DNA from: Acidimicrobiia bacterium
GTDB lineage: Bacteria; Acidobacteriota; Terriglobia; Bryobacterales; Bryobacteraceae
Direction of reading: 5' to 3'
Assembly: GCA_016871315.1 (NCBI GenBank)
Contig: VFZE01000001.1
Span: 124,001-188,000 of the forward strand
Length of the DNA: 64,000 nt
This document shows positions 1-64,000 of this stretch, one piece after another. Both the position numbers and the translations under genes were made by a program. Under the pieces are notes generated by a model. That model was not told the origin of the DNA and searched no databases. It saw only the letters and a program-made list of their open reading frames with translations. Numbering within the stretch: position 1 is the stretch's first letter; each line of letters opens with the position of its first letter.

Positions 1-200
1 TCGGCGGCGTTTGCTCAGGGCTGGCCAAGTACCTCGACGTCGACGTCACCCTGGTCCGCGTGGTGACATTGCTCATCGCCATCTTCACCGGCGTCGGCTT
101 CATCGCCTACATCATCGCCTGGTTTGCCATGCCCGCCGACTACGGCAACATGCGCCCCGCACAGATGCCGGTGAATCAGGAAAGCCCGACCACAGGCTAA
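1..200 (+). CDS. PspC domain protein, C-terminal part
   Basis: The frame enters from outside the window (codons begin at base 3) and ends at a TAA at 198-200, giving 65 residues. The visible part starts GGVCSGLAKYL, followed by one hydrophobic helix ending in AYIIAWFAMP, which is the classic PspC fold: a short amphipathic lead and a membrane helix. PspC-type proteins sit in the inner membrane and take part in envelope-stress responses, often as small stand-alone proteins. The tail after the helix is short and polar. It converges on the tctA gene with only six bases between the stop codons. The upstream part, and whether other domains precede it, cannot be seen. Confidence 0.8.
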   Translation, partial: GGVCSGLAKYLDVDVTLVRVVTLLIAIFTGVGFIAYIIAWFAMPADYGNMRPAQMPVNQESPTTG

Positions 201-206
201 GCCAGG

Positions 207-1691
207 CTACTTTCGTCCGGTTCGGGAAACCGCCTTCCACACCGGCCACCCGAGCGACGCCACCGTCACCACAACGAAAAACAGCACAATCGGCTTTGAC
301 AGTATCGGCATCCAGTCGCCCCGGCTCAGGATCAGCGCCCGCCGCAGGTTCGATTCCATCATCGGCCCCAATATCAATCCCAGTACCAGCGGCCCCAGCG
401 GAATCGATGCTTTCCGGAACAGAAAGCCTCCTACGCCGGCGGCCGACATCACCCAGACGTCCGTCACCGAGTTGTTCAGAGCGAACGACCCGACGATCCC
501 CATCAGCAGAATCCCCGCCCACAGCCACCGCTGCGGTATCTGCAGCGCCTTGGCCAGCGGGCGCGCCCCCAGCATGTTCACCGCCGCTATCGCCACCGCA
601 GCCAGCATCATCAGGAAGATGATCGTATAGACCAGCGTCCGGTGGTCGCGGAACAGCAGCGGCCCGGGCTGCACCCCGTGAATCAGCAGCGCCCCGATCA
701 GCACCGCTGACGGTGCATCGCCCGGAATCCCGAGCGTCAGCATCGTCGTCATCGCCCCGCCGATTGCCGAATTGCACGCCGTGCAACTCGCCGCCAGCCC
801 TTCCACGGAGCCCTTGCTGTACTCCTCCTTCTTCCGCGACATTCTTCGCGACTGCTCCCAGGCGATCACCGAGGCAATATCGCCGCCCGCCGCCGGAATC
901 GCGCCCACAAACGTTCCCACACCCGCGCCCATCGTAGCCGGCAGAATCATCCGCTTCCATTCGGAAAGATTCGGCAGGATGCGCCCCAGCTTCTGCGGCA
1001 TCTGGCCCAGCCCCGCCTGCGATCCCGACATCTGGTCCAGCACCTCGCCCAGCCCGAACAAACCGATCATCACCGGAATGAATGAAATGCCCTCCAGAAA
1101 CTCCGACTGTCCGAAGTGGAACCGCGGATAGGCCGTCATCGGATCCAGCCCCACCGTGGCCAGCGCCAGCCCCACGATCCCCGCCAGCATGCCCTTCAAT
1201 ACGTTTCCGCCCGACACGCCCGCCATCAGGCTGATCCCGAACAGCGCCAAACCGAAATACTCCGCCGGCCCGAACCTCAGCCCGAAAGCCGCGATCGGAA
1301 ACGCCGCGAAGGCCAGAAACAGCACGCTCGCCAGTTGCCCGATCATCGAGAGCAGCGCGTTGATCCCTAGCGCCAGCCCCGCTCTGCCCTCCCGTGACAA
1401 CGGATACCCGTCCCAGGTCGAGGCGATCGAGGCCGGCGTGCCCGGAATATTCATCAGGATCGCCGGAATGCCGCCCGCAGGTATCGCGCCGCAGTAGATG
1501 CCAAGCAGCATCGCCATTCCTTTTTCAGCAGACACCCAGAACGTAAGTGGAGTGAGCACCGCCACTCCCATCGCGGCGGTCAGTCCCGGCAGCGCGCCGA
1601 ACACCGCTCCCAGCGCCACGCCGGCGGCAAGAAAAAGCAAAACCTCCCATTGGAAAACCGCCATCAAACCGGCCAGGATATCGGGGCTCAT
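207..1691 (-). CDS. tctA: Tripartite tricarboxylate transporter large permease, TctA family
   Basis: This is the large membrane subunit of a TTT-family secondary transporter, which moves carboxylates into the cytoplasm with the help of a periplasmic binding protein. The product is 494 residues with about a dozen hydrophobic segments. Near the N terminus is the family hallmark GALPGLTAAMGVAVL, and near the middle is a second glycine/proline-rich loop, GAIPAAGGDIASVIAWE. I chose the ATG at 1691 (MSPDILAGLM) because it lies four bases after the tctB stop; an in-frame start 42 bases upstream would run into tctB. Length is normal for TctA. It is the last gene of the cehA-like-tctC-tctB-tctA operon. 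The substrate cannot be told from sequence. Confidence 0.92.
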   Translation of the reverse strand: MSPDILAGLMAVFQWEVLLFLAAGVALGAVFGALPGLTAAMGVAVLTPLTFWVSAEKGMAMLLGIYCGAIPAGGIPAILMNIPGTPASIASTWDGYPLSREGRAGLALGINALLSMIGQLASVLFLAFAAFPIAAFGLRFGPAEYFGLALFGISLMAGVSGGNVLKGMLAGIVGLALATVGLDPMTAYPRFHFGQSEFLEGISFIPVMIGLFGLGEVLDQMSGSQAGLGQMPQKLGRILPNLSEWKRMILPATMGAGVGTFVGAIPAAGGDIASVIAWEQSRRMSRKKEEYSKGSVEGLAASCTACNSAIGGAMTTMLTLGIPGDAPSAVLIGALLIHGVQPGPLLFRDHRTLVYTIIFLMMLAAVAIAAVNMLGARPLAKALQIPQRWLWAGILLMGIVGSFALNNSVTDVWVMSAAGVGGFLFRKASIPLGPLVLGLILGPMMESNLRRALILSRGDWMPILSKPIVLFFVVVTVASLGWPVWKAVSRTGRK

Positions 1692-1695
1692 GTTA

Positions 1696-2118
1696 TCAAC
1701 CGAGCCCCACCCGCAGCCCATACTGGAAGGCAATCACCACCGCCCCAGTCAGTACAACCGAAACCGCAATCGAGGACCGCCACCGCTCCCCCAGCATCCG
1801 CAGGAACGCGATCAGAAAAACCAGCGTGCGAATCGCAAACGGCGCCTGATCCCAAACCAGCAGATATACCAGCAGCAGACCGGCCGCTACCGCCAGTTGC
1901 CGCCGGTTGCCGATCTCAAATACCGGAACCGTCCCGCTCCGCAACGCGCTCACCTGCAGCCCGGCGGCCAGCAGCAACATCACCGCTCCGATCACCCCCG
2001 GAAAAAATCCCGGCCCCGGCAGCGGACCAACGCCCGGTGGAAATCCGGAAGCCGCAACCACAAGCGCCGCGCCAAGCGCCATGAACAGCAGCGCCACCAC
2101 CACATCGGACCGCTTCAT
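1696..2118 (-). CDS. tctB: Tripartite tricarboxylate transporter small permease, TctB family
   Basis: The product is 140 residues with four predicted hydrophobic helices, the usual size and layout of the small membrane subunit of TTT transporters. It begins MKRSDVVVALLFMALGAALV. Its ATG overlaps the tctC stop codon (ATGA, four bases) and its own stop lies four bases before the tctA start, so the three transporter genes are translationally coupled. Sequence conservation in TctB is low across the family, so position between TctC and TctA carries much of the identification. No truncation is seen. Confidence 0.88.
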   Translation of the reverse strand: MKRSDVVVALLFMALGAALVVAASGFPPGVGPLPGPGFFPGVIGAVMLLLAAGLQVSALRSGTVPVFEIGNRRQLAVAAGLLLVYLLVWDQAPFAIRTLVFLIAFLRMLGERWRSSIAVSVVLTGAVVIAFQYGLRVGLG

Positions 2119-3107
2119 GCCGCCCCCCGCAACAGCGCAGGCAGTGTGCTCTCAAAGAATCCGGCCTGCTCGAGGGCAAACTCACGGAACGCCGCGCGAT
2201 CCAGATACAGCGCCGTCATCCCGCGCTCCTCGCAAAGCTTCTGAAACTCCGCGCTTGCGAAAGCCGTCTGAATCGCGCCCGACAGCCGCGCGGCAACCGC
2301 TTCCGGCAATCCCAACGGCCCAAAGAACCCGCTCCAGGCGCTCGCCCCGAAATCAAAGCCTTCCTCTTGCACGCAAGCCACATCGGGAAACAGCGGGCTC
2401 CGCGTCTGGTCAAACACGGAAATCACCTGCAACCCACCCGAGCGGACATGCGATGCCAATTCCCCCACACCCGCCACCGCCGCATCCACATGGCCTCCCA
2501 GCAGATTCGTGATCGCTCCCGAAGATCCGCTGAACGGACAATGGACCAGCCGCATCTTCGCCGCCCGCTCCATCAACAACGCATTCACGTGCCAGATGGA
2601 ACCGGTCCCGGAGTTCGCCACAACGTAGTGTCCCGGACGCCTTCGGACAGCGTCCGCGAATACGCCCAGCGTCTTCCACGCCGCCCCCGCCTGCACCGCC
2701 AGCGCCGGCTGCGTTTTCGATACCAGGCTCAGCAACTCCATCTTTTGCGGACTCACATCGGCATACCCCAGCGTCCGCACCATCGCGATCTCCACCGGCG
2801 CATGTCCAATCGTGTACCCGTCCGGCGCCCGCCTCACCACGTAAGAAAATGCCAGCGCCCCCGCCGCACCCGGCCTGTTCTCGCACACCACCGGCACGCC
2901 AAGTTCTTTCTCCATCAAGCTGCCGATAATCCGCGAAACCGAATCGGAAAGCCCTCCCGCCGCCGCCTGCACAACCAGCTTCATTTCGCGCGCCGGAAAC
3001 GCCCCGCGCTCCCGCCCACAACCGGTGACAGCCAGGCCGGCCGTTGACACCAGGAAGCTCCGGCGATCAAGCGAAGTGCTAAGGGGCATCCGGGTTCTCA
3101 ACGGCAA
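2115..3107 (-). CDS. tctC: Tripartite tricarboxylate transporter substrate-binding protein (Bug/TctC)
   Basis: This is the extracytoplasmic solute receptor of the TTT transporter, 330 residues. The N terminus combines a twin-arginine stretch (DRRSFLVSTAGLAVTGC) with a lipobox ending at Cys30, so it is probably exported and anchored as a lipoprotein. The Bug-family pattern follows: a KLVVQAAAGG lead strand, ENRPGAAG near residue 80, and a domain II typical of the family. ATG 3107 begins at the base after the last base of the cehA-like stop codon. Met7 at 3089 is an equally good start. The bound ligand is unknown; family members bind citrate, dicarboxylates, aromatic acids and others. Confidence 0.9.
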   Translation of the reverse strand: MPLRTRMPLSTSLDRRSFLVSTAGLAVTGCGRERGAFPAREMKLVVQAAAGGLSDSVSRIIGSLMEKELGVPVVCENRPGAAGALAFSYVVRRAPDGYTIGHAPVEIAMVRTLGYADVSPQKMELLSLVSKTQPALAVQAGAAWKTLGVFADAVRRRPGHYVVANSGTGSIWHVNALLMERAAKMRLVHCPFSGSSGAITNLLGGHVDAAVAGVGELASHVRSGGLQVISVFDQTRSPLFPDVACVQEEGFDFGASAWSGFFGPLGLPEAVAARLSGAIQTAFASAEFQKLCEERGMTALYLDRAAFREFALEQAGFFESTLPALLRGAA

Positions 3108-5624
3108 CTAATTCGGCGACACCATCAACGGGTGGCCCAGCGTGTCGCCATTATTCTGCCAGCCGTTGCGGTCCACATCGACAAAGATCGGGTTCGTATA
3201 AGCTATCGGATGCATGTTGGATTTCGCGTCGCGTCCCCATCCCTTCGCGAGATTCGTCTTCTCCCCCACCGCCACCACAATCAAATGCGCGTCCTGTTGC
3301 AGCGCCACGCGAAGGCTTTGCTCGAATTTCACCACGCCGCCGCGGAACATCTCCGGATTCTTCGCCCGCGTGTAGTTGTACTGCGGCGCCTGGCGCCCGT
3401 TGATCAGCACCTGCACGCGGTCGATGTCCATCCAGTCCGGCGTCTGCACTTTGACCTTCAGTTCCAGATGCCCCTCGGCGATCACTGTCGAGCCGATCGG
3501 CAGCCCGTCACCGGTCCTCACCTCCAAAAACGGTCCGTTGGTGATCATCATCCGTCCCGCTTTCGAGTTGCGGATGATCTCCTGATGATCGATGCGCGCC
3601 GGCTCATCGGTGGAACTCGGCACGTAGGTGCGCCAGCCGCCCACCCCATCTCCAAAGATCCGGTGCGCATCGCTCACCGCCACGCACCACACCCGGCGGC
3701 CCTGATTGAGCAGCTGCAGCCAGCCGAAGCTGCGGTTCTGCAAACCTTGATTCGCCTTGTTCCCCGCCACGCCCCAGCCCTGATAAACGGGATTCAAGTT
3801 CAGAATCTCCGTACTCCAGAACTCGGCGGCGTCGATCATGTTCTCAAAACCGGTGAAGCCGCCGTCCTCCACGCGATCGCCGTTACGGTCAAAGAAGACG
3901 TTGCCTACAATCGGGTGATTCGCCTGCACCCACCGGTCCGGCCCGCCGCCGAAGTAGGGCGCCTTGTTTCGCGCATTGGCCTCGGTGTCATAGCGCGAGC
4001 CGCCCGGATGCAGCCCCGGCGTGCCCCAATTCCGCAGCGTGATCGCGTTGATCCGCGGGTCGTAGTTCCACAGTGGCGCGCCGCCGTTCTGCGCCAGCGG
4101 ATCAGGCGTCAAAGGGAAGGCGTTGAAATGCTGTCCGCTTCCGGTCAGCTCGATCCCCGCCACCGTCTTCAGATGTGCGGCCAGTCCGAGCCGCTCAATC
4201 AGCGGCGCCCAATCGACAATGCGGTTGTGCTCGGTTGTCGGCGCGAACTCGACATGCTCGGCCGCGAAGTTGATCATCCGGTCGCGCGTCGAGCAGTAAT
4301 TGTCGCCGCTCGGCGTCGAGTGGGCGTGATAGTCGGTGCTAATCCAGCCGCGCGTGTCCATGCTGCGCTTGAGCACCGCGCTCACCTGCACAGTCTGCTC
4401 CTTGGCCACCTCCACCGTGCGCTCCACCAAGTCAAACTCCGGCCCGCGCGTGATGCGCAGCAGATACTTGCCCGGCGGCACCTGTTGCCGCACGGTGCCG
4501 TCATGCGTCTGATACTGATGATCGTTGCCGTGAACGCGGTACTCGGTTCCGAAGTTCGGAGTCGCCGTGCCCTCCACGCCGAGAAACTGCACTTTGGCCG
4601 GCGAGGGACGGTTCTGCTCATCGCGAATCTCGATCCGCACCTGCGATGCCTTCGCTGGTTTCAAGTTCAAGACCGCGTTTGTACTGGCTCGAACCGTCAA
4701 CGTCTGCGCGACAGTGTCGCGCCCGATGTCTTCCAGCGCCGCACGATATTCCCCCGCCGGCAGCGAAAAGGAAAACGCGCCTTTGGCGTCCGGATACGCC
4801 GGCAGCCTCTGCCCCTGCACTTCGACGAACAAGCTCGCGTGTAGGGCAGGCTCTCCTCCGGCATCCACGGCCGCTCCCGAGACCGTGCCCGCGCTAACCT
4901 GCAGCGCGGCCAACACTCCATAGGCAGCCAGCGGCGAATCCGCGACGGCCAGTGCCATCCGGAAACTCTTCTCTTCCCCGGCGCGCAACTCGGTTTCATC
5001 CAGCGACGCCGTGTCTGCCGCAGGGCCGAACGCATACGCGCGCTTATCGAACGGATCAATACTGTCGCCCACCGTGACCGCGCCCACCTTCCACTCCTGC
5101 GCCAGCCCTTTCCACACCGCCCGCGGCGCAATCTTCTTCCCCTGGCCGGATTCATTGCGGTAGGTGGAGGTGATCAGCAGATGCTGCCAGCCCGGCTCCA
5201 GCCGGTACTCGTGGCGCGTGTACAGTCCGCCGCCCTGGGCCGCCGTGCGCACCACCTCAATTACTCCCTCGCCCGCCACGCGAACCCAACTCACCTCACC
5301 GCTCTCCCCGCCCGGCCGGAACGCCGTCATCTGATCATTCTCCGCGCCGCGCAGATCGAGATCGTAGAGCACACCCTGAAGCACCGCGCCATACTCGGTG
5401 GTCATGTTGGCGCGCCGCAGCGGCTGCCCGCCCGAAATCAGCGCGTGGATCCGGTTGTTGCGCAGAATGAAATCGCCCGGGATGCCGTCGGCTTCCTTGC
5501 CGGCCGGCATCATCGCCGTGTTGACGCGGCTTATCTCCACCGCCTCCACGCGCTCCCGCTGGGCGGTGAGCGCCAACACGATCAGGAAAAGGAATAGACA
5601 GCCAAGAATGAATCGCGTTCGCAT
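3108..5624 (-). CDS. CehA/McbA-type metallohydrolase with PHP domain, exported
   Basis: The 838-residue protein has an N-terminal signal segment (FILGCLFLFLIVLAL), a beta-rich first third, a carboxypeptidase-regulatory-like domain around residues 235-310, and a PHP-type metallohydrolase domain starting near residue 430 with TDYHAHSTPSGDNY, then TTEHN near 463 and a later VSDAH. These His/Asp motifs bind the metal cluster. CehA and McbA, the named members of this family, hydrolyse carbamate pesticides; most members are uncharacterised. A GGAGC Shine-Dalgarno-like motif precedes the ATG. The gene leads straight into tctC with no gap, so its product or substrate may be what the transporter takes up; that link is inference. 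Confidence 0.8.
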   Translation of the reverse strand: MRTRFILGCLFLFLIVLALTAQRERVEAVEISRVNTAMMPAGKEADGIPGDFILRNNRIHALISGGQPLRRANMTTEYGAVLQGVLYDLDLRGAENDQMTAFRPGGESGEVSWVRVAGEGVIEVVRTAAQGGGLYTRHEYRLEPGWQHLLITSTYRNESGQGKKIAPRAVWKGLAQEWKVGAVTVGDSIDPFDKRAYAFGPAADTASLDETELRAGEEKSFRMALAVADSPLAAYGVLAALQVSAGTVSGAAVDAGGEPALHASLFVEVQGQRLPAYPDAKGAFSFSLPAGEYRAALEDIGRDTVAQTLTVRASTNAVLNLKPAKASQVRIEIRDEQNRPSPAKVQFLGVEGTATPNFGTEYRVHGNDHQYQTHDGTVRQQVPPGKYLLRITRGPEFDLVERTVEVAKEQTVQVSAVLKRSMDTRGWISTDYHAHSTPSGDNYCSTRDRMINFAAEHVEFAPTTEHNRIVDWAPLIERLGLAAHLKTVAGIELTGSGQHFNAFPLTPDPLAQNGGAPLWNYDPRINAITLRNWGTPGLHPGGSRYDTEANARNKAPYFGGGPDRWVQANHPIVGNVFFDRNGDRVEDGGFTGFENMIDAAEFWSTEILNLNPVYQGWGVAGNKANQGLQNRSFGWLQLLNQGRRVWCVAVSDAHRIFGDGVGGWRTYVPSSTDEPARIDHQEIIRNSKAGRMMITNGPFLEVRTGDGLPIGSTVIAEGHLELKVKVQTPDWMDIDRVQVLINGRQAPQYNYTRAKNPEMFRGGVVKFEQSLRVALQQDAHLIVVAVGEKTNLAKGWGRDAKSNMHPIAYTNPIFVDVDRNGWQNNGDTLGHPLMVSPN

Positions 5625-5662
5625 AGCTCCATACTATATGTCACGAACCCGATCAGCTTCCG

Positions 5663-8263
5663 TCACGGACGGAGACGCACCGCCCAGTTCAGCACCACGG
5701 TAATCGGCGTGGAACCGGTCAGCGGCTTGATCACCAGAAACCGCTGGCCGTTGGCCGAAGCCGCGTACGCGTTCACCGCGCCTCCCAGTGTCGCAACCTG
5801 TGTCTGGAACATGGTCTCCGGCACGCCCGCCTGGAGCGGGTCCAGGCTCTTGATTCCCACTGCCGTCAGCTTCCGGTCCAGCCCGAGAAAATACAGCTCC
5901 TTGCCATCGCGCCGCCATTGCGGCTGCGCGCCTCCGTGCGAGGAAACCTGCCACTTGGCCCCGGTCGGCGGAAATGGCTGCACATAAATCTCGTACCGCC
6001 CCGACTCATTGGAGCTGAACGCCACCCATTTCCCATCGGGCGAGAAGCGGCCCTGCGTTTCGTCGAACTCTGACTTCGCCACCGCCACCGGCTTCCGGTC
6101 GCCGGACAACGGCAGCGCCCAGATGTCCATCGGCGTGAGTGTCTCGTACAGCAGGAAGCGGCCGTCCCGCGACCAATCCAGCAGGTTGTCCGTGGTGGGA
6201 CTCTTTAGCAACAGCTCCTCCTTGCCGGAACCATCGGCGTTCTTCACATAAAGGTCGAACGTCCCCTCATGATCGGCGGAGAAGGCCACCCGGCGCCCAT
6301 CGGGCGACCAGACCGGACTCAGATGCGGCGAAGCATCAAAGGTCAGCCGCGACAGCGTGCCCCGGTCCGCCTCTAGCATCCAAATCGCGCTCACCGAAGC
6401 CGGTTCCCGCACCAGCGCCACCCGTTTCTCGTCCGGCGACAGCCACACCTCGTCGTAGCTGCCCGGCGGCCCGATCGTTCCCAGCGACGTTCCCTTCCGG
6501 TCGAACCATTCCAACTGAAACTCCTGCACGCCGCCGCCGCGGTAGGCGAGGATCCCCGTTTGCGACGCCGAAAAGCCGGCCAGGCCCCAGAGCGCCCCGT
6601 GCCTCCAGATCGGTTCGGCCACAGGCTGCGCCTGCCCGCTCAGCCGCAGATTGCCGGCATCGAACGGCTGGCTCATCAAAGTGCCTTCGCGCAGGAACAA
6701 GAGCCGGCCATTGCCGGCGTCCGCCGTACCGGCGTGGAGCCCCATCCTGTCGGTGTTCAGCACCAGCCTTGTCTGCTTGGAGTCGAGCGACGACGCGTAG
6801 ACGCCCCGCCTGGAACGCTGGCCGCTGTAGACGAAATAGAGAAAACTTCGCTGGTCGGGGAGAAACTGCGGCCAGCGGTGGCTGGACTCGCCCGCGGCCC
6901 TATCCAGCACGGTCACCGCCTCCGGCCTGCCGCCGGTGGCGCTCACCTGAAGCAGCGGCGATGCCGCGCTGGAAGCCAGCAGAATCACACCATCGCGGTT
7001 CCAGGCTCCTCCACGGGGATCGGATACGTCGCAGATCGTTTGCGGCGCTCCGCCCGCCAGCGATACGGTCTTCAGTTTCCCGCTGGCGAAAAAACCGATC
7101 GAGCGGCTGTCGTGCGACCAGAACGGCAGACTCGCGTTGTCGGTGCCGGCGATCTCCCTCATCTGGCCCGTTTCCAGTGTCCGCACCCATAACGTGAGTT
7201 GTCCGTTTCCCCGGAGAGCGGGAAAGGCTAGATGCCGGCCGGCCGGAGAGACGGCGATCGTCCCGTCCAGGCTGGTCTTCTCCTGCGCCGCAACGCCGAA
7301 CTGGATCACCGGCTGCGGCGGAGCCTCCTTCTGAAGCAGCGTGATCCAGCCCGCGGCGGCAACCACCGCCAGCACCGCCGCCGCCGCAATCCAACTCCAG
7401 GGCCGGCGCGGCGCGGCGGCCGGAGCCTCCGCCGGCGGCGCGTCCCGAATCGCCTCCAGCTCCAGCTTGATATCCAGCGCCGACTGCCACCGCCGTTCCC
7501 GGTCTTTCGCCAGGCAGCGCCTGACCGTCCGCTCCAGCAGCGGCGGCGTAATCGGCTGCTGCGGCATCATCGCCGGTGGATCATGCTCCACGATGGCCGC
7601 CATCAGACTCACCTGCGTCTTGCCGCTGAAGGCGCGCCGGCCCGTCACCATCTCGTACAGCACCGCGCCGAATGCCCAGATGTCGGTCCGCGCGTCAGGC
7701 TCCCTGCCTTCCAGCTGTTCCGGCGCCATGTAGGGCAGCGTCCCCACCAGCGTCCCGGCGGCCGTCAGCGCCTTCGTCATCGTCGCATCGTCCGGTCCAA
7801 ACTGCTTCTTCTGACTCCATTTCGCGATGCCAAAGTCGAGCAGCTTCACGCCGGACTTCGTGATCATAATGTTGGCCGGCTTCAAGTCGCGGTGCGTGAC
7901 TCCCTTACGGTGCGCCGCCTCCAGCGCATCGGCGATCTGGATGCCGTATTCAAACACCTTGGCCAGCGGTTGGGGACAGGGAAGCGTTTCCCCTTCCAGA
8001 TACTCCATCACCAGGAATTCCACGCCATCCTGGCTGCCGATATCGAGCAGCGTGCAAATGTGCGGATGCTGCAAGGCCGCCACCACCCGCGCCTCGCGGT
8101 CGAACCGCTCCCTCAGCCCCGGCTGAGTATCATGCAGCACCTTGATCGCCACCGTGCGGTCCAGCCGCGTGTCCAGGGCCTTGTAGACCTCGCCCATCCC
8201 GCCCGCGCCCAGCGCAGATTGAATCTCGTATGGCCCCAGCCTGGTTCCCGTTCCTAACGGCAT
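5663..8263 (-). CDS. Transmembrane Ser/Thr protein kinase with TolB/WD40-like propeller
   Basis: The N-terminal kinase domain (about 250 residues) has an intact catalytic set: glycine loop GAGGMGEVYKA, VAIK lysine, HRDLKPANIM, DFG and APE. A membrane helix follows (WSWIAAAAVLAVVAAAGW), and then about 550 residues of beta-propeller repeats of the SPDGKWVAFSSNESG type that would lie outside the membrane. This is the standard acidobacterial PknB-like sensor kinase. The start chosen is MPLGTGTRLG at 8263: it matches the start of the paralogue downstream, and a TAGAAT -10-like box lies only 15 bases upstream, so a start 42 bases further upstream would precede the promoter. The gene may read on into the cehA-like gene 38 bases downstream. 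Confidence 0.9.
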   Translation of the reverse strand: MPLGTGTRLGPYEIQSALGAGGMGEVYKALDTRLDRTVAIKVLHDTQPGLRERFDREARVVAALQHPHICTLLDIGSQDGVEFLVMEYLEGETLPCPQPLAKVFEYGIQIADALEAAHRKGVTHRDLKPANIMITKSGVKLLDFGIAKWSQKKQFGPDDATMTKALTAAGTLVGTLPYMAPEQLEGREPDARTDIWAFGAVLYEMVTGRRAFSGKTQVSLMAAIVEHDPPAMMPQQPITPPLLERTVRRCLAKDRERRWQSALDIKLELEAIRDAPPAEAPAAAPRRPWSWIAAAAVLAVVAAAGWITLLQKEAPPQPVIQFGVAAQEKTSLDGTIAVSPAGRHLAFPALRGNGQLTLWVRTLETGQMREIAGTDNASLPFWSHDSRSIGFFASGKLKTVSLAGGAPQTICDVSDPRGGAWNRDGVILLASSAASPLLQVSATGGRPEAVTVLDRAAGESSHRWPQFLPDQRSFLYFVYSGQRSRRGVYASSLDSKQTRLVLNTDRMGLHAGTADAGNGRLLFLREGTLMSQPFDAGNLRLSGQAQPVAEPIWRHGALWGLAGFSASQTGILAYRGGGVQEFQLEWFDRKGTSLGTIGPPGSYDEVWLSPDEKRVALVREPASVSAIWMLEADRGTLSRLTFDASPHLSPVWSPDGRRVAFSADHEGTFDLYVKNADGSGKEELLLKSPTTDNLLDWSRDGRFLLYETLTPMDIWALPLSGDRKPVAVAKSEFDETQGRFSPDGKWVAFSSNESGRYEIYVQPFPPTGAKWQVSSHGGAQPQWRRDGKELYFLGLDRKLTAVGIKSLDPLQAGVPETMFQTQVATLGGAVNAYAASANGQRFLVIKPLTGSTPITVVLNWAVRLRP

Positions 8264-8277
8264 ATTGGCAGGTTCCA

Positions 8278-8283
8278 ATTCTA
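8278..8283 (-). promoter_or_regulatory. -10-like element of the kinase gene
   Basis: The minus strand reads TAGAAT 15 bases before the kinase ATG. The same hexamer, in a similar context (GAATTG then AACC), lies at nearly the same distance before the paralogous kinase at 10743. If it is the -10 box, the mRNA would start about eight bases before the start codon. No convincing -35 box is visible. Confidence 0.4.
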
Positions 8284-8297
8284 ACCCACCTTGTGGC

Positions 8298-8355
8298 GCC
8301 CGCACTCCTGCGGGCCGCGTTCACACTCGTGTGAACGCTCGGTTTCCCCGAACCG
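8298..8355. repeat. Three consecutive inverted repeats
   Basis: Three perfect or near-perfect hairpins lie back to back between the kinase gene and vapB: GCCCGCA-CTCC-TGCGGGC (8298-8315), GCGTTCACAC-TC-GTGTGAACGC (8317-8338) and CGGTT-TCCCCG-AACCG (8340-8355). The first two share the core CACTCsTG at their centres. None has a T-run on either strand, so they are poor terminators. They could be a small REP-like element or operators for the divergent kinase and vapBC promoters. Confidence 0.6.
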
Positions 8356-8416
8356 TCTTACCACGCAGTCGAAGGGATGGTAAAGATTGCCATTACTATA
8401 TGGCATAATAAAATGT

Positions 8417-8632
8417 ATGAAAAAGACCTTCCATGTCGACGAGAAGCTGCTTCTCGAAGCCAAACAGGCCTGTGGCGCGCACACCGACACGGAGACTCTC
8501 CGCCTCGGCCTGGAAGCACTGGTACGTCGCGCGGCCTACCAGCGCCTCAGTGCCCTGCGGGGCCAGGAACCCAAAGCCCGCGACGTTCCCCGCCGCCGGG
8601 AAAAGACGGCAGGCAAGCGCAAAGTGGCCTGA
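8417..8632 (+). CDS. vapB: VapB-type antitoxin
   Basis: The product is a 71-residue protein beginning MKKTFHVDEKLLLEAKQACG, with a ribbon-helix-helix-like N terminus (beta strand, then helix with DTETLRLGLEALV) and a basic, disordered tail that would wrap the toxin. I start at the ATG at 8417; a TTG 30 bases upstream is less likely. The stop TGA overlaps the vapC ATG by one base, the usual coupling of antitoxin and toxin. An inverted repeat, GCCAT-N6-ATGGC at 8389-8404, lies just upstream and is a candidate operator for autoregulation. The module sits between two paralogous kinase genes. Confidence 0.85.
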   Translation: MKKTFHVDEKLLLEAKQACGAHTDTETLRLGLEALVRRAAYQRLSALRGQEPKARDVPRRREKTAGKRKVA

Positions 8633-9015
8633 TGGTTCTGGTAGACACATCCATCTGGATCCGGTTTCTTGCCGGCAAACAGCCGTTCGCCGGTCAACTC
8701 CAGAGATTACTCCGCCTCGAGGATGTGGCAGGCCATGACCTCATCTACGGCGAGCTATTGATTGGCGACCGCGGCGGACGCGCGAAACTGCTCGCGGAAT
8801 ACGAGCTTATGACCCAGACGAAGACGGTGCCTCATGAGGAAGTCCTCGCGTTCGTGCGCGAGCGTGGCCTCAACGGCCGTGGCGCCGGATGGATCGATGT
8901 CCATCTGCTCGCCTCCGCCTTGGTGGAGCGCACGTGGTTTTGGACCGCCGACCCGAGGCTGGAAAGACTGGCCGCTGAGCTGGGGATTGCCTGCCCTACG
9001 GCAGCTTCCCGTTGA
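8632..9015 (+). CDS. vapC: VapC-type PIN-domain ribonuclease toxin
   Basis: The 127-residue PIN domain starts MVLVDTSIWI. The acidic metal-binding residues expected of an active VapC are visible: Asp5, Glu41 (YGELL), Asp89 (GWIDVHLL) and Asp107 (TADPRL). VapC toxins cleave tRNA or rRNA when the labile antitoxin is lost. The ATG overlaps the vapB stop. The 3' end overlaps the 3' end of the broken kinase gene on the other strand by 20 bases. Nothing looks truncated. Confidence 0.88.
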   Translation: MVLVDTSIWIRFLAGKQPFAGQLQRLLRLEDVAGHDLIYGELLIGDRGGRAKLLAEYELMTQTKTVPHEEVLAFVRERGLNGRGAGWIDVHLLASALVERTWFWTADPRLERLAAELGIACPTAASR

Positions 9016-10743
9016 GCAACAGCGTGATTGGCCGGTCCTGCGCGCGCTCATTCACCAGGCTCAATGCGAACAGCTTGCCATCAGGACTAGCCGCGAAATG
9101 GCCCGCCGCTCCTGTCCCCCGGCGGGCCTGAAAGAGTGGTTTGATCTCCCCGATTTCAACCGCTGCGCCGCGGAAGCTGATGGCCGCCGCCATCACCTTG
9201 TTGCCGGACAGAAAGTAAAGCTCCTTGCCGTCCCCGCGCCACTTCGGCTCGGAGCCGCTGCCGGTGGAAACCTGCCATTTCCCCCCGCCGGGAGGCAGCG
9301 TTTGGATATACACTTCACGCCGGCCGGTTTCCGTGGAGCTGTAGGCGAAGAACCGGGAGTCCGGAGAGATACGAGGGTGCAGGAAAGCCTGCCCACTAAG
9401 CAAGGGTTCCAGCTTTCCGCTGCCGTCCAGCGAAGCGGTCCACAGGTCACCACCGTTGGCGGCGGCGACTCTTTCAAAAGCGAGGAGCTTGCCGTCCCCG
9501 CCGGCCGGGTTGCCCGTGTGACTGCAAAGAGTGATGGGATCTCCGCCGGAGATGGCGGTCTTCTTGACTGTTCTCCCCGCAAAAAACCCGATCTGACGGC
9601 TGTCCGGAGACCAGAACGAATAGCGGCCGCCTTCTCCGCCGGGCACCATGCTGGACTCCGTGCTATCCATGCGCCGGACATAGAGCCGCTCACCGCCGGA
9701 GCCTGTCGTTGTGTAGGCTAAATAGCGGCCATCGGGAGACAGCGCCATACTGCGGAAACTCGTGTTCACCGGCGGGAAGATTTCGAAACGAACCGGCTCC
9801 GTTGCCGTGGCGGAAGGGCGCAGATGCCAGCCGGCAACTCCTGCCAACAGCGCGAGCCCGGCCGTGAAGACACTCCACACCCGGCGCCGCCGTGCAGCAG
9901 CCGCCCATCTGGGCGGCGGGCTCATCGCGGATCGACTCGATCTCTAGCTTGATGTCCAATGCCGACTGCCACCGCCGGTCAGGATCCTTTACCAGGCAGC
10001 GCCGGATGGTCCGCGCTGGCTGCGGTGGAGTGATAGCGGCGATTTCAGGCGGATCGTGCTCCAGAATCGAAGCAATGAGGCTGGCTTGCGTCTTGCTGCC
10101 GAATGCGCGCTTGCCCCTCACCATCTCATGAAGCACCGCACCGAATGCCCACAGATCCGTTCGCGCGTCGGCATCCCTGCTCTCCAACTGCTCCGGCGCC
10201 ATGTAGGGCAGCGTGCCCACAATCATGCCGCTAGCGCTAGCGGTGAGCGAATCCGTAACGGTGGCATCATCGGGCCCGGGCTGCCGCGCGGAACTGCCCT
10301 TCGCCAGGCCGAAGTCCAGCAGCTTCACGCCGGACTTGGTGATCATGATGTTGGCCGGCTTCAGGTCGCGGTGCGTAATGCCTCTACGGTGCGCCGCCTC
10401 CAGTGCGTCCGCAATCTGCATCCCGTATTCGATCACCCCGGGAAAGCGGCTGCGGGCACTTCAGCGTCTCCCCTGCCAGGAATTCCATCACCAGGAAATC
10501 AGTGCCATCTTGGCTGCCGATGTCGAGCAGCGTGCAAATATGCGGATGTTGGAGAGCGGCAATCACCCGCGCCTCGCGGTCGAACCGCTCGCGCAAATCA
10601 GGCGAGGTGTTGTGCAGCAACTTGATGGCGACCGTGCGGTCCAGGCGAGTGTCGCGAGCCTTGTAGACCTCGCCCATTCCTCCAGCGCCGATCGGCGATT
10701 GGATCTCGTACGGCCCCAACCGCGTCCCGATTCCCAGTGGCAT
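8996..10743 (-). pseudogene. Ser/Thr kinase-propeller gene broken by two frameshifts
   Basis: Three reading frames together spell a second kinase close to the one at 5663-8263. Frame one (from 10743) carries MPLGIGTRLGPYEIQ, the glycine loop and the VAIK lysine up to CPQPLS. The frame changes at about 10440, where the minus strand reads CCCGGGG; dropping one G restores RVIEYGMQIADALEAAH. Frame two carries HRDLKPANIM, DFGLAK and APEQ to about 9910. Frame three then carries a membrane helix and a propeller about half as long as in the paralogue. The net offset is two extra bases. The otherwise clean sequence points to recent damage or to sequencing indels. Kinase-only and membrane-propeller fragments could still be made. 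Confidence 0.75.
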
Positions 10744-10758
10744 TTGAGGATGGGTTCA

Positions 10759-10764
10759 ATTCTA
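10759..10764 (-). promoter_or_regulatory. -10-like element of the broken kinase gene
   Basis: The minus strand reads TAGAAT 15 bases before the ATG at 10743, matching the element before the intact paralogue. No clear -35 is seen. Confidence 0.35.
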
Positions 10765-10818
10765 CATCAGAAGTTGCCGCCTGCATTCGTGTCTGCCCGC
10801 TCCCGTTCGGGAGGAAGA

Positions 10819-11421
10819 TCAGCCGGCGGCCAAAGTGTTCAATGTGCAGGCTCGGCTCTTCTCGTGCGCCGCGATGGCGGCCTCATGGCCGAGAATGTAG
10901 CCCAGTTCGTCGATGCCTTCCAGCAGACAGTGCCTGGCGAACGGGTCGACGTCGAACTTCACCGCCGTGCCATCCGGCAAGCTGAGCGTCTGCGCCGCCA
11001 GATCAATCTTCACCCTCGCATCTTCGGGCAGCGCGAACAGGCGCGAATGGGTCGCCGGGTCTACCACCACGGGCACAAGGCCGTTCTTCAACGAATTCGC
11101 CTTGAAAATATCAGCGAACGACGTGCTCACCACTGCCCGGAAGCCGAACTGCGTCAGCGCCCACGGAGCATGCTCGCGTGAAGAACCGCAACCGAAGTTG
11201 TCGCCCGCCAACAGGATCTGCGCGCCCTTGGCACGTGGGGTGTTGATGATGAAATCCGGCTTCGGAGTCCCATCGGCTTCATAGCGCCAGTCGTTGAACA
11301 GCTGCTTGTCGAGCCCTTCCTTCGTTGTCGTCTTTAGGAACCGGGCCGGGATGATCTGGTCAGTGTCGATGTTATCGACCGGCAGCGGAACCAGGCGGCT
11401 TTCTATCGGGGGGAATTTCAT
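10819..11421 (-). CDS. leuD: 3-isopropylmalate dehydratase small subunit
   Basis: LeuD, 200 residues, is the swivel-domain subunit of isopropylmalate isomerase, which converts 2- to 3-isopropylmalate in leucine synthesis in the cytoplasm. The family sequence is plain: [16 protein letters not shown] near the N terminus and the loop [17 protein letters not shown] that contributes to the active site. Length is normal for the bacterial short form. Its ATG overlaps the leuC stop by four bases, and it is the last gene of the leuABCD operon. Downstream, at 10800-10813, is a CTCCCG-TT-CGGGAG inverted repeat without a T-run, so no clear intrinsic terminator is seen. Confidence 0.95.
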
Positions 11422-12827
11422 AGCATTGTCCTCACGTCGGTCACGACACCCGTAACGGCGCTGGCGGCGGCCGTTAGCGGGCTCGCCAGGAAGGTCCGTC
11501 CTCCCTTGCCCTGCCGCCCTTCAAAGTTGCGATTGGAAGTCGAGACGCTGTACTCGCCCGGTTGCAGCTGATCCCCGTTCATCGCGATGCACATCGAGCA
11601 GCCCGCCTCGCGCCAGTCGGCGCCCGCTTCGCGGAAGATGCGGTCCAGTCCCTCGGCCTCCGCCTCGCGCTTGATCTGCTGCGAGCCCGGCACCACAAGC
11701 ATCCGAACCTTCGGATTCACCTTGCGGCCCTTCAGCACCTGCGCCGCACTGCGCAGATCAGACATCCGCGAGTTAGTGCAGCTGCCGATAAAGACCACAT
11801 TCACCGGACGGCCCAGCAGCGGCTTGCCCGGCTCGAGCGCCATGTACTGCAAGGCCTTCGAGAGCGAATCGCGCTCCAGTGTATTCGACACCGAGCCCGG
11901 ATCGGGCACCGCGCCCGTCACCGGGATGCCCATGCCCGGATTGGTGCCGAACGTGATCATCGGCTCCAGCGCCGCCGCGTCCAGCGTCAGCGAATGATCG
12001 TAAACTGCTCCTTCATCGGTCGGAAGCTGCTTCCAGCGCGCCACCGCCGCCTCCCAATCGGCGCCCTTCGGCGCGAACCGCCGGCCGTTCATGAATTGAT
12101 AAGTCTTGTCGTCGGGCGCAGCCAGTCCGGCTCTCGCGCCCCCTTCAATCGACATGTTGCAAACCGTCATCCGCTCTTCCATCGACAGCGCGCGGATCGC
12201 AGAACCGCAAAACTCAAACACGCAGCCCGTTCCGCCGCCGATGCCGATGCGCGCGATCACGGCGAGGATAATGTCCTTGGCCGAAACTCCCTCGCGCAGC
12301 GCTCCGTCCACCTGGATGCGGTAAGTCTTTGACTTGCGCTGCAGCAGGCACTGGCTGGCCAGCACGTGCTCCACTTCCGAGGTCCCGATGCCGAATGCCA
12401 GCGCGCCGAAGGCCCCGTGCGTCGCCGTGTGCGAGTCGCCGCAGACCACCGTCATCCCCGGCTGCGTCAGCCCGTTCTCCGGCCCGATCACGTGCACGAT
12501 GCCTTGCTTGTCGCTCTGGAAGCCGTAGCATGGAATCCCGAACTCCTTGCAGTTGGCCTCCAGCTGCGCCACCTGCGCGGCGGCGACTGTGTCCAGAATC
12601 GGAAGATTCCGCGGCGTCGTGGGTGTCGAGTGATCCGTGGTGGCGAACGTCAAATCGGGCCGGCGGACCTTCAGCCCACGCGCGCGCAGTCCGGAAAAGG
12701 CCTGCGGCGATGTGACTTCGTGGACCAAGTGCAGGTCGATGTAGAGGAGCGATGGCGCTCCCGCCTGCTCCGCCACCACGTGCGAATCCCAGATTTTCTC
12801 AATGATGGTGCGTGGTTTTTGACTCAT
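11418..12827 (-). CDS. leuC: 3-isopropylmalate dehydratase large subunit
   Basis: LeuC, 469 residues, is the aconitase-type catalytic subunit that holds a [4Fe-4S] cluster and pairs with LeuD. The three cluster cysteines are in place: one in [11 protein letters not shown] and two in [11 protein letters not shown]. The substrate-binding stretches [19 protein letters not shown] and [10 protein letters not shown] are also present. It starts [18 protein letters not shown]. Four-base overlaps join it to leuB upstream and leuD downstream, so stoichiometric coupled translation is likely. Nothing is unusual. Confidence 0.96.
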
Positions 12828-13912
12828 GATGCAATCGCTTCGCAGACCGCCTGGCCTACCTGCTCGGTCGTGGCCGGCGTTCCCTTCGGTCTCAGATCGG
12901 CGGTGACGCGGCCCGAGTTCAACACTTCTTCCACCGCGCGGTTCACCGCGGCGGCCTCTTCTTTGAGTTTAAAACTGTACTCGAACATTGCCGCTACCGA
13001 GCCAATCGCCCCCAGCGGGTTCGCCTTGTTCTCCCCGGCAATATCGGGCGCGGAGCCGTGCACCGGCTCATACAGTCCCACCCATACCCCCGAAGGCTTC
13101 TGATCGCCGATCGAGGCCGAGGGCAGCATGCCGATCGAGCCGGCCAGCACGGCGCCCTCGTCGCTCAAGATATCGCCGAACATGTTCTCCATCACCACCA
13201 CATCGAACCGCTTCGGGTTCAGGATCAGCTGCATCGCGCAGTTGTCGACAAGCAGGTGCTCCAGCTCCACATCGGGATAGGCGGGCCCAACCTCGGTCAC
13301 CACCTTGCGCCACAGCTGCGAGGTTTCCAGCACGTTGGACTTATCCACGCTCGTCACCTTCTTGCGCCGCTGCCGCGCCAGCTCAAACGCCATCCGCGTG
13401 ACCCGCTCGATCTCGGCGCGCGTATAGCTCATCGTGTTGACGCCTCGTTCCTCGGCGCCCGAACCGGAAATCCCGCGCGGCGTGCCGTAGTAGATGCCTC
13501 CGGTCAGCTCGCGCACGATGATCATGTCCGTGCCGTTCACCAAATGATTCTTCAGCGGCGAAGAATCCATCAGCGCCTTGTAGGCGCGCACCGGCCTCAG
13601 GTTGGCGTAAACCCCGAGCGTCTTGCGGATGCCCAGCAGGCCGCGCTCGGGCCGCTTATCCGGCGGCGCCTTGTCGAACTCCGGCAGCCCGACGGCGCCC
13701 ATCAGCGTAGCGTCAGCCGAAGTCGCCATCTGCTCGGTCTCCGCCGGAAACGGGCTCCCCGTTTTGTGTATGGCGACGCCGCCCAGCAGCGCCTCCCGGA
13801 TGTGCAGCGTGTGTTTGAATTTCCCGGCTACATGAGTCAGCACGCGCACCGCTTCGCGCGTCACCTCCGTGCCGATCCCGTCTCCGGGCAGAATAAGAAC
13901 GTTCAGTTCCAT
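12824..13912 (-). CDS. leuB: 3-isopropylmalate dehydrogenase
   Basis: LeuB, 362 residues, oxidises and decarboxylates 3-isopropylmalate to 2-oxoisocaproate with NAD+. Recognisable family segments are [10 protein letters not shown] at the N terminus, [10 protein letters not shown] near residue 135, the [16 protein letters not shown] substrate region, and [18 protein letters not shown] near the C terminus, which forms the cofactor pocket. It follows leuA with a gap of 25 bases and overlaps leuC by four bases. The order leuA-leuB-leuC-leuD in one operon gives the whole leucine branch except the final transaminase. Confidence 0.96.
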
Positions 13913-13937
13913 AGCAAGTCAATCATGTGCGGAAAAA

Positions 13938-15113
13938 TCAGTCAGCCGCGGTCTTCAGAACTGCCTGATTCGTTACCTGCTGAATGATGTCAACGATCTC
14001 TTCGTTGCGCACGCCTTTCTTGGTGTCGGCCAGCGCGGTGAACCGCCGGTATACTTCGCCCAGCTGTTCCTTGTTCAGAGGATACCCCAGATCCGAGCAG
14101 CGCTGTTGCAGCGCGTGCCGGCCGCTGTGTTTGCCCAGCACCAGGCGGCTCTCCGGCACACCCACATGGCTCGGCTCGATAATCTCGTATGTGCTCTTGT
14201 GCTTTAGGTAGCCGTCCTGGTGAATGCCGGCTTCGTGCGCAAACGCATTCTCACCGACAATCGCCTTGTTCGGCTGCGGGCCGAAGGTAATCATCGAACT
14301 CAGCAGCTTGCTGGCGGGGTAGAGATGCTCGGTCGCAATACCGGTCTGAAACGGCAGCTGGTCATTGCGGACCTTCATCGCGCATACTACTTCCTCCAGC
14401 GAACAGTTCCCCGCCCTCTCCCCAATCCCGTTGATCGTACATTCGATCTGCCGCGCCCCGGCTTGCACCGCGGCAATCGAGTTCGCTACCGCTAGGCCCA
14501 GATCGTCGTGGCAGTGCACGCTGAGAATGGCGCGGTCGCCCAGCGCTTTCACCATGCGCCCGATCAGCGCGCCGTATTCGTGCGGAACCGACCAGCCCAC
14601 CGTGTCCGGCAGATTCACCGTGCGCGCCCCGGCGGCTACCACCGCCCGGCACACCTCTTCCAGATAATCCGCATCGGTGCGCGTGGCGTCCTCGGCGGAG
14701 AATTCCACATCCTCCACGTAGCTGCGCGCCAGTTCCACGGCCGCTGCCGCCTCTTCCAGAATCTGCTGCCGGCTCTTGTTGAACTTGTACTTGAGATGGA
14801 TGTCGCTGGTGGCGATAAAGGTGTGGATGCGCGGCCGGCGCGCCTTGTCCAGGCTCTGCGCGGCGCGTTCAATATCGATCTTCGTGGCGCGGGCGAGCGC
14901 GGCCACCTGCACCCAGTTGTATTCGGCCGAAACGGCGCGCACCGCCTCGAAGTCGCCGTCGGAGGCGATCGGGAAGCCGGCCTCCAGGATATCGACGCCA
15001 AGCTCCACAAGACTCTTGGCCATCCGGAGCTTCTCCGGTGTCGTCATGCTGCAGCCGGGCGATTGCTCTCCGTCCCGCAGCGTCGTGTCGAAAATGTAGA
15101 CTCGATTGCTCAT
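13938..15113 (-). CDS. leuA: 2-isopropylmalate synthase lacking the C-terminal regulatory domain
   Basis: LeuA condenses acetyl-CoA with 2-oxoisovalerate, the first committed step to leucine. The HMGL-like TIM barrel is intact: IFDTTLRDGEQSPG at the N terminus, the metal ligands in HCHDDLGLAVAN, GIGERAGNCSLEE, and then FAHEAGIHQDG and LGKHSGRHAL of the linker. The start is ATG 15113, preceded by GGAGAACCCC. The product is only 391 residues and stops after VRNEEIVDIIQQVT, where the usual roughly 510-residue enzyme continues into the leucine-binding regulatory domain. leuB begins 25 bases later, so that domain is absent and not frameshifted away. Homocitrate or citramalate synthase is a possible alternative, but the leuBCD context favours LeuA. 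Confidence 0.88.
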   Translation of the reverse strand: MSNRVYIFDTTLRDGEQSPGCSMTTPEKLRMAKSLVELGVDILEAGFPIASDGDFEAVRAVSAEYNWVQVAALARATKIDIERAAQSLDKARRPRIHTFIATSDIHLKYKFNKSRQQILEEAAAAVELARSYVEDVEFSAEDATRTDADYLEEVCRAVVAAGARTVNLPDTVGWSVPHEYGALIGRMVKALGDRAILSVHCHDDLGLAVANSIAAVQAGARQIECTINGIGERAGNCSLEEVVCAMKVRNDQLPFQTGIATEHLYPASKLLSSMITFGPQPNKAIVGENAFAHEAGIHQDGYLKHKSTYEIIEPSHVGVPESRLVLGKHSGRHALQQRCSDLGYPLNKEQLGEVYRRFTALADTKKGVRNEEIVDIIQQVTNQAVLKTAAD

Positions 15114-15149
15114 GGGGTTCTCCATGCCTTTGGCGAGATGTGCTGATGC

Positions 15150-15186
15150 AAAAAGGCTGGTACCAGCCTGTTGCTCCGGTACCAGC
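15150..15186 (-). terminator. Attenuator-like hairpin in the leuA leader
   Basis: On the minus strand GCTGGTACC (15186-15178) can pair with GGTACCAGC (15164-15156), a nine-base-pair stem with a 13-base loop, followed by one C and then five Ts (15154-15150). It lies between the leuA promoter and the leuA start codon. The downstream arm is itself part of a perfect 14-base palindrome, GGCTGGTACCAGCC (15155-15168), which gives a competing shorter hairpin. A terminator placed here would act as an attenuator. There is no room for a leader peptide before it if the promoter at 15198-15226 is correct. Confidence 0.5.
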
Positions 15187-15197
15187 GCTACTCCGCT

Positions 15198-15226
15198 ATT
15201 ATGTCGAAAAGTGTCGAATTTGACAA
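15198..15226 (-). promoter_or_regulatory. Sigma70-like promoter of leuABCD
   Basis: The minus strand has TTGTCA (15226-15221), a 17-base spacer and CATAAT (15203-15198), each one mismatch from consensus, set in an AT-rich block unlike the surrounding DNA. Transcription would start near 15191, giving a leader of about 75 bases that contains the hairpin at 15150-15186. Confidence 0.6.
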
Positions 15227-15309
15227 ATTTATAATGTTGCTGTGTAGTATTTGGCCTAATAATATTATAGGCCCCGCTTATCACACCGCCTCTCGTCTAG
15301 CGTAAACTA

Positions 15310-16287
15310 ATGGGAATGAACATCTTCCATGCCGAGGTTTTCCACCGCCCAGCCACCGAGGAGCTGCGCTTCCTGCCAGAATGCCCCCGCAGGCTGCGCA
15401 GTTTCCCCGGCCTCTTGGCTTGGGTCGGAATACAGAACAAAGCCAATTCGACCGAGGGCTGTCTAAATCTGTTGAATCTGTCGACCAAGGAAAACCGCAG
15501 CTTTCCCCTTCCGGGCCGGCCTGGCTTTTTTTGCGAAACGAACTCCCCCGGCGTGTTGGTTGTGGGGCTGGAGCGGCGGCTGGCGCTATACGACCTGAAC
15601 CAGGGCGCGCTGGAGGAGACCGGCATCACCGTCTCCGCGGATGAGGACGTGATTATCAACGACGGGCTGGCGATTGAGGACGGGATCATCTTCGGCTGCA
15701 AACACTTGCGGTTCACGGAAAAGCGCGCCGGCCTCTATTGGTTCGATTGCCGGGCACGCAGGCTGCATCAGTTGCGCGGGGATCAGATCTGCTCCAACGG
15801 GAAACATCTATATAAGGATGGGAGCCGCCATTGGCTGCTCGATATCGATTCGTTTGCAAAAACGGTGGCTCGATATGAATTCGACTCCGATAATGCGCGC
15901 TTAATCGAAGCCGGAATCGTTGCCGATTTCCGCGAGGGTGGTTTGTTTCCCGACGGCATGCGGCCCACGCCAGACGGCCGCTCGGTAGTGGTCGCGTTCT
16001 ACAATCCAGAAGCCGCTGAGTACGGCCTCGCCCGCCAGTTCCGCATCGCCGATGGAGCCGTGGAAGCGGAATGGAAGCTCCCTGGATCCCCGCGCGTGAC
16101 CTGCCCGGAGTACGTAGAAATCGGAGGGAAAGTGAAACTGCTGTTCACCACCGCGGTGGAGGCCATGCCTGATGAGATCCGCCGCTCGGCGCCCGAGGCA
16201 GGTGCGATGTTCATCGCCGACAGCGGCCACCAGCCGCTGCCTCCGCCGCCTCCAACTCTGCCCGCCGGAGCCTTTCGCGCGAAATAA
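15310..16287 (+). CDS. SMP-30/gluconolactonase-like protein
   Basis: The 325-residue protein looks like a six-bladed beta-propeller of the SMP-30/regucalcin/gluconolactonase family: INDGLAIEDG near residue 115, LYWFDCRARRL, a LIEAGIVADFREGGLFPDGM segment and RVTCPEYVEIGG near the end. Family members hydrolyse sugar lactones or related esters using a divalent metal. There is no signal peptide, so it is probably cytoplasmic. MGMNIF at 15310 and MNIF at 15316 are both possible starts. The C terminus has a short proline run. It is divergent from leuA. Its substrate is unknown, and the family match is moderate. Confidence 0.7.
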   Translation: MGMNIFHAEVFHRPATEELRFLPECPRRLRSFPGLLAWVGIQNKANSTEGCLNLLNLSTKENRSFPLPGRPGFFCETNSPGVLVVGLERRLALYDLNQGALEETGITVSADEDVIINDGLAIEDGIIFGCKHLRFTEKRAGLYWFDCRARRLHQLRGDQICSNGKHLYKDGSRHWLLDIDSFAKTVARYEFDSDNARLIEAGIVADFREGGLFPDGMRPTPDGRSVVVAFYNPEAAEYGLARQFRIADGAVEAEWKLPGSPRVTCPEYVEIGGKVKLLFTTAVEAMPDEIRRSAPEAGAMFIADSGHQPLPPPPPTLPAGAFRAK

Positions 16288-16327
16288 GAACTTTCAAAAA
16301 ATTGATTTTGCTGTCAGAATATGGCCA

Positions 16328-18421
16328 GTGCCGGAGATTAAGCTAAGCGATAATTTCGGACTCAGCCTGGATTTTGAGCCGGCGGGCACGTCCGGCTTCG
16401 GACGATATCTGAGGAATCCTCTGCTGCTGCGCACCGAGGCGGGGAATCTTGCGCGGCTGGGTCAGCTCGAATTGAGTAAAGTCGGCCTGGAGGAGGCGCG
16501 GATCGGATTCAACTCCCAGCAGGCGGTACCGCTGGAGGAGACGCGCGCCCTGATCCGCGGCGGCGCCGCGGTAACGATGGAACTCGAGAAGACTCCGGAA
16601 ACGGTCTTGAGCACGCGCATTCAGTTGTCCGCCACGGGCGGCGCGGCGGCGGGGAACTTCGGATTTCAGGCCGGGGCGCAGATGTCGCTGGCCAATTACC
16701 GGCCCTTTGCGCCGGAGACGAAGTTCGGCGATGCGTTGAGGGCGCTGTGGCAGGGCTTCACGATTCCCGCCGCGGTGAAGGATATCGAAACGGTGGGCCC
16801 CGGAGTGAAGGCGACGCTCGGCGGCCGCGGCACTTTAAAGGTCTCAGCCAGCATTGCGATTCCGGTGACGCCGAATCCCATGGCCCTGGCCGAGGCCACG
16901 CTGCCCGTTGTGGGCCGCAAGATTGAAGTGATGGCCGGCGGCAAGTTGCGCGCCGGCGTGTCGGTCGAGATCAGTGGCGACTATGAAATCAGCCTGGAGC
17001 GCAAGGATCCCGATACGGTGAAGGTTGGTTTCTCGCGCGGCAAAGGAATTGGGGCGTCTTTGTCGTTATCCGGGGTGGTGGGAATCAAAGCAGGCTTCGG
17101 CGAGACAGATCTGATCGCCCCTCTACTTGGCGCCGTGAGCCCGAACGCGGCGCGCGAGGTGAAGGCGTTGCGCGATGCCGGCAACGGGCTGCCCAGGCAG
17201 CGCGCCAAGGAGATTGAGGCGGCGATCCGCGCCGGTGTTTCGCGGCGTATGGAGATCGCCCTCGGCGCGCAGTTGAGCAAACTTACTTCTGATCAGCAGG
17301 CGTTTCTCTACGAAGTGCGCCCGGCGGAACTGGACGACAAAGGCCGCGGCGCGCTGACGCAGGCCCTGCGCGGGGATCTGAGCGGCCTGGATCAGCAGCT
17401 TTCCGGCATCCGCCTCGTGCGCAGCATCTTCACGGATGTGGAAACGGAGCGCCGGTCGTTGCAGGTGAACCTGCTGGGCATCTACAACTACATTTCGGTG
17501 AGCGAGCTGACGCTCAAGGGACAGATCCTGGTGGAAGAAACCACCGGCGATCTGGTCATTACTGACACGGCGACGGCTAAGCGGTTCCAGGGTGTGGTTG
17601 ATCTGGGCGGGCTGCGGCGGCTGATGTCGGAGAGTTTCCTGACCACGGTTGCCTACCGCTCGGCGGATCTGGCGCCAGCGCCGGAAGTGGAGATCAAGCA
17701 CTCCTATTTCGAGCTGCTACGCAAGACCTCAGGCAAGGATCTGAAAGACAACCTCGACGTCGCCGAAGCGCTGATGTTGTTGACGCCCGCCGAAAAGAAC
17801 GCCGCGCTGGAGAGCGCGAAGGATTTCGGGCGGACGGCATTCACGGTGGAGACCAGCTATGGCGCGGAGGCCAGCTCCCAGGTCTTCTCAAGCGGAGGCC
17901 AGCCGCGGCCGGAAGCCGATTTCCAGATGGCCGGCCGCAAGGCTCTGGCGCTGCTGATCCAGCCCGGGGAGGAGTTCGACTACCGGCGTGAGATCGCCAG
18001 CGACAGCGTGTGGCAGCAGTGCACGACGATCGGCAACGTGAACGCGATCGCGCAGCAACTGCGCACGGGCAAGATCCGCAATGATCAGCAGGCGCGCGTC
18101 GTGGGCTCGGACTACATACTGATCCTTGAATGGGCCCAGGCAATGGCGAAGGCGGCGCAGGAGCTGGCGCGGATGAAGGCAGTGGTGCAAGCCACCGAGG
18201 CGCTGGATCCGGAGGAGGCCGGATTCAAGAAGCAGCGCCAGGAAGTGGCCGGGAGTTTGAAGAAGGTCGCCGGGAAGACGCGGGAACGGTGGGGCGATCC
18301 ATGGGGACTCGTCTCCATGGCGCTTGTTCCCGAGCAGTCCGTGGCGGCCAGAGTGAGAATCACGGGGCCGGATCTTGACCTGGAATACAGGCGCGGCGCG
18401 GCTCTCGTGCAGCCGGCGTGA
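16328..18421 (+). CDS. Unrecognised large cytoplasmic protein
   Basis: I do not recognise this roughly 697-residue protein. It begins at a GTG (16328, VPEIKLSDNFGLSLDF) 40 bases after the SMP-30-like gene; the frame is open further upstream but there overlaps that gene. No signal peptide or membrane helix is seen. The first half is glycine-rich with alternating strands (GFSRGKGIGASLSLSGVVGIKAG), suggesting a beta-barrel-like or repetitive beta fold. The second half is mixed, ending in an amphipathic helical stretch (LARMKAVVQATEALDPEEAG) and a final strand. A good ribosome-binding site is lacking at this start. It is probably cotranscribed with the next gene, 26 bases downstream. Confidence 0.6.
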   Translation: MPEIKLSDNFGLSLDFEPAGTSGFGRYLRNPLLLRTEAGNLARLGQLELSKVGLEEARIGFNSQQAVPLEETRALIRGGAAVTMELEKTPETVLSTRIQLSATGGAAAGNFGFQAGAQMSLANYRPFAPETKFGDALRALWQGFTIPAAVKDIETVGPGVKATLGGRGTLKVSASIAIPVTPNPMALAEATLPVVGRKIEVMAGGKLRAGVSVEISGDYEISLERKDPDTVKVGFSRGKGIGASLSLSGVVGIKAGFGETDLIAPLLGAVSPNAAREVKALRDAGNGLPRQRAKEIEAAIRAGVSRRMEIALGAQLSKLTSDQQAFLYEVRPAELDDKGRGALTQALRGDLSGLDQQLSGIRLVRSIFTDVETERRSLQVNLLGIYNYISVSELTLKGQILVEETTGDLVITDTATAKRFQGVVDLGGLRRLMSESFLTTVAYRSADLAPAPEVEIKHSYFELLRKTSGKDLKDNLDVAEALMLLTPAEKNAALESAKDFGRTAFTVETSYGAEASSQVFSSGGQPRPEADFQMAGRKALALLIQPGEEFDYRREIASDSVWQQCTTIGNVNAIAQQLRTGKIRNDQQARVVGSDYILILEWAQAMAKAAQELARMKAVVQATEALDPEEAGFKKQRQEVAGSLKKVAGKTRERWGDPWGLVSMALVPEQSVAARVRITGPDLDLEYRRGAALVQPA

Positions 18422-18447
18422 ACCGAGAAAGAACAGGAGGGCTACCC

Positions 18448-19422
18448 ATGCAACCAGCAGCACCAAAGGCGAAAGATCAGTGTGTCATCAAACTGAAGCT
18501 CGTGGACCCGGCAGGACGTTTGATCCGCGATCCGGAGACCAGATTCAACTTCCGCCGCCAGACCGATAACGCGGCCTTTCCCGATCCGAAAAAGCTGGAG
18601 CTGGTGGAGGCGGAGATAGCGCTGAGCCTGCCGGCTTTCCCGCAGCAGATTGTCTATTGCGAGATTGAGCCGACTCGGTTCCGGTGGTCCAATTCCGGAT
18701 TCTTCAATATCGGCCCGGGCCTGGAGCATTCCCGGACGCTGACAATTCCGCGGGACCCGGAGAAGTGGAGCGCCGGGTTCACGGCGTGGAACAGCCTGGG
18801 CGCGCCGTTTCAGCCGTTGAAGGATCTGCTGGAGAAGTCCACCGCAGTGGGGCTGTTCAAGAACGGCGCGCCGCCGCGCGTCATCGCCGGTGCGGGCTTC
18901 GACGACCTGCCGAAGGACTGGCACCTGGCAAAGGCCTGCCTGCTGAATCTGCGCCACAAGCTGAGCGAGCCGGACCCGATATCGCAGCAAAAGCCCTGGC
19001 TGAGCTTTGTCGACAAAGTGCTGGCGATCGGACGCGAGCGGATGATCGCGCTGGCGATGCCGGAGCTGTTCGACGTGGTCGCGACCATCCACCGCGACAT
19101 CGCCGAGTACCCGGCATTTGAGAGAACGCCGGCGGAGAACCACCGCGGCAATGTTCCGGAAGCTTTCCGTGACCGGATCGAAAAGATGGTCAGCGTCAAG
19201 ACGAGCGAGGATTTCGGGAACCTGCAATTGACTGTGTCGCAGATCCGCAACGAAAACCGTGTCGTGCTGGACGCCGATATCGATGAGAACGGCCGCTTAC
19301 TGGAGCACATCTTCGACGTGCTGATCCGGCACCGGCTGAGCGGTGGCACGCACCCTTACGATATTCACGAGATTCTAACCAAGGACAGGCCGAACCTGGA
19401 TCTGGGATACAGGCTGGTTTAG
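18448..19422 (+). CDS. Unrecognised protein, partner of the preceding gene
   Basis: The 324-residue product starts at ATG 18448 (MQPAAPKAKDQCVIKLKL), chosen because a perfect AGGAGG lies seven bases upstream; an in-frame ATG 30 bases earlier has none. The N-terminal 110 residues look like a beta-sandwich (CVIKLKLVDPAGRLIRDP). The remainder is mainly helical, with KPWLSFVDKVLAIGRERM, a long charged helix around residue 250, and a C-terminal GGTHPYDIHEIL. There are no catalytic motifs I can name and no signal peptide. The end lies one base from the end of the convergent radical SAM gene. It may work with the 697-residue neighbour. Confidence 0.65.
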   Translation: MQPAAPKAKDQCVIKLKLVDPAGRLIRDPETRFNFRRQTDNAAFPDPKKLELVEAEIALSLPAFPQQIVYCEIEPTRFRWSNSGFFNIGPGLEHSRTLTIPRDPEKWSAGFTAWNSLGAPFQPLKDLLEKSTAVGLFKNGAPPRVIAGAGFDDLPKDWHLAKACLLNLRHKLSEPDPISQQKPWLSFVDKVLAIGRERMIALAMPELFDVVATIHRDIAEYPAFERTPAENHRGNVPEAFRDRIEKMVSVKTSEDFGNLQLTVSQIRNENRVVLDADIDENGRLLEHIFDVLIRHRLSGGTHPYDIHEILTKDRPNLDLGYRLV

Positions 19423-19423
19423 G

Positions 19424-21208
19424 TCAAACGTTCAGGACGTTGAATGCGGCGGCCGCTTGCGCCTTCTCGGCGGGCGCCGGCGGAGCCCAGCCTTCCGGCA
19501 GGTCGCCGTTGTCGGGCCGCAGGTATTGCCATTGCGCCGGCTTGATGTTCTCGATCAGCTCCTTGCGCGTCTTGATCTTCAGCGGCTTGCCGAGGTAGAT
19601 CTTGCCGAGCTTGGCCATCCAGGTTTCCGGCAGCGCGGAGGCGAACATCAGCAGCGGCCATTGGAAATTGGGGCCGTTGATCTTACGCAGCTTCCACAAC
19701 CACATGATGATGGAGCCGATGCGCCAGACGGTCGGCGCCCACCAGGAGTAGTTGCCGGGCCGCAGGTTCATCTTCCAGCACTTCATCATCAGCTGCCACT
19801 GCAACGGGGTGAGTTGCATGGTCTGCGTTACGCCCTCTTTCTTCTCCATCCGCGTGTCGTGCAGCGGCGTGAAGATGGAGGGGATGAAGAAGGCGAACAG
19901 GCCGCGGCGCTCCACTTCATAGATGAGGTCGATGGTGGCCTTGACGTCGTCATCGGTCTCGCCGGGGTTGCCGACGATGAGCGTCATCGCCGGGAACCAG
20001 TTGTTGCGGTTGAGCACTTCCAACCCACGCACGACCACGCTAGGCCAGTCCTCGATGGGGAACGGCACGCCCTTGCTCGGCATGATGATTTTGGCCATGC
20101 GGACCGAGCCGGTTTCCAGTCCAATCAGCGGCGAGAGAACCTTCTTCTTGGGGTGTGTGCTGAGCACCGGGACGTGGATGGGGCTTTTCTCGATCAGCGT
20201 CTCGGTGAGTTGCTCGATGAGGATGGGGTCGACGACGGCCGGCGCAATGGTGGAGTGCGACAGCACGTGCTGCTCCACGCCCGGCGTGTTGACGATGCTC
20301 GAGTAGAGATCGACCAGCGCTTCGCGGTTGGGGAAGTAGAAGGGCGTGTCGGTGTGCACCTGTCCCCAGATGAACATGTCCTCGGTGGCGAGCGAAATCT
20401 GCTTGTTGCCTTCTCGGACGTTGGCCTGCACCGCCGACATGATCTTGTCCTTGCGCAGATCGATCTGCGGGTTGAGGTCCGGCAGGCAGAACTGGCAGCG
20501 GCGTCCGCAGCCGGTGGTCATCTCGACGACGCCGAAGGTGGTGCGCCTGTCGGGGAAGAGAATCCCGTCGCGGGTCTTCGGGTGGACGGCGTCCAACTGG
20601 CGCGGAAGATCCTCGCCGCGGATTGCCTTGCGGAACAGCTCGATCACGTCCTCGGATTCGCTACGGCCTTCCACCACGCAATCCACCGATAGTTCCTCGA
20701 AGGAATTGGTCTGCGTAATCTGCCAGCCGCCGGAGCCGCCGACGATGACCTTGAAGTTCGCACGGTGCGGGCTCTGCTTGATGCGCTCAAACATCAGGTG
20801 CGCGTAGTGCGAGTTGATGGGCTTTTTCGAAGAACCGAAGATCGAGGTGTAGACGCCGGCGGCGAAGGTGACCCCGAGCGGGTTGTGCGTGGAAGCGGCT
20901 ACGACGCGCGTTTCGGGGCCGATGAATTTGTCGAGGTCGTCCGGATAGCAGGCGACGATGTCTCCGGCCTCAAAGTAGCGGAGCAGGGACGCCTCCACGA
21001 GGCGCACGCCGGCGGGCATGTAGCGGGCTGAGCCATCGGGATTCTTTTCCACGTCGCGCCAGGTCGGGTAGCGGGAATTGATGATGCCTTCCAGCCAGAC
21101 CGGCAGAGACGCCAGGGCCATCTGGATGAAGTATCCGGCATGGTCGATGGCCTCGGTGAGCGGCGCCGTGAGCACGATCAGCTTGCCACGAGAGTTCTGA
21201 GCGTCCAT
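19424..21208 (-). CDS. B12-binding-domain radical SAM protein
   Basis: The 594-residue protein has an N-terminal region of about 200 residues that resembles a cobalamin-binding Rossmann domain, then the radical SAM cluster motif CxxxCxxC at Cys234, Cys238 and Cys241 (TTGCGRRCQFCLP). Later come GLETGSVRMAKIIMP and LIVGNPGETDDD, typical of the radical SAM barrel in the B12-dependent class. The C-terminal 120 residues are tryptophan-rich. Members of this class methylate or rearrange unactivated carbons in lipids, cofactors or peptides; the substrate here is unknown. It is a single gene with no biosynthetic partner close by, divergent from the amidohydrolase remnant. Confidence 0.82.
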   Translation of the reverse strand: MDAQNSRGKLIVLTAPLTEAIDHAGYFIQMALASLPVWLEGIINSRYPTWRDVEKNPDGSARYMPAGVRLVEASLLRYFEAGDIVACYPDDLDKFIGPETRVVAASTHNPLGVTFAAGVYTSIFGSSKKPINSHYAHLMFERIKQSPHRANFKVIVGGSGGWQITQTNSFEELSVDCVVEGRSESEDVIELFRKAIRGEDLPRQLDAVHPKTRDGILFPDRRTTFGVVEMTTGCGRRCQFCLPDLNPQIDLRKDKIMSAVQANVREGNKQISLATEDMFIWGQVHTDTPFYFPNREALVDLYSSIVNTPGVEQHVLSHSTIAPAVVDPILIEQLTETLIEKSPIHVPVLSTHPKKKVLSPLIGLETGSVRMAKIIMPSKGVPFPIEDWPSVVVRGLEVLNRNNWFPAMTLIVGNPGETDDDVKATIDLIYEVERRGLFAFFIPSIFTPLHDTRMEKKEGVTQTMQLTPLQWQLMMKCWKMNLRPGNYSWWAPTVWRIGSIIMWLWKLRKINGPNFQWPLLMFASALPETWMAKLGKIYLGKPLKIKTRKELIENIKPAQWQYLRPDNGDLPEGWAPPAPAEKAQAAAAFNVLNV

Positions 21209-21269
21209 GTTTTCTTATCTTACACGCTGCACGGGGATGATGGAGGGTGAAAAGGGACCGCGCGTTACA

Positions 21270-22031
21270 ATGGCCGCAGTGAGAAATGCCTTTTCCAGAC
21301 GCGGAATGCTCACTTTGGCCATCCTGGCAGGTGGCGCGCGGAGGGTTCCGCTTCCGGAGCGAGTGATCGACGTCCATGTGCACGCCAATTTCGATGATCC
21401 GCTCTTGCAGTGGCAGGCGGAGAATCTGAGCAAGGTGACGTTCACCGCGGATGGGCTGGCGGCGGAGATGTCGGCAAGCGGCGTCGAGCTGGGGCTGGAG
21501 GTCGGGTTTGCTACTGAACATCGCGAGCTGTCGCGGGCGGCGCAGTCGCCGATGTGGACGCGGACGCGGCGGCCGAACCTGCTGCCGGTGGGAGGGATCA
21601 ATCCCTACACGATCGAGGAGGAGGCTCTGAAGAGGATCGGCGCGGGCCTGGAATCAGGCGAATTGAAAGGGCTGAAAATCTACCTCGGCTATTATCCGAA
21701 GCCGCCCGACGATGACGCCTACAAGCATGTGTATGAGGTGGCCGGCAAACATGGGGCGCCGGTGATCCTGCACACCGGCGATACCTATTCGATAAACGCG
21801 AAGGTGCGGTTCGCGCATCCGCTGCCGGTGGACGACGTTGCGGTCGACTTCCGGCAGGTGAATTTCGTGCTGGCGCATCTCGGCAATCCCTGGACGATCG
21901 ATTCGGCCGAGCTGCTGTACAAGAACCCGAACGTCTACGCGGACCTGAGCGGGTTTCTGGTGGCGACGCGGACTACTTCACGCGGAAAAGGGACTCGTCG
22001 GGTTTTGAGCATGCGCGGGAGTTGTTCCGGC
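21270..22031 (+). pseudogene. Amidohydrolase-2 family gene, frameshifted and truncated
   Basis: The 5' part encodes a TIM-barrel amidohydrolase: RVIDVHVHANFDD (metal-binding HxH), LKIYLGYYP, PVILHTGDTY and VLAHLGNPWT. After DLSGFLV the frame breaks at about 21960; reading +1 from there gives DADYFTRKRDSSGFEHAREL, a natural continuation, so one G appears lost from GTGGGCGAC. Even the restored frame stops being amidohydrolase-like at about 22030, exactly where the PIN-toxin gene on the other strand ends. The last third of the enzyme, including the catalytic Asp region, is missing. The gene looks inactivated by arrival of the toxin-antitoxin module. Confidence 0.75.
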
Positions 22032-22457
22032 TCACAGGAACGGGTTGACCACACGCACGGTGCCGTAGAGCCTGCCATGTTCAAAGTCTTCCGAGTAGAT
22101 TTCCGGAAGCCGGTAGTGCTCGGCATAGGCCCAAAGGTGCGCGTCGAACCAGGAGAGTTGGTAGGCTGCGGCACCCCGTAGCGCGGTCCGCACCAGTCCT
22201 TCCGCTGGATACAAGACCGTGAATTGAGAGATCATCTCCTCGGCTTCGCGGCGCGCATCCTCGGGCGGCAAAAGCCAACCATAGCCAGGGAGGTTTCGCG
22301 TTACTGCCGCAACGAATTCGACGATGGCCTGATGCGGCAGCCTCAAACTCTCCCGCTCGATTCCGCTGCGCAGCAATTCGGCGGCGATTTTTTGCTTTGC
22401 AGGAAACCTGGCGTCGAAGCGATAGACGAGAACATTGGTATCAATCAAGGCGGCCAC
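22032..22457 (-). CDS. PIN-domain toxin (VapC-like)
   Basis: This is a 141-residue PIN domain starting at GTG 22457 (VAALIDTNVLVY), inside the end of the antitoxin gene (17-base overlap). The expected acidic residues are Asp6, Glu47 (AIVEFV), Asp105 (WFDAHLWA) and Asp124 (SEDF), so it should be an active ribonuclease. The body contains YGWLLPPEDARREAEEM, typical of the PIN group that pairs with AbrB-like antitoxins. Its 3' end abuts the broken amidohydrolase gene, suggesting it came in as a module. Confidence 0.85.
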   Translation of the reverse strand: MAALIDTNVLVYRFDARFPAKQKIAAELLRSGIERESLRLPHQAIVEFVAAVTRNLPGYGWLLPPEDARREAEEMISQFTVLYPAEGLVRTALRGAAAYQLSWFDAHLWAYAEHYRLPEIYSEDFEHGRLYGTVRVVNPFL

Positions 22458-22728
22458 GATCGTATAGATCCTCGCGAGCCCAGCCGCGCGTGACGGCGTC
22501 ATTTCTTTTTCTTCGCCGTTTTCGCTCGCGCTGCCGCTGGCGCTGCGTGGCGAGATCAAACAGTTCCAGCCGCCGCTGGCGGCCGGGGACCGGAATCAGC
22601 CGGGGAGGGATGACATGGATGATGTCGGCCGCTGCTTCCCACTCGATTTCGTCACCCGGTTTGATGGAATACTGATCCGCAAGGGCTTTTGGCAGGGTCA
22701 CCTGAAGCTTGGAAGTCACCTTGCTCAC
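22441..22728 (-). CDS. AbrB/MazE-like antitoxin
   Basis: The 95-residue protein begins SKVTSKLQVTLPKALADQYSIKPGDEIEW, a clear swapped-hairpin AbrB DNA-binding domain, followed by an Arg-rich tail that would contact the toxin. Start choices are GTG 22728, which lies right at the predicted transcription start, or GTG 22719 (VTSKLQVTLP), which has GGAGG nine bases upstream. It overlaps the PIN toxin gene by 17 bases. The inverted repeat in its promoter is probably its own operator. Confidence 0.85.
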   Translation of the reverse strand: MSKVTSKLQVTLPKALADQYSIKPGDEIEWEAAADIIHVIPPRLIPVPGRQRRLELFDLATQRQRQRERKRRRKRNDAVTRGWAREDLYDRGRLD

Positions 22729-22734
22729 GCCTCC

Positions 22735-22764
22735 ATACTATGGCAAGGATCAAATCCTTGTCAA
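22735..22764 (-). promoter_or_regulatory. Promoter and operator of the AbrB-PIN module
   Basis: The minus strand has TTGACA (22764-22759), an 18-base spacer and TAGTAT (22740-22735). The spacer is largely filled by the inverted repeat CAAGGAT-TTG-ATCCTTG (22760-22744), so a bound antitoxin would block RNA polymerase. The predicted transcription start coincides with the first GTG of the antitoxin. Confidence 0.55.
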
Positions 22765-22806
22765 AGCGAAGGCAGTGAAATCGCTGGCACATGGATGCGG
22801 CCGCGG

Positions 22807-23367
22807 TTACCCGGCCCGTTCCTGGTAACTCGCGTCGGCGGTGTTCACCCGGATGCGCTCGCCTTCGCTGATGAACGGCGGGACCTGCACGACAAGGCCC
22901 GTCTCCAGCTTGGCGGGCTTGGTGACGTTGGAGACAGTGGCGCCTTTGAGCGAGGGTTCGGTCTCGACAACGGTGAGGTCGACGGTGGGGGGGAGTTCAA
23001 CCGAGAGCGGCTTGCCCTCATAGAACACAACGTTCACCTTGAACTGCGGCGTGAGGTAATGGACGGCCTCGCCGAGCAGTTCGCGGGAAAGATGGATCTG
23101 CTCAAACGTCTCCGTATTCATAAAGTGGAAACTTTCGCCGTCGTCGTAGAGGAACTCCATCTCGTGGTCGTCCATGATGGCGCGCTCGACGCGGTCTTCC
23201 GAGGAAAAGCGATGTTCGGTCATGGCGCCGTTGGCGAGACGCCGCATCTTGGCTTGGACGAAGCCGCGGAGGTTGCCCGGCGTGCGGTGCTCCGTCTTGA
23301 AGATGGAATAAAGCTCATTATTGAACTTGATGACCATGCCGGGGCGTAGCTGTGTTGCGGTAATCAT
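22807..23367 (-). CDS. efp: Elongation factor P
   Basis: EF-P, 186 residues, relieves ribosome stalling at consecutive prolines. All three domains are present: the KOW-like N domain (LRPGMVIKFNNELYSI), the middle OB domain (VELPPTVDLTVVETEP) and the C-terminal OB domain (GLVVQVPPFISEGERIRVNT). The loop that reaches the P-site tRNA reads HRTPGNLRGFVQ, so the residue normally modified (Lys or Arg after PG) is Asn32. The EpmA (Lys) and EarP (Arg) systems could not modify this, so the factor may work unmodified or with another modification. The ATG has GGAGG ten bases upstream. It is transcribed alone. Confidence 0.95.
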   Translation of the reverse strand: MITATQLRPGMVIKFNNELYSIFKTEHRTPGNLRGFVQAKMRRLANGAMTEHRFSSEDRVERAIMDDHEMEFLYDDGESFHFMNTETFEQIHLSRELLGEAVHYLTPQFKVNVVFYEGKPLSVELPPTVDLTVVETEPSLKGATVSNVTKPAKLETGLVVQVPPFISEGERIRVNTADASYQERAG

Positions 23368-23447
23368 GAGGTGGAAGCCTCCATTTTAGCAGAGCCGCCG
23401 AGGAAAGGCCGCATGGGATGGCGCAAGCGCAGGCGCAAGCGCGGCGG

Positions 23448-23476
23448 TTGACACCAGCCTCCCGCCGTTACATACT
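23448..23476 (+). promoter_or_regulatory. Sigma70-like promoter of the DUF1549 gene
   Basis: TTGACA (23448-23453), a 17-base spacer and CATACT (23471-23476) lie before an AGGAGG ribosome-binding site (23496-23501) and the ATG at 23507. This is the best consensus -35 box with ideal spacing in the window. Just upstream is a 12-base tandem repeat, gcgcaagcgcag/gcgcaagcgcgg. Confidence 0.6.
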
Positions 23477-23506
23477 TGATGACAATCTGACCGACAGGAG
23501 GCTGGG

Positions 23507-25366
23507 ATGGGCCGTAAAGCCATCTTTCTGCTGAGCGTGATCGGTGTAAGCCCAAGCGCTTTGGCCGCCGACAAGGCGCCCGCCAAATCCACACAACCTT
23601 TGCGCGAGGAAAGCATGTCCTCGGACCACTTTGCCGAGGCCCATGCTCCGCTGTTTGCTCCCAAGCGCCGCCCGCAGGCCGCCGTGCTCACCGAACGCGT
23701 CGCCCAAGCGCGGCCCGCCGGAGCGGAAGCCAAGTTCCACCTGCCTCCGCGCAACTACATCGACAGACACGTCTTTTCAAAAATGCTGCGCGACGGCGTG
23801 CCGCATGCTCCGTTGAGCTCTGACACCGAGTTCTTGCGCCGCTTGACGCTCGATCTCACCGGCCGCATTCCATCGCCAGCCGAGATCCGCGAGTTCACCG
23901 CCGATACTGATCCGCGCAAGCGCGAAAAGCTCATCGACAGGCTGCTCGACAGCGAAGCTTTCGTCGAAAAGTGGGCCTACTTCTTCATGGACCTGTTCCG
24001 CGCCAACGGCAAGATGGGGCGCGGCCAGAACCTGTTCCACTACTGGATGAAGGAAAACCTGCGCGTCGACCGGCCTTACGACGATGTGGCGCGCGATATC
24101 ATCGCCGCCTCGGCCAAATCGAACCACGTGGTTGCCGCCTCCAGCCTCATCGCACGCGAGCATGTGCAGGGCAAGGCGCAGCCCGACGACGGGCATGATC
24201 TCGAAATGGTGCACCAGCTCGACACGCACGACGAGCTGAACGTGCTTTATTCGAAAACCTTCCTCGGCATCAACCTCAGTTGCATCTCCTGCCACGACGG
24301 TAAGGGCCGGCTGGAAAAGGTGAACGTCTGGCTCAGCCGCAAAAAGCGCAGCGAGTTTTTCCAAACCTCGGCTTTCCTGGGTAATTCGCGTTATCTCATG
24401 TATTGGGAGGATGGCAAGCCGCAATCGGGCGAGTTCCTGATCGATGACGACAGCCCCGGCTACAACACGCGCGGGGCTAGCATGATCCGCGTACCGCGCT
24501 TTGGTGGTCCCAACACGCCGGCCTTTTATCTTACGGGCGAAAAGCCGCGGCCGGGTGTGGAGCCGCGCGCCGAGCTGGGCCGCATGATCACCGCGCACCC
24601 GCAGTTCGCGCGCGCCACCGCGAACATGTTCTGGTGGCGGCTGATGGGTGTCGGCATTGTCGAACCTTACGACGAGTTCGACCTGGCGCGGCAGGATCCG
24701 GCGAATCTGCCCGATGGCTGGGACCTGCAACCCTCGCATCCGGAGCTGTTGAATGAACTGGGCGCGCAGTTCCGCAAGAACGGCTACAGCGTGAAGAGCC
24801 TTTTCCGCGACCTGTGCAACTCCAACGCCTACCAGCTTTCGGCGCGATTTGAAGGCGAATGGAAGGAAGCCTACTCGCGCTACTTCGCCCGCAAGTTCGT
24901 GCGCATGCTGGGAGCCGAGGAGCTGCACGACGCCATCGTCGTCGCCACAGGCAAGCCCGGCAACTTCAAGTTCGGTGACCGGCAGGTGCCGATGGCGATG
25001 CAACTCTCCGGCCCTTCCGGCGGCGGCGAGCTGAAATACTTCATGCAGACCTTCGGCCAGTCCAACCGGAACAATCCTCCGAAGCTGCTCACCGGCTCTC
25101 CGCTACAGCCGCTGCTGCTGATGCAATCGCCGGTGGTGAACGATCGTGTCGTGGCGGGCAAGGATAACCGCGCGCGCCAGCTGCTGGACAGCTATTCCGA
25201 TAACAGCCGGCTGGTCGAGGAGATGTTCCTGGGCACGCTCTCGCGCCCGCCGTCGATGACCGAGCAGGAAATCGCCCTGGCCGCGCTCGCGCGCAACCGC
25301 GTCGAGGGAGCGCAGAATCTCCAGTGGGCGCTCATCAACCTGACCGAGTTTTTCTTCAACTATTAA
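23507..25366 (+). CDS. Secreted DUF1549/DUF1553 protein with heme motif
   Basis: The 619-residue protein has a signal peptide (AIFLLSVIGVSPSALAA), a DUF1549 region from about residue 85 (FLRRLTLDLTGRIPSPAEI), a c-type heme motif CISCH near residue 260 (INLSCISCHDGKG), and a DUF1553 C-terminal region (NSNAYQLSARF, RQLLDSYSDNSR). Such proteins are abundant in planctomycetes and acidobacteria and are thought to act in the periplasm or on the cell surface with a DUF1501 partner; no biochemical role is established. AGGAGG lies five bases before the ATG. The DUF1501 gene follows after 13 bases. Confidence 0.88.
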   Translation: MGRKAIFLLSVIGVSPSALAADKAPAKSTQPLREESMSSDHFAEAHAPLFAPKRRPQAAVLTERVAQARPAGAEAKFHLPPRNYIDRHVFSKMLRDGVPHAPLSSDTEFLRRLTLDLTGRIPSPAEIREFTADTDPRKREKLIDRLLDSEAFVEKWAYFFMDLFRANGKMGRGQNLFHYWMKENLRVDRPYDDVARDIIAASAKSNHVVAASSLIAREHVQGKAQPDDGHDLEMVHQLDTHDELNVLYSKTFLGINLSCISCHDGKGRLEKVNVWLSRKKRSEFFQTSAFLGNSRYLMYWEDGKPQSGEFLIDDDSPGYNTRGASMIRVPRFGGPNTPAFYLTGEKPRPGVEPRAELGRMITAHPQFARATANMFWWRLMGVGIVEPYDEFDLARQDPANLPDGWDLQPSHPELLNELGAQFRKNGYSVKSLFRDLCNSNAYQLSARFEGEWKEAYSRYFARKFVRMLGAEELHDAIVVATGKPGNFKFGDRQVPMAMQLSGPSGGGELKYFMQTFGQSNRNNPPKLLTGSPLQPLLLMQSPVVNDRVVAGKDNRARQLLDSYSDNSRLVEEMFLGTLSRPPSMTEQEIALAALARNRVEGAQNLQWALINLTEFFFNY

Positions 25367-25379
25367 AGAGGATCACGCG

Positions 25380-26774
25380 ATGAGAACTGTCGGCGACCTT
25401 GCTCCCACACGAAGGGAACTGCTGAAGTTCGGCGGCCTGGGCCTGGCGCTGGCCGCCGCCGACGTCCCCTGGCGCGCGCACGCTTTCTCGACGCACGCCA
25501 AGGCAACCCCGCGCGGCAACGCCCGCAACGTGCTCTACTTTGAAATCTCCGGCGCCATCAGCCATGTCGAAGGCTTCGACTTCAAGGAGACCGCCGGTAC
25601 ACCCAAGGATCTCGACATCCGCAAGATCAAGCCGGATCTCTACCTTTCACACCGCTTGTTCCCGAGGCTCGAAAAGCAGATCGATAAGTTCGCCATCCTG
25701 CGCTCCATGCTCTCGCATGAAGAGGTGCATTTCCGCGGCCAGTACTATGTGCAGACGGGCCGGCAGCTGAACGTCGCCTTTGCGCGCGAGATTCCCGCCA
25801 TCGGCAGCGTGATCGCCAGTGAACTCGAAGCCCGGCGCCGCGACGTTGACACCTTCCCGCTCTACATGTCGTTCAACCTGGACAAGGCCTTCCCCGGCGC
25901 GCTGTCCACCGGCTTTCTGCATCCGCGTCACTCGGTGGTGGATATCAACCCGGAAGCCGCCGTGAAAGGCATGGCGCTGGACGAAAAGGCAGTGGAGTTA
26001 TTGGATCAGCGCTGGCGTCTGTTAAGCGAGTTGCGCAGTGCCGAACGCGGCCGCGTGGCGCAGCTGGGCCGCGAAATGGCCGGCTACGAGAACTTCTACG
26101 ACACCGCACGCCGCCTGCTGACCGACTCGCGCTGGCCGCGCGCGTTCCAGATTACCGATGAGGATCGCGCGCGTTACGGCGGCACCAACGTCGGCATCTC
26201 CTCCATCCTGGCCCGCAACGTGCTCCGCGAGGATGCCGGCACGCATTACATCCACATCTGCCATCCAGGCTGGGACCATCACGTGCAGATCTGGGACCAC
26301 AAGGCCGCCACAAACCACTACAAGCTGTGCGATGAGTTCGACCCGGCGTTCACCAGCCTGATCGAAGACCTGGCCGCGGCGCCGTCAAAGACCACGCCGG
26401 GCAAATCGATCCTCGATGAAACGCTGGTGGTGGCGATGGGTGAATTCGGCCGCACCCCGGGCGCGCTCAACAACATGGCCGGCCGCGACCATTACAACAA
26501 ATGCTTCCCGGTGATGTTCGCCGGCGCGGGCGTGAAGGCGGGCGCGATTCTCGGCCGCACCGATGGCGACGGCCTGAAATGCCTGGAGACCGGCTGGCAT
26601 CGCAAGGAGCAGCCGCGCATGGAGAATGTGGTGGCGGCGATGTACTCCGCGCTCGGTATTGACTGGACCAAGGAGATCCGCAACACGCCCTCCGGCCGCG
26701 CCTATCCGCTGGTTGATCCGCTGGGGCCCAACGGTTTCATCCCCACCGATGAGATTGCTTCCATTTACGGCTAG
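25380..26774 (+). CDS. DUF1501 protein, Tat-exported
   Basis: The 464-residue product has a twin-arginine signal (APTRRELLKFGGLGLALAA) and an alkaline-phosphatase/sulfatase-like fold typical of DUF1501: LYFEISGAISHVEGFD, ILRSMLSHEEVHFRGQYYV, HICHPGWDHHVQIWDH and VVAMGEFGRTPG. DUF1501 proteins are the usual partner of DUF1549/DUF1553 proteins; their reaction is not known. The ATG lies 13 bases after the upstream stop, and its own end overlaps the next gene by 26 bases, so the three genes form an operon. Confidence 0.9.
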   Translation: MRTVGDLAPTRRELLKFGGLGLALAAADVPWRAHAFSTHAKATPRGNARNVLYFEISGAISHVEGFDFKETAGTPKDLDIRKIKPDLYLSHRLFPRLEKQIDKFAILRSMLSHEEVHFRGQYYVQTGRQLNVAFAREIPAIGSVIASELEARRRDVDTFPLYMSFNLDKAFPGALSTGFLHPRHSVVDINPEAAVKGMALDEKAVELLDQRWRLLSELRSAERGRVAQLGREMAGYENFYDTARRLLTDSRWPRAFQITDEDRARYGGTNVGISSILARNVLREDAGTHYIHICHPGWDHHVQIWDHKAATNHYKLCDEFDPAFTSLIEDLAAAPSKTTPGKSILDETLVVAMGEFGRTPGALNNMAGRDHYNKCFPVMFAGAGVKAGAILGRTDGDGLKCLETGWHRKEQPRMENVVAAMYSALGIDWTKEIRNTPSGRAYPLVDPLGPNGFIPTDEIASIYG

Positions 26775-27519
26775 CCTGTTGCTCGCTGTCCCGCTGGCCG
26801 CCGCCGAACCAGGAATGGTCTTCATCCCCGGCGGCGAGTTCGCGCGCGGCCGCATGCACAAGCTGCCCGACGACGGCCTCCCATGGTTCCCCGTCCTGCT
26901 GATGGACGACCGTCCTGTGAAATCCATCCGCATCGACCCCTTTTATCTCGATACGCACGAAGTGACCAACGCCCGCTACGCTGAATTCATCAAGGCCACC
27001 CGCCGCAAGGCGCCCTACAACTGGCCCAAGGGACAACTACCAGAAGGAAAGAAGAACCACCCCGTCGCTGCGATTGATTGGCACGACGCCTCGGCCTACT
27101 GCGCATGGGCCGGCAAACGTCTTCCCACCGAAGCCGAATGGGAACGCGCCGCACGCGGCCTGGCGGAAGGCGCCAAGTACCCCTGGGGCGACCGCAATGC
27201 AACCAAGAACGACGCTTGCTACGACACGCTGCAAGGCCCGTGCGAGGTGGGCAAGTATCGCCACAACTACTTCGGCCTTTACGACATCGCCGGCAACCTC
27301 TGGGAGTGGACCAGAGACTGGTACGCCAAAGACTACTACGCCGGTTCGCCGCAAGCGAATCCCCAGGGCCCGGCCACGGGCAAATACAAGGTGATCCGCG
27401 GCGGCTCCTGGGCCGACCTTTCCAAGTACCTCACCACAGCCCACCGCAACTGGGCACGCCCGCTGGAGCGCAGCCCAAATATCGGGGTGCGCTGCGCCAA
27501 GAGTTTCGGCGACCGGTAG
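26749..27519 (+). CDS. SUMF1/FGE-fold protein lacking the formylglycine-enzyme cysteines
   Basis: The 256-residue product starts at ATG 26749 (MRLLPFTASLLLAVPLAAAEP), which gives a clean signal peptide and overlaps the DUF1501 gene. The FGE-sulfatase fold is clear: GMVFIPGGEFARG, LDTHEVTNARYAEFI, RLPTEAEWERAARG, NLWEWTRDWY, VIRGGSW and NIGVRC. In true formylglycine-generating enzymes the segment after GGS carries two copper-binding cysteines; here it reads GGSWADLSKYL with none. It therefore should not oxidise sulfatase cysteines and more likely binds or modifies something else outside the cell. No sulfatase gene is in the window. Confidence 0.85.
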   Translation: MRLLPFTASLLLAVPLAAAEPGMVFIPGGEFARGRMHKLPDDGLPWFPVLLMDDRPVKSIRIDPFYLDTHEVTNARYAEFIKATRRKAPYNWPKGQLPEGKKNHPVAAIDWHDASAYCAWAGKRLPTEAEWERAARGLAEGAKYPWGDRNATKNDACYDTLQGPCEVGKYRHNYFGLYDIAGNLWEWTRDWYAKDYYAGSPQANPQGPATGKYKVIRGGSWADLSKYLTTAHRNWARPLERSPNIGVRCAKSFGDR

Positions 27520-27525
27520 CCAGGA

Positions 27526-27554
27526 TTGACAAAGGGCGAATAAAAGGCGAAAAT
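27526..27554 (+). promoter_or_regulatory. Possible promoter of the radical SAM gene
   Basis: TTGACA (27526-27531), a 17-base spacer and GAAAAT (27549-27554) lie just before the GTG start at 27560, so the transcript would begin at or within a base of the start codon. Confidence 0.45.
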
Positions 27555-27559
27555 GACCC

Positions 27560-28552
27560 GTGCCTTCCCACCTCATTGGCATCGCGCGCCTCGCCGCAAA
27601 CGCCCCCTCTCTCCAAGCCAAGCGCACCACCGAGTATTTCCAACTTCCGGCCTATGAACTGCTGACCCGCTGTACCAGCACCCGCGTTCCCTTTGAGTGG
27701 AGCATCAACCCCTACCGCGGCTGCGAATTCGCCTGCAAGTACTGTTACGCACGCTACACGCACGAATTCATGGAACTTCGCGACCCCACCGATTTCGAGC
27801 ACAAGATCTTCGCCAAGCAGTTCAACCCCATCGCTTTTCGGGAGCGGCTGCGCAAGATTGACCCGCAGGAGCGGATCGCCATCGGTACGGCGACGGATCC
27901 CTACCAGCCGGCCGAGCGCCGCTATCGTGTAACGCGCTCGATTCTGGAGATCTTCGCCACGATGCAGGGACGCGAAATCTCGATCGTCACCAAGTCCGAT
28001 CTAGTTGCGCGGGATAAGGAGCTGCTGGCGGGAGTCGCGCGAAACAACAACCTGTTTGTTAATCTTACGGTTACCACCATGGACGGACAGCTTGCCAGGG
28101 TGCTGGAGCCGATGGCTCCAAGACCGGAGCTGCGTTTGGCGGCGGTGCGGGAGCTGCGCGGCATTGGTCTCGCCTGCGGCATTCTTTGCGCACCCTTACT
28201 GCCAGGCATTAACGACCGTGAATCCGATCTGGATGCGCTCGCTGCTGCTGGTGCCGCCGCCGGGGCCCAGTGGCTGACCGGCCATGGTGTTTTCCCAAGG
28301 GGTTCGGCTAAGGAGGTTTTCTTCGGTTTTCTTTCCCAGTACTCCCCCGGATTGATGAGCCATTACCAGCGTGTTTTTGGCGATGCAGTGTTTCTCAACA
28401 AGGAGCACGCGCTGAGGATTCAAGCAAGGCTTGCCTATGTTGCAGAAAAATATAGACTTGCACCTCGCGCGGCGCATTTCCCCAGCACCCTGTGTCCCGT
28501 TGATTGTCAGAAACTACCAATGTTTGAGGGGACATCAATGCTGATTTTTTAA
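27560..28552 (+). CDS. Radical SAM protein of the SPL-like/PA0069 type
   Basis: The 330-residue protein carries the cluster motif CxxxCxxC at Cys55, Cys59 and Cys62 (YRGCEFACKYCYARYTHEF), then GTATDPYQPAERRYRVTR and ISIVTKSDLVARD, typical of the Rv2578c/PA0069 subgroup related to spore photoproduct lyase. Two further cysteines near the C terminus (TLCPVDCQKLP) could bind a second metal. The role of the subgroup is unknown. A GTG at 27560 is the start; the nearby ATG at 27553 is out of frame. It is monocistronic. Confidence 0.82.
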   Translation: MPSHLIGIARLAANAPSLQAKRTTEYFQLPAYELLTRCTSTRVPFEWSINPYRGCEFACKYCYARYTHEFMELRDPTDFEHKIFAKQFNPIAFRERLRKIDPQERIAIGTATDPYQPAERRYRVTRSILEIFATMQGREISIVTKSDLVARDKELLAGVARNNNLFVNLTVTTMDGQLARVLEPMAPRPELRLAAVRELRGIGLACGILCAPLLPGINDRESDLDALAAAGAAAGAQWLTGHGVFPRGSAKEVFFGFLSQYSPGLMSHYQRVFGDAVFLNKEHALRIQARLAYVAEKYRLAPRAAHFPSTLCPVDCQKLPMFEGTSMLIF

Positions 28553-28664
28553 TGAGTTGCACTTCAAACAAACCACTTGCCTCAGGCAAACAAAAGTTAT
28601 ACACTAGCAGTGTTCTAGTACACAGGTTGGGGTGATGAGCCCCGTACTTCTTGAGGAGGAGATT

Positions 28665-29345
28665 GTGAAAACATCTAGGTTTCTGATCGGTTTGGCGCTG
28701 GTGCTGATAGCGCTTGTCCCGGCGCAGGCCACTGTAATCGACGATTTTAGCACTGCACACGGTACGGTTACCGCGTTTAGCGGTGTCGGTAGTTGCTTTG
28801 GCGACCCGCCGTATTTTGCGGGCCCCTTCAACTGCCTCGCCAGTTCCGCGCAAAGCCCGATTGGAGGCTTGAGCGCTACAAGAACTTTCTGGTCGGATTG
28901 GGATAGTGGGGCTGGAAGCGTCTCCGCAGAAATCACTGGAGGGCAGTTTAACAGCAACCGAGGTACCGGGGTGACGGGTGAGCACGAAGTTTATTACTCA
29001 TTCGCGCTAACGGACATTTCGGGCCTTGGTGGTCTCCAAATCGACATTCTGGCCGCCGATCTCCCTGGCGCCACCATTCGGTTCTACGTCTTTGGTGGAG
29101 GCTTGTCCAGCAGTGCGGCGTTGCCGATCGCAGTGGGTAACTCTGTGATTGCGGCCGGGTTTGGTGGTTTTTCCGGCACTGCGAACCTCTCCGCTGTCAC
29201 TGCGCTGGGATTTGTTATTTCTGGTGCTAGCTCAGTTGATGTCAGCGTGGACAACTTCGCGGCCATCCCTGAGCCGATGTCGCTGGCGCTGATGGGCGCC
29301 GGCCTGGTCGGACTCGGCGCGCTCCGCCGGTGGAAGCGGCGCTAG
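28665..29345 (+). CDS. PEP-CTERM sorted exoprotein
   Basis: The 226-residue product starts at GTG 28665, preceded by GAGGAGGA (28653-28660). An N-terminal signal (FLIGLALVLIALVPAQA) is followed by a beta-rich body with a central SAEITGGQFNSN segment, and the C terminus is a full PEP-CTERM signal: PEP motif (AIPEP), hydrophobic helix (LALMGAGLVGLGAL) and RRWKRR. Exosortase would cleave it for delivery outside the cell, often into an exopolysaccharide matrix. No exosortase gene is in the window. Upstream are a TTGCC-TCA-GGCAA inverted repeat (28577-28589) and a TATACA box. It ends at a strong terminator. Confidence 0.85.
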   Translation: MKTSRFLIGLALVLIALVPAQATVIDDFSTAHGTVTAFSGVGSCFGDPPYFAGPFNCLASSAQSPIGGLSATRTFWSDWDSGAGSVSAEITGGQFNSNRGTGVTGEHEVYYSFALTDISGLGGLQIDILAADLPGATIRFYVFGGGLSSSAALPIAVGNSVIAAGFGGFSGTANLSAVTALGFVISGASSVDVSVDNFAAIPEPMSLALMGAGLVGLGALRRWKRR

Positions 29346-29371
29346 CCACTACAGTTCTAACACCACAGCAG

Positions 29372-29408
29372 AGCCCGAAGCGATCCCCGCTTCGGGCTTT
29401 TCTCTTTT
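29372..29408 (+). terminator. Intrinsic terminator after the PEP-CTERM gene
   Basis: GCCCGAAGC (29373-29381), a seven-base loop, GCTTCGGGC (29389-29397) and TTTTCTCTTTT follow. The nine-base-pair GC-rich stem gains an extra A-T pair at its base. This is the clearest intrinsic terminator in the window. Confidence 0.85.
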
Positions 29409-29436
29409 CCCCCTAAACTTGATATCCTATCCAGCT

Positions 29437-30516
29437 ATGAACCGCAGAGAATTTGTTGGCATGACCGGCGTCGCCGCCGCCGCCGCGGCTGCCGCACAAA
29501 GCGCAACCGGCCCGCAGGCCGACTACAAGCCCGGCAAGGCCGTCATGAAGGTCGGCTGCCAGCGCGGCTCCTCCGACAAGCACTTGGCCTTGCTGGCGCG
29601 CAGCGGCGTGACGCAGTGCTGCGGCTACCCCGAGCAGGGTCCGGGTGGGAGCTTTGAAGTCGATGCCATGCAGCGGCTGCAGGAGCGGGCGCGCAAGATT
29701 GGCGTCGAGATCACAATGATCCAGTTCCCGCTGCCCTCCTCCTATATCGCCCGCGCGCAGATGCCCAGCATCATGATGGGCAAGCCGGAACGCGACCGTG
29801 ATATCGACCGCTGCTGCGAGATCATCCGCAACGCGGCCAAGGCCGGCATCCCCTCCATCAAGTACAACATGACCATCCTCGGCGTGCTGAGCACGGAGCC
29901 GCAGCCGGTGCGCGGCGGCGCCATGGGCCGCGCCTGGGATCTGTCGAAGGCCAAGCAGGAGCCGCCGCTGACCGAAGCCGGTCCGGCGCCTGGCCCCGTC
30001 ATGTGGGAGCGCATCACCTATTTCCTGAAGCGCGTCGTCCCTGTGGCCAATGAGTACAAGATCCGGATCGCCTGCCACCCGCACGACCCCGGGGTGCCGC
30101 CGGAAGGCTTCCGCGGCGTCGACCGCGTGCTAGGCACCTTCGAAGGACTGAAGAAGTTCGTCTCCATTGAAGAAAGCCCCTATCACGGGCTGAACTTCTG
30201 CCAGGGCACGGTGAGTGAAATGCTCCAGGATCCCGGCAAGGAGATCTTCGACGTCATCCGCTACTTCGGCACGCGCAAGAAGATCTTCAACGTCCACTTC
30301 CGCAACATCCGCGGCAAGCGAGACAAGTTTGTCGAGACCTACCCCGACGACGGCGACATCAACTTCTTCCGCGCTATGCAGGTCTACAAGGAAGTCGGCT
30401 ATCCGTACATGATGATGCCGGACCACATGCCGCGCCATCCGGACGATCCCGGCGGCGACCAGGCTTTCAGCTTCGCCTACGGCTACATCAAGGGCCTCAT
30501 CCAGGCGGTCAGCTAG
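29437..30516 (+). CDS. Mannonate dehydratase-like TIM-barrel protein, Tat-exported
   Basis: The 359-residue product begins at ATG 29437 (MNRREFVGMTGVAAAAAAA) with a twin-arginine signal. The body resembles UxuA and related xylose-isomerase-like barrels: IPSIKYNMTILGVL, ACHPHDPGVPPEGFRGVDRV, KIFNVHFRNIRG and YMMMPDHMPRHPDDPGGD, with the His, Cys and Asp positions expected of the metal site. UxuA converts mannonate to 2-keto-3-deoxygluconate; the exported acidobacterial relatives are not characterised, so the substrate is a guess. Its stop overlaps the next gene (TAGTG). Confidence 0.78.
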   Translation: MNRREFVGMTGVAAAAAAAAQSATGPQADYKPGKAVMKVGCQRGSSDKHLALLARSGVTQCCGYPEQGPGGSFEVDAMQRLQERARKIGVEITMIQFPLPSSYIARAQMPSIMMGKPERDRDIDRCCEIIRNAAKAGIPSIKYNMTILGVLSTEPQPVRGGAMGRAWDLSKAKQEPPLTEAGPAPGPVMWERITYFLKRVVPVANEYKIRIACHPHDPGVPPEGFRGVDRVLGTFEGLKKFVSIEESPYHGLNFCQGTVSEMLQDPGKEIFDVIRYFGTRKKIFNVHFRNIRGKRDKFVETYPDDGDINFFRAMQVYKEVGYPYMMMPDHMPRHPDDPGGDQAFSFAYGYIKGLIQAVS

Positions 30517-31295
30517 TGCGCCGCCGGGAGTTCCTCTCCGCCGCCGCCGGGATTTCGCTTGCCATGCCTCTAGACGCCGCCGTCCCCAAAGGCTCCATCA
30601 TCGAGCTGCGCCGCTATCAGCTGCGGAACAACAACGATCAGATGATGCAGCGCACCTCCGAATTCATCGAGAAGTTCGCACTGCCCGCCGCCCAACGCGC
30701 CGGCATCGGACCCAACGGTGTTTTCACCACTCTCATCGGGCCGCAGATGCCCGCGGTGTGGCTGCTCTACAGCTACCCCTCGCTGGCGGCCATGGAAGCG
30801 GCTCAGGCAAAGACATCGGAGGACAAGGAGTTTCAGCAGGCGCTGGAAGCCTACTACGCCAAACCGGGCATCGCCTATGAGCGGGTGGAAGCCACGCTGT
30901 TCCGCGCCATCGACGGCATGCCCAAGGTGGAGCCGCCGCCCATCGAAAAGGACAAGCCGGCGCGCATCTTCGAGCTGCGCGTCTATGAATCCAACTATCC
31001 CTCGACGCTTCGCCGCAAGGTGAAGATGTTCGAGGACGGCGAACTGGCCATTTTCCGCCGCGTCGGCATGTGGCCGGTCTTTTTTGGCGCCGCGCTGGCG
31101 GGTTCCAACATTCCTAATCTCACCTATATGCTCGGCTACGATAGCCTCGCTCATCGCGAGCAGGTCTGGCGCGCCTTCTCCCAAGATGCGGAGTGGAAGA
31201 AGCTGCGCGTCCAACCGGGGCTGAGCGACGCCGAGATCGTCTCCAACATCAGCGGCACGATGCTGCGGCCGATGCCGTTCAGCCAGATACGCTAG
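30516..31295 (+). CDS. NIPSNAP-family protein, Tat-exported
   Basis: The 259-residue product starts at a GTG overlapping the upstream stop by one base. It has a twin-arginine signal (RRREFLSAAAGISLAMPL) and two ferredoxin-like NIPSNAP domains: IIELRRYQLRNNNDQM and WLLYSYPSLAAMEAAQ in the first, then FELRVYESNYPSTLRRKVKMF and LTYMLGYDSLAHREQVW in the second. The function of bacterial NIPSNAP proteins is unknown; many lie beside sugar-metabolism genes, as here beside the dehydratase-like gene. Its end lies one base from the convergent RNase H gene. Confidence 0.85.
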   Translation: MRRREFLSAAAGISLAMPLDAAVPKGSIIELRRYQLRNNNDQMMQRTSEFIEKFALPAAQRAGIGPNGVFTTLIGPQMPAVWLLYSYPSLAAMEAAQAKTSEDKEFQQALEAYYAKPGIAYERVEATLFRAIDGMPKVEPPPIEKDKPARIFELRVYESNYPSTLRRKVKMFEDGELAIFRRVGMWPVFFGAALAGSNIPNLTYMLGYDSLAHREQVWRAFSQDAEWKKLRVQPGLSDAEIVSNISGTMLRPMPFSQIR

Positions 31296-31296
31296 C

Positions 31297-31890
31297 TCAT
31301 TTCCGGCCGAAGTCGGCGGGGATCTCCCCCCACAGATCGGTTTCCCACTTGCGCAGCGGATTCGGCGCGGGGTTGTCGCGCAGCCACGTCAGCGCACGCT
31401 CGATCAGACGGAAAACCTCCCCGTTGCGCGGCGTCCGCTCCATCTTCGTCCGGCATTGTTTGTCCCACACCCAATTCATCGCATTGCGCGAATCCGAATA
31501 GATCGGCACATCGGTCTTGCCCTGTTTCCCCAGCAGAGCCAGCGCATGCACGATGGCCAGAAACTCGCCGATGTTGTTGGTGGCGTCATCGAAGGGGCCC
31601 TGATGAAACAGCTGCTCTCCCGTTGCCAGGTTGACCCCTCGATATTCCATGAGGCCTGGGTTGCCGCTGCATGCCGCATCGACGGCCACGCCCTCACGGG
31701 GCACGGGGGCATTGGGATCTCTCTTCGGTATGTTCTGGTAGGCGGCCTCCGCATCGGCCAGCGAGGAGAAGGCCCTGACTCGTCCAGCCGGATAGCCGGT
31801 CACCTGGCGCGATGCCTCCGGCCAATTATCGTAGATGCCGGGATTCCGGCCCTCCCAGACGACGTAGAACTTCTTCTTTGGCTTGGTCAC
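31297..31890 (-). CDS. Ribonuclease H with N-terminal viroplasmin-like domain
   Basis: The 197-residue protein has an N-terminal RNA/DNA hybrid-binding module (KKFYVVWEGRNPGIYDNW) and an RNase H fold. Catalytic acids are visible at Asp71 (VAVDAACSG), Glu109 (NNIGEFLA), Asp133 (YSDSRNA) and the final Asp in WETDLWG. It would cut the RNA of RNA-DNA hybrids in the cytoplasm. Its ATG overlaps the upstream hydrolase stop by four bases, which is an odd pairing with an exported hydrolase. Confidence 0.88.
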   Translation of the reverse strand: MTKPKKKFYVVWEGRNPGIYDNWPEASRQVTGYPAGRVRAFSSLADAEAAYQNIPKRDPNAPVPREGVAVDAACSGNPGLMEYRGVNLATGEQLFHQGPFDDATNNIGEFLAIVHALALLGKQGKTDVPIYSDSRNAMNWVWDKQCRTKMERTPRNGEVFRLIERALTWLRDNPAPNPLRKWETDLWGEIPADFGRK

Positions 31891-32900
31891 TGGTAAGGAG
31901 GAAACATCACGGGCAACGCCGGGTCGGTGGAAAACATGCAGCGGGCATTATGTCCGCAGGCCGGCGAAATCACCAGCGTGTGCTTGGCCCCGTGCCGTGA
32001 GTTGATGTAGTGCTGGTAGGCGAGCCCGCGGGCCAGCCGGTTGGCGCCCTGCGCCATTCCGTTGCAGCTCTCATCCAGCGAACCGCCCGGCAGATTGTCC
32101 CATTCGCCCAACAGATACGTCACAGAGCGTGAGATCATCCGCGAACGCAGCTCCTCCTCGGTGGCCTTGGCCGCGTAGCCGGTGCGGTTATGCAGCCCGT
32201 AGCGCCAGCGGTCATAAGTAGCGCAACCGGACGCCCCGTTGAATGCCGCGAATTCGCCCGCGCAGCCTTTGACCGGATCGCACTTCAGGCTGGCGGCCGG
32301 GCGGACAGGGTCCAGGTACAGATAGCTGGAAGGATTCGCCACCACGAATCGCACCGGCGCCTCCACCTCATCCGGCACAGCGGTGGCCGCCAGGTAGCGG
32401 TGCACATACTGTCCGCCCGCGGAGTGGCCGCTGACAACGATCAGCTTCATATTCGGGAACAGGTTCTTGTCCGCCAGCCGCTTGACCAGCGCGTCGATGA
32501 GAGCGTAACTGTAAAGCCCCGGGATGCCGGGCGCTTCCTCTCCGGCGTTCCAACCGGCGCATGCCCAGCTGATCTCGCCATCGGCCAGTTTGTCCTGGCA
32601 ACGCCCGCCCTGATTGGCCGCAAACCGTGGCGCGATGACGACGGAATCCTCCAGCGCGCCGGCCAGAAAAGCGGACGCCATTCCCGAACCGAAATACCAG
32701 TCGGCGTTGCGCCCGATGCCGTGGATCACGATCACGCCGCGGCGGATAGCGGGATTCGGCTTGTCGAGCGCGTGGCTGCGGTAGACCAGCGAATACCGGC
32801 CCGCTTCGGTCAGCGGGACTTTCTCGGTGCAGTCCGTGGTGGCGGTGGTGCAGACGGCGAACAGGGGCGCCGCCAGAAGGAGAAAGACCAAACAACGCAT
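31887..32900 (-). CDS. Secreted alpha/beta hydrolase
   Basis: The 337-residue product starts at ATG 32900 (MRCLVFLLLAAPLFAVC), a signal peptide with a possible lipobox Cys. The fold shows an oxyanion strand, GVIVIHGIGRNADWYFGSGM, the nucleophile elbow GHSAGG near residue 165, and a candidate catalytic His in ISPACGHNARCM at the C terminus. Eight or more cysteines suggest disulfides. Esterase or lipase activity is likely; the substrate is unknown. Only 32 bases separate its start from the divergent DUF1592-type gene, so the promoters must overlap coding sequence. RNase H follows with a four-base overlap. Confidence 0.75.
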   Translation of the reverse strand: MRCLVFLLLAAPLFAVCTTATTDCTEKVPLTEAGRYSLVYRSHALDKPNPAIRRGVIVIHGIGRNADWYFGSGMASAFLAGALEDSVVIAPRFAANQGGRCQDKLADGEISWACAGWNAGEEAPGIPGLYSYALIDALVKRLADKNLFPNMKLIVVSGHSAGGQYVHRYLAATAVPDEVEAPVRFVVANPSSYLYLDPVRPAASLKCDPVKGCAGEFAAFNGASGCATYDRWRYGLHNRTGYAAKATEEELRSRMISRSVTYLLGEWDNLPGGSLDESCNGMAQGANRLARGLAYQHYINSRHGAKHTLVISPACGHNARCMFSTDPALPVMFPPYQ

Positions 32901-32932
32901 ATAAGAAGGAGGATACAATACCGTATAGTTTG

Positions 32933-35245
32933 ATGCGCCACTGGGTTCCCCTCATCGCCGTTTCGATCTGTGTGGGAGCGCAGCCTGTTCCTGAACAGGG
33001 CGTCATCAAACAATACTGCATCGGCTGCCACAACACGAGGCTGAAGACGGCAGACCTGGAACTGGATAAGGCTCTGTCAGCCGAAATCGCCCAGCACCCC
33101 GCGGTCTGGGAGAAGGTCGCCCGCCGCCTGCGGGCCCGGCAAATGCCGCCGGCGGGATTGCCGCGGCCGGATGAGAAGACATACAGTACGGTCGTCGGGT
33201 CGATCGAGTCGGCATTGGATGCGGCGGCGCGCGCCAAACCCAATCCTGGCCGAACCGATACTCTCCGCCGCCTGACGCGCACCGAATACCGCAACTCGAT
33301 CCGCGACCTGCTCGCTCTTGAAATGGATGTCTCGGCGCTGCTTCCGGCCGACGACCCGGGCCACGGCTTCGACAACGTTACCGTCGGTGACCTCTCCCCC
33401 ACACTGCTCGACCGCTACATCTCCGCCGCCGAGAAGGTCAGCCGGCTCGCCATCGGCGCGCCGATGCGCTCCCCCGGCGGCGACACGTTCCGCATTCCGC
33501 CCGACCTCACGCAGGAGTATCACATCGACGGACTGCCGCTGGGCACCCGCGGCGGCGCGCTCATCCCTTACACCTTTCCGCTTGAAGCCGAATACGAGGT
33601 TCAAATCCGCCTTGCGCGCGACCGCAATGAGCATGTGGAGGGTCTGCGCGGAACGCACGAGATGGAATTGCTGCTCGACGGCAAGCGCGTCCACATGTTC
33701 ACGCTGAAGCCGCCCGCTTCGGCCACTGACCACATCACCGCCGACCATCATCTGAAGGTCCGCATCCCGGTGCAGGCCGGGCCGCACCAGATCGGCGTCA
33801 CCTTCCCGAAAGCTCCGACGCCGGTGCTGGAAACCTTCCGCCAGCCGCACCTGGCCCGCTTCAACATGCACCGCCATCCGCGGCAGCTTCCCGCCATCTA
33901 TTCGGTTTCCATCAACGGCCCGTATCAGGCCAAAGGCGCCGGTGAGACACCCAGCCGCCGCCGCATTCTCACCTGCGCGCCGGCCTCACCCGCCGAAGAA
34001 GACGCCTGTGCAAAGAGGATTCTGGCTCCGATTGCCAAACGAGCCTGGCGGCGTACTGTAGCCGAAGCGGACCTGGACCGCCTGATGGGCTTCTATCGCG
34101 ATGCGCGCGGGAAGGACGGCTTTGTAGCTGGCATCGAGATGGCGCTGAACGCCATCCTGGTCAGCCCGCAATTCCTGATCCGCGTCGAGCAGGATCCGCC
34201 GGGAGTGGCTTCCGGCGTGGCCTACCGATTGAGCGATCTGGAGTTAGCCTCACGACTCTCCTTCTTCCTGTGGAGCAGCATCCCCGACGAGGAGTTGCTG
34301 GACATCGCCATCCAGGGCCGGCTCATTAAGCCCGGAGTGCTGGAGCAGCAGGCCAAGCGCATGCTTGCCGATCCGCGCGCGCGCACCCTGGTCACCAACT
34401 TCGCCTCTCAGTGGCTGCATCTGCGGAGCTTGGACTCCTTCACACCCGACATGCGGCTCTTCCCGGACTTCGACGAAAACCTCCGCCAGGCGATGAAACA
34501 GGAAACCGAACTCCTGTTTGAAACATTTCTTGCCGAGGACCGCAGCATTCTCGACTTGTTGCGCGCCGACTACACGTTTCTCAATGAGCGGCTCGCCAAG
34601 CACTACGGCATCCCGCACATCTACGGAAGCCGCTTCCGCCGCGTTCCCCTGACCCCGGAAACACACCGCGGCGGTCTGCTCACCCATGGCAGTATCCTGT
34701 CGGTCACCTCCTACCCCACGCGAACCTCCGCCGTCATCCGCGGCAAATGGGTGCTCGATAATCTGCTCGGCGTGCCGCCTCCTCCGCCTCCGCCCAACGT
34801 CTCCGACCTCAAGGACAACAACGTCATCGGCAAGCACCTGACCGTGCGCGAGCGGCTGGCCGAGCATCGCGCGAATCCTGCCTGTGCCGGCTGCCACCAG
34901 CTCATGGACCCGGTCGGTTTTGCGCTGGAGAACTACGATGCCATCGGCCGCTGGCGTACGATGGAGGAAGGCAAACCGATTGACGCCTCCGGCGGCGGGC
35001 CCGACGGGGTTGCGTTTGAAGGAGTGGACGGCTTGCGGCAGGCCCTGCTGGCGCGGCCGGAAATATTCTCGGGAGTGGTGGCGGAGAAGCTGCTCACATA
35101 CGCGATGGGACGCGGCGTGGAAACCTACGACGCGCCTGCCGTGCGCCAGGTGCTGCGCGATGCCCGCCCCGGCGGCTACAAGCTCTCGTCCCTGGTTCTT
35201 GGCGTTGTGAACAGTGTTCCGTTTCAGATGAGGAGGTCCAAATGA
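32933..35245 (+). CDS. Planctomycete-type cytochrome protein (DUF1587/1592/1588/1585)
   Basis: The 770-residue exported protein has an N-terminal heme motif CIGCH (VIKQYCIGCHNTRLKTADL), a DUF1587 region (LTRTEYRNSIRDLLALE), then DUF1595/DUF1592 (YRLSDLELASRLSFFLWSS), DUF1588 (RRVPLTPETHRGGLLTHGS) with a second CxxCH (ACAGCHQLMDP), and DUF1585 (VAEKLLTYAMGRGVE) at the end. These proteins are common in planctomycetes and acidobacteria and pair with DUF1552 proteins; an electron-transfer or degradative surface role is suspected but unproven. An ATG at 32933 or a TTG at 32930 may start it. The next gene overlaps by four bases. Confidence 0.88.
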   Translation: MRHWVPLIAVSICVGAQPVPEQGVIKQYCIGCHNTRLKTADLELDKALSAEIAQHPAVWEKVARRLRARQMPPAGLPRPDEKTYSTVVGSIESALDAAARAKPNPGRTDTLRRLTRTEYRNSIRDLLALEMDVSALLPADDPGHGFDNVTVGDLSPTLLDRYISAAEKVSRLAIGAPMRSPGGDTFRIPPDLTQEYHIDGLPLGTRGGALIPYTFPLEAEYEVQIRLARDRNEHVEGLRGTHEMELLLDGKRVHMFTLKPPASATDHITADHHLKVRIPVQAGPHQIGVTFPKAPTPVLETFRQPHLARFNMHRHPRQLPAIYSVSINGPYQAKGAGETPSRRRILTCAPASPAEEDACAKRILAPIAKRAWRRTVAEADLDRLMGFYRDARGKDGFVAGIEMALNAILVSPQFLIRVEQDPPGVASGVAYRLSDLELASRLSFFLWSSIPDEELLDIAIQGRLIKPGVLEQQAKRMLADPRARTLVTNFASQWLHLRSLDSFTPDMRLFPDFDENLRQAMKQETELLFETFLAEDRSILDLLRADYTFLNERLAKHYGIPHIYGSRFRRVPLTPETHRGGLLTHGSILSVTSYPTRTSAVIRGKWVLDNLLGVPPPPPPPNVSDLKDNNVIGKHLTVRERLAEHRANPACAGCHQLMDPVGFALENYDAIGRWRTMEEGKPIDASGGGPDGVAFEGVDGLRQALLARPEIFSGVVAEKLLTYAMGRGVETYDAPAVRQVLRDARPGGYKLSSLVLGVVNSVPFQMRRSK

Positions 35246-36561
35246 TCGTCTCGAAAAAAGCTTTGTCGCGGCGCACCGTGCTGCGCGGAATGGGCGCCTC
35301 ACTCGCCCTGCCCTTGCTCGACGCCATGGTTCCGGCGATGACCGCGCAGGCGGCCACTGCCGCTAAACCGGCCAAGAGAATCGGCTACGTCTACATGCCC
35401 ATGGGTTCCGACATCGCCCGCTGGACCCCGCCGGGAAACGACCTCACTAAACTTTCGCCGACGCTGGAATCGCTCGCTCCGCACGTCGGCCACCTCAACG
35501 TCATCACCAACCTCGAGGTGAAAAGTGCCTATCCAGGCACGCACGCCACCTCCAACTCCTCTTTCCTCAGTTGCGCCCGCGCCAAGTGGACCGAAAGCTC
35601 CGACTACGAGCTGGGAACCACCGTCGATCAGATCGCCGCCCAGCACATCGGACAGCAGACGGCGCTGCCCTCGCTCGAGCTTTGCATGGACCTGCTGGCC
35701 ACCGTCGGCCAGTGCGACAACGGCTACGCCTGCGTCTATCAGAACAACCTGTCCTGGTCCTCTCCCACGACGCCGCTGCAGGCCGAAGCGCATCCGCGCA
35801 TCGTCTTTGAAAAGCTGTTCGGGGAAGGCGGCACCTCCGAAGACCGCCTGGCGGCGCTCAAGAAGCGCTCCAGCCTGCTCGACTGGGTGAAGGAAGACAT
35901 TGCGCGATTGAGTTCGAAGCTGGGCCCCGAGGATCGCACCCGCTTGGACGAGTACCTCGGCAGCGTGCGCGAAGTCGAGCGCCGCATTCAGCGCGCCGAG
36001 GAAGGCGTCGCGAAGAACGAGCTGCCGGATCTCGATCGCCCCGTCGGCGTGCCTCCGGCCTACGCCGATCATGCCAAACTGCTGTTTGATTTGCAGGTCC
36101 TAGCGCTCCAGGCCGACATCACGCGCGTGGTGACGTTCCAGCTGGCGCGCGAAACCTCCAACCGCACCTATCCCGAGGTCGGCGTCAACGACCCGCACCA
36201 TCCGCTCACCCATCACGGCGGCGACGTCGAGAAGATCGCCAAGATGGCGAAGATCAACGCCTTTCATGTTTCCCTGTTCGCCTATCTGCTGGAAAAGCTC
36301 AAAACAACCCGTGACGGCGACGGTAGCCTGCTCGACCACTGCCTCTACCTGTACGGCAGCGGCATGGGCAACCCGAACGTGCACGACCATACCAACCTCC
36401 CGATCCTGGTTGCCGGCGCCGTGAAGGCAGGACGCCATATCCGATACGCGCAGCCGACCCCGCTCGCCAACCTTCATCTCACGCTGCTCGAAAAGGCCGG
36501 CGTGAAGATGGACTCCTTCGCCGACAGCAAAGGCAAGGTGGATGAGCTGCTGACCTTATGA
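35242..36561 (+). CDS. DUF1552 protein, Tat-exported
   Basis: The 439-residue product carries a twin-arginine signal (SRRTVLRGMGASLALPLL) and the DUF1552 pattern: KRIGYVYMPMGSDIARW, HVGHLNVITNLEVK, LEDRTRLDEYL-like helices (GPEDRTRLDEYLGSVREVE), VTFQLARETSNRTYPEVG and LYGSGMGNPNVHDHTNLPIL. It is related to DUF1501 and the alkaline-phosphatase fold and is the usual partner of the DUF1592-type gene before it. Four-base ATGA overlaps on both sides couple it to its neighbours. Confidence 0.9.
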   Translation: MIVSKKALSRRTVLRGMGASLALPLLDAMVPAMTAQAATAAKPAKRIGYVYMPMGSDIARWTPPGNDLTKLSPTLESLAPHVGHLNVITNLEVKSAYPGTHATSNSSFLSCARAKWTESSDYELGTTVDQIAAQHIGQQTALPSLELCMDLLATVGQCDNGYACVYQNNLSWSSPTTPLQAEAHPRIVFEKLFGEGGTSEDRLAALKKRSSLLDWVKEDIARLSSKLGPEDRTRLDEYLGSVREVERRIQRAEEGVAKNELPDLDRPVGVPPAYADHAKLLFDLQVLALQADITRVVTFQLARETSNRTYPEVGVNDPHHPLTHHGGDVEKIAKMAKINAFHVSLFAYLLEKLKTTRDGDGSLLDHCLYLYGSGMGNPNVHDHTNLPILVAGAVKAGRHIRYAQPTPLANLHLTLLEKAGVKMDSFADSKGKVDELLTL

Positions 36562-37925
36562 GAGCTCGAATCGCACTGCTCGCCGTTTGCTCCCTGCTGG
36601 CGGCATCCGAGCCCGCCGAGAGCCTGCTCCAAGCCATCCACCGCGACGATGCCGCCGCGGTGCAACGGCTCCTCCGTGACGGAGCCCCGGTGAATGCCGC
36701 CAACCGCTACGGCGTAACCCCGCTCTCGCTCGCCTGCACCAACGGCAACACCGCCTTGGTGGAGGCTCTGCTGAAAGCCGGCGCCGATGTCAACGCACCT
36801 CTGCCCGGCGGCGAGACTCCTCTGATGACCGCGGCGCGCACCGGCAAGCCCGGCCCCGTGAACGTTCTCCTGGCGCGCGGCGCAAACGTCAACGCCAAGG
36901 ATGCACGCCACGGCCAAACCGCTCTCATCTGGGCCGTCGCCGAAGGCCATGCCGAAATCGTCGACATCCTGATCCGCGCTGGAGCCGATTACAGAACCCC
37001 GCTGAGTTCCGGATTCACGCCGCTGTTTTTGGCCGTGCGCGACGGCAAGACGGCCGTGGTCAAAACCCTGCTCGAGCGCGGGGAAAACGTGAACGCCACC
37101 TTCGGACCCGGCGGCCGTAACGCCGGACGCCGCTTCACTCCCGCCGCCACCAGCGTGCTGGGAATGGCGATCGAGAACGGCCACTTCGCACTGGCCGCCG
37201 AACTGCTCAAAGCGGGTGCAAATCCTAACATCCACGAGACCGGCTTCACCGCGCTGCACCAGATCAGCTGGGTGCGGAAGACGCCAATCGGCGACGATCA
37301 TGACCCCATTCCAGAGGTCACCGGCAACCTCACCAGCATCGGCTTGGTGCGCAAGCTGGTCGAGCACGGCGCGGATGTGAACGCGCTGGTGACGAAACAT
37401 GTCCGCGGGCTGAACAGGCTGAATACGCTCGGCGCCACCCCGTTTTTCATGGCCGCACGCACAGCCGATGTCGAGCTGATGCGCGTGTTGCTGGAGCTGG
37501 GCGCGAACCCGAACATTCCCAACGCCGACTTCACCACACCCGTGATGGCCGCGGCCGGGCTGGGAACGCAGTCGCCGGGCGAGGATCCCGGCACCGAGCA
37601 GGAATGCCTGGAAGCCGTGAAGCTTACGCTCGATTTGGGCAATGACATCAATGCCGTCGACAAGAACGGCGAAACGGCACTGCACGGAGCGGCCTACAAG
37701 AATCTGCCCAGGGTGGTGGAGTACTTGGTCTCCCGTGGCGCAGACATCAAAATCTGGCACCGTAAGAACAAGTACGGATGGACCCCGCTGACCATCGCCG
37801 AAGGCTTCCGCTTCGGCAACTACAAGCCGTCGCCGGACACGATGGCCGTGTTCCACAAGGTCATGCTCGCCGCCGGCGTCGATCCCGCGTCTAATCCCAA
37901 GGCGCCAGGCCGCGAGGTTTACTGA
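36558..37925 (+). CDS. Secreted ankyrin-repeat protein
   Basis: The 455-residue protein has a signal peptide (MRARIALLAVCSLLAASEP) and about ten ankyrin repeats beginning at residue 20, each with a pattern like GVTPLSLACTNGNTALVEALLKAGADVNA. The repeats are irregular in the middle (residues 185-260). Ankyrin arrays bind proteins. Its ATG overlaps the DUF1552 stop, a recurrent three-gene arrangement in these bacteria, so it may bind the DUF1592-type/DUF1552 pair outside the cytoplasm. No catalytic domain is seen. Confidence 0.88.
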   Translation: MRARIALLAVCSLLAASEPAESLLQAIHRDDAAAVQRLLRDGAPVNAANRYGVTPLSLACTNGNTALVEALLKAGADVNAPLPGGETPLMTAARTGKPGPVNVLLARGANVNAKDARHGQTALIWAVAEGHAEIVDILIRAGADYRTPLSSGFTPLFLAVRDGKTAVVKTLLERGENVNATFGPGGRNAGRRFTPAATSVLGMAIENGHFALAAELLKAGANPNIHETGFTALHQISWVRKTPIGDDHDPIPEVTGNLTSIGLVRKLVEHGADVNALVTKHVRGLNRLNTLGATPFFMAARTADVELMRVLLELGANPNIPNADFTTPVMAAAGLGTQSPGEDPGTEQECLEAVKLTLDLGNDINAVDKNGETALHGAAYKNLPRVVEYLVSRGADIKIWHRKNKYGWTPLTIAEGFRFGNYKPSPDTMAVFHKVMLAAGVDPASNPKAPGREVY

Positions 37926-37980
37926 GCTCAACCCGGACAGGGAATGCCATGTGCATACTTGTATTGGAGTTTACCTATCG

Positions 37981-38040
37981 GTGCGGACGAACATTGTTAT
38001 TGATGACAAGCTCATGAAGGCGGCGCTGCGGGCCACGGGC
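37981..38040 (+). pseudogene. vapB antitoxin remnant
   Basis: A GTG at 37981 opens VRTNIVIDDKLMKAALRATG, which is the exact N terminus of the common VapB type (MRTNIVIDDKLM). After 20 residues the similarity ends, and the same DNA becomes the 3' end of the hicB-like gene on the other strand. The rest of vapB and its vapC are missing. Confidence 0.7.
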
Positions 38041-38209
38041 GCCCGAGTTCCCTTGCGGTCTCCAGCCATTCCGCGATCACGGTTTCCACGTTGGCAAGGG
38101 CTTCCTGCCGGGTTGAACCGTCGGCGGCACACCCAGCCAGCTCGGGCACTTCGGCAATGAACGTCTCGTCTTCATTACTCCAATAGAGGATGATCTCGTA
38201 TTTCGTCAT
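38012..38209 (-). CDS. HicB-like antitoxin, solitary
   Basis: The 65-residue UPF0150/HicB-type domain reads YEIILYWSNEDETFIAEVPEL, then GCAADGSTRQEALANVETVI and WLETARELGRPWP. No HicA toxin gene is adjacent. Its start overlaps the stop of the VWFA gene by one base (TAATG), so it is the last gene of the TonB receptor-VWFA transcript. The last few residues (AAPPS) are encoded by DNA that on the other strand is a vapB remnant, so the original C terminus may have been replaced. Confidence 0.8.
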   Translation of the reverse strand: MTKYEIILYWSNEDETFIAEVPELAGCAADGSTRQEALANVETVIAEWLETARELGRPWPAAPPS

Positions 38210-40281
38210 TATTGCCCCGCGGAGGCCACCAACACCACCGGAGCCCGCGAGAAAGTGAACTTCTTCCCCAGCTCATCCACAACATTAAGCTGGCAGGTGT
38301 ACCGGCCGGGATCGAGCGATGCCAGCGGCGCGCGGAGCTGCACCGGAACCGTCTGCCCTCGCCGGGCGGCGGTCTGGTGCACGCGCACGGGCTGCGTCTC
38401 GAACACCTTGCGTCCATCGCGGAAGAAGAGCAGGCTCGCCATCACGCTCGGATCCTTGCGTTCCGCCGTCGCGCCGGGATCGTAAACCTCAAAGTAGACG
38501 TGCAGGTTGTGGTTCTTGCGGTAGACGCGCGTGATGCTCGGGATCAGCTTCTGGCCGTCCTGAATCAGCGGGTGCATCGCGATCGCCTTCTTGTCCTTCT
38601 CCGCTGCGCCGATGGCCGAGTTCAGAGGCACGCGCTCATTCGCCCAGACGACGGAGCTGATCTGTAGCCAGTCGGATGCGGTGTTGAGGTCCGGAATGGT
38701 GAACCTGGTCTCAAAGGTCCCAATGCGGCCGCTGGCGTTTTCCCGCGCCAGGAACTTGATGGTGTAATCGCCCGGCGGCAGTGTGAAGCCCGTATCGTAT
38801 TGCAGGTTGCGTGAGCGCAGCTGAGCCGCGTTCTCGCCCTTCAGCTCCACCTTGATGTGATCTCGCACCGTACCAGCCACCTTGTTCTGCGCGTTGCGGA
38901 TCTGACCGATGAAATCCAGGCGCGCTTCATCCGACTTGCCGGCCAGCCCGATTTGTGAACCAGGCAGCTTCACCGCCACCGGCACAAAATAGCGGTCCTT
39001 GCCCATGCGGAAGTGGTTGACTTCGAGCGCGAGCGTCATATCCGTGATCGGGTCGCCCAAAGCCAGCGCCTCTTCGAGCTGCCGCTCCCGGTCGGACGAG
39101 TTGAAGTCCTTGAACTGTTTCGGTGCGAAATAGCCGGAGCGGAAGTCGAGCTTGGCGCGGGGTTGTGAGGGGAGATTGACCTTGAGGCGGCGGTACTTGC
39201 CGTCCTCGGCGGGATTGGTCGAGTAGTAACCGAGAATGTAGTAGCTGGCGATATCGGTCTGCGCTTGACGAATGCCGACCGAGAGGTCGTTATTATCCAG
39301 CAGCGCCTTGCCGCCGGTATCTTCAGCGAGCGTGAACAGCGTTTCCTGCTGGTTCTGGCGGCGCTCGCCGCGGCTGCGCTGGGCCTGCCCCGTGAAAATC
39401 GACGTCCCGCGCGGAGAGCCCTGCGAGGCGTCGCCGGCAGGCGCCGAAGCCATCAGCCCCTGCGCGTCCACCGGGTAGAAAGCGACATTGGACCGTACGG
39501 CGGCGTTGATCGTCGAGCGCAGCTGCGAGTGATTCTCGACGCCAGTCTTGCCCACGCCGCTCGAGAAATAGACCAGCGCCTTCTTCTCCGGCAGCGAAGC
39601 GAGCATCTTTGTCGCGGTTTCCAGCGCCCCCAGCTTGCGGTCCGTATTAAAGATGCTGAACTCGGTCTCGTCGGCTTCAAAAGCTGCGCCTGTCTCCTCG
39701 CCTTCCTCTTCATTACCCGTCGTCGCTTCAGCCGCCAGTTCGCTGGTCTCCCCGATACGGAAGCCGGCGATGACGGTACGAAGCTGCTCACGATTCTCCG
39801 TGAAATCCTGAAGAACTTGCAGCTTGTTCGAGAAGCTCATGATCGAGACGAGATCGGAGGCGCTCATCTGGTGGTCGATGAAGCGCAGGGCCGCCTCTTG
39901 TGCTCGGATCTGGTCGGGCTGCGGCATGCCGGAAAAATCGAAATACAGGACCATCAACCGGCGGTCCTTGTAGCGGATCTGGCCGGGGGAGGAGGGAGAG
40001 ATGTCGGGCTTGGGGGTTGCGGGCGAAGCGGCAAGGGCCGGCGCGGGCGCGGCTTCGGTCTCCAGGCGCTGGTATTCAAAGACGGCAATGTTCTGGGGCT
40101 TGCCGTCTTCGAGAATCTGGAAGTCCGTGGCCTTGAGACCTGCGATCGGTTTGCCGTCACGATCCTGCACGCTGACGTTGACGATGACGAGGTTGGTGGT
40201 TACGGAGAGCTTCAGCTCGGGCTCAGGCTGCTGGGCCGATAGCGCGAGCGCGGCGGCGATGGCGGTGAGGCGGGTTCTCAT
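38209..40281 (-). CDS. Secreted VWFA-related protein, acidobacterial type
   Basis: The 690-residue protein has a short signal peptide (RLTAIAAALALSAQ), an N-terminal beta domain with VSVQDRDGKPIAGLKATDFQ, and a von Willebrand A-like domain beginning RLMVLYFDFSGMPQ and continuing to KKALVYFSSGVGKTG. It matches the VWFA-related family expanded in acidobacteria (TIGR03436-like). The C-terminal half contains further beta domains with FTLPPGDYTIKFLARENASG. It probably acts in protein binding at the cell surface. It starts three bases after the TonB receptor stop, so the two are coexpressed. Confidence 0.88.
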   Translation of the reverse strand: MRTRLTAIAAALALSAQQPEPELKLSVTTNLVIVNVSVQDRDGKPIAGLKATDFQILEDGKPQNIAVFEYQRLETEAAPAPALAASPATPKPDISPSSPGQIRYKDRRLMVLYFDFSGMPQPDQIRAQEAALRFIDHQMSASDLVSIMSFSNKLQVLQDFTENREQLRTVIAGFRIGETSELAAEATTGNEEEGEETGAAFEADETEFSIFNTDRKLGALETATKMLASLPEKKALVYFSSGVGKTGVENHSQLRSTINAAVRSNVAFYPVDAQGLMASAPAGDASQGSPRGTSIFTGQAQRSRGERRQNQQETLFTLAEDTGGKALLDNNDLSVGIRQAQTDIASYYILGYYSTNPAEDGKYRRLKVNLPSQPRAKLDFRSGYFAPKQFKDFNSSDRERQLEEALALGDPITDMTLALEVNHFRMGKDRYFVPVAVKLPGSQIGLAGKSDEARLDFIGQIRNAQNKVAGTVRDHIKVELKGENAAQLRSRNLQYDTGFTLPPGDYTIKFLARENASGRIGTFETRFTIPDLNTASDWLQISSVVWANERVPLNSAIGAAEKDKKAIAMHPLIQDGQKLIPSITRVYRKNHNLHVYFEVYDPGATAERKDPSVMASLLFFRDGRKVFETQPVRVHQTAARRGQTVPVQLRAPLASLDPGRYTCQLNVVDELGKKFTFSRAPVVLVASAGQ

Positions 40282-40284
40282 GGC

Positions 40285-43200
40285 TTAGAAGCGGAAGCGA
40301 AGATGCGCCTGCATGGTGCGCATGGCGCCGACGTTGGTGGCAAGGCCATAGTTGGATGCGTTGACCGTCGTGGCGACGCGAGAGAAGTTGGCGTGGTTGA
40401 GCGCGTTGTTCGACTCCACGCGCAGCTCGACGCTGCGGCGCGATTCGCCCAGCGGTAGCGCGCGCGCCACCGAGAGATTCACGACCACCGAGCCCGGCCC
40501 GGGAATCGTGTTCCGTCCCGCGTTGCCGAAGCGGTCGGCGGGCGGCAGGATGAAGGCGGCCGGGTTAAAGAAAACACCGCCCGAGACAGGCAGGCCGCTG
40601 GAATCGGCGCGTCCGCTGCCGATCATGCCCGTGCCGCCAGGATCGGAACGGTTACCGAGGACCCGCGCGGTAAGCGGCGTTCCGGAACGCGCCGTCAGTC
40701 CGCCGCTCAGGGTCCAGTCGCGCATCAGCCATCCGGTGGAAGCGGCCCCGCCGCGGCGTCCTAGCGAAGTGGAGTATTCAAAGTTCGCGTTCAGCGTGTG
40801 GCGGTTGTCGAAACTGGAAAGGCCGCGCTCGGCGGCGAGGTCGTTGTCATTCTGCGCGACTACCGCACCGCCGCCGCCGAAACTCGACGCATTATCGATC
40901 GACTTCGAAAAAGTATAGAGCGCGTTGCCGGAAAGCCCGCGCCGGAACCGCCGCGTGAGCCGCACCTGCCCGGCATGATAGATCGAGTTCCCTTCCGAGC
41001 TGTCGTAGGTGAAGCCGACCGCGTTGCCGATCTGGCGCCGCAGCTCGGCCGTTAGCGGAGAACCGGGCGCGGCGCGGTTGGGCAGGCGCTGGATATCCAG
41101 CCGCGTGCCCTTCGTCCCGAGGTAGCCGAGTTCCAGCATCAGCGCGGAAGGCAGCGGCTGCTGCACCGACAGGCTCCAGGTTTGCGCATAGCCGAGACGG
41201 TAGCCGCGGTCCACCGCGAAGGTGTTCGTGATGTTCTGCGACGGCGCGGTGGCGAATCCGTTTTGCAATGTCAACGTCCGCTGCAGGCTGGTGTTGACCG
41301 TTGCCGTGTTGGCGAATGGCGGCTGCTGGGCCAGCCGCGTCGCGGCCGTATTAAAGATGGATGAGTTGTAATACCAGCCATAGCCGAGCCGCACCACCGT
41401 GCCCTTCTTCGGCGCCGGCTTCCACGCGATCCCGATGCGCGGCGACAGGTTGTTGCGGTCCGGATCGATCAGCCCACGCTGAAACCGGCCACTGTAGGGC
41501 CCCGTCTCTCCCGCAAGCACGGGAGCCACGCCCGTGAAACCCGGCTTGATATCCAGGTTCACCATGCGCCCGAATTTTTCATGAAACGGCGTCTGGAACT
41601 CGTAACGCAGGCCTGCGTTGATCGTGAGGTTGGCATTGATGCGCCAATCATCTTGAGTAAACAGATGGAACGCCTGGCCGCGGAAGTAGGTGTCGGCGGC
41701 GCCGAAGCGGATCGAACTCGATTGCGGCAGACCGAGCAGAAAATCGGCGAAGTCGAAGCCAGAGGCGGCCAGCGGCTGGCCTCGCTCATCCAGGCCACTG
41801 GTGGCCAGGCCGGAGAAATTGAACGTGCCACGCGCATTCTGTTCCGTGCGGTTGTTCAGCTGCAGCCGGCGGTATTCACCGCCGATGGTCATCGTATGCT
41901 TGCCGCGCACGCGCACCAGGCTGTTGCCGATGCTGAAGGTCTGATCGCGCCGCAGCGCCGGCGCGCCGTCGGCAAGGCCGCCGAAGTTGGTGAAGCTCAA
42001 ATTGGGCGGGCCATAGTTGATCGGGTCGGCGGAGGCGCCGCGGATGCCCAGATCGCGCGCCCAATCGCGACCAAAGGCGAAAAACGGGAGCGTGCGGCTG
42101 CGGTTGCGGGAAAAGTCGAGCCGGGCATTATGAATCAGGCCGGTGCGGAAGGTGTGCGCCCAGGCGAGATTCGCGCTCATCCCTCGGCCGGAAGTTTCGT
42201 CTCGGAAACCGTACAACATGGCGTTTTCCGATTCGCGCCGCTGGAGATTAAACGCGCCGGATAAACGATCCTTGCGTGTCACCGGACGCCCCATACGGAG
42301 CCCGAAATTATCGGTGTTCTGCGGCACCGACGTGATGAACTGGTAGTTCTGCACGATGCCGGGCTGGTTCGGTGAAGGGAACAGCTGGAGCAGCTCGCGC
42401 GAGGCCGGGTTGATGCGCGATACGGGAACCCGGTTGCCGGCGAACGGCTGCCGGGGCTGCGGGTCGAAGATCGTGACCGGTCCGCGGATGATGGATTGCG
42501 TGAAGTCTCCGTTGCGTTCCAGCAGCGAAGGCAGCGTCGCGATGTTATCCACCGGGTTGCGGCTGCGCGAGCCGGAATAGTTGACGAAGAAAAACGTCCT
42601 ATCGTCACGCAACAGGCCGGGGACGTGGAGCGTGCCCCCGGCGCCCAGATTGAAGCGGCTCTGCGCATAGCTGGGCTTGAGGATGTTCTGGCCGGACAAG
42701 GAATAGGGCCGCGCGTCGGCGGTCGAGTTGCGCAAGCTGAAACTCAGCGCGCCGCGCATGGTGTCGCGCGCGCGGTTGGCGCGGTTGCCAAACACGGCCA
42801 CCCGCTGGCGGGAATAGATGTTGTCGGCTTTCCGTTCGGTCTTGCGTTCGGTCTTGCGCTCGGTCTTTCGCTCCGCCTTGCCTTCCTTGGTCTCCTGCTT
42901 TTTTTGCTCTTCTTCCAGCTGGCGCCGCCGTGCGGCGATCATCTCCGGAGAAATCGGGCGGCCACCGGGGCCGATCATCGGTCTTCCTCCGGGACCACGG
43001 CCGCCGCCCGGGCCGCCGGGGCCACCGCCAGGACCGCCACCCGGACCGCCGGGACCCCGTCCCATGCCAGGCCCCATTCCGGGTCCCATGCCAGGGCCCA
43101 TTCCACTCCCTCTGCCCATACCTTCCACGGGCTGATCGCCGCCGCCCATGCCCGGCGGAGGTCCCCTCGGTCCGCCGGCGAATGGACCGTCGCCGCGCAT

Positions 43201-43755
43201 GGCAAAGAAGGGCTCCTCCTCTACTGGCAGCTGTAACCCGCGGCTCAGGCTCCCGCTGACAAGGAACGATTCCGACGCCGAAAGCGAGGCATCCTGCGAT
43301 TGCGCTTCCGGCGTGCGGAAGGCGCGCTGCAACTCCTCCTGCAGCGTTTGCGTCATTTCCACCTGCTGAAAAGCTCCCGCTGGAGTGCCGGGCGCGGGCG
43401 GCGCGGCGCGGCGAGCTACTGCCGGAGGCTGCAGCACAAGCTGAATATCGAGTGGCGAGCCGGCGGTCCATCTCAAGGCCTGAGGCTGGAACCCCACCAT
43501 GCGGACCGTAATGCTCCACTCCCCATCACCCGCCGCCTCAAACACGAACCGCCCGCTTTCGTCCGAGTAGGCCGTGAGCTTGTTGTCGCCCCGCACCGCC
43601 GCGACTTCGGCGCCGGGAATCGGAAGTCCGCCCGACTTGACGGTCCCCTGGAAGCCGGATGCCTTAAGCAGACAAGCAAGGCACGTGAAATGGAGCAGTA
43701 TGCTGAGATTGTTCAAAACCGCCCCCGCGAGCTGAGATGGAAAACTTCTCATCAC
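40285..43755 (-). CDS. Oar-like TonB-dependent receptor with carboxypeptidase-regulatory domain
   Basis: The 1156-residue outer-membrane protein has an N-terminal signal, a carboxypeptidase-regulatory-like domain at about residues 33-115 (GFQGTVKSGGLPIPGAEVAAV), then a low-complexity stretch with Gly-Pro-Met repeats (about 216-232) and Lys-Thr-Glu-Arg repeats (about 293-309), a plug region and a long beta-barrel ending in MQAHLRFRF with the typical C-terminal Phe. Acidobacteria carry many such receptors, thought to import glycans or peptides; the ligand is unknown. No TonB box is obvious. It heads the operon with the VWFA and HicB-like genes. Confidence 0.9.
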   Translation of the reverse strand: MMRSFPSQLAGAVLNNLSILLHFTCLACLLKASGFQGTVKSGGLPIPGAEVAAVRGDNKLTAYSDESGRFVFEAAGDGEWSITVRMVGFQPQALRWTAGSPLDIQLVLQPPAVARRAAPPAPGTPAGAFQQVEMTQTLQEELQRAFRTPEAQSQDASLSASESFLVSGSLSRGLQLPVEEEPFFAMRGDGPFAGGPRGPPPGMGGGDQPVEGMGRGSGMGPGMGPGMGPGMGRGPGGPGGGPGGGPGGPGGGRGPGGRPMIGPGGRPISPEMIAARRRQLEEEQKKQETKEGKAERKTERKTERKTERKADNIYSRQRVAVFGNRANRARDTMRGALSFSLRNSTADARPYSLSGQNILKPSYAQSRFNLGAGGTLHVPGLLRDDRTFFFVNYSGSRSRNPVDNIATLPSLLERNGDFTQSIIRGPVTIFDPQPRQPFAGNRVPVSRINPASRELLQLFPSPNQPGIVQNYQFITSVPQNTDNFGLRMGRPVTRKDRLSGAFNLQRRESENAMLYGFRDETSGRGMSANLAWAHTFRTGLIHNARLDFSRNRSRTLPFFAFGRDWARDLGIRGASADPINYGPPNLSFTNFGGLADGAPALRRDQTFSIGNSLVRVRGKHTMTIGGEYRRLQLNNRTEQNARGTFNFSGLATSGLDERGQPLAASGFDFADFLLGLPQSSSIRFGAADTYFRGQAFHLFTQDDWRINANLTINAGLRYEFQTPFHEKFGRMVNLDIKPGFTGVAPVLAGETGPYSGRFQRGLIDPDRNNLSPRIGIAWKPAPKKGTVVRLGYGWYYNSSIFNTAATRLAQQPPFANTATVNTSLQRTLTLQNGFATAPSQNITNTFAVDRGYRLGYAQTWSLSVQQPLPSALMLELGYLGTKGTRLDIQRLPNRAAPGSPLTAELRRQIGNAVGFTYDSSEGNSIYHAGQVRLTRRFRRGLSGNALYTFSKSIDNASSFGGGGAVVAQNDNDLAAERGLSSFDNRHTLNANFEYSTSLGRRGGAASTGWLMRDWTLSGGLTARSGTPLTARVLGNRSDPGGTGMIGSGRADSSGLPVSGGVFFNPAAFILPPADRFGNAGRNTIPGPGSVVVNLSVARALPLGESRRSVELRVESNNALNHANFSRVATTVNASNYGLATNVGAMRTMQAHLRFRF
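42830..42877 (-). repeat. 12-bp tandem repeat in the TonB receptor gene
   Basis: Four 12-base units, variants of ttgcgttcggtc on the plus strand, encode Lys-Thr-Glu-Arg repeats in frame, so copy-number change would not break the gene. Confidence 0.85.
43061..43108 (-). repeat. 12-bp tandem repeat in the TonB receptor gene
   Basis: Four 12-base units, alternately cccatgccaggn and cccattccnnnn on the plus strand, encode Gly-Met-Gly-Pro repeats in frame. They lie in a longer Gly/Pro-rich region at 42990-43150. Confidence 0.85.
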
Positions 43756-43831
43756 TATAGTCGTGCTCCGCTTAGCTTTTGGTTACTGGCCGGAGGGATG
43801 GACGCGCCCGGCCTTTAAAATCTAACCCGGC

Positions 43832-43909
43832 GGAGAGTCGAAAGTCGCCCCGAAAAATCGTTAAGTGCAGGTAAAAACGCCAGGTAGGATTGCGCTGAAA
43901 GTTAACGCT
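43832..43909 (+). promoter_or_regulatory. Upstream element, copy A
   Basis: This copy reads GGAGAGTCG, then GTTAAGTGCAGGTAAAAACG, CCAGGTAGG, ATTGCGC and AAGTTAACGC. The same blocks in the same order recur at 44793-44866. The core is a pair of GCnGGTA repeats about 11 bases apart, the spacing expected for a winged-helix regulator dimer. It precedes the Oar-like remnant that starts at 43976. Confidence 0.5.
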
Positions 43910-43975
43910 TGACATCGTGGATTCCGGTTGGTTCTGGGATCGCCATTCCCTTCCATTCGCTTCAGAGGAGTATCT

Positions 43976-44406
43976 ATGTCCTTGCGTCTTTGTTTGATCG
44001 CCGCGCTTGCGTCCGCCGCCATCAGCCCCGCTTCCGCCCAGGTTCTCTACACAAACCGGAGTCCTCCGCAACGCCGACACCGACTCCGGCGGTTCCTACA
44101 GCTTCAACGACCTTCAGGCAGGCAACTACAACGTCCACATCGTCACCAACTCCTTCGACGCCGAGCAAGGCATGGCCGGCGCCTCGGCCATCAACGTATC
44201 CATCAAGAGCGGCACCGTGGGGTCCGCGGGCGCCAGAGTCGATGCGCCGGGGACTCGCAAACGGCGGACCAGGTTGTGGATGAGGTCCGCATCCTCGGAG
44301 GCGTCGGCTGCGGCAAAAGCTACTTCGATCCAGCCGCCTTCATTCCGGTCACCGCTGTCCGCTTCGGCAACAGCGGCCGCAACATCCTACGCCGGCCGGT
44401 CCGATA
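43976..44406 (+). pseudogene. Oar-like TonB receptor remnant
   Basis: A good ribosome-binding site (AGAGGAG) and ATG at 43976 open a signal peptide (LRLCLIAALASAAISPASA). Frame changes at about 44050 and 44240 are then needed to read the parts of a receptor: DSGGSYSFNDLQAGNYNVHI (carboxypeptidase-regulatory end), NSFDAEQGMAGASAINVSIK (plug region) and SYFDPAAFIPVTAVRFGNSG (near the barrel C terminus). More than 2.5 kb of a normal receptor gene is missing, so this is a deletion product and cannot be functional. Confidence 0.75.
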
Positions 44407-44723
44407 AGCCGGCTTCTAAGGACCAGTGTCATTTCCCCCGTCCCGTCCTGCTCGATGCGGAATGAGCCCTGAAAGCTGCTCCGCACAGGCAGTCCGGTGT
44501 CCACCTGAGCGGTTTCCGCACCGCTGATCGAACCGTCGGCATGCAACGTCAGTATCCCCACCCCAACCATGTTCAGGTTGCCTCCGAGCTTTCCGGATTC
44601 GCTGAATCCGTAGGAACCGACTACGGAGTTGCCCGCCTGAGAGTGCAGATTCTGCGGCTGCCAGAGCAGCGCCAGCGCCGCCACCGCTCCGGCCAGTCCG
44701 AAGGATCTGATTTTGTAGTTCAC
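44349..44723 (-). CDS. Small secreted protein, probably truncated at its C terminus
   Basis: A GTG at 44723 with GAGGAGA nine bases upstream opens a signal peptide (FGLAGAVAALALLWQP) and a beta-rich domain, SVVGSYGFSESGKLGGNLNM and GILTLHADGSISGAETAQV, of a kind often seen in secreted acidobacterial proteins. The last 20 residues (RLIGPAGVGCCGRCC) are read from the antisense strand of the TonB receptor remnant, so the natural end was probably lost at a deletion junction around 44400. I do not know its function. Confidence 0.5.
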   Translation of the reverse strand: MNYKIRSFGLAGAVAALALLWQPQNLHSQAGNSVVGSYGFSESGKLGGNLNMVGVGILTLHADGSISGAETAQVDTGLPVRSSFQGSFRIEQDGTGEMTLVLRSRLIGPAGVGCCGRCCRSGQR

Positions 44724-44792
44724 GAGATGATCTCCTCTTTATTTTTCGAAAATGCCTTGTTCGGCATCTCCGCAGTCAAACCCGCGATGCGG

Positions 44793-44866
44793 GGGAGAGT
44801 CGGTTAAGAGCGGGTAAAAAGCAGGTAAAACCGCTCCCGCCGCCCGGTTGCGCCTTTAAGTTAGCG
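44793..44866 (+). promoter_or_regulatory. Upstream element, copy B
   Basis: This copy reads GGAGAGTCG, GTTAAGAGCGGGTAAAAA, GCAGGTAAAA, a GC-rich insert, GGTTGCGC and AAGTTAGCG, matching copy A at 43832-43909 block by block with gaps. It ends in the TetR-gene promoter. Confidence 0.5.
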
Positions 44867-44890
44867 TCTGCTATATTAGCGGTCACTAAT
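44848..44890 (+). promoter_or_regulatory. Promoter and candidate operator of the tetR-efflux operon
   Basis: TTGCGC (44848-44853), an 18-base spacer and TATATT (44872-44877) put the start of transcription about five bases before the tetR ATG at 44889. The inverted repeat ATTAG-N6-CTAAT (44875-44890) covers the start site, a good position for TetR autorepression; GGTCACTAA resembles a half-site seen in TetR-family operators. Confidence 0.5.
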
Positions 44891-45509
44891 GTCCGCCACC
44901 GCCGCACGTCCCCGCCTGCCCGCCTCCAAGCGCCGCGCCGCCATCCTCGACGCCGCCGTCGAGCTCTTCTCCAGCAAAGGATTTCGCGGCGTCACCACCC
45001 GCGCCCTCGCCGCATCGGTCGGAGTCACCGAGCCCGTGCTCTACCAGCACTTCGCCTCCAAGCACGCTCTCTATGAGGCAATCCTCGAAATGAAGGCCAT
45101 GGAAGCCCCGTTTGAGGTCGAGCGGGAACTTGAGAGATTCACCGAGGCCGGCGACAGCCAGGCGTTCTTCACTTTGCTTGCCACGCTCATTCTGAACTGG
45201 TACTGCGAAGATCCACGCTACGCGCGCCTCCTCATGTACAGCGCGCTGGAAGGTCATGAGCTATCGGATCTGTTCTATGAGCGCCATGTCGCGATCTTCT
45301 ACGGATGGGTCACACGCCACATCGAGAGTCAAGTCAGGAGAGGCAAGATGCGCCGCACACCGCCGCTGCTGGCGGCGCGCGCCTTCGCCGGAATGGTGGC
45401 GCACCAGGGACTGATCTATGCCATCTACCATCCCGGCGATTTGGCCGCTTCCCGCAAGCAGGTGGTGAAGACCGTGGTCGATCTCTATTTGCAAGGAATC
45501 ATGAAATGA
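44889..45509 (+). CDS. TetR-family repressor
   Basis: The 206-residue protein has an N-terminal TetR helix-turn-helix: KRRAAILDAAVELFSSKGFR, then TTRALAASVGVTEPVLYQHF and ASKHALYEAIL. The C-terminal ligand domain is helical. Its stop overlaps the start of the membrane-fusion gene (ATGA), so it heads the efflux operon and most likely represses it until an exported compound binds. The inverted repeat over the start codon is its probable operator. Confidence 0.92.
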   Translation: MSATAARPRLPASKRRAAILDAAVELFSSKGFRGVTTRALAASVGVTEPVLYQHFASKHALYEAILEMKAMEAPFEVERELERFTEAGDSQAFFTLLATLILNWYCEDPRYARLLMYSALEGHELSDLFYERHVAIFYGWVTRHIESQVRRGKMRRTPPLLAARAFAGMVAHQGLIYAIYHPGDLAASRKQVVKTVVDLYLQGIMK

Positions 45510-46708
45510 AGCCGAGCCTGTTCACTACTGCACTCGCTTTGCTCGCCCTCGTGGCCTGCAACGGCGTAGACCCAGCCCCAGGAGCGAAAGCCGCCACCAA
45601 AACAACCTTGGATCCGGTCGAAATCCGCGCCGCCGCCGCCGAGTCGCGCACCGTCGAGCGCGCCATTGACGCAACCGGCTCGCTCTATCCCGATGAGGCC
45701 GTCGCGATCAGCGCCGAAGTCGCCGGACGCGTCTCCACAATTCTCGTCGACTACGGTCAATCGGTCCGCAAGGGCCAGGTGATCGCCGAACTCGACGCGC
45801 GCGAATATCAACTGCAACTGGAACGTAGCCGCGCCACGCTGGCGCAGGCGCTGGCGCGCATCGGACTGAATCCGGATCAGGAGGATGCGCGTCCTGAGTC
45901 GACACCGGCCATCCGCCAGGCCCGCGCGCAGCACGAAGACGCCCGCTCGAAATTTGAAAGCGCCAAGAAGCTGATCGCCTCCGGCGACATCTCGCGCGAA
46001 CGGTACACGGAACTCGAGAAGGCGCTCGCCGCCCGCCGCGCCGCGCTCGACGCCGCCGAGGACGATTTGCGCACCCAGTTGGCAAGCATTCAGGCGCTGC
46101 GCGCGGAAAAGGCGCTCGTGGAAAAGCGAATCGCCGATTGCACGGTGCGCGCCCCGTTCGACGCCATCGTCGAGGAGCGGCTCGCCTCCCTCGGCCAGTT
46201 CGTCAAGGACAACGTGCCGCTGGTGAGACTGGTAAAGAGCTGGCCCCTGCGGGTGCGGTTGAACATTCCCGAAGTAGCCGCCGGCGCCGTGCGCATCGGC
46301 GACAGGATCCGCTTCACCACCGAGGCCCTGCCGGGAGAGGAATTCTCCGCCGTCCTCACCCAGATGAACCCGGCGCTGGACGCGCGCAGCCGTTCCCTCA
46401 GCGTCGAGGCACGGATCGGCGAAAGCGGCACGCGTCTGCGCCCGGGCATGTTCGTCAAGGCGCGCCTCGTGCTCGACAACAAGGCGCAGATCGTCGCCGT
46501 GCCGAAGGAGGCGCTCTACACCGTGGCCGGGCTGACCAAGCTCTTCACGATTGAAGACGGAAAAGCGCGCGAGCGGCGCGTGGAGCCCGGTGACGCGATT
46601 GACGGATGGGTCGAGGTTCCGGCCGGCGTGGTGAAGCCAGGCCAGCCGGTGGCCGTCGATCAGCTGGCGCGGCTCACCGACGGCGCCGCCGTACGGGTGC
46701 GGATTTAG
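45506..46708 (+). CDS. RND efflux membrane-fusion lipoprotein
   Basis: The 400-residue product starts at ATG 45506, overlapping tetR by four bases. It has a lipoprotein signal (LLALVACNG), the lipoyl halves of an MFP (EVAGRVSTILVDYGQSVRKG and CTVRAPFDAIVEERLASLG) flanking a long alpha-hairpin at about residues 105-210, then the beta-barrel (LRVRLNIPEVAAGAVRIGD) and the membrane-proximal domain. It would link the RND pump to the outer-membrane channel. The next gene begins two bases after its stop. Confidence 0.92.
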   Translation: MKPSLFTTALALLALVACNGVDPAPGAKAATKTTLDPVEIRAAAAESRTVERAIDATGSLYPDEAVAISAEVAGRVSTILVDYGQSVRKGQVIAELDAREYQLQLERSRATLAQALARIGLNPDQEDARPESTPAIRQARAQHEDARSKFESAKKLIASGDISRERYTELEKALAARRAALDAAEDDLRTQLASIQALRAEKALVEKRIADCTVRAPFDAIVEERLASLGQFVKDNVPLVRLVKSWPLRVRLNIPEVAAGAVRIGDRIRFTTEALPGEEFSAVLTQMNPALDARSRSLSVEARIGESGTRLRPGMFVKARLVLDNKAQIVAVPKEALYTVAGLTKLFTIEDGKARERRVEPGDAIDGWVEVPAGVVKPGQPVAVDQLARLTDGAAVRVRI

Positions 46709-46710
46709 AA

Positions 46711-49700
46711 ATGCAAAAACTGGCGCAAATCTGTATCCGCCGGCCCGTCTTCGCGACGATGCTCATCCTGTTTCTCGTGGTGATGGGCATCGACGCCTAC
46801 TCCAAGCTCGGTGTCGATTTCTTCCCGAAGGTGGAGTTTCCCATTGTCACCATTACCACCACGCTGCGCGGCGCCGCGCCCGAAGAGGTGGAGTCCCAGG
46901 TCACCCGGCGCATCGAAGAGGCCGTCAATACGATCAGCGGCATTGACGACCTGAGCTCCGTCTCGGCCGAAGGCATCTCGATCGTCAACATCCAGTTCGT
47001 GCTCTCAAAAAACGCCGACGTGGCGGCGCAGGAGGTTCGCGACAAGGTCGCGCGCGTGCAGGCGCAACTGCCGCGCGATACCGATCCCCCCATTGTCGAT
47101 AAGATCGCCACCGATGCCTCGCCGGTGATCAACGTTGTGGTCTCCAGCCCGCGCGATCTCCGCGAGACCACCAAACTGGTGGATGACCGCATCAAGAAGA
47201 ACCTCGAATCGCTCTCCGGCGTCGGCCAGATCCGCTTCGTCGGAGACCGCCGCCGCCAGGTGCAGGTATGGCTCGATCCCGCCCGCGCCTTCGCCTACGG
47301 CCTGAATGTGGACCAGATCCGCGCCTCGCTGGCGGCCCAAAACGTCGAAGTCCCCGGCGGGCGCATCGAACGAGGCCCGCGCGAGGTGACCGTCCGGACG
47401 CTCGGCCGCGTGGAACGTCCCGCCGATTTCAGCCGCGTCATCGTGGCGGCGCAGGCAGGCGCTCCGGTTCGCATCAGCGATATCGCCGAAGTCGTCGATG
47501 GGTTCGAGGAGCCGCGCTCCTTGGCCCGCCTCAACGGCGCTTCGGCGGTGGTGCTGGAGGTGCGCAAGCAGGCAGGAACCAACACCCTCGACGTCATCGC
47601 CGGAGTGAAACAGCGCATCGAAGAGCTGCGCCCGTCGCTGCCTCCCGATTTGCAGATCGCTTATATGCGCGACCAGTCGGGATTCATTCTCGAATCCTTC
47701 CGTGCCGTGCAGGAACATCTGTTGCTCGGCGGCGTGCTCGCCGGCATTATCGTGCTCGCCTTCATCCGCAGCTGGCGCTCCACCATAATCGCCGCCATCG
47801 CCATTCCCACCTCTATCATCTCCACCTACACGCTCATGAACATGATGGGCTTCACCCTGAACCAGATCACCATGCTCGGCCTGGTGCTGGTGGTCGGCAT
47901 CGTGATCGACGACGCGATCGTCGTGCTCGAGAACATTTTCCGGTTCATGGAGGAGAAGGGGCTGCCCCCCATTCAGGCCGCCATTCAAGGAACGCGCGAT
48001 ATCGGTCTCGCCGTGATGGCCACCACGCTCAGCCTCGTCATCATCTTCCTCCCCGTCGCCTTCATGGAAGGCATCGTTGGCCGCTTCATGTCGAGCTTCG
48101 GCTTCACCGCCGCCTTCGCCATCATGGTCAGCCTGCTGGTCAGCTTCACTCTCACGCCGATGCTCTGCAGCCGCTGGTTGCGCTTCCATCCCGGCGAAGC
48201 CACCAAGGACACCTGGCTGTTCCGCGCCATGGCCGCCCCCTACCGCGCCATGCTCAACTGGTCCATGCGCCACCGCTGGGCGATTGTCGTCCTATCGGTT
48301 TTGGTCACTTTTTCCTCCTGGCCGCTGTTCATGGGGATCGGCAAGTCGTTCCTGCCCACCGACGACCAGAGCGAATTCGAAGTCACCGTGAAGCTGCCGC
48401 CCGGCTCCTCGCTGGAGGGAACCGATGGCGTGATGCGCGAAATCGAAGCCGAGCTGCGGCGGCTGCCCGGCATTCGCGACATGCTCACCGCCATCGGAGC
48501 CGACGTCCGCCAGCAGGTGGACCGCGGCTCCGTCCTGATTCAGCTCGTCCAGCCCGGTGAGCGCGGCAAGACGCAGGATGAGCTGATGCTGCTGGCGCGG
48601 GAGCGGCTGAGCCGGTTCCGCGACCTGACCATCGGTGTACAGCTGCCGTCGCTGATCTCGGGCGGCGACAACCGCGAACTGATGTTCTTCGTCCAGGGGC
48701 CCGACCTCGCCCGGTTGGACCGCTACGCCACTGCGATCATGAAAAAGCTCTCGGAAGTGCCTGGGCTGGTCGATCTCGATTCCAACTACGAGCCCGGCAA
48801 GCCGGAGCTGCGCGTGGTGATCAACCGCGACAAGGCGGCCGACTTGAACGTCAACGTCGCCTCCATCGCCACCGCCATGCGCACACTCGTGGCCGGTGAT
48901 CAGCAGGCCACTACATACCGCGAAAGCGATGACCGCTACGACGTCATGCTCCGCGTGAAGAAGGAGTTCCGCGATTCCCCGGAAGCCCTCCAACGCCTTT
49001 TCGTGCCCTCCTCCACTCTCGGCAACGTGCCGCTATCCAACGTCGCGCGCTTGGCACCCTCCACCGGCCCGTCGCAAATCGCCCGCTACAACCGCCAGCG
49101 CCAGGTGCTGATTATGGCCAACATCGCCCCGGGGCAGTCGCTCTCCAATGTTTTGAACGTCCTCAACATCACCGTCGCCGGACTGAATCTGCCGCCGGAA
49201 TACCGCACCGGAACCATCGGCCGCAGCAAGGAGTTCGCGCGCGCCGGCAGAGCCTACGTCGCCGCCCTCATTCTGTCCATCGTGCTCATGTACATGATCC
49301 TGGCGGCGCAGTTTGAAAGCTTCGTCGACCCGGTCACGATTCTGCTCAGCCTGCCTCTCTCGGTCCCCTTCGCGCTGCTCTCACTCATGGTGGCCGGAGA
49401 AAACTACTCCATCATTTATTCCTCCGTCGGCATTCTCGTGCTGTTCGGCATCGTGAAGAAGAACGCGATCCTACAAATCGACCATATCAAGAGCTTGCGC
49501 GCGGACGGCGTGGCGCGTGCACAGGCCATTATGCACGGCTGCGAGGACCGCTTGCGCCCCATCCTCATGACAACGGCCGCGCTGGTAGCCGGCATGATTC
49601 CCATGGCCCTCGGCGGCGGAGCAGGCTCGGGCAGCCGCCGGACGGTGGCCATCGTCGTCATCGGCGGCCAGACGCTATGCCTGCTGCTGACCTTGCTGGT

Positions 49701-49809
49701 GACCCCGGTCGCCTATTCGCTTTTTGATGATTTCGCCGAGTGGTGGTCGCGCCAGATGAAAAGGCTCGCTCTGTTCGCCGGCCGGCCATCGCCGGCGCCG
49801 GGAGATTAA
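46711..49809 (+). CDS. RND-family efflux pump, HAE1 type
   Basis: The 1032-residue inner-membrane pump starts at ATG 46711 (MQKLAQICIRRPVFATML), two bases after the upstream stop. It has the twelve-helix, two-porter-domain layout: LGVDFFPKVEFPIVTI at the N terminus, GIVIDDAIVVLENIFRFMEE in the fourth-helix region with proton-relay Asp residues, and LMYMILAAQFESFVDP and IVKKNAILQIDHI in the second half. It exports hydrophobic compounds using the proton gradient; substrates cannot be predicted. Confidence 0.95.
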   Translation: MQKLAQICIRRPVFATMLILFLVVMGIDAYSKLGVDFFPKVEFPIVTITTTLRGAAPEEVESQVTRRIEEAVNTISGIDDLSSVSAEGISIVNIQFVLSKNADVAAQEVRDKVARVQAQLPRDTDPPIVDKIATDASPVINVVVSSPRDLRETTKLVDDRIKKNLESLSGVGQIRFVGDRRRQVQVWLDPARAFAYGLNVDQIRASLAAQNVEVPGGRIERGPREVTVRTLGRVERPADFSRVIVAAQAGAPVRISDIAEVVDGFEEPRSLARLNGASAVVLEVRKQAGTNTLDVIAGVKQRIEELRPSLPPDLQIAYMRDQSGFILESFRAVQEHLLLGGVLAGIIVLAFIRSWRSTIIAAIAIPTSIISTYTLMNMMGFTLNQITMLGLVLVVGIVIDDAIVVLENIFRFMEEKGLPPIQAAIQGTRDIGLAVMATTLSLVIIFLPVAFMEGIVGRFMSSFGFTAAFAIMVSLLVSFTLTPMLCSRWLRFHPGEATKDTWLFRAMAAPYRAMLNWSMRHRWAIVVLSVLVTFSSWPLFMGIGKSFLPTDDQSEFEVTVKLPPGSSLEGTDGVMREIEAELRRLPGIRDMLTAIGADVRQQVDRGSVLIQLVQPGERGKTQDELMLLARERLSRFRDLTIGVQLPSLISGGDNRELMFFVQGPDLARLDRYATAIMKKLSEVPGLVDLDSNYEPGKPELRVVINRDKAADLNVNVASIATAMRTLVAGDQQATTYRESDDRYDVMLRVKKEFRDSPEALQRLFVPSSTLGNVPLSNVARLAPSTGPSQIARYNRQRQVLIMANIAPGQSLSNVLNVLNITVAGLNLPPEYRTGTIGRSKEFARAGRAYVAALILSIVLMYMILAAQFESFVDPVTILLSLPLSVPFALLSLMVAGENYSIIYSSVGILVLFGIVKKNAILQIDHIKSLRADGVARAQAIMHGCEDRLRPILMTTAALVAGMIPMALGGGAGSGSRRTVAIVVIGGQTLCLLLTLLVTPVAYSLFDDFAEWWSRQMKRLALFAGRPSPAPGD

Positions 49810-49812
49810 TTC

Positions 49813-51444
49813 ATGCGTGTTGTATTCTTTTTATTCACCGCTGCCATTGCGTTTGCGCAGGCGCCCCCGCGCGTCGGCGTCGGCATCACCGAGACGAAGC
49901 TCACTTTGCATCAAGCCCTCGAATCGGCCCTCAAATCCAACCTCGAAATCGAAATCCAGCGCACCACCCTCGCCACCGCAAACGAGGCCGCCAAGGCCGC
50001 GCGCGGCGCTTTTGATCCGCTCTTCCGCTGGCAGCCGTCACTCGAGTCGCGCACCATTCCCACCGCTTCCCCCCTGCTCGGCGCCGAAGGCAAACTCGTC
50101 GAACGCGTGGCCGTGCAGAACGTGCAGATTTCGCAACGGCTGCCCTGGCACGGCGCCACGCTGGTAGCCGGCTTCGACAATTCCCGCCAATCGACAACCA
50201 ACCCGTTCAGCGGCCTGACGCCCTTTTACAACTCCAGGCTCCTGTTGCAGTTTCAGCAGCCGCTCCTGCGCAACCGCAAGACCGACGCCTCCCGCGCTGA
50301 AATCCAGATCCGTTCGCGCAACACCGATATCTCCCGAACCGAACTCGAGTTGAAGGTCATCGACGTTGTCACGCGTACCGAAACCGCTTATTGGGATCTG
50401 GTCGCCGCAAGGCAGGACGTCGAGGTCAAGGCCGACGGAATGCAGTGGGCGCGCGAGCAACTCGACCGCACACGCCGCATGATCGAATCCGGCACGCTCG
50501 CCGCCGTCGAACTGGCGGCCGCGGAAGCCGAACTCGAGCGCCGCGCCGACAGTTTCCATGCCGCCGTGGGAACGCTCACCGAGGTGGAAAACGGCTTGAA
50601 GCTGCTCATCGCTTCGGAGCGCTCCCAGGACATCTGGACCGACGCGATCGTGCCGGTGGAGGAGCGCACCGCTGGAACCACCGGCGCCGAGGAGTTGGCT
50701 GAGGCAACCAGGCTCGCGCTCGGGAAAAGGCCGGAGCTGCGCCAGCTCGACCTTCTCGATCAGAACAACGGCACCCAAAAGAAACTGGCCTCGGACCAGA
50801 TGAAGCCGCAGCTGAACCTGGTCGGCTCCTACATCAACAGCGGCCTGGCCGGCGCCGTGCAGCCCACCGAGAACCCGTTCGCCGAAAGCTCGCTGGCAAC
50901 AGCCGCAAGGTTGAACGAGCTTTCCAGGCTGAACGGCCTGGCGCCGCTCTCTCCGGTCAATTTCGGCGGCGTGCCGCCGGGCTTGCTCGGCGGTTACGGT
51001 TCGGCGCTCTCCAACCTGTTCGGCGGCAGCTTCCCGGCCGTCCAGCTCGGCGTCTCCATGGAATGGAACATGCGTAACCGCACGGCCGAATCAACCCTGT
51101 CGCAGGCGGTCATCTCCGAGCGCCGCCTCCGTCTCCAGCGCACCCAGCTGGAACAGGTGATCGCCGCCCAGGTGCGCAACTCGCTACAGGCGCTGGCCAC
51201 GGCCCGCCAGCGCATCATCGCCGCCGAAGCCAGTGCCCGCGCCGCCCAGGAGAAGCTGGACAGCGAAGTGCGCCTGTTCCAAAATGGCGAATCCACCAAC
51301 TTCCTGGTGCTGACTCGCCAGAACGAACTCTCCGATTCCCGCCGCCGCGTCGTCGTCTCCCGCCTCGAGTTCAACAAAGCCGTCGCGCGCCTGCGCCAGG
51401 CCTCGGGCACAACGCTCGAAGCCCACAGCCTCCAGGTGCCGTAG
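49813..51444 (+). CDS. TolC-family outer-membrane channel
   Basis: The 543-residue protein has a signal peptide (VVFFLFTAAIAFAQ) and two OEP repeats with long coiled-coil helices (LTLHQALESALKSNLEIEI; LELKVIDVVTRTETAYWDL; AISERRL-like segment QAVISERRLRLQRTQLEQV). A Gly/Pro-rich loop at about residues 345-405 is longer than in E. coli TolC. It starts three bases after the pump gene and completes the tripartite exporter. Confidence 0.92.
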   Translation: MRVVFFLFTAAIAFAQAPPRVGVGITETKLTLHQALESALKSNLEIEIQRTTLATANEAAKAARGAFDPLFRWQPSLESRTIPTASPLLGAEGKLVERVAVQNVQISQRLPWHGATLVAGFDNSRQSTTNPFSGLTPFYNSRLLLQFQQPLLRNRKTDASRAEIQIRSRNTDISRTELELKVIDVVTRTETAYWDLVAARQDVEVKADGMQWAREQLDRTRRMIESGTLAAVELAAAEAELERRADSFHAAVGTLTEVENGLKLLIASERSQDIWTDAIVPVEERTAGTTGAEELAEATRLALGKRPELRQLDLLDQNNGTQKKLASDQMKPQLNLVGSYINSGLAGAVQPTENPFAESSLATAARLNELSRLNGLAPLSPVNFGGVPPGLLGGYGSALSNLFGGSFPAVQLGVSMEWNMRNRTAESTLSQAVISERRLRLQRTQLEQVIAAQVRNSLQALATARQRIIAAEASARAAQEKLDSEVRLFQNGESTNFLVLTRQNELSDSRRRVVVSRLEFNKAVARLRQASGTTLEAHSLQVP

Positions 51445-51457
51445 ATTGGTAGGTAAG

Positions 51458-52597
51458 ATGAAAACCCCCCTCTTCACGGCGATCTGCTTGTTGGCGCTGA
51501 TCCGCGTGCCGGGCTTGGCCTCCGACCCCTTCTCTACCGAGCTTTACCTCCTGGCGCGGGAACCGGGCAAGAATCTCGTCTTGTCTCCCTTCAGCGTCTC
51601 GGCGGCAATGGCCATGGTACATGCCGGGGCCCGCGGCGCGACGCGCGGCGAGATCGCCAAAGCGCTGCGCTTCGATCTGGAAGGCGAAAAACTGGACGCA
51701 CGTTACCGCGACCTTTCCACGCAACTGCCCGACGCAAAAAACTACGATTTGCGGAGCGCCAACGCACTCTGGGCCCACAAAGACTTTCCTGTCGCACCTG
51801 CCTTTGTCTCTCTTTGCCGCTCCTACTACACCGCGCCGCTCGAGACCGTCGATTTCGCGCAACCGGACGCCGCGCGCCTCCGCATCAACTCCTGGGTGGA
51901 GGAGGCCACCGCCCGCCGCATCCGCGAACTACTCCCTCCCGGTTCGGTTGACCCCTTGTCCCGCCTCGTGCTGACCAACGCGATTCACTTCCACGGCAAG
52001 TGGGCAACGCCCTTCCGGCGCGAGAGTACAAAGCCCGGCCCGTTCCGCACACTGCAGGGAGAAAGCGTAACCGTTCCGATGATGGCCCACTCCGGAAGCT
52101 TCCGCTATGCCGAGACCGGGACGGCGCAGATGCTGGAACTGCCGTATGCCGGCGGGCGCATGGCGATGCTCCTTCTGCTGCCCCGCGATGCCACCGGGCT
52201 GGAAGCGCTGGAGAAGAGCCTCCCCGATGGATTGCCCGCGGGCGCGGCCTCACGACCCGTGGCCGTGAAGCTCCCCAAGTTTCAGTTCACCACCTCGCTC
52301 CCGCTGACCAACCTGCTGAATCAGATGGGAATCAAGGCCGCATTTGACGCGGCCCGCGCCGATTTTTCCGGTATCAGCACGGCGGACGGACTGGCCTTGA
52401 CCGCCGTGCTGCACAAGGCCTTTATCGAAGTGAACGAGGAAGGAACGGAAGCGGCCGCGGCCACCGGCGCGATCATCGGAGTCACCTCCTTCATCGAACC
52501 GGTTGCCTTCACCGCCAACCGCCCCTTCCTGTTCCTGATCCGCCACGCCGCCACCGGCACGGTGTTGTTCGCGGGCCGCGTCGCCGATCCACGCTAA
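51458..52597 (+). CDS. Serpin with inhibitory-type hinge, exported
   Basis: The 379-residue protein starts at ATG 51458 with a signal peptide (PLFTAICLLALIRVPGLA). The serpin core is complete: VLSPFSVSAAMAMVHAGARG, VLTNAIHFHGKWATPF and the C-terminal signature FTANRPFLFLIRHAATG. The hinge EEGTEAAAATG matches the small-residue pattern of inhibitory serpins, so it should trap proteases by loop insertion; by alignment the scissile bond lies near Val-Thr-Ser. It follows the TolC gene by 13 bases and so probably rides on the efflux transcript. It converges on the trypsin-like gene with two bases between stops. Confidence 0.9.
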   Translation: MKTPLFTAICLLALIRVPGLASDPFSTELYLLAREPGKNLVLSPFSVSAAMAMVHAGARGATRGEIAKALRFDLEGEKLDARYRDLSTQLPDAKNYDLRSANALWAHKDFPVAPAFVSLCRSYYTAPLETVDFAQPDAARLRINSWVEEATARRIRELLPPGSVDPLSRLVLTNAIHFHGKWATPFRRESTKPGPFRTLQGESVTVPMMAHSGSFRYAETGTAQMLELPYAGGRMAMLLLLPRDATGLEALEKSLPDGLPAGAASRPVAVKLPKFQFTTSLPLTNLLNQMGIKAAFDAARADFSGISTADGLALTAVLHKAFIEVNEEGTEAAAATGAIIGVTSFIEPVAFTANRPFLFLIRHAATGTVLFAGRVADPR

Positions 52598-52599
52598 CG

Positions 52600-53634
52600 T
52601 CAGGTTTTTTGCGCCGACATGGCTCTTGCCGTTTCCGGTTTCGCCAGTTCCAACTTCGCCTCGATCCTCTCGCTTAATTCCTTCATCGTTCTGGATAGCT
52701 TGCAGGCGACCGTCAGCTTGCCGACGGGTGCGAAGGCAAGTCCCACCGCGGCGTCCTTATCCTTCAGCACGACGGCCGCGCCGGAGTCGCCATCGGCCGC
52801 CAGGCCGCCGTCATCCCATTCAATGAGAAACTGGTCCGCGAAGCGGAACGTGCCGAAACCGTAATCGACGATCATCTCCGCCGTGATGTCGGTGACCGTC
52901 CCTGTGAGTTTGCCGGTGCTCTTGCCGAACATGACCACCTTGTCCCCAATTTTGGGCACCTCGATGTCGGTAATGGTCCGCCCGTCGGGGAAGACAGGAC
53001 TAACCTTGCCAGCGTAACCGTCCTTCACCTTCGCCAGGGCGCAATCGACGAAATTCACCTCGCCGTGGAGCAGGGGCACGGAGGACTCCAGCTCTGCGAA
53101 GGCAATCGGGTTCTCTGCGTGATGAAGGTCCTCGAAGGCGGGAGACACAATGTCGGTCCCCACCGGAACGCGTCCCTTAATCGCCAGCACGTGATTCGTG
53201 CCAAGGATATAGAGCTTTTTTTTCTTGTCCTTGATCACAAGGCCGAGAGTGCCGGAAATGGAGTGGGGGTTACCCGCCTGATGGGGGCCAATTGAGGCGC
53301 CCGGTGCGATGTTTGCGCCGGAGTGTCCGTCCGCTTCCTCGTGCCGTACACCGGGAAACGGAGAAACCGGAAAATCCATCGCGATCACGTCGGTGCTCAC
53401 ATCGGGGAAGGGTGAGGTGACCACCGAGGAAGCCGCGACATGCTCCAGCGGGTGTTTGATGCTCACGTAAACGCGCACGCTTGTCGTTCCTGTATCCACG
53501 CCTTCGATCAGTTTCGGACCGATACCCACGCCGACGACGTTTCGCCCTGCGGGCTTGCCCAGGAATCGGTTGGCCAGTATCTGCCGCGCTGCCTGTAACC
53601 GTTGCTCAGTGGGTTGCGGAGGTTTCGTGCTCAT
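52600..53634 (-). CDS. Trypsin-like serine protease, no signal peptide
   Basis: The 344-residue protein starts at ATG 53634 (MSTKPPQPTEQRLQAARQIL), preceded by AAGGAAG. A chymotrypsin-type triad can be read: His148 in YILGTNHVLA, Asp197 in VNFVDCALAKV and Ser284 in DGDSGAAVVL. About 125 N-terminal residues precede the fold, including NVVGVGIGPKL and a TSVRVYVSIKHP strand. No signal peptide or membrane helix is seen, so it is probably cytoplasmic. An A8 run (53223-53216) encodes KKKK just before the catalytic His. It is the last gene of the sigma-CHAT operon, 13 bases after the unknown gene. Confidence 0.8.
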   Translation of the reverse strand: MSTKPPQPTEQRLQAARQILANRFLGKPAGRNVVGVGIGPKLIEGVDTGTTSVRVYVSIKHPLEHVAASSVVTSPFPDVSTDVIAMDFPVSPFPGVRHEEADGHSGANIAPGASIGPHQAGNPHSISGTLGLVIKDKKKKLYILGTNHVLAIKGRVPVGTDIVSPAFEDLHHAENPIAFAELESSVPLLHGEVNFVDCALAKVKDGYAGKVSPVFPDGRTITDIEVPKIGDKVVMFGKSTGKLTGTVTDITAEMIVDYGFGTFRFADQFLIEWDDGGLAADGDSGAAVVLKDKDAAVGLAFAPVGKLTVACKLSRTMKELSERIEAKLELAKPETARAMSAQKT

Positions 53635-53647
53635 GATTTCTTCCTTT

Positions 53648-54553
53648 CTACGAGCATTCGTTCCAGCAATCTGTGCAGGCGCTGGTTTTGTCATCCAGCG
53701 CCTCCGAGGGGAACCACAGAAGATTCAGATCGCGGCCGGACTTCCGCATCCGGCCCATCTGGCCCAGCCGCGCCATCCGCGGCGTCAAATCCTCCGATTC
53801 CTCCGGGGGAATCCCATCCGGCAGCGACTCGGGGAAGAGAAAACTTCGCGAACGCCGGTTGGTGATCTTCAGATCAACGCCGCTCATCAGATTCATCAGG
53901 CGATCGAAGGCCGTGGTTGTGTGAGAGTTGCCATGATCCTGATCCGGGGATGCGAACACGTGAAGATTGACGGTGGACTTACCTTCCGGACCGGAAAAGG
54001 CCGGCTCCCAGGCATGGCCGGGGTTGCCCTTAATCCGCAGCTTCGCATCGTCCTTGAAGCGATAGCTGAGGATCTGGAGCGTGGCCATATGTTCCTGGTA
54101 GCCTGCCGGAGGCTTGCCATCGAGATCGCCCTCGGGAACATGTGCGCGGCGCGGTGTGAAAATCGCGGCCGGCATGGGAACGATCAGGTTGGCATGCACA
54201 CCGGCTTTTGCATTGAGCGGTGCGTCGGCAAAGATGAGATTGTGCTTGGGATCCGGCAGTGCCGCGCCGGGTTCCAGGCCCTCAATCTCGTAAGTCGGAA
54301 TGCCCCCGCCGCCATGCGCGGCGTGGCCGAACTGGGTTTCTCCCAGCCAATTCCCGGCCCGGAACACATGATCTTCGACCTTGGGCATTAGGACTTCGAT
54401 TCGCTTCTCCCCGCGACGGATCACGAAGAGAAAGGTGCCGTGGAAGAAGATGTGCATGACGCCGGCGTCTGCTTGCTTCGTCCTCGGCCCGGGCGTATCC
54501 GGATTCGGGATGGCGGGAGCGCTTTGCGTCGCTAAGGGATTGTGACCATTCAT
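53648..54553 (-). CDS. Unrecognised operon protein with cysteine-rich tail
   Basis: I do not recognise this 301-residue protein. It starts at ATG 54553 (MNGHNPLATQSAPAIPNP) with GGAGGA upstream. A disordered proline-rich N terminus of 28 residues is followed by a beta-rich core (VMHIFFHGTFLFVIRRGEKR, NLIFADAPL, HANLIVPMPAAIFTPRR, LQILSYRF) and a charged linker around residues 235-265 (PEESEDLTPRMARLGQMG). The last residues are SACTDCWNECS, three cysteines in nine residues. No signal peptide or catalytic motif is seen. It sits between a CHAT protease and a trypsin-like protease, 32 and 13 bases away, so it may be their substrate or adaptor; that is inference. Confidence 0.75.
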   Translation of the reverse strand: MNGHNPLATQSAPAIPNPDTPGPRTKQADAGVMHIFFHGTFLFVIRRGEKRIEVLMPKVEDHVFRAGNWLGETQFGHAAHGGGGIPTYEIEGLEPGAALPDPKHNLIFADAPLNAKAGVHANLIVPMPAAIFTPRRAHVPEGDLDGKPPAGYQEHMATLQILSYRFKDDAKLRIKGNPGHAWEPAFSGPEGKSTVNLHVFASPDQDHGNSHTTTAFDRLMNLMSGVDLKITNRRSRSFLFPESLPDGIPPEESEDLTPRMARLGQMGRMRKSGRDLNLLWFPSEALDDKTSACTDCWNECS

Positions 54554-54585
54554 GTAGTCCTCCAATTGATCTGCATTGCCAGTAT

Positions 54586-56922
54586 CTAGCGGGACCCAAA
54601 CAGCTGGAATCCCGCCCAAAAGTACGGGTGAGCGGTTCCGGATCGGCTCCGGACCGCCGAAGCGGAGCGTTGCAAGGCCTGCGCCGCCCCGCTCCCGGAA
54701 AGGATTGCCGAATAGAAATCCTGCATCAGCGCGGCGCTGGTCTCCGCATCCGCCTGCCAGCGCGTCGCCACCACTCGCGGTACCCCCGCCCAAAGAAACC
54801 CTCGCACCAGGCTTTCCGGATTCACAGGACCTCCTGTCTCCCCGGTGCCCGTCGAACAGGCCGACAGGATCGCAAGCCGGCATCGGCTCCAGTCCTGCCC
54901 GGCCAGCCTTCCGCCATGCAGAATATCGGCCCCCAAGGCGCTCCCGCCGGTGGGCGCAAGCAGCAAACCTCCATCGCCGGAATTGCTGAAACCGTGTCCG
55001 GCGAAATGAAAAACCTCGGCCGAGCCGCGCAGCCGGTCCACGGCGGGCCAAGTGGCTTCCTCGCCGGTCAGCAAAGCGTGGCGGCGGAAGTGGCTGGACA
55101 CCGCGCGGCCTTCCTCCAGCGCGCGGATCAAGGGCGGAAAGGCGCGTTGCATCTGGGCGCCCAACGCCGGTTTCGCAACTACCAGCGCCTGGCTGGCATC
55201 GGTAACCGTTGCCGCCGTGGATCGCCGCAGATAATCGGACACGCTGGAGGCCACGACAACCGGGAAGCGCTCCCCCACATAACGGCCGTGGGGATCCATC
55301 AAAGCCTGGAACGGGATTGCCGCAACAGGACCATCCGGCTCCACCGCGAGGATACGCCCCGGCCCCAGCCTTTCCTCGAGCGGAGCCAGCAGCCAGTCAT
55401 ACAACTTCCTCGCCTCCCCGCGCAGCAGCGCGCCGTCGGAGCCCGCATCCGCGCACAGCCGGGCGAACCGCCGCGACGCCGGTTCCAACTCTTCCGCGCT
55501 CACCGTCAGCCGCACCGCCTTCAGCCCGCGGTCATCCATAACCCAAACCACCACTCCGCCGGGCAAGGCAGCATAGCTCAGGTACGTCTCCTTGCCCAGC
55601 CTTGCGGCCTCGGGCGCGGGCCGCGCGCGCGACTGCATCGTCTCCCCTGCCCGGTAATCCTGCCATACGCGGAACGCGGCGGCAGAGTCCTTCGCCCATC
55701 CCATTTCGGCGATCCCACGGTAGCAGGAAGCCGCGTCCTGAAGACTGCGCGTGCGCCGGTCGGAAGCACTCAGCGATGCCAGACGCCGCTCATTCAGTTC
55801 GATCCCCGCCTGCCAGGCATCCTCGGCCGGCTTCCGGGCCCCGGTCCGCCACCTTGCTTCACCCAACGTCTGAAAGAAGGAGAGCCGGATGCCGCTGGAG
55901 CCGTGTGTCGCCGCTTGGGCGCGAATGCCCTCCAGGCGCTGCGCAGCCGCCTCGGCCGCGCCACCTGCAATCTCCAGCCGGGCCCGCTCGATGTCGGCGT
56001 CTACGCGGTTTAGCTGCGCCAGGCCGGATCCACTCATCGCTTGATACAGCCTCTCCGCGCGCCCGTATCCATCGCGTGCCCGTTCCTTCATCCCCGCCGC
56101 GGCGGCAAGATTGGCGGCAAGAACACGGTTGGATGCCTCCACCATCGGCCGTCCGCTTCCCGCGATGGCAGTCACCTGTGCCTCGGCGAAATAGTAGGCG
56201 GCGTGCTTCCAGCTCAGCTCGCTCGCCGTCCGCGATAAATTGAATTGAATCTGTTGCGCGCGATTACCCGGGTAGGCCGCGCTCCAGTACCGTGCCAACC
56301 CATCCCTGCCCATATTCCACGCGATCAGCAGATTCCCTGCGTGCGTTTGGCTCGCCGCCAGGATACCCTCCGCGCGCATCGCCAGCACCGGATAATCCGC
56401 GCCCATGGCCGTCCCGCGGCCCTGGAAGTAGATCCGCTGGGCCCCGTCCTGATCGGCTAGCATGCTGCGGCAGATTCCTTCCTCGATCTCCATCTGCGCC
56501 TGTATCCACCTGAACCCCGCCGCCCTTGCCTCCCGTTCCACCGCCTCAGCTTTTTTGACGCATTCCTCCGGACGCCGCATCCAGTGCAGCGCATAAACGT
56601 ACTCTGCATCGGCGCGCACGGCGGCAGCTTGATCCCCCCCCGCCCGCAGCAACCTCGAAGCCCGGGGAGCTGTTTCCACCGCCTCATCGGCGCGATCCGA
56701 TGCATTGGCGGTAGCGGTTTCCGCCAGAAGCGCCAAGCCCCGCTCCACATCCGGCGTTCGCGTCGCGCTCATCACTCGACCGAGCCACGGATCCCGGTGA
56801 TGGTGGTTCAGCAGCAGTCCCAACCGCTGAAGCGCCTTCTCCGCATTCGCGTCCTTCCACCGCCGCGGCAGCCACTCCGTGACGGCGATCTCCAGATAGC
56901 GCTCCCTCTCCACAGCCGACAT
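54586..56922 (-). CDS. TPR-CHAT caspase-like protease
   Basis: The 778-residue protein has an N-terminal two-thirds of helical TPR-like repeats and a C-terminal CHAT domain at about residues 500-778. The caspase-type dyad is intact: His643 in VFHFAGHGFSN and Cys689 in LAILSACSTGTGE. Other CHAT landmarks are AIPFQALMDPHGRYV, LRGSAEVFHFAG, GFLWAGVPRVVATRW and HPYFWAGFQLFG. CHAT peptidases cut after basic or other residues in signalling and death pathways, such as the TPR-CHAT of the type III-E CRISPR system. The only ATG is 56922, with GGGAG just two bases away, a poor site; the frame stays open upstream as far as the A10 tract in the preceding gene. Confidence 0.9.
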   Translation of the reverse strand: MSAVERERYLEIAVTEWLPRRWKDANAEKALQRLGLLLNHHHRDPWLGRVMSATRTPDVERGLALLAETATANASDRADEAVETAPRASRLLRAGGDQAAAVRADAEYVYALHWMRRPEECVKKAEAVEREARAAGFRWIQAQMEIEEGICRSMLADQDGAQRIYFQGRGTAMGADYPVLAMRAEGILAASQTHAGNLLIAWNMGRDGLARYWSAAYPGNRAQQIQFNLSRTASELSWKHAAYYFAEAQVTAIAGSGRPMVEASNRVLAANLAAAAGMKERARDGYGRAERLYQAMSGSGLAQLNRVDADIERARLEIAGGAAEAAAQRLEGIRAQAATHGSSGIRLSFFQTLGEARWRTGARKPAEDAWQAGIELNERRLASLSASDRRTRSLQDAASCYRGIAEMGWAKDSAAAFRVWQDYRAGETMQSRARPAPEAARLGKETYLSYAALPGGVVVWVMDDRGLKAVRLTVSAEELEPASRRFARLCADAGSDGALLRGEARKLYDWLLAPLEERLGPGRILAVEPDGPVAAIPFQALMDPHGRYVGERFPVVVASSVSDYLRRSTAATVTDASQALVVAKPALGAQMQRAFPPLIRALEEGRAVSSHFRRHALLTGEEATWPAVDRLRGSAEVFHFAGHGFSNSGDGGLLLAPTGGSALGADILHGGRLAGQDWSRCRLAILSACSTGTGETGGPVNPESLVRGFLWAGVPRVVATRWQADAETSAALMQDFYSAILSGSGAAQALQRSASAVRSRSGTAHPYFWAGFQLFGSR

Positions 56923-56966
56923 TTCTCCCAGGTCAACAAATCCCGCCGCCTCAGGGTTGATCCTCT

Positions 56967-58079
56967 CTATCGCCCTGCCGCGGACTTTTTTTTTTGCTCC
57001 ACTGCCTCCAGCCGCCGTCGTGCCTCATCCGCCCAGCCGCCGGAATCATCCAGTGCCAGGTACTTCCTCCATTCCTCCGCCGCCTGATCGTACAGGTGCA
57101 TGCGCTCCAGAACAACAGCCAGATTGAAAATCACCTCCGGCGTATTCGGTGCGGCCTTCAACGACCGGCTCAAATACTCCATCGCCGCTCCATAATCTAT
57201 GGCCCGATCGGCGCTCTCCGCGCGTAGCGCATGCGCCACGCCCAGCGAGGCGAGCAGCGCCGCATCCTCCGGCTTGCGCTCCAGCGCGCGGGTCAGCGTG
57301 GCGATTGCCGCCTCCGGATCCCAACCCAGGATTTCGGCGCGCGCCCGCAGCGCCAGCCACCCGGCATCCTCGGGGCTTTTTTCCAACTCCCGCGCGATGA
57401 TTCCTTCCGCCTCCAGCAATGCCGCCGGCCGCGCGAATGACCCAGCCGGGCTTTTCTCGATCCGCACCGGCCCGTGCTCGGCGCCCGGCAGCCGGAACTC
57501 GAAAGGCCGCTGCGCCGTGTAGGCCGCCGCCATCAGTTGCTCAGGCTGACCCGCCCGCCATGCCGTATAGCCGTACCATCCCGCTCCCACTGCCACCACC
57601 AGGGAAGCCGCCCACGCCAGCCACATCGTCGCCGGCCTCGGCCGCCTCGTTCCGGCAAGCCGCCCCGCCAAGTCCTTTTGCCAGACCGCGCCTGAACTCG
57701 GCAAGCTCGAAAGGAACTTCATCTCGTCCGTGCCCATCGGTTCGGCCAAGTCCTCCAACACCTCGCGCAGTTGCCTGCCGCAGGAATCGCATCCAGCGGC
57801 ATGTTCCATCCATGTCTCTTTCTGGTCCGGCGGCGCCGTACCAGCCGCCAAACGGACAAGATCAGCTAGAGCCGGGCATGCGGGACCACGGCTCTGTCCG
57901 GTGGCAGGCCGGACCAGTTCCCTGAGCCTTTGCTCTTCTTCCTTGTGCATATTCAAAACCTTGTTGCATAACGGGCAGTCTTCGGCATGTTGCAGCAGGT
58001 CCGCGGCCCGAGACCCTTCCGCCGCGAGGCAATACTCAATCTCTTCCCTGCTCAGATGTTCATTTGCCGGTCTTTCCAA
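56967..58079 (-). CDS. Membrane anti-sigma-like protein with two zinc fingers and TPRs
   Basis: The product is about 370 residues from a TTG at 58079, chosen because AAGGGG lies seven bases upstream and no ATG or GTG is available before the first zinc finger. It carries two zf-HC2-type motifs, HAEDCPLC (His31, Cys35, Cys38) and HAAGCDSC (His93, Cys97, Cys100), as in anti-sigma factors. A membrane helix follows at about 152-174 (MWLAWAASLVVAVGAGWYGY), then TPRs from about 225 to the end (EAAIATLTRALERKPEDAAL; TPEVIFNLAVVLERMHLYDQ). The finger region would be cytoplasmic and the TPRs outside. It follows the sigma gene by 23 bases and probably binds that sigma factor. Confidence 0.8.
   Translation of the reverse strand: MERPANEHLSREEIEYCLAAEGSRAADLLQHAEDCPLCNKVLNMHKEEEQRLRELVRPATGQSRGPACPALADLVRLAAGTAPPDQKETWMEHAAGCDSCGRQLREVLEDLAEPMGTDEMKFLSSLPSSGAVWQKDLAGRLAGTRRPRPATMWLAWAASLVVAVGAGWYGYTAWRAGQPEQLMAAAYTAQRPFEFRLPGAEHGPVRIEKSPAGSFARPAALLEAEGIIARELEKSPEDAGWLALRARAEILGWDPEAAIATLTRALERKPEDAALLASLGVAHALRAESADRAIDYGAAMEYLSRSLKAAPNTPEVIFNLAVVLERMHLYDQAAEEWRKYLALDDSGGWADEARRRLEAVEQKKKSAAGR
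56986..56995 (-). other. A10 tract at the 3' end of the anti-sigma/TPR gene
   Basis: Ten As on the minus strand (CAA AAA AAA AAG in the reading frame) lie 16 bases before that gene's stop codon. A -1 shift, or one extra A in the mRNA, continues as KVRGRAIERINPEAAGFV and on without a stop into the CHAT start methionine. In a GC-rich genome such a run is unusual. Confidence 0.85.
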
Positions 58080-58102
58080 CCTCTCACCCCTTATAACGGC
58101 CT

Positions 58103-58756
58103 CTAAGCCGACTTTCCCTCTGGATTCCCCCCGGACCGTCCGATCAGCCACGCACGCACCTTGCCGCTGGTCCGCTGGATCACGCTTTCCACCCCTTTTT
58201 GCGTCAATCCGAACGCCGGAATCGCCGCTATCGCTCGCGCCGTCAGACCCTGCCTGTAGTAAAGCCAAAAAATGCGCCGGTCCTCCGGACGCAGGTCTGA
58301 CGACCGCAGAAACCCGTCAATCTCTTGAATGAGAATCCTCCGCTCCATCTCCTGCTGCGAATCCTCGCTTTGCGAATCCGCCTGCCGCGTCTCCTCCAAG
58401 GACTGCTCCGGAACCCCCGCCCCGCGCTTTTCCGTCAGCCGGCCACGCCAATGATCATGCGCCACGCTGAAGGCGATCGATTTCATCAGCCCGAACACCG
58501 CCTCCGGATTCTCTGACTCGAATTCGCGCAACACGCGGCAGCGGTTGGCGCACACACGCAGCAGCGCGTCCTGCACCAGATCATCCACTATTTCTTTGTC
58601 AGCCTGCCCGAACCGCCTGCTGACGCGGTAAACCGTGCCGGCGATCACCGGCTGGACCAGGCCGACAAATCGCTCCCAGGAATCGGCATCGCCCGAATCG
58701 GCGCACTGACGAATCAGCCGCCATAGCTCGGCCGAAGACGGAGCGCCCGGGAACAT
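58103..58756 (-). CDS. ECF-like RNA polymerase sigma factor
   Basis: The product is about 217 residues from ATG 58756 (MFPGAPSSAELWRLIRQC). Region 2 is seen in VDDLVQDALLRVCANRCRVL and AFSVAHDHWRGRLTEKR, and region 4 in EDRRIFWLYYRQGLTARAIA followed by LTQKGVESVIQRTSGKVRAW, which has the GVESVIQRT recognition helix common in acidobacterial ECF sigma factors. No Shine-Dalgarno is clear; earlier in-frame ATGs exist. It heads the operon and is followed by an anti-sigma-like gene, so it likely drives its own operon and perhaps others. A TATAAT box lies 48 bases upstream. Confidence 0.85.
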   Translation of the reverse strand: MFPGAPSSAELWRLIRQCADSGDADSWERFVGLVQPVIAGTVYRVSRRFGQADKEIVDDLVQDALLRVCANRCRVLREFESENPEAVFGLMKSIAFSVAHDHWRGRLTEKRGAGVPEQSLEETRQADSQSEDSQQEMERRILIQEIDGFLRSSDLRPEDRRIFWLYYRQGLTARAIAAIPAFGLTQKGVESVIQRTSGKVRAWLIGRSGGNPEGKSA

Positions 58757-58804
58757 GAACAGTATCATGACGAACAGGATTATGAATGGGCTGCGGTCCG
58801 GATC

Positions 58805-58810
58805 ATTATA
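58805..58810 (-). promoter_or_regulatory. Possible -10 box of the sigma-CHAT operon
   Basis: The minus strand has a perfect TATAAT here, about 48 bases before the chosen sigma-gene ATG. No -35 hexamer is found at normal spacing, so the call is weak. The 203-base gap between this operon and rpiB (58757-58959) must hold both divergent promoters. Confidence 0.3.
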
Positions 58811-58959
58811 TGCTCTTTTCCAGCCCGCAAAGGGCCGGTCGCGGCCCTCAATGCACCAAAGCAATAAGGCCGTCTCGTGCCGCGACCCAGGCTCCGTTTT
58901 GCGGGCTGTCGCTTAGGAGGGTTCCGGGTGGCCTGCGATACACTGTTAGTTCGCTCCCC

Positions 58960-59568
58960 ATGCGGCAGGTTTACACGGAAACCGATATCCCCGAAAAAGG
59001 CGAGTTGCGTATCGCCGCCGGCAGCATTGTCACGCCCTCCGCGCGCGACCTGGCCAGGCTTCGCGGCGTCTCCCTCAAGGAGGTTTCCGCCGACCAATTG
59101 CCCGCTCCGCCGCCCGAACGCACCGTCGCCATCGGCGCCGATCACGGCGGCTTTCAGATGAAGCAGGAGTTGTTGAAGCTGCTTTGCGGCATGGGGCTGG
59201 CCGTTCAAGACATCGGTGTTTTTGAGGAGAAGCCCGCCGATTATCCCGATATTGCCCTCGCCGTTGCCGACCTGGTTGCGGCCGGACGCGCCTTCTGCGG
59301 CGTCGTCGTCGACGGCGCAGGCATCGGCTCCTGCATGGCCGCCAATAAGGTGCCCGGCATCCGCGCGGCGCTGTGCTACGATGTCGCCTCGGCGCGCAAT
59401 TCCCGCGAGCACAATCACGCCAATGTGCTGACCCTCGGCGGCCGTCTGCTCACCATCACGCAGGCCGAAACGGTGCTGCGCACCTGGCTCGCGACTCCTT
59501 ACGGTGGCGGCCGCCATCAGGCTCGCGTGGATAAGATCACCGCGGCCGAGAAACGGTACAGCGCATGA
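58960..59568 (+). CDS. rpiB: RpiB/LacAB-type sugar-phosphate isomerase with N-terminal extension
   Basis: The 202-residue product starts at ATG 58960. The last 150 residues are an RpiB fold: [51 protein letters not shown] and [17 protein letters not shown]. The position of the E. coli catalytic cysteine (ICGTGIG) is Asp here (VDGAGIG). An extra N-terminal module of about 50 residues, [20 protein letters not shown] followed by [10 protein letters not shown], resembles the N-terminal region of EutT and other microcompartment enzymes. RpiB interconverts ribose- and ribulose-5-phosphate. Its stop overlaps deoC by four bases. Confidence 0.88.
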
Positions 59569-60446
59569 GTCCGGCGGAACTGGAACAACTCGTCTCTCAA
59601 ATCGGCGATGAGATCCTCGCCCGCCTCAAGATGCCCAAGGCGGTGCGCGGAGAAGGCCTGAACATCCCCGATCTCGTCTGCCCGGACTGCGTCGGCCGCT
59701 GCCCGCAGACCTGCGCCAAAAAGACCAACGAGATTCTCGCCGCCGGAGCAGACCGCGTCTCGGCCTCCAGCCGCCTCACGCGTATCGATCCCCAAATCGC
59801 CTCCCTCATCGATCACACCCTGCTCAAGCCGGATGCCACCGAGGCCGACATCGTCAAGCTGTGCCGCGAGGCGCGCCAGTATGAATTCGCCAGCGTCTGC
59901 GTCAATCCCTACTGGGTCCCCAAAGTGGCCGCCCTGCTGGCCGGCTCCAAGGTGTTGGTCTGCACCGTCGTCGGCTTTCCCCTCGGCGCCACCTCCACCG
60001 AGATCAAGCGCCAGGAAACCGAGCTCGCCGTCCGCTCCGGCGCGCACGAGATCGACATGGTTATCAATGTCGGCGCACTCCGCTCCGGCGATAACGATCG
60101 CGTCAAGCAGGACATCGCCGCCGTCGTTCAGGCGGCCCACGCCGCCGGCGCCACCGTCAAGGTGATCATTGAAACCGCACTGCTCGACGACAACCAGAAA
60201 GCCCTCGCCTGCACGCTATCCAAGCTGGCCGGAGCCGATTTCGTCAAAACCTCCACCGGATTCGCCGCCCACGGAGCCACCGCTCACGACGTCGCCCTCA
60301 TGCGCCTGGTCGTCGGTCCGGATATGGGCGTCAAGGCGTCCGGCGGTATCCGCACTCTGGACGACTTGAAGCAGATGGCCGCCGCCGGAGCCACGCGCAT
60401 CGGAGCCAGCGCCAGCGTCAAGATCGTCGAGGCGACGGCCTCCTGA
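59565..60446 (+). CDS. deoC: Deoxyribose-phosphate aldolase with N-terminal extension
   Basis: The C-terminal 220 residues are Deo[49 protein letters not shown] and the Schiff-base Lys in [10 protein letters not shown]. An extra 75 residues precede it: an amphipathic helix, [20 protein letters not shown], like microcompartment encapsulation peptides, then a cysteine cluster ([15 protein letters not shown]) with CxxCxxxCxxxC spacing that could bind zinc or iron-sulfur. DeoC cleaves deoxyribose-5-phosphate to acetaldehyde and glyceraldehyde-3-phosphate; acetaldehyde is the kind of volatile that microcompartments retain. It is coupled to rpiB by ATGA. Confidence 0.93.
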
Positions 60447-60456
60447 GGCGAGCACC

Positions 60457-62235
60457 ATGCCCGTCGCCCGAAAAACACCGGCGCGGTTCAAGGATCGCGC
60501 GGAGCTCCTGGACTTCCTGCTCGACGTCACCGGCGCCATCGCCTCCACCCTTGATCTGGATACCTTGCTCGATAACATCGCGCAGATCATCCGCCAAGTC
60601 GTCCCCTATGACCTGTTCGCCATCCTCCTCTATTCCGAGAAAAGCAAAGGCCTGCGCATCCGCCACGGCATCGGCCACAGCATCGAGCTGATGCGCGAAA
60701 CCGTCATTCCTCTCGATGAGGGTCTGACCGGCCTCGCCGCCTCCGCTCGCATCCCCGTCGTCGTCGGCGACGTGCGCAGCGACCCGCGCTACCTGCCGCT
60801 GGTCGACGCCGTGCAGTCGGAAATGGCCATCCCGATGACCGCCCGCGGCCGGCTTGTCGGCGTCATTGACATGCAGTCAAGCCAACCCGACGCCTACTCT
60901 TCCGAGGACAGCGCTCTCATCCAGCTCATCGCCTCTCGCGTCGCAAATTCCATTCTCAACGCCCGTCTCTACCGCCGCGTTGAGCGCCAGAACCGCACCC
61001 TCAAGACCCTCGCCAATATCTCCCTCGAATTCAGCTCCACCCTCAACCTCGACGAGCTGCTCAACAAGGTTGCCACCACCGTCAGAGGCCTCATCAACTA
61101 CGACGCCTTCGCCGTCCTCCTCTACGATGAGGCCAACCACCACCTCCGCCACCGCTTCAGCCTCCGCTACGACCAGCGCGTGCAAAGCGACAACATCCCC
61201 TTCGGTAAGGGAATCACCGGCTCGGCCGCCGAACTCCGCCAGCCCGTCCTCGTCGAAGACACCAAGAACGATCCCCGCTATATCGAAACCCACGCCGGCA
61301 TCCGCAGTGAAGTCGCCATTCCACTGCTCATGCCGGACCGCCTGCTCGGCGTCATGGATCTGGAAAGCGAGCGCCTCGGCTTCTTCACACAGGATCACGT
61401 GCAGACCCTCGGCCTGCTCGCCCCGCTCGTCGCCCAAGCCGTCGAAAATGCCCGCCTCTATGAAGAGGTCGCCGCCGGCAAGAAGCGCATGGAGGCCGAT
61501 CTGGAAGCTGCCCGCGACCTCCAGGCCATGCTGTTGCCCAAGGAAGATCCGACCATCGCCGGCCTGGAAATTGGCGTCGGCTTCCGCCCGGCCCATGAAA
61601 TCTCCGGCGATGTGTTCGACTTCTTCGAACAAGGCGACGATTACGCCATCATCTCCTTCGGCGACGTTAGTGGCAAAAGCGCCTCCGCCGCTTTATACGG
61701 CGCCATGGTCACCGGACTCCTACGCACGCTCGCCCCGCGCCGCCGCAACCCCAGCGCCCTTATGCGGACCTTGAACGATTCCCTGATGGAACGCCGCGCC
61801 GAGGGCAAGTACCTTACTCTCCTCGTCTCTCTGTGGCAGCCCGCCACTGGGCTCTTAACCATGGCCAACGCCGCCTCCACTCCTCCCATGATCTGCCGCG
61901 GCCGCCAGATCATCCTTCCCAAACTCGAGGGCCTCCCGCTCGGCCTCTTCGAGGGTCAGCACTACGAAGAGGTTCCCTTTCAAACCGAACCCGGCGACGT
62001 CATCCTTTTCTACTCCGACGGCATTCAGGATCAGCACAATCCGCAAGGTCAGGAGTTCGGCCTCCTGCGCCTGGCCCCGTTGTTGCGAAAATTGAGAAAG
62101 CTTCCGGCGCGCCAGATCGTCGACGCCATTTTTGAGGACTTCGACAAGTTCCGCGGCGAACATAGAGTTTTCGACGATCAGACGCTGGTCGTCATGAAGG
62201 TCACAGGAAAGAGGAATCACGACGTTGCTGGGTGA
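60457..62235 (+). CDS. GAF-GAF-PP2C (SpoIIE/RsbU-type) phosphatase
   Basis: The 592-residue cytoplasmic protein has GAF 1 at about residues 20-160 (YDLFAILLYSEKSKGLRIRH), GAF 2 at about 185-335 (YDAFAVLLYDEANHHLRHRF), a short coiled linker with ARDLQAMLLPKEDPTIAG, and a PP2C domain to the end (ISFGDVSGKSASAALYGAM; GDVILFYSDGIQD) whose metal-binding Asp residues are present. Such proteins dephosphorylate anti-sigma-factor antagonists or act in stress signalling. It starts ten bases after deoC and overlaps lysA, so it belongs to the same transcript. Its partner is not in the window. Confidence 0.92.
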   Translation: MPVARKTPARFKDRAELLDFLLDVTGAIASTLDLDTLLDNIAQIIRQVVPYDLFAILLYSEKSKGLRIRHGIGHSIELMRETVIPLDEGLTGLAASARIPVVVGDVRSDPRYLPLVDAVQSEMAIPMTARGRLVGVIDMQSSQPDAYSSEDSALIQLIASRVANSILNARLYRRVERQNRTLKTLANISLEFSSTLNLDELLNKVATTVRGLINYDAFAVLLYDEANHHLRHRFSLRYDQRVQSDNIPFGKGITGSAAELRQPVLVEDTKNDPRYIETHAGIRSEVAIPLLMPDRLLGVMDLESERLGFFTQDHVQTLGLLAPLVAQAVENARLYEEVAAGKKRMEADLEAARDLQAMLLPKEDPTIAGLEIGVGFRPAHEISGDVFDFFEQGDDYAIISFGDVSGKSASAALYGAMVTGLLRTLAPRRRNPSALMRTLNDSLMERRAEGKYLTLLVSLWQPATGLLTMANAASTPPMICRGRQIILPKLEGLPLGLFEGQHYEEVPFQTEPGDVILFYSDGIQDQHNPQGQEFGLLRLAPLLRKLRKLPARQIVDAIFEDFDKFRGEHRVFDDQTLVVMKVTGKRNHDVAG

Positions 62236-63475
62236 AAGCTACATTTACCGGGACAGGACCCTTTATTGTGAATCGGTGGCGCTTGACGACATCGTCTCCC
62301 GCCTGGGCACGCCCTGCTATGTTTATTCGGCGGGCAGCATTCTCGGGAGATTCAACGCCTACCATTCGGCCTTCGACGCCACTCCGCACATGATCTGCTA
62401 CGCCGTGAAGGCCAACAGCAACCTGGAAATCCTCCGCTTGCTGGCGGAGGCAGGCTCCGGGTTTGACATCGTCTCCGGTGGCGAGCTCTACCGCGTCATG
62501 AAAGCCGGCGGAAGCCCTTCGAAGGTGGTTTTCTCCGGCGTCGGCAAGACCGCCGAGGAGATCGCCTACGCCATCGACAACGACATTCACTGCTTCAACT
62601 GTGAGTCGGCCTCCGAGCTGGTGCTCATCGATTCCATCGCCGCAAGGCATCGCAACAGAGTCCGCGTCGCCTTCCGCGTCAATCCCGACATTGAAGCCAA
62701 GACCCATCCCTATATTTCCACCGGCCTGCGCGAGCACAAGTTCGGCATCGATTTCGAGGAAGCCGAAGCCGTCTACCAGCGCGCCCTGAGTTTCTCCCAC
62801 GTCGTGCCCGAGTCGCTCTCCTGCCACATCGGTTCCCAGCTTCTCGACACCGGGCCCATTCTCGAAGCGCTCGATAAAATGCTCGACCTCGTCGACCGCC
62901 TGCGTGCCGGCGGCGTCCCCATCAAGACGCTCGACCTCGGCGGCGGCCTCGGCGTCGCCTACCAGGATGGCGACGTCGCGCCCCCGATCCCGGACTTCAT
63001 CCGCGAAATGTGCCGCCGCGCCGCCACGCGCAATCTCGAAGTTCACATCGAGCCCGGCCGCTCCATCGTCGGAGCCTCCGGCGTCCTGCTCACCCGCGTC
63101 CTCTACCGCAAGCGGACCGGCGAAAAGGAGTTCGTCGTCGTCGACGCCGCCATGAACGATCTTCTCCGCCCGGCCCTCTACAAGGCCCACCACTCCATCG
63201 TCCCGCTGCGCGAAGCCCCCGAACGAGGCGCCATCGTCGCCGACGTTGTCGGCCCTGTCTGCGAAACCGGCGATTTCCTCGCCCGCGACCGCTCCATCGC
63301 CAACCTCCTCCCCGGCGATCTGCTCGCCATCTGCACCACCGGCGCCTACGGCTTCGTCCTCGCCTCCAATTACAATTCCCGCCTCCGCCCCCCCGAAGTG
63401 CTCGTCGACGGCGCCGGCTGGCGCATCATCCGCGCCCGGGAAACCTACGGCGATCTCATCCAGGAAGAGATCTAG
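62225..63475 (+). CDS. lysA: Diaminopimelate decarboxylase
   Basis: LysA, 416 residues, converts meso-diaminopimelate to lysine with PLP. The Schiff-base Lys is in MICYAVKANSNLEIL; SCHIGSQLLD, LDLGGGLGVAYQ and the phosphate-binding EPGRSIVGASG are all present, and the dimer-interface Cys motif VGPVCETGDFLARDR is intact. The start is TTG 62225 (LLGESYIYRDRTLYC), preceded by AAGAGGA and overlapping the phosphatase gene by 11 bases. Its length is normal. Its stop touches the stop of the convergent lyase-like gene. Confidence 0.93.
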   Translation: MLGESYIYRDRTLYCESVALDDIVSRLGTPCYVYSAGSILGRFNAYHSAFDATPHMICYAVKANSNLEILRLLAEAGSGFDIVSGGELYRVMKAGGSPSKVVFSGVGKTAEEIAYAIDNDIHCFNCESASELVLIDSIAARHRNRVRVAFRVNPDIEAKTHPYISTGLREHKFGIDFEEAEAVYQRALSFSHVVPESLSCHIGSQLLDTGPILEALDKMLDLVDRLRAGGVPIKTLDLGGGLGVAYQDGDVAPPIPDFIREMCRRAATRNLEVHIEPGRSIVGASGVLLTRVLYRKRTGEKEFVVVDAAMNDLLRPALYKAHHSIVPLREAPERGAIVADVVGPVCETGDFLARDRSIANLLPGDLLAICTTGAYGFVLASNYNSRLRPPEVLVDGAGWRIIRARETYGDLIQEEI

Positions 63476-64000
63476 CTACCGCTCCAGCCACTCCGGCCCC
63501 GTATCCCACGCGCTCACCCGCGAACGCTGCGCCGGAGCCCCCCCGAGCTGCATGCACCCGATATCGGCCGGCCGCGGCCGCTCGCGCCCCAACAGATCCA
63601 GCCGCGACTCGGCGAACTCCCGCAGCGCCGCACCTTCCGCCGCGCTGCCTTCTCCGGGCTGCAGGTAGCCGTGCGGACCGCGCTCCAGCGGCAGTTGCAC
63701 CGGCTCCACTCCCGCCAGCCCCACCGGCGCGCCGTGAAACAGATTCGTATCCCACTCGATACGCGACTGCGGATCGATCAACTCCACCAGCACCGGCCGC
63801 GTCCCGCTAAACAGATTGTTCGCGATCAGGCAATTCTCCGGCGCCAGCGGCCGAGTTCCATCGTTCACCCCGATCGCCAGCGGCCGCGCGCAGTGCACCA
63901 CCGTGTTGTGAGCAATCAGCGCGCGCTTCACCTGAAAATAGCCGTTCAGCGGTGAATCCGGAATGCCGCTCAGCATCGCGATCGCCGCCCTGTTTCCCGT
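63476..64000 (-). CDS. Right-handed beta-helix protein, PL6-like, C-terminal part
   Basis: The frame is open to the window edge, giving 174 residues of the C terminus. Beta-helix rungs are seen: TGNRAAIAMLSGIPDSPLNG, YFQVKRALIAHNTVVHCARP and PENCLIANNLFSGTRP, a pattern found in chondroitinase B/alginate lyase (PL6) proteins. The tail, DIGCMQLGGAPAQRSRVSAW, looks typical for secreted members. Catalytic residues would lie in the missing part, so lyase activity is not shown. Its stop is directly next to the lysA stop. Confidence 0.7.
   Translation of the reverse strand, partial: TGNRAAIAMLSGIPDSPLNGYFQVKRALIAHNTVVHCARPLAIGVNDGTRPLAPENCLIANNLFSGTRPVLVELIDPQSRIEWDTNLFHGAPVGLAGVEPVQLPLERGPHGYLQPGEGSAAEGAALREFAESRLDLLGRERPRPADIGCMQLGGAPAQRSRVSAWDTGPEWLER

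Follow-up and report, generated by a model that had tools for sequence, protein, structure and literature searches.

The window analysed here, a 64-kb stretch of acidobacterial DNA, carries a five-gene cassette encoding an ECF-type sigma factor, a zinc-finger anti-sigma factor, a TPR-CHAT cysteine protease, a protein without family match (termed U) and a trypsin-fold serine protease, with a run of ten adenines where the open frames of the anti-sigma factor and the CHAT protease overlap. From the sequence comparisons, we propose that the cassette may encode a sigma/anti-sigma switch at the membrane that carries a protease of its own, and in which slippage at the run would yield both a free anti-sigma factor and an anti-sigma–TPR–CHAT fusion, while the proteolysis and sigma release that would follow are hypothetical; we put the probability of this reading at about 0.48.

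Gene content and conservation of the cassette

The five open reading frames lie on the minus strand where the initial annotation had placed them (52600-58756), at 58756-58103, 58079-56967, 56922-54586, 54553-53648 and 53634-52600, and their intergenic gaps, from the sigma factor to the protease, are 23, 44, 32 and 13 bases, a layout that agrees with the single transcription unit claimed for them. Between the five genes, a consensus scan of the minus strand found no promoter-like or terminator-like sites; it says little, because its counts were at or below those of shuffled sequences. The scattering in relatives that would have spoken against a unit was not seen: the order sigma/anti-sigma/TPR-CHAT/U/trypsin-like was found again in eight relatives, one of them from another family, the four-part order as well as the sigma/anti-sigma pair is retained in 15 of 18 loci, and the catalytic residues are conserved in relatives carrying the cassette. 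We recognised no account of this gene combination in the titles, opening parts of abstracts and selected passages that made up the literature surveyed.

The first gene (58103..58756, minus strand) encodes an ECF-type sigma factor of 217 aa, which matches NCBIfam TIGR02937 at 47.9 bits (cut-off 42.9) and Pfam sigma families below cut-off. Adjoining it is the gene of the anti-sigma factor (56967..58079, minus strand; 370 aa, TTG start), the product of which possesses two HxxxCxxC zinc-finger motifs, C-terminal TPRs and one weakly hydrophobic segment preceded by basic residues; the adjacency of an ECF-sized sigma-70-region protein and an HxxxCxxC protein bears out the sigma/anti-sigma pair proposed previously. 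The hydropathy maximum of the window anti-sigma factor is 1.47, under the threshold of 1.6 for a hydrophobic segment. Maxima range from 1.19 to 2.17 in the other loci with a run at this junction (1.19-1.60 in the A-run loci) and from 1.40 to 2.69 in 22 fused relatives, three of which (L035, L041 and L160) fall below 1.6. The setting is that of soil acidobacteria, with the anti-sigma factor as the brake on a stress sigma factor.

The TPR-CHAT cysteine protease (54586..56922, minus strand; 778 aa from its own ATG) matches Pfam CHAT with an E-value of 9.8e-58 and has His643 and Cys689 exactly at the positions reported for them. Of 35 aligned proteins, 34 retain both residues, and the remaining one (L004) is truncated.

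The product of the fourth gene, U (53648..54553, minus strand; 301 aa), has an HG motif near the N-terminus and a Cys near the C-terminus, and was rightly called unrecognised. No family was found for it in Pfam, NCBIfam, PADLOC or PHROGs (weak Pfam matches, E>0.2, were taken as chance), a profile search against PDB sequences gave nothing beyond one match at E=0.45, likewise taken as chance, and an AlphaFold model from three sequences had a mean pLDDT of 34.1. Judged by eye, the HG motif brought a gasdermin, a caspase or an alpha/beta hydrolase into consideration as speculative identities for U. The distribution of U is patchy, with 17 of 237 family genomes carrying it (own genome included), and it is detectable in 12 of the 24 CHAT-bearing loci of the second locus set. 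Export-type N-termini (Tat, lipobox or Sec-type) are present in 11 of 32 U members (L160 by eye); no export signal was seen in the window U. U represents a protein family without library match that marks this system across five family labels of one class (f1, f4, f7, f11 and f16).

The fifth protein (52600..53634, minus strand; 344 aa) is predicted from its structural model (mean pLDDT 62.1) to have a NAL1-type trypsin fold, with Foldseek ranks 1-33 all being rice NAL1 and the fold matching over the whole length. His148, Asp197 and Ser284 occupy the triad positions given before; a comparison of 11 trypsin-like proteins shows His and Ser in every one and Asp in 10. The Pfam Nal1_C match is below cut-off, and a match to the PHROGs viral family phrog_20754 'protease' was obtained at 3.1e-32. 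No export signal was seen in the window protein, and its use as a single query against genome contigs returned 87 pattern matches, none of which was confirmed.

Two bases from the stop of this protease gene ends a convergent serpin gene (51446..52597, plus strand; Pfam Serpin, 6.4e-111), which lies outside the conserved unit. Its product has, by eye, an apparent signal peptide. The serpin was considered as a cognate inhibitor and rejected: serpin relatives occur in four of 21 genomes, one of them the own genome, in the other three they lie off the cassette contig, and the serpin is treated as a neighbour only.

The junction of anti-sigma factor and CHAT protease

Anti-sigma factor and CHAT form a single protein in 23 of the 37 relatives' loci in which both parts are visible (8/16 in the first set of relatives' loci and 15/21 in the second), and because of these fusions the previously suggested link between CHAT and a sigma regulator is strengthened. 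To our knowledge, few bacterial CHAT proteases, which belong to the caspase superfamily, have an identified target; where such a protease is part of the same protein as an anti-sigma factor, the anti-sigma factor itself is its likely target.

In the window, the initial annotation had treated the two as independent components separated by 44 bases; more probably, a single gene containing a slippery site encodes both. The 44 bases hold as the distance between the called ORFs but probably mark no true gene boundary, because the open frames overlap across an A10 run (56986..56995, minus strand; T10 on the plus strand), the proposed slippage site. The junction reads ...GAG CAA AAA AAA AAG TCC..., with the CHAT frame at -1 relative to the anti-sigma frame, and the CHAT open frame extends to 57024, beyond its own ATG. 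The linker upstream of this first CHAT ATG (56923..56985, minus strand) aligns, in the CHAT frame, to the linker of natural fusions.

The A10 run is the sole A/T run of at least nine bases within the 64-kb window. The same layout, an A or T run of 9-10 bases in the overlap and CHAT shifted to frame -1, was found in six loci (the window, L004, L032, L034, L146 and L147), four with A9-A10 and two with T9. In these loci one added base fuses the frames, and the resulting products stay open across the junction and can be aligned along the linker to 22 natural fusions. Across the 667,004 bases of 47 loci there are eight A/T runs of at least nine, six of which fall in anti-sigma/CHAT overlaps; the own genome (6.25 Mb) has six, and of the other five, four are also in predicted reading frames. 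The four A-run loci form one clade together with L010 (95/91), and the T-run pair is placed elsewhere (100/100) among fused proteins. Two further loci, L086 and L076, show +1 splits without a run, with undetermined bases (an assembly gap) at the L086 junction and a contig of 3,038 bases for L076; these splits are probably due to assembly and are treated as exceptions.

A run of at least nine A/T at a frame junction with conserved coding on both sides is thus present, as in genes with programmed transcriptional slippage. According to parts of a previous report, RNA polymerase slips efficiently in vivo at nine A or T (PMC5009743). The RNA downstream of the run folds no better than shuffled sequences (z -0.08), which speaks against structure-stimulated ribosomal frameshifting.

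Proposed switch and alternative explanations

In the reading we favour, two products would arise from one gene, either by RNA polymerase slippage at the run or by a -1 shift of the ribosome at A AAA AAG, which is the dnaX-type frameshift heptamer. These would be a free anti-sigma–TPR protein and an anti-sigma–TPR–CHAT fusion, and the slippage ratio would set the amount of protease per anti-sigma factor. The zinc-finger part would keep the ECF sigma factor in the cytoplasm, with the TPR and CHAT parts across the membrane; a signal acting on U or on the TPR/CHAT part might activate CHAT, which could then cut neighbouring anti-sigma molecules as a built-in site-1 protease, and further proteolysis might release the sigma factor. 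U would be a partner or substrate of CHAT, and the NAL1-like protease a lineage-specific further step or effector. The lack of export signals in the window U and trypsin-like protein fits poorly with CHAT acting outside. Weak hydrophobic segments in the A-run loci and separate start codons in some loci count against the slippage model.

A broader proposal for Acidobacteria is made a little more tentatively. RNA polymerase slippage at runs of A9-A10 or T9, which would have evolved in each of two separate clades, would determine how much of the membrane anti-sigma factor carries the protease and how much lacks it, with CHAT as the built-in site-1 protease in a dose governed by the homopolymer, U (a new and sometimes exported family) as ligand or substrate, and the NAL1-like protease as a lineage-specific addition. 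If true, the recurrence of a recoding site at the same linker in two clades would mean that the dose of a signalling protease is controlled in an unusual manner.

Rather unlikely, by comparison, is an arrangement of two separately translated genes, in which a plain membrane anti-sigma factor is accompanied by a TPR-CHAT protease that is soluble in the cytoplasm and has U, the anti-sigma factor or the trypsin-like protein as its substrate, and the A10 run is incidental. Separate CHAT translation is possible in three loci because start codons with Shine-Dalgarno-like motifs follow the run (in the window an ATG 21 codons past it with GGGAG just upstream, in L004 a GTG with GGAG, and likewise in L032), but none was found within 120 codons past the run in L034 and L147, and the sequence before the window ATG, read in the frame of CHAT, can be aligned with the fused linkers. 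CHAT does stand alone, at junctions without a run of at least nine, in seven relatives' loci (L010, which has A7, L011, L033, L038, L039, L148 and L152); however, these seven proteins carry their own hydrophobic segment near the N-terminus (maxima 1.29-2.01), and the CHAT frames of the six run loci have none (0.62-0.96). The missing export signals of the window U and trypsin-like protein would suit a cytoplasmic protease, whereas runs of such length are rare and yet common to six loci.

Homopolymers are the usual site of assembly length errors, and the own genome is a draft assembly in 166 contigs, two relatives are MAGs and one base suffices to fuse the frames. Frames that are truly fused might have been split by such an error, or the run might vary in phase as replication slippage changes its length. 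This explanation is unlikely, as six loci in two clades would need an error in the same direction, and a coding run of ten or eleven, with one base more, should still slip. Phase variation at the run would itself be a switch.

A role in programmed death or phage defence, which had been suggested from caspase-plus-trypsin conflict systems and in which U would be a sensor or toxin, found no support and is improbable. PADLOC matches none of the five proteins, which also lack NTPase or adaptor domains above the Pfam cut-off, and tblastn found U in no phage or plasmid records and the trypsin-like protein in no phage records. Judged by its N-terminal signals, U would moreover be exported in several lineages, which argues against such a role. 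In favour of it are the patchy distribution of U, the match of the trypsin-like protein to a viral protease family, and the resemblance of the protease pair plus ECF sigma factor to the EACC2-caspase neighbourhoods in which genes for ECF sigma factors and TPR proteins occur, as far as parts of PMC8195603 describe them.

Comparison with known systems

Regulated proteolysis of membrane anti-sigma factors is exemplified by RseA/DegS. The proposed switch resembles it in having a membrane anti-sigma factor with a cytoplasmic sigma-binding part and a proposed proteolytic release, and differs in that the first protease would be a CHAT cysteine protease within the anti-sigma polypeptide. The fold over the whole length and the catalytic triad are common to the fifth protein and the rice NAL1 proteases, whereas the window protein is bacterial, is 15-19% identical in those structural alignments that were listed and matches Nal1_C below cut-off.

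RseA/DegS is also named in a report on type III-E CRISPR CASP, which states, in the passages relevant here, that Csx29 (TPR-CHAT) cuts Csx30 and thereby relieves CASP-sigma (PMC10028731). In both cases a TPR-CHAT protease is genetically tied to an ECF sigma factor and an inhibitor. Unlike Csx30, which in those passages is a separate substrate (PMC10028731), the anti-sigma factor here is a zinc-finger membrane protein that shares one polypeptide with the protease or is connected to it through a slippery run. A CASP type III-E locus would contain a Cas7-11 effector and Csx30/Csx31; PADLOC gave no match among the five proteins of the window. EACC2-caspase neighbourhoods, as outlined in part of Kaur et al. 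2021 (PMC8195603), contain an ECF sigma factor and a DUF1822 TPR gene, and thus likewise combine a caspase-superfamily protease with an ECF sigma factor and a TPR protein, with trypsin-like domains among the variable parts. However, the five proteins of the window have no EACC, TRADD-N or EAD match (Pfam, PADLOC), and the zinc-finger anti-sigma fusion and the slippery run were not met in that part of the description.

Finally, dnaX is reported, in parts of PMC5009743, to be expressed through a ribosomal frameshift in E. coli and, in Thermus, through slippage of the RNA polymerase at nine A/T. As proposed here, an A/T run of at least nine would similarly yield two products of one gene, which differs from dnaX in that the longer of the two would be an anti-sigma factor extended by a protease and that A and T runs occur in separate clades at the same linker.

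Order and partners of the five-gene unit

The unit in the window consists of five genes, all on the minus strand and separated by 23, 44, 32 and 13 bases, which encode an ECF sigma factor, a zinc-finger anti-sigma factor with TPRs, a TPR-CHAT protease, a 301 aa protein without family match (U) and a NAL1-like trypsin-fold protease. It is flanked by a divergent RpiB-like gene on one side and a convergent serpin gene on the other (51446-52597, plus strand). The serpin, a serine-protease inhibitor adjoining two protease genes, has an apparent signal peptide, and its stop lies 2 bases from the protease gene; among the relatives checked, none showed a serpin next to the cassette.

Because U matches no family, it was chosen as the search query. 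U was detected in at least 3 of 101 genomes, at least 5 of 399 class genomes (single-sequence query) and at least 17 of 237 family genomes (profile query), the own genome included each time, and in at least 1 of 297 genomes of a phylum draw, namely the own genome alone; these are lower bounds because most searches scored no more than the best few candidates of each genome. U was not found in the sole other genome of the same genus (86% complete). Among 18 extended loci of relatives (L-numbers), the same-strand series sigma, anti-sigma, CHAT and U is present in 15, including L039, where the contig ends within U and the sigma and anti-sigma parts are joined. The three exceptions are L012 and L036, cut by contig ends, and L034, whose U and protease genes are divergent and adjoin the sigma gene. 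The trypsin-like gene lies downstream of U in nine of the 18 (in the rest it is missing or the contig runs out), and also after U in the window and in L148, which carries another family label. All parts share one strand in eight relatives (L004, L010, L011, L032, L033, L035, L037 and L148), a count that admits a fused anti-sigma–CHAT gene or a second U. The unit proposed in the initial annotation is real and conserved, and the catalytic residues given there for both proteases are correct, while the suggested death role found no support.

In L005, a sedolisin-like protease (5126-6808) takes the place of the trypsin-like gene after U, and in L043 a protein whose metalloprotease matches are weak and sub-threshold is encoded upstream (1790-3124); by eye, each adjoins a member of one shared unknown family. 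Genes resembling Ser/Thr kinases by eye lie downstream of the cassette in L004, L011 and L042, perhaps by chance.

All 32 U proteins examined (a set excluding L037, L039, L087 and L158) carry a Cys within the last 40 residues, despite a mean column identity of 25% among 18 of them; the C-terminus shows CxxCC in one group and Cys with a Gly-rich tail in others. Of 24 CHAT-bearing loci in the second locus set, 12 have a detected U; among the others, some reach contig ends or hold by-eye candidates only. Remote U-like exported proteins, seen by eye after CHAT and without a U-profile match, are encoded in L155 (9822-10736), L161 (10175-11431) and L152 (7044-8006). Two loci without U after the fused CHAT gene instead have a clostripain-like protein (by eye) convergent with it (L157, 10282-11931; L159, 10240-11577). 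From adjacency, our guess is that U might be a partner or substrate of CHAT. For the fifth protein, the 33 best PDB matches of its model (mean pLDDT 62.1) are rice NAL1, and its catalytic His (11/11), Ser (11/11) and Asp (10/11) are largely kept.

Anti-sigma and CHAT as one protein in relatives

Among relatives' loci with both parts visible, anti-sigma and CHAT share one frame in 23 of 37, from two sets: 8/16 (L005, L013, L035, L037, L040-L043) and 15/21 (L153-L165, L087, L089). L042 is counted as fused, though its HMM match starts at the membrane segment and a zinc finger is not confirmed there. The remaining 14 comprise five split at a run, seven with separate genes (L010, L011, L033, L038, L039, L148, L152) and two with a +1 split without a run (L086, L076). 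A profile of the region from anti-sigma TPRs to CHAT TPRs gave matches, at E up to 1e-20 in both searches, in 41 of 399 class genomes (from 27 of 136 genera) and in 25 of 237 family genomes. For 25 of those 41, the match covers no fewer than 400 of the 446 positions within a single frame of 1,064-1,311 codons, with the zinc-finger part in another gene in genomes G428 and G287; the other 16 give partial matches, often of the anti-sigma part alone.

The proposed slippery junction and the putative membrane segment

The anti-sigma frame of the window ends in ...EQKKKSAAGR-stop, coded over GAG CAA AAA AAA AAG TCC, and the CHAT frame is open across this end in the -1 frame. The layout is repeated in L004 (A10), L032 (A10) and L034 (A9), and L146 and L147, under another family label, have T9 at a slightly different linker point, and CHAT likewise sits in the -1 frame there. 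One added base yields open frames that are 984-1,244 codons long, measured from the stop upstream, and whose linkers align to 22 natural fusions; the window fusion would have about 1,164 aa from its TTG start by arithmetic. The joined frame of L004 stops early because of a second frame break in its CHAT (~9639-9712, reverse-strand reading), which has a short repeated stretch and is perhaps an assembly error. This anti-sigma–CHAT gene with its putative slippery junction makes the unit more interesting than first reported.

Judged from start codons after the run, CHAT is possibly translated separately in some run loci: the window has ATG at 21 codons with GGGAG ahead, L004 has a GTG 25 codons on with GGAG, and several starts are present in L032. 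L146 has weak ones only (a TTG 20 codons on that lacks a motif, and a GTG 45 codons on with GAGG). L034 offers a single GTG, and in L147 the earliest start is 71 codons away from the run; neither of these two has a motif.

Between the zinc-finger and TPR parts, 22 fused proteins have a segment with hydropathy of 1.40-2.69, three of them below 1.6 (L035, L041, L160); the four A-run loci reach just 1.19-1.60, and the two T-run loci 2.17 and 1.73. Each of seven separate CHAT genes encodes a segment of its own close to the N-terminus (1.29-2.01). For the six run loci, no such segment was found in the CHAT frame (0.62-0.96), so that slippage would supply a membrane anchor from the anti-sigma part. 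Basic residues ahead of the segment (positive-inside rule) suggest that an anchored CHAT would sit outside the cytoplasm. Predicted export of U in 11 of the 32 members, ten of which belong to other families, fits this location, whereas the leaderless U and trypsin-like protein of the window do not. Slippage would give a free anti-sigma factor and a fusion; the signalling mechanism is put forward as a hypothesis.

Rarity of the runs and the probable mode of slipping

Selection against A/T runs is evident from nine nucleotides in a large share of 108 genomes (PMC1088944). In 667,004 bases (window and 46 other loci), only eight A/T runs of at least nine were counted, six of them inside anti-sigma/CHAT overlaps totalling 786 bases. 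Uniform placement would give this with a chance of 1e-18, a value better read as two clades with long retention since the loci are related. In a tree of 35 CHAT proteins, the four A-run loci and L010 form one clade (95/91), and the T-run pair is placed elsewhere (100/100). The window and L034 are separated by ~2.4 changes per site (sum of branches), L034 being a long branch of less sure placement; L010 has A7 only and its own membrane segment. The seventh run is a T9 lying between the CHAT and U genes of L148, and the eighth a T10 within the fused frame of L160 (6937), where slipping would shorten the product, opposite to the arrangement in the window.

The own genome has six A runs of at least nine on both strands of 6.25 Mb; of the five besides the junction run, four fall within predicted reading frames, so the mere presence of a run does not count as evidence. 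The lysines of the junction run are not spelled in the default way, since AAA accounts for 25% of Lys codons among 42 mechanically selected ORFs of the window and for 29% among 12 named genes. An A9 at L169 (317) and L170 (2730), two near-identical own-genome stretches on two short contigs, falls in a gene that is acyltransferase-like by eye.

In a literature search for the CHAT domain together with frameshift and a sigma factor, no paper came up. PMC3711429 mentions neither 'anti-sigma' nor 'CHAT', the first 300,000 characters of PMC5009743 contain neither 'anti-sigma' nor 'CHAT domain', and the sole match for transcriptional slippage, anti-sigma factor and frameshift concerns mycobacterial tRNA and non-coding RNA. 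No RNA structure was found downstream of the run, which, together with the occurrence of both A and T runs at this junction, favours polymerase slippage over ribosomal frameshifting. Counting toward ribosomal frameshifting, A AAA AAG is also the dnaX heptamer. Slippage by RNA polymerase at nine A or T is highly efficient in vivo (PMC5009743).
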